Positions 1 to 42,573 of a stretch of 42,573 nucleotides of DNA are shown in pieces. Within the stretch, counting starts at the first letter, position 1, and each line of letters starts with the position of its first letter. The notes under the pieces were generated by a model. The model was not told where the DNA came from and made no database searches. It worked only from the letters and a program-made list of their open reading frames with translations. The stretch comes from Nitrospira sp. (GTDB lineage Bacteria; Nitrospirota; Nitrospiria; Nitrospirales; Nitrospiraceae), in assembly GCA_005116965.1 (NCBI GenBank), contig SWDG01000027.1:547797-590369 (forward strand), read 5' to 3'. The translations under genes and the position numbers were made by a program.

Positions 1-536
1 TCCATCGGCGGCATGCAGATCCGCGCCGGCGCATAGACCATCGAGATCACCGACATGACTTCGCGAAAGACTTGAATTGACCACTCTAACTTATCGATAT
101 TATAGAACTGTTCACTTCGTATAATGCGCTTTGCCTCTTCAGCATTCTGAATCAACTTCGCCATCCGCTGATGGGTCACATCGCAGAGCGCCAGCTGCAA
201 ATCCATCTCATTCGCGTTGAGATCCCGCTTCTTAGAGAGCTTGCGCAATCGGTCGAGCTGCTGCGGCACCCGGCGCAGAACCTTCTTCAAAAAGTCCTCG
301 CTGAAGTACCAGTCCCACATTTCACAGTTGATGTCTTTTTGAATGACCGCATGGCCAGCCTGGCGGAGAACGGCAGTGAGAGAGGGAAGACTTAGATAGG
401 GTTCCGAGGGAAACCAATCGGGCGGGAAGATCAGCATGACCTTCATCTTCCGGCCACTGGTGGCTTCGAGCTGTTGGCGATTCAATAGGATGAGCTCTTT
501 GGACGCTCGCTCACCCTTCGAATACTCTATTTTCAT
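1..536 (-). CDS. B12-binding radical SAM protein, N-terminal part (runs off the left edge)
   Basis: The gene is open from an ATG at 536 to the window edge (about 178 codons visible). After some 27 residues comes MKVMLIFPPDWFPSEPYLSL, then a region with 'LTAVLRQAGH'. This is the usual start of the cobalamin-binding Rossmann domain of B12-dependent radical SAM enzymes (hydrophobic strand, PP turn, then a helix of the type that picks the oldest or closest system). The CxxxCxxC cluster motif would lie beyond the edge and is not seen. An internal ATG at the KVMLIF strand is a possible alternative start, but the residues before it are also present in the truncated copy at 683-721, which favours the longer form. 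Reaction and substrate cannot be told from this part. Confidence 0.75.
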   Translation of the reverse strand, partial: MKIEYSKGERASKELILLNRQQLEATSGRKMKVMLIFPPDWFPSEPYLSLPSLTAVLRQAGHAVIQKDINCEMWDWYFSEDFLKKVLRRVPQQLDRLRKLSKKRDLNANEMDLQLALCDVTHQRMAKLIQNAEEAKRIIRSEQFYNIDKLEWSIQVFREVMSVISMVYAPARICMPPM

Positions 537-553
537 CGAGAACTAGCCCTTCC

Positions 554-721
554 CTAATCCAGGTTGCTCAAAACAGCATCTCGCAAGGCCGCAGGCAAGC
601 CAGCACCGGAGGCGTACCCTCTGGGGTACGTTGAGGATGATGGCGAACCGAGAACGACGCGAGAGGTTGTTTTCAGCATCCTGCTGGAGGCCCGTTCGCC
701 CTTGGAGAATTCGATCTTCAC
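554..721 (-). pseudogene. Truncated second copy of the radical SAM gene start, fused to a hairpin repeat
   Basis: From a GTG at 721 the reading frame gives VKIEFSKGERASS. This is almost the same as the first residues of the intact gene at 536 (MKIEYSKGERASK). After 683 the similarity stops abruptly and the frame runs through a palindromic repeat to a TAG at 554-556. The 56-codon chimera is therefore probably not functional: it is the 5' end of a paralogous gene cut off by, or recombined with, the hairpin element. A GGAAGGA stretch just upstream of the GTG resembles the old ribosome binding site. Confidence 0.55.
566..677. repeat. About 110-bp palindromic intergenic repeat with terminal inverted repeats
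   Basis: The ends are imperfect inverted repeats, GCTCAAAACAGCATCTCGC (566-584) and GCGAGAGGTTGTTTTCAGC (659-677), matching at 16 of 19 positions. The centre holds a perfect hairpin, CGTACCC-TCTG-GGGTACG (613-630). Nested symmetry of this kind suggests a non-autonomous MITE- or REP-like element. No transposase lies inside it. It sits exactly at the break point of the truncated radical SAM copy. Confidence 0.5.
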
Positions 722-1057
722 GCCGGCCTGATCCTTCCCTCAAACTGGCTCAAACTAATAGCAAAGCCAATGAGTTAGGCTTGAGAAAAGATATTGTACG
801 GGGGTACGAGAAAGAGATGCAAGGGTGGGAGGGGCGGATAGGTGCTTTTCTGTGCTCGCTGAGTGCGCACGCAAGAATCCATTGGATTTTAAGACGATTG
901 GTGGTGCTCCCTCAATGCGCGCAGCCTGGAAACCACCTGCCCGCCCCTACAGATAGGAGGAATGGGAAAGAGCTCGGTCAATGCGCTTGGCTATGGCTGC
1001 CAAAGTTGGGCAGTAAGGTGAACCCGACGCCGCAGGCTCACGCTCGACATCTCGCTC

Positions 1058-1072
1058 ATATATCTGATATAT
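1058..1072. promoter_or_regulatory. Perfect AT-rich palindrome upstream of the small RHH-like gene
   Basis: ATATATCTGATATAT is a perfect 15-base palindrome around one central base, followed by another ATATATA run at about 1079-1084. It lies 30 bases before the start of a small DNA-binding-like protein, so it could be that protein's own operator. This is inferred from position and symmetry only. Confidence 0.35.
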
Positions 1073-1102
1073 AGAGCATATATATTCTTTGAGAGGTCGC
1101 AT

Positions 1103-1384
1103 ATGCCCCAAGCCAATGTGCAAGTCCCTGTGTTGATGAGCCCGGCTCAGAAACGCCGTCTGGCCCGCAAGGCCAAAGCCGCGAACCTCACCATGGGGGA
1201 ATTGCTCCGCCAGGGAGGAGAACGATTTTCTCCCGTAGAAGATGACGCCGCCCTAGATCAGTTCGCCAAACAGGTCACGAAGGCCACTCAACGAGCTATC
1301 CAGTCGATCGATCGAACTTTGGCATTGGTCGCACAATCGGAAGCTCGCATCCAAGCCCTGACGAAATCACACAGAGGGCATTGA
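1103..1384 (+). CDS. Small ribbon-helix-helix-like protein
   Basis: A 93-residue basic protein. Its N-terminal third (VQVPVLMSPAQKRRLARKAK, then ANLTMGELLRQ) has the strand-helix-helix pattern of ribbon-helix-helix DNA-binding proteins, as in antitoxins and plasmid mobilisation or partition accessory proteins. The rest is helical and could pack against a partner. The start ATG overlaps a CATATG just after GAGAGG, a plausible ribosome binding site. Its stop overlaps the region of the next gene's start, so the two are almost certainly co-transcribed. Function is not known; antitoxin, autorepressor and relaxosome accessory are all possible. Confidence 0.6.
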   Translation: MPQANVQVPVLMSPAQKRRLARKAKAANLTMGELLRQGGERFSPVEDDAALDQFAKQVTKATQRAIQSIDRTLALVAQSEARIQALTKSHRGH

Positions 1385-1386
1385 TC

Positions 1387-1587
1387 ATGGGCCTCACCGA
1401 ACGAGTCTGGGACGCATTTGCCAGAACGATCCGATTGGCCGACAAAGTCGAACAACTCACCGCCACCGTCGCCAAACAACAGCACCACATCGAAGACCTG
1501 ACCGGTCGTGTCATACGGCTTGAAACTGCGCTCGAACTTGCTCTTGGATCGAAACGACCCAAGAAACTGTCCGGACCATCTTCTTAG
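1387..1587 (+). CDS. Small coiled-coil protein paired with the RHH-like protein
   Basis: A 66-residue protein starting at the ATG two bases after the upstream stop; a TTG at 1381 in the same frame is an alternative that would overlap the upstream gene. The middle (KVEQLTATVAKQQHHIEDL, then VIRLETALELAL) has clear heptads and should form a coiled coil. The tail is basic (GSKRPKK). I do not recognise the family. Tight coupling to the RHH-like gene suggests a two-component complex, perhaps toxin-antitoxin-like or a plasmid or element accessory pair. No toxin fold is evident. Confidence 0.5.
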   Translation: MGLTERVWDAFARTIRLADKVEQLTATVAKQQHHIEDLTGRVIRLETALELALGSKRPKKLSGPSS

Positions 1588-1898
1588 CCGGCACAATTGA
1601 TGACGGTTCCTCTCAGAATCGCCGAAACAACAAATCTCAGGGTGGAAAGACCGGCGGAAAGAACTGACCCGCGCGCGGGAACTCCTCTGCGACGCCATGT
1701 CCGGCGGGAAGAATTATAGCAGCAATCTGGCCTCCCTCGGCTGCTACTTCTTTCACTTTGCTATGGTCGCCAGAGTCAGTCGGTGATAGGCAGGTCACAA
1801 ACATGCACAAAACAAGATCGGACCCCAATTCATTTTCTAGCCTATTTGATTTTCAAGACAGTTGTTGCCCCTAATGTCCCCATCTTGCAGACTTACCT
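1588..1898. other. Intergenic stretch without a supported gene
   Basis: This is the convergent gap between the small RHH/coiled-coil pair and the 3' end of the lanthipeptide-like operon. Short open frames exist on both strands, but none has a convincing ribosome binding site or recognisable family. No clear terminator hairpin was seen. Confidence 0.5.
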
Positions 1899-4289
1899 TC
1901 AGCGCCATCCCTCATTTTCGTACAGGGGCATGCAGGCATGTCGCGGGGACTCCAAGTCCGCTGCCAGGAGGCCGACCCCAATGTCGCCCTTATAGAGACT
2001 GTTGCTCTGGAGTGAACCGGCACGAACACTCAGTGCCGCGCGCTCGGCGAGATCGCGAGCACGATCGACCCAGGCTTCCTCATTGTTGAGCTTGTACAAG
2101 TTCAGCAAGGCATAGGCGCGTCCTGCAAGGCCGCAACACAGGTCGAAGGTTCCAAGCGGCGCCTGATAGGCAGCCCATGCAGCCCCGGTCGCCAACTCTG
2201 CATATTGTTCATTGCCGAAACGTCGGTAAGCGAGCGTCCAAAGGTGAGCGAGTCCGGCGGCCCCATTGCACCAGGTTTCCCACAAGGCGCTTACGTGGGA
2301 ATACGGTCCCACCACAGAAGGCCAGCGTAGGCCAGATCCTATCGGGGTTGCAAGGGCGGCGAGCTCGGCCAGGCGAGCCTCGAGGCCATCAGGAATTGTG
2401 CTGCCGGACGCTTCGCTCCAACAAAGAATGGCGTATAATTTGCCTGCCCAGCCGTGAGCTGCGCCAAGAACCGTTCGCGATAAAGCTTCGCCAATGGGAT
2501 CTGACAAGACAAGCTCACGCCAGATTTCCGAGCACAGGCCATCGCCTAAGGATCGAAGAGATTGCTCCTCAGGTGTAGACGGTTGCACATCGAGAAGAAA
2601 ACAACAGCCGAGCAGACTGCCCGCACGTCCAAACGACACGTCGGAGTCCAACGACGCGATTTGACCGGCATCAACGAATGCGCGAACTGCGCATCGCTGC
2701 GACGTTTCATCGCCACGAGCATGAGAGACCAGGGCTTCGACACAATGAACGCCGCTAGCAGTGTGATAAAGAGACGTAGCGCCAGTGGACGGTGGGGTCA
2801 GCTCGTAGCCCTTCCCCCAGAACGCATCTGGGGAGGAATACTGTACCTCTCGAACCGCTCTATTGGACCACAGATCGGCCAAGGCAAGAAGCTGATCGTC
2901 CTCACGGATACACGCCATCCTCAGCAACGCATATGCAATCCCGGCCGCGCCACTGTGAAACGATGCTGTAGGAGCCTGAAGCGGCGCGTCAAGCAACGGA
3001 CCGCCAATCGCCACTCTCTCAAGGATCTCATCTAGGAGAAGCCCCGCTTGAGTAGGCCGACGCTCGGAACGGTAATTATGCGGCGACTCAGTCGCTCGAT
3101 CTGCCTTGGCAGCGACCTGCAGATTGAGCAGGAACTCGCGAAGATCCGCAAAACGGTCGGCGACATCTTTCGCAAGGGCGCGGCGCAGGGTGATCTCGAT
3201 GTGGGAGAGTCCAGATACACCATGCTCACGAAAGGAAAGGGGAGGGTCCTCGACAACTTGGCGCAGCATCTCCGCTTCTTCCAGCACAAAAGTATGGGTA
3301 TGCGCTCCGACGAGAAGAAAATATAGAAGCGCTGCAAGCGAGTATTGCTCTCCAGCAGTAGATGGCGGCGGGGAAGGTATGGCAGCAAGTCGAGCCCTCG
3401 CGAGCTCCGGCTCCATGTACAGATCGACGACGCCGCGCTGTGTACCGACTCGTTCGTCCGCCTTGGTTGTGAGTATGGAAACGCCGAAGTCAATCAACTT
3501 AACCCGGTTGTTCGCATCGACGATCACATTCCGCGGATGGACATCGCCGTGCACGACTCCCTGACAATGGAGATGCGCATACGCTTCTGCGATCTGCTCG
3601 ACGATGCAAAGGAGACCTACCCGTCCTGCATGGCTCCGACTCCGAGCCTCGGTGGCGGCGATGTGTGCATCCACGCCTCGGCACCACGACAACGCAATGA
3701 ATGGACGCCCATCCTCGTCGCCGTGCCCGAGCAGTCTGGGCGTCACCGAGCCATCGAGGCGATTGAGAATGGAAGCTTCGCGAGCGAGTTGTGTTGTCAG
3801 GCGACGCTCAGCCCCGCGACGTGCGACCTTGAGAGCGACGAGCGTTTGATCTGGCGCCCTCGCTAGGTAGACCTCAGTATCGACGACGACGTCGATTGGC
3901 TCGATGATTAAAAACCCTCCAATCGAATCGCCGCAGCCGTAGTTGCTCTCGATCGGATTTTCAAGTTCCGAGCCGACTGCGACGAGAAGCTCCGCATTGA
4001 GCAAACGCTGTAAGGCAGGGAACGCGTTCTCGAGCGTCTCGCGCGCATCCAGGTTCGCCACAGCACTGTAACGGATTACTGCGTCGACAAGCGTCGCTGG
4101 CGCGCGAAACATTTCGAGGAGCCTTGCGGTTTGTGTATCCACAATCATCGATGGCATCCTTGAGCGCGGGCGCGTCAATACAAAGTCGCCTTCGCGATAT
4201 TCGAACCTATTTGCCGATGAGACGGGCACATCCTCGACTGACGCGAGAATGACATCTGCGGGCAGGACGAATGCTGACTCGATCCACAT
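1899..4289 (-). CDS. Protein kinase-LanC cyclase fusion (class IV-like lanthipeptide synthetase without its lyase domain)
   Basis: A 796-residue protein starting at the ATG at 4289, one base after the upstream stop; a longer open frame reaching back to 4487 only shadows the upstream gene. Residues about 25-110 look like a PqqD-type winged helix, the RiPP leader-binding fold. Residues about 125-390 form a Ser/Thr kinase: VALK Lys154, HGDVHPRN with Asp249 and Asn254, and DFG at 267-269. Residues about 440-796 form a LanC barrel: HSGAAGIAYAL, AHGWAGKLYAIL (His612), ETWCNG (Cys674), CCGLAG (Cys718, Cys719). LanC enzymes add Cys thiols to dehydrated Ser/Thr to make lanthionine rings. The third zinc ligand, normally His in CHG, is Cys, as in the CCG subgroup of LanM enzymes such as ProcM. 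Class IV enzymes (LanL) are lyase-kinase-cyclase fusions; here the lyase seems to be the separate upstream gene. Substrate unknown. Confidence 0.75.
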   Translation of the reverse strand: MWIESAFVLPADVILASVEDVPVSSANRFEYREGDFVLTRPRSRMPSMIVDTQTARLLEMFRAPATLVDAVIRYSAVANLDARETLENAFPALQRLLNAELLVAVGSELENPIESNYGCGDSIGGFLIIEPIDVVVDTEVYLARAPDQTLVALKVARRGAERRLTTQLAREASILNRLDGSVTPRLLGHGDEDGRPFIALSWCRGVDAHIAATEARSRSHAGRVGLLCIVEQIAEAYAHLHCQGVVHGDVHPRNVIVDANNRVKLIDFGVSILTTKADERVGTQRGVVDLYMEPELARARLAAIPSPPPSTAGEQYSLAALLYFLLVGAHTHTFVLEEAEMLRQVVEDPPLSFREHGVSGLSHIEITLRRALAKDVADRFADLREFLLNLQVAAKADRATESPHNYRSERRPTQAGLLLDEILERVAIGGPLLDAPLQAPTASFHSGAAGIAYALLRMACIREDDQLLALADLWSNRAVREVQYSSPDAFWGKGYELTPPSTGATSLYHTASGVHCVEALVSHARGDETSQRCAVRAFVDAGQIASLDSDVSFGRAGSLLGCCFLLDVQPSTPEEQSLRSLGDGLCSEIWRELVLSDPIGEALSRTVLGAAHGWAGKLYAILCWSEASGSTIPDGLEARLAELAALATPIGSGLRWPSVVGPYSHVSALWETWCNGAAGLAHLWTLAYRRFGNEQYAELATGAAWAAYQAPLGTFDLCCGLAGRAYALLNLYKLNNEEAWVDRARDLAERAALSVRAGSLQSNSLYKGDIGVGLLAADLESPRHACMPLYENEGWR

Positions 4290-4290
4290 G

Positions 4291-5445
4291 TCAGTCCACC
4301 GTTTCCTGCTCGCACCAGAGCCCGCTCGTAGGAACCCAGGTCTCCGTATCGATTCCGTCAAGGCGCAGCCTATCCAAGGCGAACTGCCAGCACCCTGAGT
4401 CCGATCGACCCTTCGCGGCGAGCATATATTCGGCAAGCCTGTTCGCGATCCATATACGCCAGCTTCCGTGGACCGGCCCGTCCACAAGTCGTTGCCTGGC
4501 TGGAGGGTCTATTCCCCATGACAACAGCCCATCGCGTGTGATCTCTGCGGTGAAAGGTACGCCATGTGGCGGCATGCCTCGCAAGCGATTTTTTAACTGC
4601 GCTGCCGCGACATGAAGACTTTCCAATCTCGAAAAGTAGGCGACTAGTTTGTCCGGACGGCAGAGCCCATGCAAGTGTCGCCCGACTTTGAATCCCAGCA
4701 CACCCGGCACCCTTGCAAGGGTAGTCGCCGTCGCGAGTAGAGCATCGGGAAGGGCGTTACACGTCGGGCTGATGTAGAGCTTGTACCCCATCGCATTCGA
4801 TTCGATCCTGTTGCCGCGAGGACTCCACATTCTCCAGAAGCGCTGGTCGCGAAGCCGATCTTCGATCCAGCCCTCATCCAGCGCCTTCTGAACCGGTTTA
4901 TCACCACCCAGCCCCAGGAACTCCCCAATCGCTTCCTCACTTGGCAACCGGTTCTGCCATGAGGGCGACAAAGGCTTTCGCCCATAGCAGTACAGCCGCA
5001 TTGCGAGCTCGCCTTGCGACAAGCCTTCCAATGTCTGCGCGTATTGTAGAGCTGCGACGGACAGCCGTCCAATGGTTCCCAGATCGTGATCCGTAAGCTC
5101 AAGCAATCGCTCAATGGCCTCGGGTCCTGAATGGAACGCGCCACTGTGCTCGATTTCAAGCACACCATCAAGTACGAGTCTCGTGACGATGGTGGCTGTC
5201 TTGCCGTCAAGGTGCGTCCGAATGTAGGCAGGAACAGGACCGGGTTTCGCGAGCGTAAGGAGAAGCAGCGCCGTGTCGGTCGACACAGTGCGCCATTGGA
5301 GACCAGAGTCTTTATGAGGGCGAAGGTAACCATATAGGGAGTTGTCTGATTGCGCATCGCCGACAAGCTCGCGCTCGGTGGACGAAAGGTTCTCACCCAG
5401 GACGAGCTCATACGACGGGTTCGCGCGGAAAGTGCCATCAATCAC
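4291..5445 (-). CDS. Putative separate lyase component, HopA1/LanL-lyase-like
   Basis: A 384-residue protein with a GTG start at 5445 preceded by CGAGG. Residues 36-100 (LYGYLRPHKDSG, STDTALLLLTLAK, LVLDGVLEIEH) again resemble a PqqD-like winged helix. Residues about 205-384 contain MGYKLYISP, GVLGFKV, DKLVAYF, GMPPHGVPFTAEI, LLSWGIDPP, SWRIWIANRLAEY and ALDRLRLDGID. That order (a strand with GxKLY, a Lys-containing strand, a GxPFT loop, an SW/SF helix and a final 'GID' helix) resembles HopA1-type proteins and the lyase half of LanKC/LanL, where phosphorylated Ser/Thr is eliminated to a dehydro residue. The resemblance is by eye and catalytic residues are not proven. It is translationally coupled to the kinase-cyclase gene (TGA-C-ATG), which supports a joint complex. 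Alternative: a RiPP accessory protein without lyase activity. Confidence 0.5.
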   Translation of the reverse strand: MIDGTFRANPSYELVLGENLSSTERELVGDAQSDNSLYGYLRPHKDSGLQWRTVSTDTALLLLTLAKPGPVPAYIRTHLDGKTATIVTRLVLDGVLEIEHSGAFHSGPEAIERLLELTDHDLGTIGRLSVAALQYAQTLEGLSQGELAMRLYCYGRKPLSPSWQNRLPSEEAIGEFLGLGGDKPVQKALDEGWIEDRLRDQRFWRMWSPRGNRIESNAMGYKLYISPTCNALPDALLATATTLARVPGVLGFKVGRHLHGLCRPDKLVAYFSRLESLHVAAAQLKNRLRGMPPHGVPFTAEITRDGLLSWGIDPPARQRLVDGPVHGSWRIWIANRLAEYMLAAKGRSDSGCWQFALDRLRLDGIDTETWVPTSGLWCEQETVD

Positions 5446-5500
5446 GCGTGCACCTCGAACTCTGTCGTAGGATGCGACAGGCGCCCCCGCTGTGGCTCAT
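5438..5500 (-). CDS. Possible 20-residue Ser/Cys/Thr-rich peptide
   Basis: A tiny frame, MSHSGGACRILRQSSRCTRD, lies between the 113-aa gene and the lyase-like gene and overlaps the latter's start. It has two Cys, four Ser and one Thr, the composition needed for lanthionine rings. It has no room for a leader, and the AAGG before it is only three bases from the ATG. Most likely chance; recorded only because the operon needs a substrate. Confidence 0.12.
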   Translation of the reverse strand: MSHSGGACRILRQSSRCTRD

Positions 5501-5532
5501 TGACCTTGTATCCAGGTATAAAGTGCTCTATT

Positions 5533-5874
5533 TCACTTCGAGCTCGCTAGTTTTTTTTCAACCGCCGCTTGCGCAACGGCGATCACTGCGAGCTGCTCCT
5601 CCAGTTGCTTCCGAAGTATCGGTAGAATCCTGACATCTACGACCTTACGAAAATCAAGCGGCTCAGTGTTTGCGCACATGATGTCTTCGATTCGCTCCGA
5701 TCGACCGGTGCACCGGTCGGTGACGGGTGAACAATTGCCGCAACCATTGGCATCGGCGAACCGCTCTCTCAAATATTCGCGCGCAAGCACTTCCGCGTCA
5801 TGCGCCGCAGCCTCTATGACAGTCACCTGCCCACATGGCAGTTGAACCCTCAATGCACGAGCTTCAAAAGGCAT
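5533..5874 (-). CDS. Cys-containing 113-aa protein, candidate substrate or partner of the lanthipeptide-like enzymes
   Basis: The start at 5874 is set by a very strong AAGGAGG six bases upstream. The protein has an N-terminal part rich in beta strands (ALRVQLPCGQVTVIE), then a short region with four Cys (45, 48, 55, 67) among Ser49, Thr52, Thr56, Ser59 and Thr70. It ends in a long amphipathic helix (LPILRKQLEEQLAVIAVAQ). It is the first gene of the operon, 87 bases before the lyase-like gene. The Cys/Ser/Thr block could be an internal core peptide for ring formation. Alternatively the CGNC...C...C pattern could bind a metal and the protein could be a chaperone or scaffold. RiPP cores are usually at the C-terminus, which argues for caution. 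I do not recognise the family. Confidence 0.55.
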   Translation of the reverse strand: MPFEARALRVQLPCGQVTVIEAAAHDAEVLAREYLRERFADANGCGNCSPVTDRCTGRSERIEDIMCANTEPLDFRKVVDVRILPILRKQLEEQLAVIAVAQAAVEKKLASSK

Positions 5875-6054
5875 ATTAGCCTCCTTATGGTTATTATTCA
5901 GCAAACAGCACAATCAATAGTTCAAGAATCCCGACTTACCTAGTGCTACGTATAATGCATTGGCACAATAGGCTGCTGGCTTGGGAAGGTCAACAAAAAT
6001 CTGGTGGGCCTAAAGTCCTCTTCCGTGGACTCAAAATAGTTGATCCGGATGAAG

Positions 6055-6078
6055 AAAAGGGGTCGGGAGTCTTTATAT
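6055..6078 (+). repeat. REP-like repeat, copy 1 (GGGTCGGGAGTCTTT type)
   Basis: The sequence contains GGGGTCGGGAGTCTTTAT. The same core appears at 7907-7930, 11547-11570 and 12667-12686, always between genes and mostly close to transposase fragments. It fits a short intergenic sequence left by REP-associated (Y1/RAYT) transposases. Confidence 0.5.
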
Positions 6079-6128
6079 GAATGTACCGCAGCAAGCTGAG
6101 TATCGCGGAGTGATGTTGCCGTGCTCTC

Positions 6129-6515
6129 TTACCTTCCCTGAGACAGGTGCATGACAGCGGTTTCTGCGTGTTTTGTGGCTACGTCAGCATGGCCCGCTTT
6201 CCCATGCTCAATGGCTGCTTTCAGATGTGCGATCCCTTCGTCCACATGCGGGCGATCCTTGCCACCATTCAGAGCATGTTGCAGCGCGGCTTCCGCATGT
6301 GCCACGAGTTCCGCTATGTGACCCTGTTTGCTATGGTCCACCGCTTCTGTCGCGTGATCGAGGGCGTCCGTGCGGTTCTGCGCTTCTTGACGCAGAACGT
6401 CACGCCGCGCCCCGCCCCCTCCTCCGAATACCGGTTGCATAGGCAACACGATGGTGGCGACTACGGCTAGGACTCCGGCCAGCGTGACAGCTCGTTGCGT
6501 CGTAGATCGTCTCAT
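6129..6515 (-). CDS. SmbP-like small periplasmic metal-binding protein
   Basis: A 128-residue protein from ATG 6515, chosen because GGGAG lies eight bases upstream and the signal peptide then begins at once (MRRSTTQRAVTLAGVLAVVA). The mature part is built from repeated helices with regularly spaced His and Glu: LDHATEAVDHSKQGH, ELVAHAEAALQHAL, HLKAAIEHGKAGHADV, KHAETAVMHLSQG. This is the pattern of SmbP, the small copper-binding periplasmic protein first described in the ammonia oxidiser Nitrosomonas europaea. Likely role: buffering copper or other metal ions in the periplasm. A paralogue is encoded divergently at 6755. Its glycine run (GGGGG) follows the signal peptide. Confidence 0.8.
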   Translation of the reverse strand: MRRSTTQRAVTLAGVLAVVATIVLPMQPVFGGGGGARRDVLRQEAQNRTDALDHATEAVDHSKQGHIAELVAHAEAALQHALNGGKDRPHVDEGIAHLKAAIEHGKAGHADVATKHAETAVMHLSQGR

Positions 6516-6668
6516 CGGCATTCTCCCTTCCCAAGAGAAGTGAAAAGACCTGCATTGACCACCAGAAAGCACCTTTCGTCTTTCGGGTGTATACATTTTA
6601 CTATCTCCCTCCTTCCAGTTTATACAGTTCCTGTAGGTTCACCCACCAGGGAGTGAGGCATAACATTC

Positions 6669-6696
6669 TTGACAGCTTGCGAAAACGCTGTGTAGA
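6669..6696 (+). promoter_or_regulatory. Sigma70-type promoter candidate for the rightward SmbP-like gene
   Basis: A perfect -35 TTGACA (6669-6674) is followed after 16 bases by TGTAGA (6691-6696), placing transcription start about 50 bases before the ATG at 6755. It lies in the divergent gap between the two SmbP-like genes. Confidence 0.5.
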
Positions 6697-6754
6697 GTTT
6701 GATTTGTCTACAGTCTTTTTAGGCCGTGCATTCTAACCATGTCGGGGGAACAAT

Positions 6755-7096
6755 ATGATCAGTAGATACTACCGTGCCATCCTCATCGTGGTTGCGCTTG
6801 GAGCGTTCGTGAGTGTGCCCATGGTGAATGCCTATCCGACCGCAGCGGGTAATGTGAGCCACGCCATCGATCACGCGAAGCAAGCAGTGGCCCATGGTAA
6901 AGAGGGGCATGTTGACGAGCTTGTGAAGCATGCGGAGACGGCGCTTGATTTTGCGGAGATGGGTGGCAAGGGCATAGAGGTGAGAGAAGGCATTCATCAC
7001 CTTAAAGAAGCCATCGCACATACTAAGGCCGGTCACGCTGACGTGGGAGTCGAACACCTTGAGGCCGCCCTCAAGCATTTGTCCGAGATCAATTGA
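6755..7096 (+). CDS. SmbP-like small periplasmic metal-binding protein, second copy
   Basis: A 113-residue protein with GGGGGA before the ATG and a signal peptide (RAILIVVALGAFVSVPMVNA). The mature chain repeats the same helical unit as the divergent neighbour: HAIDHAKQAVAHGKEGH, ELVKHAETALDFAEMGG, HLKEAIAHTKAGHADVG, HLEAALKHLSE. The His spacing (roughly i, i+4, i+7) suits metal coordination. The pair is probably an old duplication that diverged in sequence while keeping about four helical units each. The expected cargo is copper or a similar soft metal, by analogy with SmbP. Confidence 0.8.
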   Translation: MISRYYRAILIVVALGAFVSVPMVNAYPTAAGNVSHAIDHAKQAVAHGKEGHVDELVKHAETALDFAEMGGKGIEVREGIHHLKEAIAHTKAGHADVGVEHLEAALKHLSEIN

Positions 7097-7236
7097 TGGA
7101 CATTATCCCGAGTGCATGCGACTAAGTATTGGGGTTGCGTCTTATTCTGTGTATGCCAGCCGATCAGTGGCCATCTATACGTAAGCAATGGGTTCAGATC
7201 TTGTTTCTTGTATCGCCTGTGACCTAGACGATACCC

Positions 7237-7434
7237 ATGGCTCGACCACTCCGCATCGAATTCCCTGGGGCGCTCTATCACCTGGCCGCCCGAGGAATAC
7301 GCAACAAGACATCGTGTGAAGGGGTCACGAGTTGGCCAAGACAACACAACGAGGGAAATTCAGGGAGCGCATCTGGCTTCGAGATTGAAACACTTCGCGA
7401 GATACGCTCCCGAGACATGCCCAAGAGACTCTAG
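7237..7434 (+). pseudogene. N-terminal fragment of a Y1 (REP-associated, RAYT-type) transposase
   Basis: The first residues, MARPLRIEFPGALYHLAARG, are the well-known start of Y1/RAYT transposases. The similarity ends after about 25 residues and the frame continues as unrelated sequence to a TAG. The HUH motif and catalytic Tyr are absent, so it is a decayed fragment. REP-like repeats lie at 6055 and 7907 on either side. Confidence 0.7.
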
Positions 7435-7451
7435 CGGACTACTGTGCGGAA

Positions 7452-7535
7452 TCACGTTCCTTTCTTGTAGACCCATATGCCAGCGCCCATAAGTCCAAGC
7501 AACGCGACTGTCAATGTTAAGAGGTTAATATCCAT
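7452..7535 (-). CDS. 27-residue single-span membrane peptide
   Basis: ATG at 7535 is preceded by AAAGGAG with a good six-base spacer. The peptide is one hydrophobic helix (INLLTLTVALLGLMGAGIW) ending in VYKKGT, so it should cross the inner membrane once with a short positively charged cytoplasmic tail. The strong ribosome binding site and clean helix argue for a real gene despite the length. No partner is obvious; the neighbours are transposase debris. Confidence 0.5.
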   Translation of the reverse strand: MDINLLTLTVALLGLMGAGIWVYKKGT

Positions 7536-7767
7536 GGTGGCTCCTTTCATCTAAAAGCCTAACTTTAACCATAGGCGCTTCCATCTGGCTTAGCGAGATT
7601 TATAATGTCCCTCACCTGCATGGCGAGCGCATCCATCCCTTCTTCATGATTTCAACCACTTGGCCAACCATGGGAATGGGACAGTTCGACAGAAACCTGC
7701 GGGTGGAGCGTAGCTATCCATTGCCTGCCGATGAAATATGTCATCATTTTCAAAGAATGCAATGAGA

Positions 7768-7788
7768 GTCAGATCTTGTACCGTGCAT
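7768..7788 (+). repeat. GTCAGATCTTG repeat, copy A
   Basis: GTCAGATCTTGTACCGTGCAT shares 19 of 21 bases with copy B at 7962. Copy B has the perfect palindrome TGCACCGTGCA, which is imperfect here. Probably part of a decayed mobile sequence. Confidence 0.4.
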
Positions 7789-7906
7789 GCCACAGAAACA
7801 ACGGTTCGGCCATGCTCTTCGACACCCAAGCAGCCGCTATGCATTGCCCCTCGAGACGAATCCGTTCCCCGTCTCGTTGAGCCATTTTGGCTTATCTAAG
7901 AAATAT

Positions 7907-7930
7907 AAAAGGGTCGGGAGTCTTTATTTG
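7907..7930 (+). repeat. REP-like repeat, copy 2
   Basis: AAAAGGGTCGGGAGTCTTTA shares the core GGGTCGGGAGTCTTTAT with copy 1. It lies 470 bases after the transposase fragment at 7237. Confidence 0.5.
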
Positions 7931-7961
7931 ATAGCCTTGAGTAGCGGAAACTGGAAGGTTG

Positions 7962-7982
7962 GTCAGATCTTGCACCGTGCAT
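7962..7982 (+). repeat. GTCAGATCTTG repeat, copy B
   Basis: GTCAGATCTTGCACCGTGCAT contains the palindrome TGCACCGTGCA and matches copy A at 7768. It is followed at 8015-8024 by a run of ten C. The 7536-8095 gap otherwise holds no supported gene. Confidence 0.4.
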
Positions 7983-8095
7983 CACGCCGAGAAGCAGGCT
8001 TGGCCTCGTTCTCACCCCCCCCCCAGCAGACGCCATACCCTCCGGCCATAATTCCTCGCAGTTGAACCGCTCTGCCAGGCTATGCCCGACGAGCA

Positions 8096-8683
8096 CTAGG
8101 CCGCTGGGCGCATACGATTGGCAAATGCGAGCGGCGCTGCCTTTCTGTCTGACGCAGCAACGGTCAGCAATGGCCGTGCGGTATAACTGGTCTGCTGCGC
8201 GACCCAGACTGCGGGAATTTGTTGGATGGCGATGTTGTAGAGGTTGACGGACTCATTGTAGAACTCACGACGATCGGCAATGGTGCTTTCCAGGACGGAT
8301 ATGCGTTGCTGAACCGCCAGGAACTCTTGATTGGCTTTGAGATCCGGATACTGTTCCGCGACTGCGAAGAGCTGCCCTAACGCGCCTGCGACTTGATTTT
8401 CTGCCTTCGCCTTATCATCGATATCGCGGCTTGCGCCATAGGCATTGCGGGCTCTGATGACGGCTTCAAGCGTCTCCCGTTCGTGCACCATGTAACTGTT
8501 GCACACCTCGACGAGTTTGGGCAGCTCGTCATGTTGCTGCTTTAAAATGACGTCGATATTCGACCAGGCCTTGTCGATATTGTTCGACAGCCGAACCAGC
8601 AGGTTATAGACACCGACTACATAGGCGATCAGCAAAACCAGCCCGATGCCCAACAGCGATCCCACGACTAATGTGCCGTTCAT
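8096..8683 (-). CDS. lemA: LemA family protein
   Basis: A 195-residue protein with AAAGGAG upstream of its ATG. One N-terminal membrane segment (VVGSLLGIGLVLLIAYVVGV) is followed by the signature LemA region: YNLLVRLSNNIDKAWSNIDV, then KQQHDELPKLVEVC, then ARNAYGAS, then LKANQEFLAVQQRI and RREFYNESVNLYN. LemA proteins are membrane-anchored helical bundles of uncertain biochemical role. It is the second gene of a two-gene unit after the zinc-finger/GIDE protein (21-base gap). Bacterial GIDE-type proteins are known to occur beside LemA, which points to one membrane-associated complex. Confidence 0.88.
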   Translation of the reverse strand: MNGTLVVGSLLGIGLVLLIAYVVGVYNLLVRLSNNIDKAWSNIDVILKQQHDELPKLVEVCNSYMVHERETLEAVIRARNAYGASRDIDDKAKAENQVAGALGQLFAVAEQYPDLKANQEFLAVQQRISVLESTIADRREFYNESVNLYNIAIQQIPAVWVAQQTSYTARPLLTVAASDRKAAPLAFANRMRPAA

Positions 8684-8704
8684 GGATATGCTCCTTTGCC
8701 AAGG

Positions 8705-10006
8705 TCACGAGGGGTCAAGGGTTCTCACGTATCGATTGAGGAACAGGGCCGCGCAGGCCGCCACACACACCAGCCCACCCAGGAAACCGGCCCACATCTG
8801 CCAGGTCAATCGAGACAGTAAATCTTTTTCACTGGGATCAGAAATGATAAAGGCATGGTCAGGGCTGTCGCCGATAAAGAGCCTGGACTCGTTGGGAATG
8901 TGGTGGCTCATCCCCTGAGGCGCAAGGGCGGTTCCTAGGACATAGATGGATTCGTCCTGCCTGATAAGGGCTTCCCGACACCGCAAGGTCTTGCTGCCCA
9001 TCCATCCATGAGTGGCAATCCCTAATCGCCGTACGCCGGCGAGAGCGAGAGGAGGCAATTCTCCCAGCCAATTGGCTTTGGAAATCCGCTCGTCCGGCAA
9101 GATTAATGTGGCGCCAGCAGGAACCACGAGCACCCGCCCGGTTGCATCACGCACGAAAAATGGCCGTTCCGATGTGCCGCTCGCAATCGTTTTCCAGCGG
9201 GTGTTTTTCCAAGAACGGACCCGCTCTTCGACCGCGTAGGAGTAGAACACGCAGGGCAGTTCGTTGAACGGCGAGGTCAGAAGCTCACCCTCGGCCTCTG
9301 CCTGTCCACTGATTTCAACCAAGCCAAGGGCGAGCGAACGGATGGGCGACGTCGGAATGCTTTCAATGAGGCGCTTGCGCTGCTGAACTGTCCAGCCATA
9401 CCAGAACAACCCGAGGCCTCCGACTGCGCCACCTATGAGGTAGAACAACATGGCATCCGGCGGTCGGATCCAGCGGGTGGTGTGGAGGAATTTCTGGATT
9501 CCAGCGACGAAGATGAGCCCCGCGATGGCTAGCGCTACTCCAAAAAAGAGACCCCAAAACCACATATTCCCTGGGGCGGCGTTTCCGCGCGTGAGCTGAT
9601 CATCAGCGATGGGCTGGAGGGTTTTCGTCCGAGCAACAGCGCGGGCATAAAGCTCTTGCTCATCGATCCGGATTGTCACTGCGGCTCCCTTGTACGTCTC
9701 GTTGAGGTGAGTCAGGCATCCACAAGAAAGCCACCATCCCTGACAAACATTGCACCTTTCGATCATAGTCCCGGCTATCGCCTCAGATTCCATCTGAATG
9801 GCGCATCGAGGGCATTTCGTCTGCGTTCGGACCGCCACACCTCCACTACTGCCCACTGCTTGATTGAGAGACAGGTAATCTTCCACGAAGCAATTGACTT
9901 CTCCGGCATCGAGCCACAACCCGTGGCCTGAGGGGCAGACATCGAGATCAGGACCTTGGGCCGTTGGGAGCCTGAGCAGGTCGTTGTCGCAATCGAGACA
10001 TTTCAT
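8705..10006 (-). CDS. Membrane protein with two zf-TFIIB-type zinc ribbons and a GIDE-like domain
   Basis: A 433-residue protein taken from ATG 10006, because the cysteine motif starts right there; a TTG 45 bases upstream is possible. Residues 1-35 hold a TFIIB-like ribbon (MKCLDC, then CPSGHGLWLDAGE). A second ribbon follows (TKCPRC, then CNVCQGWWLSCG). Two membrane segments (FWGLFFGVALAIAGLIFVAG and AMLFYLIGGAVGGLGLFWYG) precede the GIDE-type region: SLALGLVEISGQAEAEG, LTSPFNELPCVFYSYAVEER, FFVRDATGRVLVVPAGA. A last helix (GFLGGLVCVAACAALFL) ends it. This layout mirrors the mitochondrial MULAN/GIDE ligase membrane module without its RING finger. Co-transcribed with lemA. Function unknown; membrane stress or quality control is a guess. 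Confidence 0.7.
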   Translation of the reverse strand: MKCLDCDNDLLRLPTAQGPDLDVCPSGHGLWLDAGEVNCFVEDYLSLNQAVGSSGGVAVRTQTKCPRCAIQMESEAIAGTMIERCNVCQGWWLSCGCLTHLNETYKGAAVTIRIDEQELYARAVARTKTLQPIADDQLTRGNAAPGNMWFWGLFFGVALAIAGLIFVAGIQKFLHTTRWIRPPDAMLFYLIGGAVGGLGLFWYGWTVQQRKRLIESIPTSPIRSLALGLVEISGQAEAEGELLTSPFNELPCVFYSYAVEERVRSWKNTRWKTIASGTSERPFFVRDATGRVLVVPAGATLILPDERISKANWLGELPPLALAGVRRLGIATHGWMGSKTLRCREALIRQDESIYVLGTALAPQGMSHHIPNESRLFIGDSPDHAFIISDPSEKDLLSRLTWQMWAGFLGGLVCVAACAALFLNRYVRTLDPS

Positions 10007-10299
10007 AGAAAAGAGGTCTTTCAACTGTAGCAAGATTCGAGGCTGTGTCAATTAAGTCGGCCTGTAACTGCTCAACAAATCAGGTAAAGCAAATAGGAGA
10101 GGCTGTTGTTCTCATGACTTCGCGGGCTGATCGGCCATTCCATGCTCGGCGGACAAACGACAAGCGTGATTTAGCTCCCCTCGACCGTTCTTTCTTTCAC
10201 TGCGCAAGAGCGGCCCTCATCAGAATCCCTTGCGTTCGAGCATTTCCAAGATATACGTTACATCGAGATCACGCTGAACCATGACAGGAGAAGAAACAG

Positions 10300-10767
10300 A
10301 TGAGAACAACCATCTTCGTGACCACGTTGCTCTGTTGCGCCATGATCGTTGCGGCAAGTCAGGCTGAGGAAATTGGGAGTGTCGACACGGAATTCAAATG
10401 GTTGGGGCCAGATCACAAAATTGTGGTGGAAGCATTTGACGACCCTAAGATTGAAGGCATCACGTGTTATCTGAGTCGATCCAAAAAAGGTGGCCTGAAA
10501 GGCATGGTTGGATTGGCTGAGGAAACCTCCGATGCCTCACTAGCCTGTCGTCAAGTCGGTCCTATTCGCGTTGTGAGTGAGCCGAAAGAAGGGGAACGGG
10601 TGTTCAGTGAGAGTCGGTCCCTGATTTTTAAGAGCCTCCAAGTTGTCCGTTTTTTCGACAAGAAACGCCAGACCTACGTGTATCTCGCCTATAGCGATCG
10701 CGTGATCGAAGGCTCGCCACAAAATTCAATCTCCACCGTACCGATCCAATCCTGGCCCGGTCGGTAA
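10300..10767 (+). CDS. CreA family secreted protein
   Basis: A 155-residue protein with GGAG ten bases before the ATG and a signal peptide ([20 protein letters not shown]). The mature part has the CreA signatures: [40 protein letters not shown], then '[16 protein letters not shown]'-like text and [17 protein letters not shown]. CreA is a small conserved exported protein of unknown function, named after the E. coli cre region but not itself a regulator. A weak promoter (TTGCGT at 10230-10235, 16 bases, TATACG at 10252-10257) precedes it. It stands alone. Confidence 0.85.
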
Positions 10768-10918
10768 GGATCAGGAGAAATTTTAGCTACACGTGTTTCA
10801 GCGTCGAGTAAGAGGGGCCGTGGTGAGCTAGCCTGGGTTTCGTGAATCCAAATAATCGAGTCACTCTTACCATCTCAATCACCTGCCCCACCCTTCTTGT
10901 TTGTTATAATCCGAGACT

Positions 10919-11527
10919 GTGGGACGACGATATCGCATCAGCTCCGCCATCACGCTCTCATACTTGCTCTCCACCCTGCTCATTCTGAATGGATGCTCCC
11001 CTACACTATCTCCCTCCGCCGTCCACTTTCCCATCACCAACGGCTCCCATACGCGGTTGCCTAGCGCGCAGCAGCGCATCCTGATCTGGGGAGATCCGCT
11101 CCTCGCCCGTGTAGCTAACGAATGGCTCAGGTCTCATCACTATTCCAACATCCTCATGCCCCCTCAGATTCCCTACCTCCCATCGGATCGCCAGGTGGCG
11201 CTTGCGGCCGCGGCAGAGGTAAATGCCACATTTGTGCTCATCCTGGAGCGGGAGGAACTATAGGAAGGGGCATTGATCCAAGCGAGCTGTGGCGCACGCT
11301 TCAACATTACCGTCGATGTGCGAGGTCTTTCAGTGGAACACGAAGCAAGCGTCCTGCGGGGCGGCGCTCATTACCCGCACTGCGTCGAACCTAACGAGCA
11401 GACCGTTCGGCATCTGACTTGCCAAGCCCTCGCTACCGCCTGGGGCTTCCGCTCAGCCGGACAGCTTGAGATTCCCTCACACCTGGCATGTACGGCTGGC
11501 CAGAACACCCCCGCGCCAAACCGCTAG
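10919..11527 (+). pseudogene. Lipoprotein gene interrupted by an in-frame TAG
   Basis: From GTG 10919 the frame encodes a lipoprotein signal (ITLSYLLSTLLILNGC). It continues with IWGDPLLARVANEWLRSHHY and ends at TAG 11261-11263 after LILEREEL. The same frame then stays open for 88 more codons (FNITVDVRGLSVEHEASVLR, HLTCQALATAWGFRSAGQLE) to a TAG at 11525. Two halves in one frame with no shift mean one nonsense mutation in an otherwise intact gene of about 202 codons. Alternatives are readthrough, or restart at TTG 11273, which would lack export. A TATAAT at 10905-10910 is so close to the GTG that the message would be leaderless or nearly so. Confidence 0.65.
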
Positions 11528-11546
11528 ATCCACACACGGGATGAGT

Positions 11547-11570
11547 GAAAAGGGTCGGGACTCTTTTTTA
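11547..11570 (+). repeat. REP-like repeat, copy 3
   Basis: AAAAGGGTCGGGACTCTTTT is the same core with one change (GAC for GAG). It abuts the truncated transposase reading frame that begins at 11571, so the repeat marks the deletion or insertion junction. Confidence 0.5.
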
Positions 11571-12014
11571 CGCCGCTGGATCACCGTCACCCACACCCAA
11601 CGCTGGCATTCGCACCATAACACCGCCGGCACTGGTCCGGTCTATCAAGGCCGCTTCAGGTCATTTCCAGTCCAAACCGATGCGCATTTCCTGACAGTCG
11701 CCCGCTACGTGGAGCGTAATGCGCTGCGGGCCAAACTGGTCAGACAGGCTGAAAATTGGCGATGGTCTAGTTTGTGGCGACGAGCCCAAGGCGATCCAAA
11801 AATCACGACCTGGCTGAGTGACTGGCCGGTGGACCTACCACGAAATTGGGGCGCGCGGGTGAATCGTCCTGAAACCGGCGAGGATTTGGACAGGCTCCGG
11901 ATCAGTGTGCAGCGTGGCCGTCCATTTGGTGAAGAAGGCTGGGTGCGCCGCATGGCGAAACGGTTTGGCATGGAGTCAACCTTGCGCCCTCGGGGACGCC
12001 CGAAAGGCTCTTGA
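11571..12014 (+). pseudogene. C-terminal fragment of a REP-associated (Y1/RAYT) transposase
   Basis: About 147 residues: RRWITVTHTQRWHSHHNTAG, VYQGRFRSFPVQTDAHFLTV, ARYVERNALRAKLV, WRWSSLWRR and the tail ESTLRPRGRPKGS. This is the second half of a RAYT protein. The first half with the HUH motif is missing and replaced by a REP-like repeat. The fragment is of a different subgroup from the N-terminal piece at 7237, so the two are not one split gene. Not expected to be active. Confidence 0.78.
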
Positions 12015-12104
12015 ACACTGACGCAGCTGCAGTTCATCCTCGACATTTGACTGAATCATGCCCCCGTGGCAGAAACCTCGATCCTATTCCAGCGGTGGCT
12101 GCCG

Positions 12105-12623
12105 ATGCGCTATCTCATAATTCTTGGAATGGTCGTGCTGGGAGTGATCATCTTTTTGTGGGAACGTCACCGCCACGCGCCGACCCATGTGAGCAACACG
12201 GCCTATGACCTGCTGCTGTCCACCCTGTTGTCACACAGCGTACCCGAAGTATCGGTCGACCAGGTCGAATCGGGGCAGTATCGTGTACTCGATGCCCGTA
12301 CGTACCGAGAATTTGAGGTGAGTCATATTGCAGGAGCGACTTGGGTAGGCTACGACGATTTTGATCTGGCCCGGCTGGTCGGAATTGACACACAGGCATC
12401 AGTGGCAGTCTATTGTTCAGTGGGGTACCGCAGCGAGCGTATTGCGGAACGACTGCTCCAGCAAGGATATACCCATGTCGTCAATGTCTATGGCGGCATC
12501 TTCCAATGGGTCAACACAAGGCACCCTGTCGTGACCCAAAATGGTGCCGAAACAGAACGGATACACGCCTACTCCAAATCATGGGGTGTCTGGCTCACAC
12601 GCGGAGAACCCATCTACGAATAG
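12105..12623 (+). CDS. Membrane-anchored rhodanese-like sulfurtransferase
   Basis: A 172-residue protein from ATG 12105, preceded by a GGTGG; a GTG at 12066 lacks a ribosome binding site. An N-terminal anchor (MRYLIILGMVVLGVIIFLWE) places the domain outside the cytoplasm or on the membrane. The rhodanese domain shows VLDARTYREFEVSHIAGA and the active-site loop YCSVGYRSERIAERL with the sulfur-carrying Cys, then VVNVYGGIFQWVN. Single-domain rhodaneses move sulfane sulfur, for example to thiols or cyanide; the acceptor here is unknown. A decayed copy of its last 50 codons lies at 15697-15849. Confidence 0.85.
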   Translation: MRYLIILGMVVLGVIIFLWERHRHAPTHVSNTAYDLLLSTLLSHSVPEVSVDQVESGQYRVLDARTYREFEVSHIAGATWVGYDDFDLARLVGIDTQASVAVYCSVGYRSERIAERLLQQGYTHVVNVYGGIFQWVNTRHPVVTQNGAETERIHAYSKSWGVWLTRGEPIYE

Positions 12624-12666
12624 GAACGGGGAAATGAGTTTGGATGAGTTGGCCGGGGTTTGAAGT

Positions 12667-12686
12667 ACAGGGATCGGGAGTCTTTT
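12667..12686 (+). repeat. REP-like repeat, copy 4
   Basis: ACAGGGATCGGGAGTCTTTT keeps the core with one change. It lies 44 bases after the rhodanese gene. The rest of the 12624-12952 gap shows no supported gene. Confidence 0.45.
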
Positions 12687-12952
12687 CTGAGAAACCATTT
12701 CCCTGCAAGCAGAAAGTAATGGGGATATTCTGAATTTCTCGCCCCGTGACAATCCGAGGCTTTTCTCGCCTCCCCTATCGACTCAGGAATGATGGATTGG
12801 CCGTCGATTTTGCAGTAGACTTACCGTTGGCGTGGACTTGTTCGTTGGGTTAATTCGGTTTTCATATGAGTGGCCCGACTCGCGAATGCCCCTCCTGAAA
12901 AAACATTTCAGCCCCCCATGGTGTAACGATTTCGTTGAAAGGTTGGTGATCG

Positions 12953-13465
12953 ATGCGGCGTGTTTACTTTGCGATGCTCTTGATTCTGACCTGTGCGGCA
13001 GGCGCAAGTCCACGGTTCATTGTGGCCGCAAATTCTCTCGAAGAGGCGGAATTTGCATATGAGCGTGGCGAGTATACGCAGGCGGCTCGCCTGTTCAGTC
13101 CCCTGGCGGAGCAAGGCGTGGCATCAGCCCAGTTCTATCTAGGCTTGATGCATGAAAAAGGACGCGGTGTCCGACAGGACAACCCAACGGCGCTGGCGTG
13201 GTTTCGTAAGGCGGCAGCGCAGGGCTACGCTGGTCCGCAGAGCAATCTGGGTCTGATGTACGAGAGGGGACGGGGCGTCCGGAAAGACATGGTGCGCGCG
13301 CTCATGTGGTACCACATCGCTGGCACCCTGTTACATGGCGAGGAGGGAAAGGCAGCCGTGAAGCGTCGAGACTATCTGACCTCACACATGACGACCGAGC
13401 AGATCGAACAGGCGCAGGAAATGGCACTACGTTGTCAACAGTCCCAGTTCAAGCAATGCGATTAG
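12953..13465 (+). CDS. Secreted Sel1-repeat protein
   Basis: A 170-residue protein with GAAAGG upstream and a signal peptide (YFAMLLILTCAAGASP). A TPR-like start (AEFAYERGEYTQAARLFSPL) is followed by two full Sel1 repeats: ASAQFYLGLMHEKGRGVRQD and GPQSNLGLMYERGRGVRKDM. The second ends in RALMWYHIAG. The tail (TTEQIEQAQEMALRC) is typical of Sel1 proteins. Such proteins act as periplasmic or outer-membrane scaffolds for protein contacts. No partner gene is adjacent. Confidence 0.82.
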   Translation: MRRVYFAMLLILTCAAGASPRFIVAANSLEEAEFAYERGEYTQAARLFSPLAEQGVASAQFYLGLMHEKGRGVRQDNPTALAWFRKAAAQGYAGPQSNLGLMYERGRGVRKDMVRALMWYHIAGTLLHGEEGKAAVKRRDYLTSHMTTEQIEQAQEMALRCQQSQFKQCD

Positions 13466-13632
13466 ATCAGGATTCCTCCAACAGGAAGGGGGGCAAGTAC
13501 GCGGTGTGAATTCACGGTTAGCGAAAAGAACAGGTGCCGGCTCAGAATGCCCTCTTTGCTCGCTTCCAACAAAGCGGACAGTCTGGGCATGTTGATGAAG
13601 ACAAGCGGCATATATTATCATTCTTGGACTTA

Positions 13633-13663
13633 CCTGCCTATGAGGCAGGGATGAGTTCTTTTT
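13633..13663 (+). terminator. Possible rho-independent terminator
   Basis: CCTGCCT-ATG-AGGCAGG (13633-13649) makes a seven-pair hairpin followed within ten bases by a T-rich run (TTCTTTTTT). It lies 168 bases after the Sel1 gene. The rest of 13466-13801 has no supported gene. Confidence 0.4.
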
Positions 13664-13801
13664 TCTGGATAATATTTGGGGCTTCTGATGCTGTCAGTCA
13701 TCGCGAATAACAATCTACAGGTGTATGGAAAACTATACCCGTTCGCACATTCATCTATATGGAGCTTGGTAAATCGGCGTCCTGGTCAGAGGGATAGCGC
13801 G

Positions 13802-14122
13802 ATGTCACTCTCAGAGAGAATCAGTGACTTACCCGCAGTTCAGAGTCATTTCACTCTACAATCCTCTGTATTGAGTCGAACATGCGTAGCCATTCTGATC
13901 TTATCCATATGCCTCGTCTTGCAAGTACTGGGCACACCGATGGGGTTTATTGACCTGCTCACGCCCGATGCGTCAGCGGAATCCTCGCTCTCTGAGGGCT
14001 TCTCGATTCCTACTGAACCTACTGAAGTAATGAGACCAACCAATCCTCGTTTCTTCATCGAGGCGCCCCCCCTCTTCTATCATGTTTTACTTAGTGACTT
14101 AATATTTCATCCTCCTCACTAA
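13802..14122 (+). CDS. Hypothetical membrane-anchored small protein
   Basis: A 106-residue protein taken from ATG 13802, which follows AGAGGGA; the frame is open further up to 13676 without a good site. One hydrophobic segment (TCVAILILSICLVLQVLGTP) is followed by MGFIDLLTPDASAE and a proline-rich tail ending DLIFHPPH. It should be a bitopic membrane or slowly cleaved exported protein. I do not recognise the family. Its coding character is moderate. Confidence 0.45.
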   Translation: MSLSERISDLPAVQSHFTLQSSVLSRTCVAILILSICLVLQVLGTPMGFIDLLTPDASAESSLSEGFSIPTEPTEVMRPTNPRFFIEAPPLFYHVLLSDLIFHPPH

Positions 14123-14147
14123 ATAGCGACTCTCCTGACACACAAAC

Positions 14148-14185
14148 GCCCGAAAAACGTCTGAATAATTCGTTCTCTTTCGGGC
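14148..14185. other. Inverted repeat upstream of the Gfo/Idh/MocA gene
   Basis: GCCCGAAA (14148-14155) and TTTCGGGC (14178-14185) pair perfectly over a 22-base loop, which itself contains AACG/CGTT. It sits 38 bases before the next start and could be a terminator for the upstream gene or a 5'-leader structure. Confidence 0.3.
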
Positions 14186-14222
14186 CTGGCTTCGTTGGAT
14201 TCCATTTTAAGGAGGCGTCTTC

Positions 14223-15404
14223 ATGAGCCGGAGAACTTTCACAAGTGCTAAGGGTTCATCACCTAGCCAAAGCAAGGTACTGCGGATTGGCGTAATCGGA
14301 ACCGGGGCATTTGCCGAGCAATGTCATTTACCAGGACTTCAGTCCCATCCTCAAGCCAAAGTTGTGGCCATTGCCGGCCGTCGTCCAGAGCGACTTCAAT
14401 CTCTCGCGACCCAATTCAATATTCCCGACGTCTACACCGACTATCACGAACTATGCGCGCGAACGGATCTCGATGCAATCACGATTGTCACGTCAAACAG
14501 CGAACATGCCGCACAGGCCACAGCCGGCTTCGCCTCAGGAAAGCATGTCTTCTGTGAAAAGCCGTTGGCGACGAGCCTGACAGAAGCGAAAGAAATGGTT
14601 CGCACCGCGGAACTGAGCGGGAAGGTCCACCAGGTCGCCTTTACCTATCGCTACCTCTACGGATTACAAGAGCTACGACGACGGATCCAGCGAGGGGACA
14701 TTGGCGCGCCCTATCACGTGCGCGCTCAGCATAACAGCTGGGATGGGCTCCTATTCAAAAGTAGTGGTGTTCTCCGAGATGTGGGACCACATCTCTTTGA
14801 CCTGGCACGATTCCTGTTCGGCCCTCTCCAGTCAGTCACCGGATTATACCGCCATCTTCCTCACGTTCATCACGACAGAAAAGACGACCGCGCCAAATCA
14901 TCAGCTCAGACAACTGATGACCTGGCAACTGCCTGGTTTACACACAAGTGTGGCGTACAGGGTCAGTGGTTTTCAAGCCGGGTCGCGCCATCATATGCTG
15001 GCAAGGCCCATATCGAAGTGATCGGAAAAGAAGGTGCCCTCCGCGCCTCGCTGAGCAGGGGCAGTATCGATACGCTACAAATCGTACGCTCATCAAGCAT
15101 ACAGTGGGAAGAGGTACCGCTGCCGGCCGAGGCGCGTAATGAATCTCCCAGCGCCCTCGGCATCATGATGCGGAGCTTTGTGAATGCCTGTCTGAGAGGG
15201 AAGCTCGATCCTGATATCGATGCATCCTTTCATGATGGCCTTGCCGTTCAACTCGCAATTGATGCGGTGGAAACTGCCTCCGCGAGACTCCCATGGATAC
15301 CTGTTGAGACAACAGACCAGCAGACAAGGCAGGAGAGTTCTGTATCCTTCCAGTCACCGATCCAAGCAGTCGCCTCAGGCGGCCCAAATAAGATCCTGCC
15401 GTAG
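14223..15404 (+). CDS. Gfo/Idh/MocA family oxidoreductase
   Basis: A 393-residue protein with an ideal AAGGAGG before ATG 14223. After a 20-residue lead comes the NAD(P)-binding Rossmann fold (LRIGVIGTGAFAEQCHLPGL, then VVAIAGRRPERLQ). The family signature HVFCEKPLATSLTEA with its Glu-Lys-Pro follows. The C-terminal domain has FTYRYLYG and VLRDVGPHLFDLARFLFG, carrying the conserved Asp and His of the DxGxHxxD motif. Members reduce or oxidise sugars, inositols or related alcohols; the substrate is not predictable. It stands alone, without sugar-nucleotide genes around it. Confidence 0.88.
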   Translation: MSRRTFTSAKGSSPSQSKVLRIGVIGTGAFAEQCHLPGLQSHPQAKVVAIAGRRPERLQSLATQFNIPDVYTDYHELCARTDLDAITIVTSNSEHAAQATAGFASGKHVFCEKPLATSLTEAKEMVRTAELSGKVHQVAFTYRYLYGLQELRRRIQRGDIGAPYHVRAQHNSWDGLLFKSSGVLRDVGPHLFDLARFLFGPLQSVTGLYRHLPHVHHDRKDDRAKSSAQTTDDLATAWFTHKCGVQGQWFSSRVAPSYAGKAHIEVIGKEGALRASLSRGSIDTLQIVRSSSIQWEEVPLPAEARNESPSALGIMMRSFVNACLRGKLDPDIDASFHDGLAVQLAIDAVETASARLPWIPVETTDQQTRQESSVSFQSPIQAVASGGPNKILP

Positions 15405-15696
15405 CTCGTATGAACGATCAGCGAGTATTAGAATTCGAGAGAGGGAACAGATGCCAGGTCTTGGAAGCCCAGCCCCCAGTGCAAGCACGATCTCAGCCTA
15501 TCGATGAAGGAATTCCCGGCCTCACGCTCACGCCCCACAATATCCCCGCCCAATCCCCGATGGATTTGAGGTCGAGCATGCGATCAGACCACATGCGCTC
15601 ACTAATCGTGCGGCAAGTAAGGTAGACCCAGCCCGCAACCAGCTTGACTTACATCAACGTACCCTACACCAAAAATACATGAGGCCTACGTAGATC

Positions 15697-15849
15697 GTGG
15701 CCACCTGTAATGTCCATGGCGGCATCATCCAATGAGCCAACACCGGACATCCTGTCGTGACCGGAGATGAGACCGAAACGGAACGGATCCATGCCTACTC
15801 GAAGTTCCGGGGTATCCGGATCAAGCGCGAAACACCAATCCATCACTGA
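15697..15849 (+). pseudogene. Decayed duplicate of the rhodanese 3' end
   Basis: Read in one frame this gives CNVHGGIIQ, an in-frame TGA, ANTGHPVVTGDETETERIH, then AYSKFRGIRIKRETPIHH and a stop. This lines up with the last 50 residues of the rhodanese at 12105-12623 (VYGGIFQWVNTRHPVVTQNG, then ETERIHAYSKSWGVW). Tryptophan TGG has become TGA. Nothing of the catalytic domain remains, so it is a relic of a tandem or dispersed duplication. Confidence 0.75.
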
Positions 15850-15871
15850 CGAAACGCACTCACCGCATTCC

Positions 15872-15891
15872 TACCCTACCTGTGTAGGGTA
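15872..15891. other. Perfect eight-pair hairpin
   Basis: TACCCTAC-CTGT-GTAGGGTA lies 22 bases after the rhodanese relic. There is no T-run, so it is not a classic terminator; it may be part of a mobile or REP-like sequence. Confidence 0.35.
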
Positions 15892-16323
15892 TCCCATGGC
15901 GCAGCGACCTAGATAGAATCTGCAGCCTCACTCTAGACCGAGGGAAACCGACCACACTTTTCACAAGTTAGCAACAAGCTCTTTTCCGATATATCGCTAC
16001 AGACTTATTACTTTGAGTCCGGTGACATCAGTTCGGTGAGGGAAACAGGGCTTTCCTTATGGTGAGATTCGCAACAAGGAATGTGTCAGTGTAATTATTC
16101 TTGAGGGACGATGCCGCACAAGATCGGGGTTCCATCACGAACGAATGGGGATTGACCATCACCACGAACTGAGCAACCCGCACCCGGCGACGGTGGCCTT
16201 CAACCGTCGCCGTACCAAGAAGGACTTCGCCTGAATCATGCACTGTTTTTCATGCTGACCTGTGCGTCCCTTGTCTCATCAATTCGTTCGTCATGTCAGT
16301 CCGTGCAACAAGGAGGACTCATC
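15892..16323. other. Intergenic stretch without a supported gene
   Basis: No frame here has both a ribosome binding site and a recognisable sequence. The stretch separates the rhodanese relic from the secreted protein at 16324. Confidence 0.45.
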
Positions 16324-16845
16324 ATGCGCACATCGACCTGCACAGTGCTCGCTCTCACGGCTTGTCTTGCCACACTCCCCACCTGGTCGGCCCTTGCCGA
16401 AGACTCCCACAACGACTCTGCAACATCTCTCACAGGCACATTTCGGTTCAGCACGGTCAAGACCTGTACCGACAACGCAACAGGCTCCACGGCTCACTTC
16501 TACATTGATGGAACCATCATCTACGATGGCCACGGCTCTGCCCAGCTGACACAACAAGGCACTCTGGTCCTTCCCGGCCCAACCTCCACGTCATTCGAAG
16601 AGACTGCTGAACTCACCTATACCGTGAAGCCGCATGGAAGTTTCAGCCAAGAAGGCACCTTCCACGCCGTTGATCGGTCCTATACCCTGACGGGTGTTAA
16701 AATGAATGGGTACATCGATTCTCACGGTTCCGTCTTAATCTTCAGCGCCGCCATCCCTCCAGAGAAAGAAACGGTCACCATGCCAGGAAGAGGTTCGTCT
16801 GAATATCTCTGTGGTGCCTCTGGAACGGCAGTCCGGATACGCTAG
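16324..16845 (+). CDS. Secreted hypothetical protein
   Basis: A 173-residue protein; ATG 16324 follows AAGGAGG at the right distance, so the open frame upstream to 16252 is not used. A signal peptide (CTVLALTACLATLPTWSALA) is cleaved before EDSHND. The mature part reads as beta strands: GTFRFSTVKTCTDNATG, HFYIDGTIIYDGHGSAQLTQ, ELTYTVKPHGSFSQEGTFHA, YTLTGVKMNGYIDSHGSVLI. It ends SEYLCGASGTAVRIR, so two Cys could form a disulfide. It looks like a lipocalin- or barrel-like exported protein, but I cannot name the family. Confidence 0.65.
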   Translation: MRTSTCTVLALTACLATLPTWSALAEDSHNDSATSLTGTFRFSTVKTCTDNATGSTAHFYIDGTIIYDGHGSAQLTQQGTLVLPGPTSTSFEETAELTYTVKPHGSFSQEGTFHAVDRSYTLTGVKMNGYIDSHGSVLIFSAAIPPEKETVTMPGRGSSEYLCGASGTAVRIR

Positions 16846-17085
16846 GTAACAGATGGATTTGGCGCACGACGAGCACGCGCGCGAATGGTGTGAAGCAGGT
16901 AAGAATATGGATTGAGTGAAGTTCAAGCGGCAATGCGCGAGCAATTTCGTGGTGCCTGCCAAGCCTTGAACTCGGCGAGTGGTGAAGAGTCGAATCAGAA
17001 AACGTTTCATGGCGAAGTGGCGGGGTCTGGTAGACTTGCTGTAGAATATCTCTGAGCCGAGTCATCCTTCTCCCGGAGGCATCGC

Positions 17086-17406
17086 ATGATGCAGAAGAGC
17101 CAAGAGCAGAGCTACCGGGCACGGGCGCTGAAATTATTCCCCTGGGTCTGTGCGCACTGTGGGCGCGAGTTCGACGGGAAGAAACTGAACCAACTCACAG
17201 TCCATCACAAGGACCATAACCATCACAACAATCCTCCTGACGGCAGCAACTGGGAGTTGCTCTGCCTCTACTGTCACGACAATGAGCATCAGCGCGATCA
17301 GGTCGCTAGCGAGTCGAACGTATCTCGATCGAGCGGTGAGCCAGACCACCCCTTCACCCCATTTTCCCATCTTGCCAATCTGCTTAAGCACAACACCACA
17401 GCCTGA
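17086..17406 (+). CDS. YajD-like HNH nuclease
   Basis: A 106-residue protein with GGAGG upstream. It has the zinc-bound HNH fold: FPWVCAHCGREFDGKKLN (CxxC), QLTVHHKDHNHHNNPPDG (the HH of the first strand and Asn), then NWELLCLYCHDNEHQ (CxxC and the final His). The layout follows E. coli YajD closely (ALKxFPWVC, LTVHH, DGSNWELLCLYCHD). YajD proteins are assigned as HNH nucleases; the biological target is not established. It stands alone with a short unconserved tail. Confidence 0.88.
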   Translation: MMQKSQEQSYRARALKLFPWVCAHCGREFDGKKLNQLTVHHKDHNHHNNPPDGSNWELLCLYCHDNEHQRDQVASESNVSRSSGEPDHPFTPFSHLANLLKHNTTA

Positions 17407-17636
17407 TCGAAGCCGACTCGAAGGACTCAGGGGTCAGAACAGACTGCACAAAGACAAGGGTGCGGACCTGTGATGTGTGAACCGATCACTCACGCGTTTT
17501 TGGATGCTCTCCTGCCTCCCACTGACCCTCGTGTTGATCATCGATCCCGCTCCGATCTTGCCGCCGCGCCCACGGAGCCCACTTGTGGAATTCAGCCGCA
17601 ATCGGTACTCTGCACCCACTCAGGTCCAGTTCAGCT

Positions 17637-17867
17637 ATGACCCAGCCGCCTGCCATAACCCATCCTCGCGATCCCTTGCACGGAATCACCTTAGAAACCA
17701 TTGTCACGAGCTTGGTCGCACGGCACGGATGGGCTGAGCTGGGTACGCGAGTGCCTATCCGCTGCTTTCGCCATCACCCGACGATCAAGTCGAGCCTGAC
17801 GTTCCTGCGCAAGACACCGTGGGCCCGCAAGCGAGTTGAACAGATGTTTGTGGCGGAACTCCTCTAG
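17637..17867 (+). CDS. VF530/DUF2132 family small DNA-binding-type protein
   Basis: A 76-residue protein: [55 protein letters not shown] and [10 protein letters not shown]. These are the DUF2132/VF530 family's hallmark phrases (PLHGxTLE, GWxELG, [23 protein letters not shown]). The family forms a small helical dimer and is annotated as DNA-binding. ATG 17637 overlaps the stop of a short upstream frame as ATGA. It is 16 bases before the yaeQ-like gene, probably in one transcript. Confidence 0.85.
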
Positions 17868-17883
17868 CGCCCACCCTGGCACG

Positions 17884-18423
17884 ATGGCTTCGAACGCAAC
17901 CATCTACAAGGCCTACCTGGAGATCTCTGATATGGATCGTCAGTACTTCCAGGACCATGCGCTCACGCTCGCACGTCATCCGTCTGAAACTGAGGAACGC
18001 ATGATGGTACGAGTTCTCGCCTTCGCGCTCCACGCAGATGAAGCCTTGTCATTCGGCCGTGGGGTAGGCACCGAAAATGAGCCGGCGCTGTGGCAACGTG
18101 ATTTGACCGGGGGCATCGACTGCTGGATCGAGATCGGCCAGCCCGACGAGAAGACCCTGCGTCAGGCCTGTGGCCGATCCAAACAGGTCGTTGTCTATGC
18201 CTATGGCGCACGCAGCGCCGAGGCATGGTGGGCAAACCAGAGCCCGACGCTTGATCGGCTAAAGAATCTAACGGTGACGCTGCTCCCGATGGAGAGCGTT
18301 CATGCCCTAGCTGGGATAGCAAAACCCGCCATGCAGTTACAATGGACAATCCAGGACGGGCATATCTGGATTGCAGATGGGGCGCAAACTCTCCACCTTG
18401 AATTACAGCGATTGAAGAGCTAA
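17884..18423 (+). CDS. yaeQ: YaeQ family protein
   Basis: A 179-residue protein from ATG 17884 (MASNATIYKAYLEISDMDRQ); the frame is open upstream to 17836, but YaeQ proteins start here. Family motifs: LTLARHPSETEERMMVRVLA, FALHADEALSFGRG, GIDCWIEIGQPDEKTLRQAC, WWANQSPTLDRLKNLTV, LQWTIQDGHIWIADG. YaeQ has a PD-(D/E)XK nuclease-like fold of unknown role; an older claim that it suppresses RfaH mutations was not upheld. Cotranscribed with the VF530-type gene. Confidence 0.9.
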   Translation: MASNATIYKAYLEISDMDRQYFQDHALTLARHPSETEERMMVRVLAFALHADEALSFGRGVGTENEPALWQRDLTGGIDCWIEIGQPDEKTLRQACGRSKQVVVYAYGARSAEAWWANQSPTLDRLKNLTVTLLPMESVHALAGIAKPAMQLQWTIQDGHIWIADGAQTLHLELQRLKS

Positions 18424-18694
18424 CACCACGAGCGACTCTGTGCTGGAGCCAAACCAGAGACGAGCATCTGTCCCATTGCTCCGGCGTGCGAAGAACATCG
18501 CAGGCCTGTAGGCCGGCTACCTCGCTTGACGGACCAGTTGTCTACCGCGTAGCATACACCTACGACGTTTCAGCAGGCCGATTGTCTTATTCCTCGCATA
18601 TTCGGCCTATTCTAATCGGGATTGATCCCAGAGGTCTCCCCGTCGGACACTCCGTCCATCACCAGACGCCGCCATCACACAAGAGGAGTCGCCG

Positions 18695-18901
18695 ATGACT
18701 ACTAACAGACCAATCACCGACCGTATCATGGCCATGCTCAAAGACTCGCCGGAGTGTGACTTTGACCGATTCGTGGCTCAATGTCCCGATCTCACCTGGA
18801 ACGACCTCTTTCAGGAAGTGGGTCGGTTGAGCCGGGCTGGGCAGGTGACTATTACGAGAGGGGTCGGCGTATTCATGGTAAAATTGGCGCCGGTGAAATA
18901 G
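18695..18901 (+). CDS. Small winged-helix-like hypothetical protein
   Basis: A 68-residue protein with AGAGGAG eight bases before ATG 18695. Helices RIMAMLKDSPECDFDRFVAQ and WNDLFQEVGRLSRAGQVTIT followed by a short hairpin (RGVGVFMVKLAP) fit a minimal winged-helix DNA-binding unit. The family is not recognised by name. It stands alone, and its ribosome binding site supports it as real. Confidence 0.6.
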   Translation: MTTNRPITDRIMAMLKDSPECDFDRFVAQCPDLTWNDLFQEVGRLSRAGQVTITRGVGVFMVKLAPVK

Positions 18902-19268
18902 CACCGAGCTCTAGGACAGGCCGAGGCTCTTATTCTAGATAGGCTTTCGACGATGTCGTGGCGAGAACCCCCTGCCCCCCAGCTATGTTTTTCTGCTGAA
19001 ACTGGCCTAGCCTCTCAAGGCCGTCTCAAATCAAGCCTAGTGACCGCTCCATCATTTGTGATTTCTTGAGCCTGAGCCGAAGTACTTATGTCTGACAGCG
19101 TAAGTCTCATAGGTGTTGCGACACCTACGAAATGACCAACCCTTGTGCGCATGGGACCCCTCCTTTGTGCCTACATACTGTACCGTGCCCTGTTTCTTTC
19201 CCCCACATGCGACATCAGTCTTCGCACAGACCAGCAGTGGTGCGCTTCAACATTCAATTCACAGTGTG
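18902..19268. other. Convergent intergenic gap with one hairpin
   Basis: The only structure seen is TAGGTGT-TGCG-ACACCTA at 19110-19127, a seven-pair hairpin without a T-run. It could act as a bidirectional terminator between the small gene at 18695 and the RND pump gene, which converge here. Confidence 0.35.
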
Positions 19269-22200
19269 CTATGGCACAGCGGCCTCTGCAGGTTTCGACG
19301 CCTCTTCTCGGATCCGAAACCACATGACATACAGCGACGGCAGAAAGATCAACGTGAGCATGGTTGCCACGGCCAGCCCTCCCATGATCGCGGCGGCCAT
19401 GGGACCCCAGAAGACAGTTGGGGCAATGGGCACCATACCCAGAATAGCAGCCACGGCGGTTAACATGATCGGGCGGAAACGCACCAGCGAGGCTTCAACA
19501 ACAGCCATCCAATCCGAGCGACCAGCTTCTTTCTCGACTTGAATCTGATGCACAAGAATGACCGAGTTGCGCACGATCATGCCGACGAGCGCGATGACTC
19601 CCAGCAACGCGACAAACCCCATGGGTTTCTGCACGGCAAGCAGTGCCAGGACGACACCGATGAGGCCCAGCGGTGCGACACTGAGAACAAGAACAAGACG
19701 ACTGAAATTCTGCATTTGAATCATGAGCACCGTGACCATCAGAATGAGCGTAACCGGAAACACCGCAGCGACCGATGCCTGAGATTTCGTGCTCTCCTCA
19801 ACGATCCCACCCACGGCAACGTCATACCTCGGAGGAAGCTCCTGCCGCAGGGACGACATCGGCGCCTGCAACTGTTCGATCGCCGTCGCCGGCATGACGC
19901 CATGCTTAACATCCGCGTGCACCGTGAGGGTCGGCACTCTGCCTCTGCGCCAGATCAGGGGAGTATCCTGCTCGTAATGGACACTCGCCAGTTCCGTCAG
20001 CGGCACTGTTTTCCCGTTAGGTAGCGGAATGTCCAGTGCCCGCATTCTGTCCAATGACATCCGTTCCGTTTCGTGGGCCCTGGCCACGACGTTGATCAGG
20101 TAAATGTCATCGCGGATTTGTGTGGCTGTTTCGCCGGACACCACGATGTTGATCGCCTGCGCCACATCCGATGAGGTCAGTCCCAAGAGCCTCGCCTCAT
20201 CCTGATGGACTTGAATTTTGAACTTCTGGATCGGTTCCATCCAGTTGAAATTGATGTTCTCCACACTGGGATTAGCCGCCATAATACCCGCAACCTTGTC
20301 GGCAATGTCGCGAATCTTGGCAACTCCTTCTCCGCTGATACGATACTGAATCGGCCATCCGACAGGAGGCCCCAATTCGAGCGGATAAATGCGCCCGATG
20401 ACTTCTGGAAAATGCTGCTGCAGCGCGTTTTCCAGATAGGTCCGTACGCGTTCACGCGCCTCAAGATCATTGGTGACCACCACGGTTTCGGAAAAAAACT
20501 CGTTGTCCAGTTGAACGTCGAGCGGTAAATAGAACCGAACGGCGCCGCGTCCGACATACGAGCTCCAATGATCGATATCCTTGTGATCGCGAAGCATCTC
20601 ATCCAGTCTTTGCGAAACCTTGTCGGTCGCGTAAATCGACGCATCCTGCCTCAAACGTAGATCGACGATCAATTCGGGACGGTCGGAGGAAGGGAAAAAC
20701 TGGTTAGGAACCAACGGCAGTAAGGCCAGCGCAAGACAAAATAGACCACCCGTCAACGCAATCGTTCCCTTTGCATGGCGCATACTGTAGAGAAGAAGGC
20801 GATGGAACCCCGCATAGAAACGCCCTTTTTCTGTATGCTTGTGTTCAAGTTGCGTTGACAGCACCATCGTTCCAATTAAGGGCGAAAACAGCACCGCCAC
20901 AAACCAGGAGGCCATTAGGGCGACCGCGACGACGGCAAAGAGCGAGAAGGTATATTCTCCGGCTCCGCTTTTGGCGAACCCGACGGGCACAAAGCCGATC
21001 ATCGTCACAAGCGTCCCGGTTAACATCGGAAACGCTGTGGTGGTGTAGGCGAATGTCGCTGAACGCACCGTATCCCAGCCATGCTCCAATTTGGTAAGCA
21101 TGCTTTCAATGGTAATCATCGCGTCATCAACGAGCAATCCCAGCGCAATAATCAAGGCGCCAAGCGAGATGCGCTGGAGATCGATGCCGAGGACGTCCAT
21201 CATCACGAAGACGATTGCCAGTACCAGAGGGATTGACAACGCTACAACCAGGCCCGCCCGAACGCCTAGACTAAAAAAACTGATCCCGAGTACAATGGCG
21301 ATCGCTTCCCATAACGCCTTCATAAACTCATGCACGGCGTGGTGAACGACCTTGGGCTGATCGGCGACCAGATACGTGTCGATGCCCATGGGTAAAGTCG
21401 CGGTGATACGCTGCATCGCCTCCTTAAGATTCTGGTCGAGGGCGAGAATATCTCCGGATGATCGCATCGATATGGCCAACCCGATCGCGTTTCTTCCATT
21501 CACGCGAAACATGGGTTGCGGGGGATCGACGTACCCTCGGGAAACGGTCGCGATATCGCTCAACCGTAGCATCCGGTTTCCGATGGCAAAATTGATGTTC
21601 AGGAAATCCTGTTCGGACAGGAGTTTTCCGGACACCTGCACCAAGACTCGTTCGTCTTGTGTTTGAATGCCCCCTGAGGGATTCACGGCGTTCTGCGCCT
21701 GGAGTTCTCTTATCAGAGCCATACGATCAAGTTTCAGCTCGGCAAGGCGCTGGGTGGAGAACTCGATGTAGAGCCGTTCATCCTGCGTCCCGATGGCTTC
21801 GACTTTGGACACATCGGGGACCTCCAACAACCGCGAGCGCGTCTTCTCGACATAATCCCGTAATTCGCGGTGCGTAAATCCGTCGGCGGTGAAGCCGTAA
21901 ATGACCCCGAACGTGTCCCCGAACTCATCGTTGAAGAATGGCCCGATGGTTCCTTGCGGAAGGGTCTGCCCGATATCACCGACTTTCTTGCGTACCTGAT
22001 ACCAAATGTCAGGGATGTCCTGTTTGGGCGAGCTATCCAGCAACGTTACGAAGATCGTCGATTTTCCAGCCGTCGTATAACTTTTGAGGTAATCAAGATA
22101 GGGGGTCTCTTGCAGCTTCTTTTCGATTCGATCGGTCACCTGCCGCATCGTCTCATCTTGCGTGGCTCCCGGCCAGAGCATCTGCACAACCATGACCCTG

Positions 22201-22334
22201 ATTGTGAACGGCGGATCCTCATTACTCCCCAAATGCATGTACGCATAGGTGCCCGCAACCACGAGCACCGCCATGAAATAGATCGTCAGTGCCTTGTGCC
22301 GGATGGCCCATTCGGAAAGATTAACGTCCGCCAC
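19269..22334 (-). CDS. RND efflux pump inner-membrane subunit (AcrB/HAE type)
   Basis: About 1021 residues from a GTG at 22334, which overlaps the end of the adaptor gene by 14 bases; the open frame above it shadows the adaptor. The start NLSEWAIRHKALTIYFMAVL is the usual first helix. Signatures follow in order: VQMLWPGATQDETMRQVTDR, DEFGDTFGVIYGFTADGFTH, ISLGALIIALGLLVDDAM (with the Asp pair of the proton relay), FPMLTGTLVTMIGFVPVGF, GAGEYTFSLFAVV, and FRPIMLTAVAAILGMVPIAP near the end. It works as a trimer, using the proton gradient to expel substrates across both membranes. The adaptor lies upstream in the same operon; no TolC-type channel gene is nearby, so that part comes from elsewhere. 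Confidence 0.92.
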   Translation of the reverse strand: MADVNLSEWAIRHKALTIYFMAVLVVAGTYAYMHLGSNEDPPFTIRVMVVQMLWPGATQDETMRQVTDRIEKKLQETPYLDYLKSYTTAGKSTIFVTLLDSSPKQDIPDIWYQVRKKVGDIGQTLPQGTIGPFFNDEFGDTFGVIYGFTADGFTHRELRDYVEKTRSRLLEVPDVSKVEAIGTQDERLYIEFSTQRLAELKLDRMALIRELQAQNAVNPSGGIQTQDERVLVQVSGKLLSEQDFLNINFAIGNRMLRLSDIATVSRGYVDPPQPMFRVNGRNAIGLAISMRSSGDILALDQNLKEAMQRITATLPMGIDTYLVADQPKVVHHAVHEFMKALWEAIAIVLGISFFSLGVRAGLVVALSIPLVLAIVFVMMDVLGIDLQRISLGALIIALGLLVDDAMITIESMLTKLEHGWDTVRSATFAYTTTAFPMLTGTLVTMIGFVPVGFAKSGAGEYTFSLFAVVAVALMASWFVAVLFSPLIGTMVLSTQLEHKHTEKGRFYAGFHRLLLYSMRHAKGTIALTGGLFCLALALLPLVPNQFFPSSDRPELIVDLRLRQDASIYATDKVSQRLDEMLRDHKDIDHWSSYVGRGAVRFYLPLDVQLDNEFFSETVVVTNDLEARERVRTYLENALQQHFPEVIGRIYPLELGPPVGWPIQYRISGEGVAKIRDIADKVAGIMAANPSVENINFNWMEPIQKFKIQVHQDEARLLGLTSSDVAQAINIVVSGETATQIRDDIYLINVVARAHETERMSLDRMRALDIPLPNGKTVPLTELASVHYEQDTPLIWRRGRVPTLTVHADVKHGVMPATAIEQLQAPMSSLRQELPPRYDVAVGGIVEESTKSQASVAAVFPVTLILMVTVLMIQMQNFSRLVLVLSVAPLGLIGVVLALLAVQKPMGFVALLGVIALVGMIVRNSVILVHQIQVEKEAGRSDWMAVVEASLVRFRPIMLTAVAAILGMVPIAPTVFWGPMAAAIMGGLAVATMLTLIFLPSLYVMWFRIREEASKPAEAAVP

Positions 22335-23445
22335 TCTCACCCTCCAGCAACGCGACCTTTTGCCCATCATAGAGCGATTGTGCGCCTGCGGTGACAATTC
22401 TGTCGCCAGACAGTAATCCAGACGCGACAACGACCGCATGCTGATTGTAACGGGCGACTACAACCTCGCGTTTATGAACTACAGCTGTCTGCGGATCGAT
22501 GACCCACACCGCTGGTTGTGTGGCCGACATCATGAGTGCGGAGAATGGGACTTCAATCAGCGTGGCCATCTGAAGCCTCAACCTCCCCACTACGGTTGAC
22601 CCCAAAAACATCCCAGACGGAAGCGAATCGAGGCTGACCTTCACTTGGTAGGTTCTTGTCGAGGCGTCGGCCTGAGGGGCTATTTCGCGGACATGACCAA
22701 TGGTCTTGATGTCGGGATTGTCGGCCAGCCACACATCGACCGCTTGCTGAGCCAACATCCCCGCACGAATGATTTGTGCCGGCATATCGAACACGGCATC
22801 TCGACCTTTCTGATGCGCCAACGAAAAAATCATTTGCCCCGCTTGAATCACCTCGCCGGGCTCCGCGCCTTTGGCGGTAATGACTCCATCGGCATCTGCT
22901 TTGAGCTCTGCATAGCCGAGCTGAATCTCTGCGGTATCTAATTTCGCGCGTGTCGCGTCGACTTGCGCATGCGCAGTCTTCAGATGTCGTAGCGCCTCTT
23001 CATACTCTGCCTTCGACACCGCGCTCTCTTTGAGCAAGTTGCCAAAACGGCGTTCTGCTGCTGCGGATTGATCCAGCACAGCCGAGGCCGCAGTATAATC
23101 AGCTCGTGCGGCATTCCTGGCGTGTCGTTCCGTTGCGGCATCCAGCCGAGCAACGATCTGACCGGCCTTGACCGTATCGCCTACGGTCACCGACCTTTCA
23201 ATGAGCTTACCGGACAACCGAAAGGCCAATTTGGTTTCGTCCCGTGCATGGAGTTGTCCCGTCAACGCGATAGGCTCGCCGGACAGATGCGCTTGGACAA
23301 CCAGGCTGCGCACTGGGCGGACCGCTTCAGGCTCAACTTTCCTCTCGCAGGCCGCCAATAACAGCATTATTAAAACCACCAAGGAACCATGCGAAAGAGT
23401 TCGGTGAGTTTTGGTTGAGAGTCTCGGCATAGCCATCATATCCAT
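22321..23445 (-). CDS. RND efflux periplasmic adaptor lipoprotein (HlyD/MFP family)
   Basis: A 374-residue protein with a lipobox (SLVVLIMLLLAAC) that tethers it to the membrane. The flat barrel and lipoyl part follow: RPVRSLVVQAHLSGEPIALT, LAFRLSGKLIERSVTVGDTV, KAGQIVARLD. Then comes the coiled-coil hairpin (AARADYTAASAVLDQSAAAE, LKTAHAQVDATRAKLDTAE) and a second half-lipoyl, YAELKADADGVITAKGAEPG. The C-terminal part holds STRTYQVKVSLDSLP. The start may be 23445, 23436 or 23430; AGGG before 23445 favours the first. It links the pump to an outer-membrane channel. The pump gene overlaps its 3' end. Confidence 0.9.
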   Translation of the reverse strand: MDMMAMPRLSTKTHRTLSHGSLVVLIMLLLAACERKVEPEAVRPVRSLVVQAHLSGEPIALTGQLHARDETKLAFRLSGKLIERSVTVGDTVKAGQIVARLDAATERHARNAARADYTAASAVLDQSAAAERRFGNLLKESAVSKAEYEEALRHLKTAHAQVDATRAKLDTAEIQLGYAELKADADGVITAKGAEPGEVIQAGQMIFSLAHQKGRDAVFDMPAQIIRAGMLAQQAVDVWLADNPDIKTIGHVREIAPQADASTRTYQVKVSLDSLPSGMFLGSTVVGRLRLQMATLIEVPFSALMMSATQPAVWVIDPQTAVVHKREVVVARYNQHAVVVASGLLSGDRIVTAGAQSLYDGQKVALLEGESGGR

Positions 23446-23591
23446 CCATTATCCCTACAAGGCTGACACAGTTCAGAGCTATTGACGTCCGCACGATACC
23501 AAGATTTGAGCTGATCCAACAAGGCGGCATGGCAGTCCCTGTTGAAGCGACACAACATGCTACCTGGCTTAGCTCCGAGAAATAGTCAAAT

Positions 23592-23670
23592 GTTGTGTAC
23601 GCCCATCAGATTAGGCGGCGATCTCCTGACTCAAGAATACGCCGCCCTTTCCGATCCTGTCATACACAAC
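23592..23670. other. Nested inverted repeats in the gap upstream of the efflux operon
   Basis: Outer arms GTTGTGTA (23592-23599) and TACACAAC (23663-23670) enclose inner arms GGCGGCG (23614-23620) and CGCCGCC (23640-23646), all perfect. The RNA could fold into a two-level stem of about 79 bases. It lies in the 432-base gene-free gap between the YCF48-like gene and the adaptor gene, 150-220 bases before the adaptor start. It could be a terminator-like or regulatory structure, or a small RNA. No family match is claimed. Confidence 0.35.
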
Positions 23671-23877
23671 TTTCGGTTATAGCTCCTTAGCTCCATCAGT
23701 TCTCCATTCCATTCATATGATGACCACATTTCTGGCTTCTTTGTCGCTTCAACGCCTACCCCTCTCTGTCTGGATGATGGCAGAGTCACACCTCAACAAG
23801 TAGTGTCTCCCTTACAGCAAAGGAAACATTCTCAGGCAATGTCCGGAAAGAAGGAAATGAGATAAGTGGAGAGAAAC

Positions 23878-24876
23878 CTACCGACCTGGCTGGAGATGGA
23901 CGATGGTCCCGTTTTCGCCGCTCGCCCACCCATGCATGGCATCGGGAAAACTGAGGCCGAAGAGCGAGGATGAGGCGATCGATTTCCCCTCGCTCCAGGT
24001 GAGCCCTGCGTCGGTCGTCCGATAGAGCATCCCGCGCTCACCGACAATCCAACCTTCTTGCGGGCTGGTGAAACGCACCTTCAGCAAATCCGTGAGTCGC
24101 GTACAGGTCGTTCCGCAGGGTAAGGTCAGGTCAACCCATTTGGCTCCACGATCCGTCGTCTGAAATAGAGCCCCCGCATTACCAACCGCCCAGCCGGTCA
24201 TGGGATCGATAAAAAAGACATCGAACAAGGTCACCGCATGCTGCGTTTCTTGCGAAGTCCAGGTGGTGCCCCCATCGTTCGTCGAAAGGACAGTACCCAA
24301 GGCTCCGACGATCGTGCCTTGCTGGTCATTGAGGAAGTGCGCCGCATAGAGCGTCGCCGTCGTGCCGCTCGCCTGTTCCGCCCAATGCTGGCCGCCATCC
24401 GTGGTATGAAGGATCGTGCCAGCTCCCCCGACCACCCATCCGACAGCTGGGGACGTGAAGTAGACTCCATACAGTGCCTGCTGAGTATCCAAGGGTTGTG
24501 AAAGCCAGGACTCTCCCCCATTCGTCGTGCGGCTCAGAAATCCTCCAGCCCCCGTCACCCATCCTTTCGAGGAGTCGGCAAAGAATACGGACGTTAGCAA
24601 GGTAGACGTTCCACTCACCACCCGCTTCCATTTCTTCCCGCCATCGGTGGTGTTCAGGATGGTGCCTCCAGTTCCTACCACCCACCCATTCTGGTGTGTA
24701 CGGAACTGAATACTCATCAAGGTTGATTGTGTGTGACTCCCCTGGATGGTGACAAAATTATTGGTGTCTGTGCTCCCAGCTGATTGAGGAAGCAGAACAA
24801 TCATACTGAGCAGGAGAAACAGTGTCGCGATACTGTTTCGACGATGAGCGCGACCGAGAGGTAACCACACCAGCAT
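23878..24876 (-). CDS. YCF48-like beta-propeller secreted protein
   Basis: A 332-residue protein with a signal peptide (SIATLFLLLSMIVLLPQSAG). It then has about six repeats of the YCF48/BNR type, each with GW(V/A)VG, G(G/A)T(I/L), TTDGG and W: GWVVGTGGTILNTTDGGKKW, AVGWVVGGAGTILHTTDGGQ, TGWAVGNAGALFQTTDRGAK, EGWIVGERGMLYRTTDAGLT and GWASGENGTIVHLQ. YCF48 (HCF136) helps photosystem II assembly in plants and cyanobacteria. In non-photosynthetic bacteria the same fold occurs in exported proteins of unknown role. Its ATG overlaps the stop of the IPT-repeat gene by one base (TAATG), so both are made together. Confidence 0.85.
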   Translation of the reverse strand: MLVWLPLGRAHRRNSIATLFLLLSMIVLLPQSAGSTDTNNFVTIQGSHTQSTLMSIQFRTHQNGWVVGTGGTILNTTDGGKKWKRVVSGTSTLLTSVFFADSSKGWVTGAGGFLSRTTNGGESWLSQPLDTQQALYGVYFTSPAVGWVVGGAGTILHTTDGGQHWAEQASGTTATLYAAHFLNDQQGTIVGALGTVLSTNDGGTTWTSQETQHAVTLFDVFFIDPMTGWAVGNAGALFQTTDRGAKWVDLTLPCGTTCTRLTDLLKVRFTSPQEGWIVGERGMLYRTTDAGLTWSEGKSIASSSLFGLSFPDAMHGWASGENGTIVHLQPGR

Positions 24877-26594
24877 TATTGATTGGTACTCGCGTCAGGC
24901 CTGTTGTTATTCCAGTAACCTGTGTCAGGAAGTCCTGTTGCTTCGATGGTGAACGGTCCGGCTTCAAGCGTGATCCACTTCTTCGGCGAACAACACGTTC
25001 CATCAAGAAGCAGATCCCATGATCCCCGACGCACGACCAGCGGACCGGTCGCCAGATTATCAAAAAACTCACCTTTCTTCCCGATCCCGTAGAGGTTACG
25101 GTGCGGGACCTTCACGACGATCTCCTCATCGGTCCATGATTGCACCAGCGCGGCTGCGCCATTAAACAACACTTCCGTCCGCGACACATTGGAGATGACA
25201 TTTTGACTTTCGCCTGGTTCGTTGATTTCGACATCGGCTCGCCGCTTGTAGGCTTTCTGGTTCAACCCCAAATCGGCATGTTCAGCGGTCTTGAGAAATG
25301 TTCCGAACCCCCGGCCTTTAATGGTTACCGTGGCATCCAACCCGGCGGCCTGAGGGGCATACGACTCAATAACCGGCGTCACGAGCGTGAAGTCCCCGGC
25401 CTCGATGGCGAGGGTACCCCGCTCGGCACAACAGAGCCCGCCTACGTTCGGCGTGTTGGCACTCCGGTGAATAATGACCTTGCCGGTTTTCGCGCTGAAC
25501 GGCACCCACACATCGATTCGGTCGTCGTTCCAGCGATAGATCACCGCCGGCACCCCGCCGATTTCGACGCGGTTCTCACCAGTATTGAAATCCATGAAGT
25601 TGTAGGGCGTCGACCCACTCTCTGAGTAAAACCCAAAGTGCTCACCGTGAATACGCAACAAGGTCCCAATGGGCGCGCTGGCAGGACTCATGGAAATGAC
25701 GCGAGGAACGTGAACCGTAAACGGTGCGAGCACCCGTTCCCGTCCTTGATATTTCAGCACAAGCGGACCCGACTCTGCATCGAGCGGGACATGGAAGACA
25801 ATGATGTCGTCTTTCCATTGATCGATGGTCACCGGCCGTCCCCCGATCAGGACTGCATCATCCATCAGCTCTTTGGTATTCCCAAACCCCTGGCCGAACA
25901 AGACCACTTTCGTGCCAACCGGTCCACTGACCGGGTCCACTCGAATGGACGGAATCAGGGTCAGCGGAACGGCATTGCTCACGGCATACTCGACCGGAGC
26001 ACAACATGATCCGTCCGGGAGCGGATCAGAAGAGGCCAGTCGCACCAGGACATCTCCACTCACCGCGTTCGTCGGAATGTCAAGCTCGATCTTGTCGTCT
26101 TTCCATCGTTTGGGACGCACCACCACCCCGCCAACCAGCACATCATTGACACCGAACATGGTATTCGGATCGCGCGCGCCAGCCGAGAGCCCAAAATGAT
26201 GACCGGTGATCTGAAGAGTCATCCCCCGTTCCGCTTCCGTCGGCGTGATAGTCTCAATCTGTGGCATCGCGAGATTCACAAATCCGGCGAGCATTTTTTT
26301 CTTTCCGATTAGCACCTCGACAAACCCGCTGGTCGCCTTGAGGGGAACCTTGACCTCGATCACCTCCCGGTCCCATCGCTGAACCAACGCCAACACCCCA
26401 TTCATAGTCACCCTATTGAATTGGGTCGACTTGAACGTGCCAAATCCTTTTCCGCTCAGCACCAACGTCGCGCCAGGCGTCACAGACCGAGTGGACAGCT
26501 CAATACCCGTCTTCCCGGCATGCGCGAGAGAGATCGCCCCCCCAACAGGGATGACACACGAGAGAAAGAGTACCGTGATGACAATTCTATGCAT
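24876..26594 (-). CDS. Secreted protein with five IPT/TIG-type immunoglobulin-like repeats
   Basis: A 572-residue protein with a signal peptide (VITVLFLSCVIPVGGAISLA). Five repeats at about 26-110, 111-213, 214-297, 298-406 and 407-552 each start with a PxxGxxG(T/A)xxxxxGxxFG-like phrase. Each also holds a W-x-D(D/E)-x-I-x(4)-P strand: RWDREVIEVKVP, RWKDDKIELDIP, QWKDDIIVFHVP, RWNDDRIDVWVP, SWTDEEIVVKVP. IPT/TIG repeats serve as rigid spacers or binding modules in surface proteins. Unusually, three repeats carry adjacent cysteines (197-198, 388-389, 534-535) at the same place. Coupled by TAATG to the YCF48-like gene. A surface or periplasmic complex of the two is likely. Confidence 0.85.
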   Translation of the reverse strand: MHRIVITVLFLSCVIPVGGAISLAHAGKTGIELSTRSVTPGATLVLSGKGFGTFKSTQFNRVTMNGVLALVQRWDREVIEVKVPLKATSGFVEVLIGKKKMLAGFVNLAMPQIETITPTEAERGMTLQITGHHFGLSAGARDPNTMFGVNDVLVGGVVVRPKRWKDDKIELDIPTNAVSGDVLVRLASSDPLPDGSCCAPVEYAVSNAVPLTLIPSIRVDPVSGPVGTKVVLFGQGFGNTKELMDDAVLIGGRPVTIDQWKDDIIVFHVPLDAESGPLVLKYQGRERVLAPFTVHVPRVISMSPASAPIGTLLRIHGEHFGFYSESGSTPYNFMDFNTGENRVEIGGVPAVIYRWNDDRIDVWVPFSAKTGKVIIHRSANTPNVGGLCCAERGTLAIEAGDFTLVTPVIESYAPQAAGLDATVTIKGRGFGTFLKTAEHADLGLNQKAYKRRADVEINEPGESQNVISNVSRTEVLFNGAAALVQSWTDEEIVVKVPHRNLYGIGKKGEFFDNLATGPLVVRRGSWDLLLDGTCCSPKKWITLEAGPFTIEATGLPDTGYWNNNRPDASTNQ

Positions 26595-26677
26595 GGATGG
26601 CCTGCCGGGAAGGAAGAAGACACAATGGGAACCACATCAAAGCCATAACCGACTTTAACAAGCGATTTTTTGAAGAG

Positions 26678-27148
26678 TCAAGGTGGACCAGAGAGGACTT
26701 GGACAATCAATTCAATTTCCACAGGAGCCTGGCGGGGAAGTTCAGCAGCACCGACGGCGACACGCGCGTGTCGCCCAGCAGCACCGAACAGCGAGACGAG
26801 TAGATCCGAGGCACCATTCAGCACTTGAGGTTGATCCGTAAACCCAGGAGCCGATGCGATATAACCGACCATTTTGACGATCCGCTTCACGCAATCGAGA
26901 GAACCGGCTTCCTGCCGAATGATACTCAATCCATTCAACACCGACACTCGTGCGGCTTCCATCCCTTGCTCGATGGACACATTCTGTCCAAGTTTGCCAG
27001 TCATGATGAGCTGGCCATCTCGTGATGGCAACACTCCAGAGAGGAACAAGAGATCCCCGACCCTGACTACCGACACATAGTTAGCAACAGGCTTTGGAGG
27101 AGCCGGCAATTCAAGACCCAGCTGTGTTAACTTCTGTTCATACGACAT
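26678..27148 (-). CDS. RidA family protein (YjgF/YER057c/UK114), extended type
   Basis: A 156-residue protein, longer than the roughly 130 of classic RidA. It has VVRVGDLLFLSGVLPSRDGQ, GMEAARVSVLNGLSIIRQEA, VKRIVKMVGYIASAPGFTDQ and ARVAVGAAELPRQAPVEIEL. The penultimate strand has Arg-Val-Ala-Val-Gly-Ala-Ala-Glu-Leu-Pro, where the substrate-binding Arg of RidA usually sits earlier. Classic RidA hydrolyses reactive enamines and imines from amino acid metabolism; many related subgroups lack that activity, so the exact reaction is open. It follows deoB by 34 bases on the same strand. Confidence 0.88.
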   Translation of the reverse strand: MSYEQKLTQLGLELPAPPKPVANYVSVVRVGDLLFLSGVLPSRDGQLIMTGKLGQNVSIEQGMEAARVSVLNGLSIIRQEAGSLDCVKRIVKMVGYIASAPGFTDQPQVLNGASDLLVSLFGAAGRHARVAVGAAELPRQAPVEIELIVQVLSGPP

Positions 27149-27182
27149 CGCTCACCCGCCCCCTGCTCCTCACCCGTTGTTA

Positions 27183-28340
27183 TTACCCTAGTCTGAGCGC
27201 ATCCAAGAAACTCTCCCCAACCGGCAATCGTTCGGCTTGAAGTGCCTCTACAATGGTCTGCCCCACATCGGCGGCGGTTGATCGACTTCCCAAATCGACG
27301 CCTTGGGCCAACTTGGGGCCGGTCACGAAGACCGGCACATACTCTCGAGTGGAGGTCCGTCCCGGTAATGAGAAATCTCGTCCATGATCACCCGTTACGA
27401 TCACCATATCGCCGAGACGCAACTTCTCGAATAAATCTGGCAGGCGGCGATCACATTCTTGCAGGGCAGTGGCCGACTGTCCAGCATCTTCCGACAGCAG
27501 ATCCAGACTGGCACAGATGAGACCGCGAGGCATCTTATTCAACATGCCGATCACTTCATCCACAGCCACCATCGCCGATGCTACCGGGAGGGCCTTGGTA
27601 AACCCGCGCCCACTGAAGAGGTCATAGATCTTTCCGACCCCCATCGCAATCTGGCCGGATCGGCTCAAGACATCCAACATCGTCACACCCGGAGGTTCGC
27701 TCACATAGTCCTTTCGCCCGACTTGAGGCCGAAGCAAATCATGCCCACCAATGACCGGCTGCCCGACGACACGAATGAGCATCCCCGCATCCTTCACCGC
27801 TTTCCGAATCTCGCGACATCGCTGTTGGAATTCCACCGGTGCCATGAGTGATTCATGCATAGCGACAAAACACGTATTGCCTCCGTCCGTCCACAGAATA
27901 GGCGCTCCGGTCGCCATATGCTCCATACTATGTCGGCGGAGCATCACCCCCATGGGCGAGAGACCTCGGCCGATCGATTTTCTGCCTAAGAGCTGTTCCA
28001 CGACATCGACGACCTTGGTGGGGACGCCAGAGCTGCAGACTTTCGCGGCTTCTTTCTGAATCACCCCACTGACTTCCCAGTATCCGACGACGGAATCTTT
28101 ACCTGGCGAGGCAAATCCCAGTCGGCCAAAAGATCCGTTCGGCTGGGCCATGGTCCGTACGCCCTTGATCGGAGCAATCTGCCCTAGACCCAACATCTCC
28201 AAATTCGGCACACTCAGGCCATCGACCGTCTCAGCGAGATGCATGAGGGTGTTCGCTTCAGCATCGCCATAGTCGACCGCATCGGGTAACGCTCCGATTC
28301 CCAACCCATCGATGACGAGAAGAATGACTCGTTTGATCAT
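27183..28340 (-). CDS. deoB: Phosphopentomutase
   Basis: A 385-residue protein of the usual length. It starts IKRVILLVIDGLGIGALPDA with the metal-binding Asp of the alkaline phosphatase superfamily. It continues with GDAEANTLMHLAE, PGKDSVVGYWEVSG (nucleophile region), VVGQPVIGGHDL and VIVTGDHGRDF with the second metal site (Asp-His-Gly). It moves phosphate between C1 and C5 of ribose or deoxyribose, feeding deoC and linking nucleoside breakdown to central metabolism. The deoC gene lies 245 bases upstream on the same strand. Confidence 0.95.
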   Translation of the reverse strand: MIKRVILLVIDGLGIGALPDAVDYGDAEANTLMHLAETVDGLSVPNLEMLGLGQIAPIKGVRTMAQPNGSFGRLGFASPGKDSVVGYWEVSGVIQKEAAKVCSSGVPTKVVDVVEQLLGRKSIGRGLSPMGVMLRRHSMEHMATGAPILWTDGGNTCFVAMHESLMAPVEFQQRCREIRKAVKDAGMLIRVVGQPVIGGHDLLRPQVGRKDYVSEPPGVTMLDVLSRSGQIAMGVGKIYDLFSGRGFTKALPVASAMVAVDEVIGMLNKMPRGLICASLDLLSEDAGQSATALQECDRRLPDLFEKLRLGDMVIVTGDHGRDFSLPGRTSTREYVPVFVTGPKLAQGVDLGSRSTAADVGQTIVEALQAERLPVGESFLDALRLG

Positions 28341-28585
28341 CGATGCACTATACTCAATTCACCGCATGGCTGACATAGGGACGTATGGGACCACCAGGTG
28401 GATCCAGAAGGACCTAGACGGGAGATAACTGAGTGTTATGCTTTACAATCCGTGGATTGATACTGTCACAGAGAGGTTTTCTTTTGATCCTGGCGACCTC
28501 GTGCTCCCAAGATATCTTTGCCGCCACACGACTACCCGGACCATCCCCCGATAGCAGAGGAATCCACCGCCTATCTTTCATGGTG

Positions 28586-29263
28586 CTATGCGCGTTTGTG
28601 GATTGCCGTCCGCCACTCGTCGAGGATTTTGAGACTGGCACTAGTTCCGATTCTATCGGCTCCGGCCTCGAGCATCGCCAGCGTGGTCTTCCAATCGCGA
28701 ATGCCACCCGACGCTTTCACCTTCACCCGTCCTGCGACAATCTCCTTCAGGAGTCGGACATCCTCGACCGTGGCACCGGCGGCCCCAAATCCGGTCGAGG
28801 TCTTCACATAATCCGCTCCGGCTTCGATCACTAAATGGCACGCCGTCCGTTTCTCCTGCTGCGTCAAATAGCACGTTTCAAGAATCACTTTGTGCTCGAC
28901 GTGCGGTGTCGCTTTCACGACTTCAGCAATATCGTTCCGCACAGCGTCATAATCGCCCGATTTCAGTCGGCTGACATTCAGGACCATATCCAAAACCTGC
29001 GCGCCGTGAGCCACTGCGTCAACCGCTTCAGCCACTTTAGTCTGTGTGCGATGCCCCCCTAATGGAAAGCCGATGGGGATGCCGACGCGAATGCTGGTGC
29101 CAACCACCGCCGCCACCGCCTCATCAATGTAGCAGGGTGGAACAAAAATCACCGTGAACCCGTTCGCTTTCGCCTCTTCGCACAACCGAAGTACCTCGAC
29201 TTTCGTCGCGTCCGGCCTCAAGACCGTATGGTCGATCAGCGCCGAGAGATTCCATCCTGACAT
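28586..29263 (-). CDS. deoC: Deoxyribose-phosphate aldolase
   Basis: A 225-residue TIM-barrel class I aldolase: LSALIDHTVLRPDATKVEVL, SIRVGIPIGFPLGGH, KVAEAVDAVAHGAQVLDMVL, HKVILETCYLTQQEKRTACH. Then come ADYVKTSTGFGAAGAT and VKVKASGGIRDWKTTLAML with the Schiff-base Lys. It splits deoxyribose 5-phosphate into acetaldehyde and glyceraldehyde 3-phosphate. It starts three bases after the mltG stop, so it is in the same transcript. With deoB it completes deoxynucleoside catabolism. Confidence 0.95.
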   Translation of the reverse strand: MSGWNLSALIDHTVLRPDATKVEVLRLCEEAKANGFTVIFVPPCYIDEAVAAVVGTSIRVGIPIGFPLGGHRTQTKVAEAVDAVAHGAQVLDMVLNVSRLKSGDYDAVRNDIAEVVKATPHVEHKVILETCYLTQQEKRTACHLVIEAGADYVKTSTGFGAAGATVEDVRLLKEIVAGRVKVKASGGIRDWKTTLAMLEAGADRIGTSASLKILDEWRTAIHKRA

Positions 29264-29266
29264 CTT

Positions 29267-30349
29267 TTACGAAACTCCTTCTTCGTCGTGTGTCTGTCTA
29301 CCATCGGGGGACATCAAGGTCTGCGAATTATTGCCTCGTCGGAAGGGGCGCTTCTGGTACTTTTCCACCGCTCTGTTATGTTCCACGAGTGTCGCGGAAA
29401 ACTGATGCGTTCCGTCGTTCTTCGAGACGAAATAGAGATACGCGGAAGGCACGGGATACAAGGCGGCACGGATCGACTGTGCCCCAGGATTGGCAATCGG
29501 CCCGGGGGGCAAACCGGCCCACCGATATGTATTGTACGGACTGGGATGGGACAAATCTTTTCTGTGAAGGTTTCCATCGAAATTCGGCAAGCCGTAGATG
29601 ACGGTCGGATCGCTCTGCAGCGGAATGCGCTTCTTCAGCCGGTTATGAAACACGGACGAGATGTGTGGGCGTTCCTCTCCCGCACCGGTTTCTTTTTCGA
29701 TCACTGACGCCAAGGTCAACACTTCATGGGCCGTTAAGTGAATGTCTTTGGCCCGCGCCTGCCATTCTTGGGTCATCACCTGAGCAAGCTGGTCGACCAT
29801 GACTCGCATGACCTCTTTGGCGGTTGTCGGACGAGTCAATCGATACGTATCGGGATAGAGATACCCTTCCACCGTGTCAGCCGAGATCCCAAGAGTCTTC
29901 AAAAAAGACTTATCAGTGGCCAATCTGATGAACTCCGCACGATCCGTAATCCGGTGCTCAGCCAGCACATCGGCGATTTGGTTGAATGTATAGCCCTCGG
30001 GAATCGTGACGGGATGAAGGACCACCCGGCCAAGGACCAGCTTCGAAAGGATGTCCGCAGGAGCCATCGCCGCATTGAGCTCATATTCTCCTGGATGAAT
30101 TTTTCGGTCAGCGTCTTGGGCCTTCCCTAGCAGCAGAAACGCGAAACGGCTCCTGATCAGCTGCTCTCGCTCAAGCACAGTCGCAGCTTGTTGAAACGTC
30201 GCGCCTTCGGGAATGACCACAACTTTCTGTGGAGCGCGATCCGAATCGGACAGGAGCGGCGCCTCAGCCCATCGAATCATCTGGTACCCGGCCAATCCGG
30301 CGAGTACGACGATCACGAGGACCACGATGAGGATGAGACGAAGCGTCAT
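29267..30349 (-). CDS. mltG: Endolytic murein transglycosylase MltG
   Basis: A 360-residue protein. An N-terminal membrane helix (LRLILIVVLVIVVLAGLAGY) is followed by a LysM-like part (VVVIPEGATFQQAATVLERE, HPVTIPEGYTFNQIADVLAE). The YceG catalytic domain follows: TVEGYLYPDTYRL, EVLTLASVIEKETGAGEERP (catalytic Glu) and SVFHNRLKKRIPLQSDPTVI, then YNTYRWAGLPPGPIANPGAQ. MltG cuts nascent glycan strands and so sets chain length during peptidoglycan synthesis at the inner membrane. The start overlaps the end of ruvX by 86 bases. Confidence 0.95.
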   Translation of the reverse strand: MTLRLILIVVLVIVVLAGLAGYQMIRWAEAPLLSDSDRAPQKVVVIPEGATFQQAATVLEREQLIRSRFAFLLLGKAQDADRKIHPGEYELNAAMAPADILSKLVLGRVVLHPVTIPEGYTFNQIADVLAEHRITDRAEFIRLATDKSFLKTLGISADTVEGYLYPDTYRLTRPTTAKEVMRVMVDQLAQVMTQEWQARAKDIHLTAHEVLTLASVIEKETGAGEERPHISSVFHNRLKKRIPLQSDPTVIYGLPNFDGNLHRKDLSHPSPYNTYRWAGLPPGPIANPGAQSIRAALYPVPSAYLYFVSKNDGTHQFSATLVEHNRAVEKYQKRPFRRGNNSQTLMSPDGRQTHDEEGVS

Positions 30350-30845
30350 AGGCTGAACTGTCTTGGAGAGACTCCTCCCACTCTTCTCTTATCTCCTCCG
30401 AAGAGGTATGACCGTCGTGAGCCTTCGCTGGAGTGTGAGACTCAAGGTAACTCTGTAGCAAAATCGCGGCGGCCACACGATCGATCACTCCTTTGCGCTT
30501 CCTGCGACTGACATCGGCGGCAATCAAGAGGTCCTCCGCTGACCTCGTCGTCATCCGTTCGTCCCATGTCACGATCGAAACCGAAAGGGCCTCTCCTAAA
30601 TGGGCGATGAACTCGTGAACCGCTTGCACCGCCGGCCCTTCTTCACCATTGAGCCGCAACGGCAGCCCAATCAAGACTTCCTTGACCTCATGTTCCTGCA
30701 CCAACTGTTCGATGTGGGCGAGATCGCGAATGAGTGTCCGACGCTCAATCGTCTCTAATGGCTGTGCCGTCCAGCCTAATTCGTCACTGAGCGCGACGCC
30801 GATCCGTTTGGTGCCGTAATCGAGCGCAAGAATTCGGCTAGACAT
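30264..30845 (-). CDS. ruvX: Putative pre-16S rRNA nuclease / Holliday junction resolvase RuvX (YqgF)
   Basis: A 193-residue protein from ATG 30845, five bases after the alaS stop. YqgF-type RNase H fold: ILALDYGTKRIGVALSDELG with the first catalytic Asp, KEVLIGLPLRLNGEEGPAVQ, VSIVTWDERMTTRSAED with Glu, and KRKGVIDRVAAAILLQSYLE with the last Asp. The family takes part in 5' maturation of 16S rRNA. The conserved part ends near residue 145. The rest is a 48-residue low-complexity tail (HPHRGPRDRRTRRIGR) whose coding sequence is also the mltG start region. Confidence 0.9.
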   Translation of the reverse strand: MSSRILALDYGTKRIGVALSDELGWTAQPLETIERRTLIRDLAHIEQLVQEHEVKEVLIGLPLRLNGEEGPAVQAVHEFIAHLGEALSVSIVTWDERMTTRSAEDLLIAADVSRRKRKGVIDRVAAAILLQSYLESHTPAKAHDGHTSSEEIREEWEESLQDSSAYDASSHPHRGPRDRRTRRIGRVPDDSMG

Positions 30846-30849
30846 GATT

Positions 30850-33483
30850 CTACCGCTGGAGAGTGGTTTCAACCAGGCTAAAAACCTTTTCCAACGCGGC
30901 ATCGAGCTTGGCTGGATCCTTCCCCCCGGCCTGGGCCATTTCTGGCCGGCCGCCTCCGGTTCCACCCACCTCAGTGGCCATAACCTTGATGAGCTCACCG
31001 GCTTTGATGCTCCCAATCAAGTCTTTCGTCACCACAACCAGCAACGAGACCTTGTCGCCGCCGGTCGCTGCGCCCAGTGCGATGACACCGCTTTTCATCT
31101 TGTCCCGGAGCTGATCCGCCAGCGCGCGCATACCGTTCCCATCCAGGCCATCCGTCCGCTGCACGTGCACCGCCACCCCGGCAACTGTCCTGGCAGTCGA
31201 GGCGACCGCAGCGCCGCTGGCCATTTTCAATTTCAACTCCTCCAGTTCCCGCTCCTTATCCTTCAGCTGTGTCATCAGCTTGCGGGTCTTGGCGACCAGC
31301 TCGGACTGCCCCGCCTTCAACAGATCCGATAGCTCGCGAACATCGGCTTCAAGTTTCTTCATGAGGACATACGCGCCGCTGCCCGTCTGCGCTTCGATCC
31401 GGCGCACACCGGCCGCCACGCCCCCTTCTGAGACAATGCGGAAGAGTCCGATGTCACCCGTCTGTCGGCAATGGGTGCCGCCGCACAGTTCTTTGCTGAA
31501 CGACTCCACAGTCACCACGCGTACCTGTTCACCGTACTTGTCGCCAAAGAACGCCAGGGCGCCGTTCGCCACGGCCTCCTGAATACTCATCACCTGAGTG
31601 CGCACCGTCTCGTTCTTGCGAATTTCTTCATTCACCGTCGATTCAATGTCGTCGATGTCGCGGGACGACAGCGGTCGAAAATGAGCAAAGTCAAACCGAA
31701 GACGGTTGGGTCCGACCAGCGATCCATACTGCTTCACATGCGGCCCCAGTAAATCACGCAGAGCCGCATGGACGAGATGCGTCGCCGTATGATTGCGCGC
31801 AGCATCCAGACGTGTGGACGCATGCACCGTCATATGCAGACGCTCACCTTCTCGAACGCACCCCTTGCGAACCGTTCCCTTGTGCAAGATGACCGTCGGC
31901 GCCGGCCTCGTCGTCTCTTTGATATCAACCACCCCTTCAGGACCAGTCAAGGTTCCCTGATCTCCGACCTGCCCACCGCCTTCGGCATAGAAGGGCGTGA
32001 CATCCAGCGCCAGCTCAACCGTCTCCCCTTCGACGGCTTCCTTCACCAGTTGCTCGCCTTTCAGAATCGCCCGCAAGACGCCGTCGCTTTCCAAATGCTC
32101 ATAGCCGACGAAAGTCGTCGCTCCGATCCGTTTGGCCAGCTCCGCGACAGCCGGCCTGGCCGTTTCCTGTTCAAATCCACCGGTCTTACGCGCGCGAGTC
32201 CGCTGCTCCTCGATTGCCGCATTAAAACCAGGTTCATCGACCGTCATGCCCTGTTCCCGGCAGGCCTCGGTGATCAAGTCCATGGGGAACCCGTAGGTGT
32301 CATACAGTTTGAAGACGTCGTCCCCTGCCAAAACCGTTTGTCTCGCCGCCTTCGCCCGCTCGATCATCTCGTTCAAAATCGGCAAACCCTGGTCGAGCGT
32401 CGCGATAAACCGCTCCTCTTCGCCTTTTGTCGCTTCAGCGATCGTACCGGATGCCGCGAGCACCTCCGAATAGGTGCCGGCCATCTGGTCCACGACCGTT
32501 GCGCTGAGTTCATATAGAAAAGGCTCGATAATGCCGAGCAGCCGGCCATGACGAGCCGCGCGGCGCAGGATCCGTCGTAACACATACCCTCGCCCTTCGT
32601 TCGACGGCAGTATGCCATCCGTCATCAAAAACGTAATGGCGCGCAAATGGTCCGCAATCACGCGCATCGAACGGTCCGAGGAATCCTTCTTGCCATACTT
32701 GGTGCCGGCCCGTCCGGCGATCGCCGCAAGCAGCGGCGTAAAGAGATCGCTGTCGTAATTGCTCGAGACACCCTGCGCCACGGCAACTAACCGCTCAAGC
32801 CCCATCCCCGTGTCGATACTCGGTTTCGGCAGCGGGTGGAGCGTGCCGGAGGCATCACGGTTGTACTGCATGAAGACGAGATTCCAGATCTCGATCACCC
32901 GGTCGCCCTCGCCGTTCGGCCGGTCTTCGCCTGGTACGGACGGACCCTGGTCGAAGTGAATTTCCGAGCAGGGGCCGCAGGGACCAGTGTCCGCCATTTG
33001 CCAGAAGTTGTCGTGTTCGCCACACCGAACGATGCGCGACGGCGAGACGCCGATCTTCTTCCAGAGCTTCTCCGCATCGTCGTCCTCGCGAAAGACCGTC
33101 ACCCACATCCGATCTTTCTGCAGCCCGACGGTCTGCGTCAGAAACTCCCATCCGAATCGGATGGCATCATCTTTAAAATAATCGCCGAACGAAAAGTTGC
33201 CGAGCATCTCGAAGAACGTGTGGTGCCGCCTGGTGTACCCCACATTTTCAAGATCGTTGTGTTTGCCGCCGGCGCGAAGGCACTTTTGCACAGACACCGC
33301 TCGTGTATAGGGACGAGGTTCTTCTCCGAGGAAGACCCGCTTGAATTGATTCATCCCGGCGTTGGTGAAGAGCAGCGTCGGGTCCGCTTGGGGAATCAAG
33401 GCCGAGCTGGGCACCGCCTGATGGCCGTGCTGTTCGAAATACCGGATAAACGATTGCCTAAGTTCCTGCGCACTCTGAGTCAT
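30850..33483 (-). CDS. alaS: Alanyl-tRNA synthetase
   Basis: About 877 residues, the standard length. Start taken at ATG 33483 (MTQSAQELRQSFIRYFEQHG), which has GGA eight bases upstream; ATG 33492, overlapping the recX stop, is an alternative adding three residues. Class II core: SSALIPQADPTLLFTNAGMN, RRHHTFFEMLGNFSFGDYF and GMGLERLVAVAQG. Editing domain: RNHTATHLVHAALRDLLG (HxxxH) and KELCGGTHCRQTGDIG (zinc Cys and His). A C-terminal coiled coil and DHHA1 part follow (GGTGGGRPEMAQAGGKDPAK). It charges tRNA-Ala and removes mischarged Ser or Gly. Confidence 0.97.
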   Translation of the reverse strand: MTQSAQELRQSFIRYFEQHGHQAVPSSALIPQADPTLLFTNAGMNQFKRVFLGEEPRPYTRAVSVQKCLRAGGKHNDLENVGYTRRHHTFFEMLGNFSFGDYFKDDAIRFGWEFLTQTVGLQKDRMWVTVFREDDDAEKLWKKIGVSPSRIVRCGEHDNFWQMADTGPCGPCSEIHFDQGPSVPGEDRPNGEGDRVIEIWNLVFMQYNRDASGTLHPLPKPSIDTGMGLERLVAVAQGVSSNYDSDLFTPLLAAIAGRAGTKYGKKDSSDRSMRVIADHLRAITFLMTDGILPSNEGRGYVLRRILRRAARHGRLLGIIEPFLYELSATVVDQMAGTYSEVLAASGTIAEATKGEEERFIATLDQGLPILNEMIERAKAARQTVLAGDDVFKLYDTYGFPMDLITEACREQGMTVDEPGFNAAIEEQRTRARKTGGFEQETARPAVAELAKRIGATTFVGYEHLESDGVLRAILKGEQLVKEAVEGETVELALDVTPFYAEGGGQVGDQGTLTGPEGVVDIKETTRPAPTVILHKGTVRKGCVREGERLHMTVHASTRLDAARNHTATHLVHAALRDLLGPHVKQYGSLVGPNRLRFDFAHFRPLSSRDIDDIESTVNEEIRKNETVRTQVMSIQEAVANGALAFFGDKYGEQVRVVTVESFSKELCGGTHCRQTGDIGLFRIVSEGGVAAGVRRIEAQTGSGAYVLMKKLEADVRELSDLLKAGQSELVAKTRKLMTQLKDKERELEELKLKMASGAAVASTARTVAGVAVHVQRTDGLDGNGMRALADQLRDKMKSGVIALGAATGGDKVSLLVVVTKDLIGSIKAGELIKVMATEVGGTGGGRPEMAQAGGKDPAKLDAALEKVFSLVETTLQR

Positions 33484-33488
33484 GAGTC

Positions 33489-33974
33489 TCATCCTTCATC
33501 GCTACCGTGAGCGACTATCACAATACGATCAATCGTCTCTTCGTCGAAACCCCGCTGACGTAGGAGACGCACCGATTGCGCCGGGGTCAACCGGCTGCCA
33601 TGGCGCTGTCTGGCGTTCAGCGCTCGACGAGCCATTCGTTCTTCCCCCACCTCGTGGAACACGTCGGCAATCACCCGATCCGCCACCGTCTCGGTAATTC
33701 CCTTGGCCTCCAACTCCGCCTTGATCCGCGCTGGTCCCATCGGACGAGAGACCAGCCTCCGTTCCACCCATCGCTGAGCATAGGTCTGATCGTTGAGATA
33801 GCGGAGATCGGACAATCGACGAATCGTGTACCTAATCTGAGGTGGTAGGGCTCCTTTGGATCGGAGAAATTGTTCGACGTGCGCCACGGTACGATCGCAA
33901 CGGGCGAGAAACCGAATCGCGAGTGGCATCCATCCATCTGCCGAGGATTGCCCGCTCTGATTAAGCTTGGCCAC
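33489..33974 (-). CDS. recX: Regulatory protein RecX
   Basis: A 161-residue protein made of three-helix repeats typical of RecX: ARCDRTVAHVEQFLRSKG, RRLSDLRYLNDQTYAQRWVE, RLVSRPMGPARIKAELEAKG and LTPAQSVRLLRQRGFDEETI. RecX binds RecA filaments and limits their growth. It starts ten bases after the recA stop, the usual recA-recX arrangement, and ends against alaS. Confidence 0.92.
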   Translation of the reverse strand: MAKLNQSGQSSADGWMPLAIRFLARCDRTVAHVEQFLRSKGALPPQIRYTIRRLSDLRYLNDQTYAQRWVERRLVSRPMGPARIKAELEAKGITETVADRVIADVFHEVGEERMARRALNARQRHGSRLTPAQSVRLLRQRGFDEETIDRIVIVAHGSDEG

Positions 33975-33984
33975 TCGCGTACCG

Positions 33985-35067
<1,083 letters not shown>

Positions 35068-35105
35068 GCGAATCTCCTACAAGATGAGAGGAAAGAATCC
35101 GGTCG

Positions 35106-35111
35106 ATTATA
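35106..35111 (-). promoter_or_regulatory. recA -10 element candidate
   Basis: On the minus strand this reads TATAAT inside GGGTATAATCGACC, placing transcription start about 30 bases before the recA ATG. No good -35 match is at the standard distance (16-18 bases), so activation by another factor, or an extended -10, is possible. Confidence 0.4.
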
Positions 35112-35271
35112 CCCAAGCCACGTGGCAAAACCTAGCCTCATCTCATCGAAGAGAAGTGAGACACACTGTGCGAGGCAGGCCAAGCCGATGCGTAAGAAAG
35201 GCAAAATCAATAGCGGGAAACCGCCTGAGGTGATTCATTTATGGAAAGTCGAAATCTTGCGGGGACGCCTC

Positions 35272-35613
35272 ATGCGCGGCGATGATCACACCGACAAAAA
35301 AGAATTACGATCCTCTCCTCGTATTCCATTGGACTGCCGCCTGTTCTTTTCAAGTACCGAACTGGTAGAGGCTGATGCGACACTCCTCGATCTGTCCAGC
35401 ACTGGCTGTGCAGCCGAGTCCGAGACCACCGTCCGGACCGATATGAACCTCGACCTGTGGATCTTTTCCCCAAACTATAACTGGCGCATGCACATTAACC
35501 ATGCTGTCGTTCGGTGGGTCCGAGGACAGGTGTTTGGAGTGGAATTCCTGAATCTTCGGCCAGTCCAGCGGAAACGACTGCGCCAGCTGGTCGAGAAGTT
35601 CAGAGCGCAGTAA
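35272..35613 (+). CDS. PilZ domain protein
   Basis: A 113-residue protein taken from ATG 35272 (GGGGA seven bases upstream), which gives a bare PilZ domain; ATG 35188 would add 28 residues. The c-di-GMP-binding signature is present: RSSPRIPLDCRLFFS (RxxxR) and LLDLSSTGCAAES (DxSxxG). The closing strands are INHAVVRWVRGQVFGVEFLN. Stand-alone PilZ proteins read the second messenger c-di-GMP and pass the signal to an effector, often for motility or exopolysaccharide. Divergent from recA. Confidence 0.85.
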   Translation: MRGDDHTDKKELRSSPRIPLDCRLFFSSTELVEADATLLDLSSTGCAAESETTVRTDMNLDLWIFSPNYNWRMHINHAVVRWVRGQVFGVEFLNLRPVQRKRLRQLVEKFRAQ

Positions 35614-35783
35614 CTAATCGCAACGACGGGACCATGTCCCACAGGTTCCTTTGCCACCCGCAAACTGGCTTTCCCAAATGGATCCTCCTACCGTCTCGGA
35701 TGAATCACCAGAGTCCGCCCCCTTCAATCATCCTCGAAATCGCGCTCTGACCCCTATTACTACGTCGACGCGCGATTGCAACG

Positions 35784-36776
35784 TTACACTTTCACAACGA
35801 TCTTGCCGAACTGCTCATTGCTCTCCATGTATCGATGAGCATCCGCTATCTGATCCAGCGTGAACACATTCCGATCAAGGATGGGATTGAGCGCTCCGGA
35901 CTTCAGTCCTTCGTAAATGTAGCGCTTCCCGCGCTCTAGCGTTGCCGGGTTGGTCGTGCACTCAAACAAGGTGTATGCGTGCATCCGCAAGCTCTTCTGG
36001 AACGCTGGGAACAAGGGGAAAGGTGTAGGCCGCATGTCCAGCAATCCATAGATGATCAACGTCGCACCGTGAGCCGCCGCCTGCGCAAGCGTCTCCACGT
36101 ACGGGCCGGATACGGAGTCGAAAATGAGATTCGCGCCTTGACCATCGCTGACTGCCGCTACTCGCGCGGGCAGTTCTTCCTGGTCGGTAACCACAACATG
36201 GTCGGCACCCGCTTCCAGCAGACGAGTCTTCTTTGCCGCCTTTCGAGTCACTGCGATCGTCGTTGCTCCCGTTGCCTTCGCTATCTGAATGGCTGCCAAG
36301 CCGACACTGCTGCTCGCTGCAGTGATGAGTACCGTTTGCCCTTTCTGCAGTTGGCCTCGCTCGAGCAATCCAATCCACGCCGTCATGTACTGCATCCAAA
36401 CAGCACTCCCTTGCTCCGGCGTAAAGTGCTCAGGGTACGGTGCGACGGCGAACGCGGGCACCACGGCCGATTCGCCATAGACCCCATGAGCACTGAGACC
36501 AAACGCTGGAATCGTGCTGACTCGATCGCCAATCTTCACGCGTGAGACACCAGGGCCGATGGCGTCGACGACCCCGGCTGCTTCATAGCCCAAGCGGCTA
36601 GGCAACTGCGCAACTTCGAGGTAGGCGCCAGAACGGAACATGGCCTCAGCCCGATTCAGTCCAAGTGCGTGCACACGCAGGCGAACTTCACCCTCCTTGG
36701 GTGGAACGAGCGGCTCCTCCACGATTTTGAGTACATCGGGACCACCTGTTTGATGAAAACGTACGATCCTCGGCAT
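35784..36776 (-). CDS. Zinc-independent MDR alcohol dehydrogenase / quinone oxidoreductase
   Basis: A 330-residue medium-chain reductase. GroES-like half: IVRFHQTGGPDVLKIVEEPL, VHALGLNRAEAMFRSGAYL, LPSRLGYEAAGVVDAIGPGV. Rossmann half: GQTVLITAASSSVGLAAIQI, AKATGATTIAVTRKAAK, GADHVVVTDQEEL. It lacks the Cys and His ligands for catalytic zinc, as in NADPH:quinone oxidoreductases, so it probably reduces quinones or other activated alkenes. It lies next to the gene cassette and near an Old Yellow Enzyme gene of related chemistry. Confidence 0.88.
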   Translation of the reverse strand: MPRIVRFHQTGGPDVLKIVEEPLVPPKEGEVRLRVHALGLNRAEAMFRSGAYLEVAQLPSRLGYEAAGVVDAIGPGVSRVKIGDRVSTIPAFGLSAHGVYGESAVVPAFAVAPYPEHFTPEQGSAVWMQYMTAWIGLLERGQLQKGQTVLITAASSSVGLAAIQIAKATGATTIAVTRKAAKKTRLLEAGADHVVVTDQEELPARVAAVSDGQGANLIFDSVSGPYVETLAQAAAHGATLIIYGLLDMRPTPFPLFPAFQKSLRMHAYTLFECTTNPATLERGKRYIYEGLKSGALNPILDRNVFTLDQIADAHRYMESNEQFGKIVVKV

Positions 36777-36873
36777 GATCTACTCCTGAATAAGTACGAC
36801 AACGGGGATTTGATGAGTGTGTATCTTCCGCTTGCGCTAGCCAGGGTCATTCTATGACTGAGTGTCGCGGGCC

Positions 36874-36936
36874 GCATAACGACCCGCGTGAATGGCGCGC
36901 CGCTTTTGCGCGCCAGACTCGACGCGGCTGTTATGC
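36874..36936 (-). other. Integron-type attC recombination site
   Basis: Ends are a perfect inverted pair GCATAAC (36874-36880) and GTTATGC (36930-36936). Inside are a second pair CCGCGT (36884-36889)/ACGCGG (36922-36927) and a central pair GGCGCGC (36894-36900)/GCGCGCC (36908-36914). Spacers are unequal (3 against 2, 4 against 7), leaving unpaired bases on one arm, as attC sites need for integrase to choose the strand. This is the R-L-L-R order of integron cassette sites. Total 63 bases, a usual attC size. The stop codon of the cassette gene (36931-36933) lies inside the site. Confidence 0.8.
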
Positions 36937-37452
36937 ATCTTCACTGCTATGTTGCCGCTTTGAAAGCGCTTGAAATAGGAAGCCTTCTAGCCGCTCAGTA
37001 TTTAGACGACCTGTGAGCTCCACGAGCTCACGAGCAAGTTCACGCAACTCTGTGGTTGTTGGTATTGGTTTAGCATTTCCATATGAATCTCTGATATGGG
37101 CATCTCCATCAAGTTCCTGTGCCCACAAGCCATGTACCAACTCATTTCTCTTGTCGGTGAGCCGTTTACAATCAGAGAGTATTGCTTGCAGCTTAACTAG
37201 AGGTGCTCCTTCACCAAGCCTCTTTCTCGCATTTTTCCTTACTCGATCCCTAAGTTGTGCTGAGCCTTCGTGTGTAGTTGCTTTGAGAGCCTCCTCAGGT
37301 GTCACACCTGTGAGGCTCTTTATGGTCATCTTCAGAATGTGACTTAATTGTTCGTGTCGGATCGTAACTTCGCCAACGGCAGCAAGCAGTTCACTGTCCT
37401 GTGGTACATGAAAGAAAATCATTTTTGCGGCCATCTTCCCACTCTCATGCAT
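36931..37452 (-). CDS. Gene-cassette cargo protein with HEPN-like RNxxxH motif
   Basis: A 173-residue protein, almost entirely helical, with Arg102-Asn-Glu-Leu-Val-His107 in KRNELVHGLW. R, a polar residue and H at this spacing is the active-site signature of HEPN RNase domains. Earlier helices include AAVGEVTIRHEQLSHILKMT and SAQLRDRVRKNARKRL. The family name is not known to me. The ATG at 37452 is part of the GTTATGC core site and the TAA stop is part of the attC, so the gene fills the cassette. Without a leader, it depends on an outside promoter or one within the core. An internal ATG at 37434 is an alternative start. A role in abortive defence or RNA cutting is inference from the motif. 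Confidence 0.65.
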   Translation of the reverse strand: MHESGKMAAKMIFFHVPQDSELLAAVGEVTIRHEQLSHILKMTIKSLTGVTPEEALKATTHEGSAQLRDRVRKNARKRLGEGAPLVKLQAILSDCKRLTDKRNELVHGLWAQELDGDAHIRDSYGNAKPIPTTTELRELARELVELTGRLNTERLEGFLFQALSKRQHSSEDA

Positions 37453-37455
37453 AAC
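37449..37455 (-). other. Cassette 5' core site (GTTATGC)
   Basis: On the minus strand GTTATGC matches the last seven bases of the attC at 36874-36880 exactly. Recombination between the G and the first T of the two copies would release a circle of about 575 bases with the gene and one attC. Confidence 0.7.
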
Positions 37456-37502
37456 AATATTTGGACAGACTGTATATTCCCCTCACAGCAGCTTGTCCAC
37501 TT

Positions 37503-37526
37503 GTGCCTAAGCCGTTGAATAGGCAC
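37503..37526. other. Hairpin upstream of the Old Yellow Enzyme gene
   Basis: GTGCCTA and TAGGCAC pair over a ten-base loop (AGCCGTTGAA). It is 140 bases before the reductase start. It may be an operator or the relic of another cassette end; GCCTAA resembles attC core sequences but no full site is seen. Confidence 0.3.
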
Positions 37527-37666
37527 CAATTGCATGCTTTTGCGAGGAGCTGACCTAGCGGCTTCGCCGAAAGACCTGAAGGGTCACCAGCCATCAGTTG
37601 ACTCTCTCCCCATCTCACTTATAAATTCTGCCACTCACGATTCACTCATTACGCGAAGGAACACCC

Positions 37667-38737
37667 ATGCCAACATTGTTCACACCGCTCCAAGTTGGAG
37701 AGCTCCTCTTGCCCAACCGTATCGTCATGGCTCCCCTCACCCGTGTGCGGGCCGGATCGACACACATCCCTAATGACATGATGGTGGACTACTACTCCCA
37801 ACGCGCGTCGAGCGGACTCATCATGACGGAATGCACGATGGTCGATGCCCACGCCTGCGCCTTCATGGGTGAAGGTGGGATTTACAGCCCCGCGCACGTA
37901 GCCGGTTGGAGACGCGTGACAGATGCGGTCCATGCGAAGGGTGGCCGGATCTTCATACAGATTTGGCATCCAGGCCGTGCTGCACATTCGTTGCTGAACG
38001 ATGGCGAGCAGCCGGTCTCCAGCAGCGCGAAAGCAATTCGTCACGAAACGACTCACACCCCGCAGGGTGCCAAGCCCTATGAAATCCCTCGGGCGCTCCG
38101 CACTGACGAAATTCCACGATATGTGGAGATGTTCAAATCTGCTGCACAGAACGAACAGTTGGCCGGCTTTGACGGGGTGCAAGTCCATGGTGCGCACGGC
38201 TATCTGATCGATAACTTTCTGCGCGACGGCGTGAACGCACGCACGGATGCCTACGGAGGCTCCGTTCCCAACCGTGCTCGATTCCTGCTGGAGGTGACGG
38301 ATGCCGTCATCGGCATCTGGGGCGCTGGGCGCGTTGCCGTGCGGATATCGCCACTGGTTCCCTTTAACGACATGACGGAGAGTCAGCCCGAAGCTCTGGT
38401 GACACATGTGGCACAAGAATTAAGTCGGCGCGCGATCGCGTTTCTGGAAATCCGGCATGAGAACCACATGCTACCGGAGGAACTAGCGATCTTGCAGATT
38501 GCCCGCAAACATTTCCAGGGGGCATTGATGACCAACGGAAGCTATACCCGTGAGAGCGGCGAAAAGACGGTCACAGAGGGAGCAGCTGATGCGATTGTCT
38601 ACGGACGGCCGTACATCGCCAATCCGGACTTGGTTGAGCGCTTCACGAAGCAGGCCCCGCTCAACGAGGTGAATTTCAATCGACTCTATGGCGGTGGAGC
38701 AGATGGCTACAGCGATTATCCAGCGTTGGCCGGATGA
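37667..38737 (+). CDS. Alkene reductase, Old Yellow Enzyme family (NemA-like)
   Basis: A 356-residue FMN-dependent TIM barrel: LFTPLQVGELLLPNRIVMAP, LTRVRAG, SGLIMTECTMVDA, GGRIFIQIWHPGRAAHS, GFDGVQVHGAHGYLIDNFLR, NARTDAYGGSVPNRARFLLE and ADAIVYGRPYIANPDLVERF. OYE members use NADPH to reduce activated C=C bonds and nitro compounds. The usual His-x-x-Asn of the active site reads His-Gly-Ala-His here, the His-His variant seen in some OYEs. It could detoxify electrophiles with the MDR reductase on the other side of the cassette. Confidence 0.92.
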   Translation: MPTLFTPLQVGELLLPNRIVMAPLTRVRAGSTHIPNDMMVDYYSQRASSGLIMTECTMVDAHACAFMGEGGIYSPAHVAGWRRVTDAVHAKGGRIFIQIWHPGRAAHSLLNDGEQPVSSSAKAIRHETTHTPQGAKPYEIPRALRTDEIPRYVEMFKSAAQNEQLAGFDGVQVHGAHGYLIDNFLRDGVNARTDAYGGSVPNRARFLLEVTDAVIGIWGAGRVAVRISPLVPFNDMTESQPEALVTHVAQELSRRAIAFLEIRHENHMLPEELAILQIARKHFQGALMTNGSYTRESGEKTVTEGAADAIVYGRPYIANPDLVERFTKQAPLNEVNFNRLYGGGADGYSDYPALAG

Positions 38738-38873
38738 TACCCAGCCCATCCCATTACGTCTGGTTTGTGTAGCGGCATACCCTACTTACAACAATGGAAG
38801 AACACGAGTGGAAAGGAGCCACCGGATTAGCTGATAATCCTCCGCCCCTGCTCGCACGACATTGGAGACTGAC

Positions 38874-40001
38874 ATGATTTCACAATGGATGAGACTCTGC
38901 GTCATCTGTGCCCTATTGCCCTTGCTCCTGGCCATGCGCCCCGTAGATGAGAAACTTCTGATCGCCGCAAGAGATGGCAATCTCGCCCAGATCAAGACCC
39001 TGCTTGATGAAGGAGCGGACGTCCAAGCTGCCAATGAGCAGGGGACGACAGCGCTGCATGCTGCAGCCTGGAATGGGCATCGCGACGTCGTGACACTCTT
39101 GCTGCGCAAGGCCGCACCGGTTAATCACGCCACCAGCGACGGAGCCACCCCGCTCTACATTGCGGCACAGAATGGTCATTCGGCAGTGGCTGCGCTCTTG
39201 CTGAATAACGGAGCAGCGGTGAATCAGGCCACCAACATCGGTGTGACGCCACTGTTCATCGCCGCGCAAAAAGGCAATCACGGCGTGATCGAGTTGCTTC
39301 TTCGACAGGGAGCCGCCGTGAATCTGGCCTTGCCTGATGGCTCGACACCGCTCTTCGTCGCAGCCCAGCATGGGCATATCGCAACCGTGTCACTCCTCGT
39401 GGATAAAGGCGCGGCGGTGAACCAGGCCATGACGGATGGGGCAACACCACTCCTTGTCGCCGCACAGAACGGACATCTCGCCGTCGCGACGCTCTTACTC
39501 GAACAGGGCGCCCTCGTGACCCAAGCCGTCCACAATGGTGTGACCCCGCTCCATGTCGCGGCGCAGAACGGTCATCAAGGAATCGTGGAGCTCCTCCTGA
39601 AGCAGGGCGCAGCGATCAATCAGAAAGCACGGAACCATGCCACGCCGCTCCTCCTCGCCGTACAAAATAACCATCGAGACGTTGCGGGGCTGTTACTCGC
39701 CCAGAATGCGCTGGTCAACCAGCCAGCACCCGATGGTGCCACACCGCTTCACATCGCGGTAGCGGCAGGCCATCGAGACATGGCGGCACTCCTCTTGAAA
39801 AAAAGAGCGGACGTGAATGCACAGACGGCGGACGGCAAAACCCCGTTGCACGTGGGAGCCTATCAGGGCAATCGGGAGATCGTGACGCTTTTGCTCAAGC
39901 ACGGAGGGAACAAACGGGCAAAAACACTATCCGGTGAACTCCCGATCGACCTCGCTCGCCAACAAAGCCACCGCGCACTTCTATCTCTCCTGAAGCCCTA
40001 A
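38874..40001 (+). CDS. Exported ankyrin-repeat protein
   Basis: A 375-residue protein from ATG 38874 (GGAG just upstream; a TTG at 38862 is less likely). A signal-like helix (RLCVICALLPLLLAM) is followed by ten to eleven ankyrin repeats of 33 residues. Each has the G-x-TPLxxAAxxGH core: GTTALHAAAWNGHRDVVTLL, GATPLYIAAQNGHSAVAALL, GVTPLHVAAQNGHQGIVELL, GKTPLHVGAYQGNREIVTLL. DNA of neighbouring repeats is similar, so unequal crossing over is likely. Ankyrin stacks bind proteins; the signal suggests a periplasmic or exported partner. Confidence 0.9.
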   Translation: MISQWMRLCVICALLPLLLAMRPVDEKLLIAARDGNLAQIKTLLDEGADVQAANEQGTTALHAAAWNGHRDVVTLLLRKAAPVNHATSDGATPLYIAAQNGHSAVAALLLNNGAAVNQATNIGVTPLFIAAQKGNHGVIELLLRQGAAVNLALPDGSTPLFVAAQHGHIATVSLLVDKGAAVNQAMTDGATPLLVAAQNGHLAVATLLLEQGALVTQAVHNGVTPLHVAAQNGHQGIVELLLKQGAAINQKARNHATPLLLAVQNNHRDVAGLLLAQNALVNQPAPDGATPLHIAVAAGHRDMAALLLKKRADVNAQTADGKTPLHVGAYQGNREIVTLLLKHGGNKRAKTLSGELPIDLARQQSHRALLSLLKP

Positions 40002-40008
40002 CCCTCAG

Positions 40009-40109
40009 GCAGCCGATGGGCGCGGCATGACCCCGCTCTTTCTGCCAGCAAAAATGGACATCCGGACATTGTGGCGCTCCTAGTGGAACGAGGAGCAGCC
40101 CCTCACACC
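40009..40109 (+). pseudogene. Decayed ankyrin repeat after the ankyrin gene
   Basis: Right after the stop the text reads GMTPLF in one frame, then ASKNGHPDIVALLVERGAAP in the next, a whole ankyrin repeat broken by one frameshift near 40050. It runs into the 3' end of thpR. It is a relic of a longer or second ankyrin gene. Confidence 0.65.
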
Positions 40110-40702
40110 ACTTCCCAGAGTTTCGTATAGACGGGGCCAGTTGGACGCAAATGGCTTTTCATCAGCACGATCGGCCCAACTGTCATCGACCCTAACGGCA
40201 GTGCCTGCTCACAGACGCCACTTTTGGCGAGCAGCTCCCCGACCTGTCGTTCACCTAGTTTGATCCTCGCCAGTGTCAGATGTGGGTTGAAGAGTTTCTC
40301 GTCTGGTGCAAAGCCGAACGAGTGGCAGCAAGATTCTATCGCCCGATGCAACCCCGCCAACCGCTTGGCTGGTTCACTGTTGAGCCACTCTTCAGATGGG
40401 CCGACCCACAGTACCCGTGGTTTCTCGAAACTTGGGAAGGCCTGGAGCCGATCGATCGGGATCTGAATGGTCGGATGAGACCGCCTGACACTCGCCATCG
40501 CTTCACGGAGTTGGTCGATGAGGTGCTTCTCCGTATCTCCGAGAAACCTCAGCGTGAGATGAAACGAATTCGCTTGTCCCCAGGTGATGCGGATCTCCTT
40601 GGAGAGATGGGCCGCGAGCCGTTCCTTGAGGTCGTGCTGTGCCTGGGAGATCGCGGTACGAACCTCGTCACCGGCCTCGACGGCTAAAAAGGTCCGAATC
40701 AT
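40103..40702 (-). CDS. thpR: RNA 2',3'-cyclic phosphodiesterase (2H family)
   Basis: A 199-residue protein from ATG 40702, which overlaps the cinA stop as ATGA. Both catalytic HxTx motifs are present: NSFHLTLRFLG and NPHLTLARIK. The start MIRTFLAVEAGDEVRTAISQ is typical of ThpR/LigT. These enzymes open 2',3'-cyclic phosphates on RNA ends to 2'-phosphate; the old 2'-5' ligase name refers to the reverse activity in vitro. Coupled to cinA, a common arrangement upstream of recA. Confidence 0.92.
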   Translation of the reverse strand: MIRTFLAVEAGDEVRTAISQAQHDLKERLAAHLSKEIRITWGQANSFHLTLRFLGDTEKHLIDQLREAMASVRRSHPTIQIPIDRLQAFPSFEKPRVLWVGPSEEWLNSEPAKRLAGLHRAIESCCHSFGFAPDEKLFNPHLTLARIKLGERQVGELLAKSGVCEQALPLGSMTVGPIVLMKSHLRPTGPVYTKLWEVV

Positions 40703-41988
40703 GCTTTTCCCCTTCCGATCAGCCAACGTCGAAGCAGATCGAGTGCTGCCTGTGCAGCCCGCTGTTTGATCACAAACCGGTCTCCATGGAACCGACACTC
40801 CTTTATCACGGTATCGCCGTTGCCTCCGTCGAGTCCGATATAGACCAGTCCGACTGGTTTTGTTTCAGTCGCACCGCCAGGTCCAGCGATACCCGTGACA
40901 CTCACGGCCACTGACACCCCTGCCCGTTCCCTCATTCCTCGCGCCATCGCCGCCGCGACTTCTCGACTAACTGCCCCATGCTGCTCAAAGAGACCCGCTG
41001 ACACTCCGAGCATCTCCGTTTTGGATCGATTACTGTAGCAGAGCGCCCCACGATCGACATAGGCAGATGATCCCGGCACCTGTGTGAGTCGATGTCCGAT
41101 CAATCCTCCCGTGCACGATTCAGCCACCGCAACCGTGAGCCCCTGTTCGACCAACAGTCGACCGACGACCTCTTCCATCGTGTCATGTCCTTCGGCATAG
41201 ATCCACTCACGCAAACTCGTACGAACCCCTTCCGCTAATGACTGAAGCACGGCTTCTTTGATCGATCGATGAGCCTCAGTCGTCAGTGACACCAGCACGC
41301 CTGTCGGCGAGGCCAGCAGCCCCAGGGCAATCGGCGTTCGTTTCTGTATGAGTCCCTGCAGCTTTGCATCCACATCGGACTCCGGTAATCCCCAGGTATG
41401 AAAGATCAATCGTGTGATGGGAGAGGGACGCGTCTGCGCCGATCGGTCAAATTGAGCGGCCAATAGTGGAACAACCGATTGCTCCGTCATAGCTTTCATT
41501 TCGCTGGGAACACCAGGCAATGCGATCATGTGTGTCCCCCGCCAGGTGATCGCGAACCCCGGCGCCGACCCAACTGGATTCGGCAACACGGTCGCCTTGG
41601 ACGGAATCAACGCTTGTCGTAATTGCCCCTTGTTTGGTATTCTCCCCCATTGAGCCAACCGGGCCCTCATATTCTCGAAGGCTTCCTTGCGGCGAGCCAA
41701 TCGGAAGCCCGTGACCGACGCGACGGCTTCCCTGGTGCAATCGTCGACCGTAGGACCCAACCCCCCGGTCATGATCACAATCCCAGCCCGACGGCAGGCT
41801 GTCGTCAGGACTGCGGCAATATCCGACTGATCGTCTCCGACGATGGTCTTGAACCTGACCTCGACGCCGATCGCAGCCAAGGCATCGGCGATCAACAGCG
41901 AATTGCTGTCAGAGCGGCCTCCGACGAGAAGCTCTGAGCCAATGGCGATCGTTTCTGCGAGATACCCATGTGGCGATGCTGTTGCCAT
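40699..41988 (-). CDS. cinA: CinA family protein (NMN deamidase / competence-damage protein)
   Basis: A 429-residue two-domain protein. The N-terminal MoaB-like domain has AETIAIGSELLVGGRSDSNS, VRFKTIVGDDQSDI and MTGGLGPTVDDCTREAVA. The C-terminal domain has VAVAESCTGGLIGHRLTQVP, GSSAYVDRGALCYSNRSKTE and VTGIAGPGGATETKPVGLVY. The C-terminal domain of such proteins deamidates nicotinamide mononucleotide in the pyridine nucleotide salvage cycle, and the N-terminal one can act as a pyrophosphatase. First gene of the cinA-thpR pair, divergent from the chlorite-dismutase-type gene. Confidence 0.95.
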   Translation of the reverse strand: MATASPHGYLAETIAIGSELLVGGRSDSNSLLIADALAAIGVEVRFKTIVGDDQSDIAAVLTTACRRAGIVIMTGGLGPTVDDCTREAVASVTGFRLARRKEAFENMRARLAQWGRIPNKGQLRQALIPSKATVLPNPVGSAPGFAITWRGTHMIALPGVPSEMKAMTEQSVVPLLAAQFDRSAQTRPSPITRLIFHTWGLPESDVDAKLQGLIQKRTPIALGLLASPTGVLVSLTTEAHRSIKEAVLQSLAEGVRTSLREWIYAEGHDTMEEVVGRLLVEQGLTVAVAESCTGGLIGHRLTQVPGSSAYVDRGALCYSNRSKTEMLGVSAGLFEQHGAVSREVAAAMARGMRERAGVSVAVSVTGIAGPGGATETKPVGLVYIGLDGGNGDTVIKECRFHGDRFVIKQRAAQAALDLLRRWLIGRGKA

Positions 41989-42115
41989 ACGCGATACGAG
42001 TCTATTCTATCTGAGCCGGGTTGATCACAACGCGAACCGCTCCACCGATTACACGCGCTTGCCAGTACCAGAAGCTCCGTATCCTGTCAATGAACAGTTC
42101 GGGTCTGGCCTCCCG

Positions 42116-42145
42116 TTGACAAGACAGAAGGGGAAGTGCTAAACG
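42116..42145 (+). promoter_or_regulatory. Promoter candidate for the chlorite-dismutase-family gene
   Basis: TTGACA at 42116-42121 is followed after 18 bases by TAAACG (42140-42145). The -10 is weak, the -35 perfect. A seven-pair hairpin GAGGAGA-GGC-TCTCCTC (42156-42172) lies in the expected 5' leader, 35 bases before the start codon, and could affect translation. Confidence 0.4.
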
Positions 42146-42206
42146 AAGAAGACTTGAGGAGAGGCTCTCCTCTATTGATGCTAATTGATACTAAAGGAGT
42201 TTGGTA

Positions 42207-42573
42207 ATGTCGACCTCGGAAACATCCCCTACCCCGTCGGCCCCTCGACGTCAGTACGTCAACTTTGCATTCTATAAAGTCGATCCCGCTTGGCGGCGGT
42301 TGCCTGAGGATGTGCGGACGCAGGGCAAGCAGGAATTCCTCCGCGCGGTGGAGGAGTATAACGGACAAGTCCTCCTGGTTCCCTATTCGACCATTGGTAT
42401 TCGTGGTGACTGCGACTTCATGCTCTGGCGTATCAGCTATGATCTCGACCTGTTCCAGGACATGACGACCAAGATGCTGGCCTCCGGCCTTGGGCAGTAT
42501 CTTACGACCCCCTATTCCTATCTGGCGATCACCAAACGATCCGTGTACGTGGATCATCACTCGCATGCAGGCC
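42207..42573 (+). CDS. Chlorite dismutase family haem protein, N-terminal part (runs off the right edge)
   Basis: ATG 42207 follows AAAGGAG. The 122 visible residues read SAPRRQYVNFAFYKVDPAWR, YNGQVLLVPYSTIGIRGDCD, FMLWRISYDLDLFQDMTTKM, GLGQYLTTPYSYLAITKRSV, then YVDHHSH. This is the first half of a chlorite-dismutase/HemQ-type fold: the dimeric alpha/beta barrel with RxDCDxMLWRxS and a TTPYSY loop. It looks more like the long HemQ-like group than like the well-studied Nitrospira chlorite dismutase. The haem-binding His and the distal Arg lie beyond the edge, so chlorite breakdown, coproheme decarboxylation or another function cannot be told apart here. Confidence 0.82.
   Translation, partial: MSTSETSPTPSAPRRQYVNFAFYKVDPAWRRLPEDVRTQGKQEFLRAVEEYNGQVLLVPYSTIGIRGDCDFMLWRISYDLDLFQDMTTKMLASGLGQYLTTPYSYLAITKRSVYVDHHSHAG

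What the first reader, a model, noticed from the sequence alone, without database searches (positions are those of the whole stretch)
1899..5874. Split class IV-like lanthipeptide synthetase operon
Three coupled genes give a Cys-containing small protein, a stand-alone lyase-like protein and a kinase-LanC fusion. Established: class III and IV enzymes fuse lyase, kinase and cyclase; class V uses separate kinase, HopA1-like lyase and other parts. A fused kinase-cyclase beside a separate lyase is a layout between the two. The kinase and LanC motifs are seen directly; the lyase assignment is by resemblance. No transporter or protease is nearby.
Basis: partly seen in the sequence, partly recalled or inferred. 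Interest (0 to 1): 0.88.

Follow-up and report, generated by a model that had tools for sequence, protein, structure and literature searches.

The report
Split RRE-guided lanthipeptide synthetase operon
A bacterial genome carries a three-gene operon that most likely makes a ring-containing peptide (a lanthipeptide), with its synthetase split into two proteins that each appear to carry a docking domain for the peptide; the same gene set turned up in three other bacterial phyla and does not fit any of the described classes it was tested against.

Summary
In detail: three co-directional genes (113, 384 and 796 aa; minus strand, 5874-1899), the last two one base apart. The 384-aa and 796-aa genes occur together at all 10 distinct loci found, in four phyla; in 396 Acidobacteriota genomes independent profile searches hit exactly the same 6 genomes. 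Ten precursor-like Cys proteins share an N-terminal leader motif; three carry tandem Cys/Ser/Thr core repeats. The 796-aa protein equals LanL (class IV) without its lyase domain, but with an N-terminal RiPP recognition element (RRE) fold and a three-cysteine (CCG) zinc site. The 384-aa protein has no Pfam or NCBIfam match, yet its C-terminal half matches, by profile comparison, both LanKC lyases and class V LanY/HopA1-like lyases (z about 10 each), although those two barely detect one another. Its active-site motif is a mixture (K-x-Y with LanY spacing). Its N-terminal half resembles its partner's RRE. So this is a new variant of lanthipeptide synthetase, between classes IV and V, with RREs that a 2023 paper says class II-V core enzymes lack. 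Catalysis, rings and product are unshown. Horizontal gain is likely (LanC in 1 of 79 congeners).

The parts
5533..5874 (-). 113-aa Cys-containing small protein, predicted precursor peptide
   Evidence: shares the N-terminal leader motif with small proteins at the other loci (leave-one-out); directly upstream of the lyase gene as in nine of ten loci
5839..5868 (-). leader motif FEARALRVQL (residues 3-12), predicted beta-strand that docks to the RRE
   Evidence: only 1 of 668 control ORFs scores as well; docking is inferred
5665..5742 (-). predicted core (residues 45-70): Cys 45, 48, 55, 67 among Ser/Thr 49, 52, 56, 59, 70
   Evidence: Read from sequence; by analogy with repeat cores in L005, L015, L016; no ring shown
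4291..5445 (-). 384-aa stand-alone phospho-Ser/Thr lyase
   Evidence: 10-member alignment; profile matches to LanKC lyase and LanY
5110..5445 (-). N-terminal RRE-like domain of the lyase (about residues 1-112)
   Evidence: VIA-align to TigE RRE, Z 6.9, residues 3-104 (low-confidence model); profile match to the RRE of the 796-aa protein, z 7.9
4351..4803 (-). lyase catalytic part (about residues 215-365) with K222, Y224, K253, R263, D265, Y270
   Evidence: Invariance (Y270 in 9 of 10); register with CaoY and LanKC catalytic residues
1899..4289 (-). 796-aa RRE-kinase-LanC fusion
3954..4289 (-). RRE (winged-helix, PqqD-like) domain, residues 1-112
   Evidence: AlphaFold2 pLDDT 83; Foldseek and VIA-align hits are nearly all RREs: TigE, TbiB1, MccB, PqqD, NisB
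3090..3911 (-). Ser/Thr protein kinase domain (K154, E171, H247, D249, N254, D267 invariant in 10 of 10)
   Evidence: Pfam, alignment
1902..3002 (-). LanC cyclase domain (H612, C674, C718, C719 invariant; CCG motif)
   Evidence: Pfam, alignment

Best explanation
A two-protein lanthipeptide synthetase plus its precursor. The N-terminal strand of the 113-aa precursor is bound by the RRE of the kinase-LanC protein, and probably by the RRE-like domain of the lyase. The kinase phosphorylates Ser/Thr in the central Cys-rich core; the separate lyase removes the phosphate (K222 stabilises the enolate, K253 takes the alpha-proton, R263 and neighbours hold the phosphate) to give Dha/Dhb; the zinc (Cys3) LanC domain then adds Cys thiols to form (methyl)lanthionine rings. 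Shown here: the gene set, its conservation, domain identities, conservation of catalytic residues, the leader motif. Inferred: every catalytic step, the docking, any complex between the two enzymes, and the rings.
For: Lyase and kinase-LanC genes together at 10 of 10 distinct loci in Nitrospirota, Acidobacteriota, Pseudomonadota and Bacillota; independent searches with each profile in 396 Acidobacteriota give the same 6 genomes and 7 loci; pairwise distances of the two proteins correlate, r 0.86. The LanL model is the best NCBIfam match of all ten fusions, in the window from position 191 of 851 on, just past the lyase domain. RRE fold. Lyase C-half vs LanY prob 84, z 10.2, and vs LanKC lyase prob 75, z 10.0 over shuffled columns. 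Kinase and zinc residues invariant. Precursor leader motif and Cys/Ser/Thr repeats: three NDCGITCLASCG-type units in L005, seven CYASGG-type in L015, repeated CTDCTTQQFSICGTSP in L016. A paralogue of the RRE fused to a 2OG oxygenase in the Cupriavidus locus fits a substrate-docking role.
Against: No enzyme activity, product or ring shown. The lyase model is low confidence (pLDDT 52). Sequence-only searches of PDB with the lyase and RRE profiles give nothing convincing. No peptidase or exporter is linked, so maturation and release are unexplained. At locus L018 no Cys-rich precursor was found beside the enzymes. Cores are not conserved, so substrate assignment rests on leader, position and repeats.
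Confidence: 0.83

Rival explanations
1. The pair dehydrates the small protein but the LanC domain does not make intramolecular rings; it adds another thiol (as eukaryotic LANCL proteins add glutathione).
For: PDB sequence hits of the fusion include LANCL1, named there as a glutathione S-transferase. No exporter or protease is linked.
Against: Precursors carry Cys next to Ser/Thr in tandem repeats such as GGCYASGG and CTDCTTQQFSICG, as expected for internal rings; three Cys zinc ligands and H612 are invariant.
Confidence: 0.1
2. The kinase-LanC and lyase act on a cellular protein in signalling (write and irreversibly erase phosphate), and the small Cys protein is a regulator or metal-binding accessory, not a substrate.
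For: OspF/HopAI1-type lyases act on kinases in nature (described in PMC9486802); the small proteins are long for peptides (57-263 aa).
Against: The RRE is the fold of RiPP precursor docking; leader motif and core repeats; in Cupriavidus the locus also holds a full lantibiotic dehydratase.
Confidence: 0.05
3. A decayed remnant of a class IV cluster in which the lyase domain was cut off by rearrangement.
For: The fusion looks like LanL minus its lyase.
Against: The same split is kept at 33-44% identity across four phyla with open frames and catalytic residues intact; the lyase is not found by the LanL model and has its own N-terminal domain.
Confidence: 0.02

Closest known systems
Class IV lanthipeptide synthetase LanL (VenL type)
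   Same: Ser/Thr kinase followed by zinc LanC; LanL is the best NCBIfam match of all ten fusions (153 bits for the window, model positions 191-803)
   Different: Lyase is a separate protein; N-terminus is an RRE instead of a lyase; zinc triad is Cys-Cys-Cys, not Cys-Cys-His; far below the LanL cut-off of 650 bits
Class V lanthipeptide synthetase (LanK, LanY, LanX/LanC; cacaoidin, lexapeptide)
   Same: Separate HopA1/LanY-like lyase; same spacing of catalytic positions (31/10/7), with the R-x-D and Tyr residues
   Different: Kinase is fused to LanC and closest to Pkinase rather than a separate APH-type LanK; Lys where LanY has Arg; lyase not found by the PF17914 model; RREs present
Class III LanKC
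   Same: Lyase with Lys at the enolate position (ThurKC K65) and the Lys general base; kinase-cyclase order
   Different: Not fused; Tyr instead of His at the acid position; LanC keeps zinc ligands, which LanKC lacks
ProcM-type (CCG) LanM cyclases, class IIa
   Same: Three-cysteine CCG zinc site, reported for multi-substrate enzymes (PMC10027976)
   Different: No LanM dehydratase domain; kinase and lyase instead
L-CCC combination tallied by computation (PMC11251773)
   Same: A lyase-type dehydratase with a CCC cyclase was listed before as an undescribed combination (8 peptides)
   Different: Found there with a VenL lyase model that would probably miss this lyase (it is missed by NCBIfam LanL); RREs and the split lyase / kinase-LanC layout are not mentioned

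Membership tests
Class IV lanthipeptide synthetase (LanL) | Lyase, kinase and LanC in one polypeptide | tested here: not met
   Lyase is a separate gene at all 10 loci
Class IV lanthipeptide synthetase (LanL) | LanC domain with zinc ligands Cys-Cys-His | tested here: not met
   C674, C718, C719 invariant in 10 of 10: Cys-Cys-Cys
Class IV lanthipeptide synthetase (LanL) | Reaches the LanL equivalog cut-off (650 bits) | tested here: not met
   153 bits
Class V lanthipeptide synthetase | Stand-alone HopA1/LanY lyase (PF17914) | tested here: inconclusive
   No PF17914 match at E up to 10, but profile-profile match, z 10.2, with the active site in register
Class V lanthipeptide synthetase | Stand-alone APH-type kinase LanK | tested here: not met
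   Kinase is fused to LanC and is closest to Pkinase, 66 bits vs APH 31 bits
Class V lanthipeptide synthetase | Arg at the enolate-stabilising position of the lyase (CaoY R187) | tested here: not met
   Lys222 in 10 of 10
Class III LanKC | Fused lyase and a cyclase without zinc ligands | tested here: not met
   Zinc ligands present; lyase separate
Class VI (streptococcal LanKCb) | One protein with kinase and truncated lyase and cyclase domains (PMC10676316) | tested here: not met
   Two proteins; LanC match spans 337 of 350 model positions
OspF/HopA1/LanKC phospholyase superfamily | Lys general base, basic phosphate site and Tyr in register | tested here: met
   K222, K253 and R263 in 10 of 10, Y270 in 9 of 10; profile matches to both branches
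OspF/HopA1/LanKC phospholyase superfamily | Fold | tested here: inconclusive
   Low-confidence model; ThurKC and SalKC Z 6.4 and 6.3 over 126-127 residues, HopA1 Foldseek E 8e-3, unrelated folds score alike
RiPP recognition element | Winged-helix PqqD-like fold | tested here: met
   Residues 1-116 of the fusion: nearly all top hits are RREs
RiPP recognition element | Binds the precursor leader | not testable with these tools
   Needs a binding assay
Lanthipeptide | Lanthionine or methyllanthionine in the product | not testable with these tools
   Needs mass spectrometry

The most novel reading that the evidence does not exclude
A separate class of lanthipeptide synthetase, defined by an RRE-lyase plus an RRE-kinase-LanC(CCC) pair, whose lyase family is the sequence link showing that LanKC-type and HopA1/LanY-type lyases descend from one ancestor; the products may stay attached to their scaffold as stapled proteins rather than being cut and secreted.
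Probability: 0.4. Interest if true: 0.78.

Novelty: new variant of a known kind. Interest (0 to 1): 0.64.

Why it matters
It adds an arrangement not found in the literature searched: a split synthetase in which lyase and kinase-cyclase each seem to bring their own leader-docking domain, although published work states that no class II-V core enzyme has one (PMC10604976). The lyase family connects two lyase branches that earlier sequence alignments did not join (PMC9486802), so their common origin becomes testable. Family models now in use miss the lyase and the precursors, so such clusters are probably overlooked. The precursors, with up to 25 Cys and tandem ring cassettes, combined with a CCG cyclase, would be useful for peptide engineering if active.

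Tried and rejected
Pfam and NCBIfam scans of the lyase and precursors: no usable match. Weak phmmer hits of the lyase to HIV gp41 (E 0.04 and up) taken as chance. PDB hmmsearch with the lyase and RRE profiles: the best rows are unrelated; a kinase-domain chain of LanKC length at E 1.7 aligned in register but is not counted as evidence alone. A conserved C-terminal helix motif in the precursors: only 4 of 10 pass a leave-one-out test, so not claimed. The radical SAM-like pair left of the operon was considered as tailoring enzymes and rejected: relatives in 18 of 20 related genomes, while LanC occurs in 1 of 79 congeners. Phage and viral collections: no relative. GC3 of the three genes is within or close to the range of other window genes, so composition does not show transfer.

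Full report
OBSERVATION. The three ORFs are as described: on the minus strand, 113 aa (5874-5533, Shine-Dalgarno-like AAGGAGG), 384 aa (5445-4291, GTG start) and 796 aa (4289-1899); the last two are one base apart. Pfam finds a protein kinase and a LANC_like domain in the 796-aa protein and nothing in the other two.

CONSERVATION. A genome-collection search with the 384-aa protein found one relative, in a Holophagales MAG (L002; 47% identity), followed by a 43% identical kinase-LanC gene and preceded by two small Cys proteins. Plasmid searches found the pair in Cupriavidus oxalaticus (L004) and Paenibacillus peoriae (L005). In 396 Acidobacteriota genomes the lyase profile hit 6 genomes and 7 loci, L002's genome among them; the other six loci also have the kinase-LanC gene next to it. 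A separate search of the same 396 genomes with the kinase-LanC profile gave exactly the same 6 genomes and 7 loci. That makes 10 distinct loci, all with both genes. Both genes lie in the order lyase, kinase-LanC on one strand in nine; in Cupriavidus the kinase-LanC gene is on the other strand, 0.9 kb away, with an oxygenase gene between. Pairwise distances of the two proteins correlate (r 0.86).

PRECURSORS. Small Cys-containing ORFs lie upstream of the lyase in nine of the ten loci (two in L002; none found in L018). These ten proteins have 2-25 Cys. They share an N-terminal motif of alternating hydrophobic residues (FEARALRVQL in the window; FDVKELMIDI, PKVKDLGVTV and so on elsewhere). In a leave-one-out test at most 1 of 668 other ORFs from the same loci scores as well for eight of the ten, and 4 and 8 of 668 for the other two (the segments were picked by eye, which flatters the test). 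Three precursors carry tandem core repeats: L005 (three copies of NDCGITCLASCG or close, each preceded by a leader-like segment), L015 (seven CYASGG-type units) and L016 (several CTDCTTQQFSICGTSP units). The seven precursors scanned give no credible NCBIfam match (the scattered low-scoring hits of the L005 repeat protein are judged chance).

KINASE-LANC PROTEIN. All ten members match the class IV LanL model, which gives the best E-value; in the window protein the match starts at position 191 of 851 of that model, about where a lyase domain would end. Catalytic kinase residues K154, E171, H247, D249, N254, D267 and LanC residues H612, C674, C718, C719 are invariant. The zinc site is therefore Cys-Cys-Cys (CCG), as in ProcM-type LanM (PMC10027976). 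Residues 1-116 were predicted with pLDDT 83, and structure searches return almost only RiPP recognition elements: TigE, TbiB1, MccB, PqqD, ThcOx, NisB, MibB (Foldseek E from 2.2e-3, probability 1.00; VIA-align Z up to 8.9). In Cupriavidus a paralogue of this domain is fused to a 2OG-Fe(II) oxygenase beside the lyase, which fits a domain that brings the substrate to different enzymes. Published work says class II-V core enzymes have no identifiable RRE (PMC10604976).

LYASE. Its structure model is poor (pLDDT 52, two sequences). Even so, the listed rows that span residues 177-362 are the LanKC enzymes ThurKC (Z 6.4, 126 residues) and SalKC (Z 6.3, 127 residues), and HopA1 is third by Foldseek E-value (8e-3); unrelated small folds score similarly, so the fold alone is not decisive. 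Profile comparison is clearer: the C-terminal half matches eight LanKC-type lyase domains (probability 75, P 2.5e-5) and seven class V LanY/HopA1-like lyases (probability 84, P 7e-6), both about 10 SD above column-shuffled profiles, whereas other domains of these enzymes give nothing. LanKC against LanY directly gives probability 3 and z 3.2. In the alignments K222 falls on ThurKC K65 (Arg187 in CaoY), Y224 on the Tyr of LanY (His67 in ThurKC), K253 on CaoY K219, R263 on CaoY R229 and Y270 on CaoY Y236 (roles from PMC9486802 and PMC10604976). The spacing between the four main positions (31/10/7 in the window) is that of LanY. The N-terminal half matches the RRE domain of its partner (z 7.9) and TigE's RRE by structure (Z 6.9, residues 3-104).

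MECHANISM. Leader strand bound by RREs; kinase phosphorylates core Ser/Thr; separate lyase eliminates phosphate; Cys3-zinc LanC adds Cys thiols. Only the anatomy and conservation are shown; the chemistry follows from the families named. That both enzymes bind the same leader, together or in turn, is inference. No peptidase or exporter gene recurs in the neighbourhoods looked at, so release of the product is open, or the product may stay on its scaffold.

ORIGIN. The lyase occurs in 1 of 396 genomes of the phylum and a LanC protein in 1 of 79 congeners, both times only the window's own genome. The operon lies in a 9-kb stretch (about 862-10160) that is different in a relative, G206, with conserved flanks. 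Horizontal gain is likely, though base composition does not stand out.

RELATION TO KNOWN CLASSES. It fails the definition of classes III, IV, V and VI (see membership table) but works like III-V. The combination of a lyase with a CCC cyclase was tallied before by computation (PMC11251773), without RREs or this split layout. The paper search covered open-access text only, so an earlier description elsewhere cannot be excluded.

Noticed in passing
L004:7333-14060: The Cupriavidus locus also holds a full lantibiotic dehydratase (Lant_dehydr_N and C), a Cupin_8 protein and an RRE-2OG oxygenase fusion, i.e. two different dehydration systems beside one precursor.
   Followed up: partly
L047:2865-6382 and L052:2583-5731: Deinococcus and Pseudonocardia plasmids encode a phosphotransferase next to a HopA1-like lyase fused to LanC: the opposite split (kinase separate, lyase-cyclase fused).
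   Followed up: no
L030:2884-4455: Salipiger plasmid protein with a LanKC-type lyase and kinase but only 523 aa, so apparently without a cyclase domain.
   Followed up: no
L031:6965-9284: Acidobacteriota genome with a HopA1-family protein followed by a stand-alone LanC.
   Followed up: no
window 6129-6596 (-) and 6755-7096 (+): Two divergent small metal-binding protein (SMBP family) genes beside the operon.
   Followed up: partly
window 1-541 and L033:14318-18333: Tandem pair of large proteins that look like B12-binding radical SAM enzymes, conserved in related genomes regardless of the operon.
   Followed up: partly
window 7237-7434 and 11466-12014: ORF fragments resembling REP-associated transposases, which suggest a hotspot for gene gain.
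   Followed up: no
window 1103-1384 (+): Small protein with a weak match to mobilisation protein NikA (below cut-off).
   Followed up: no
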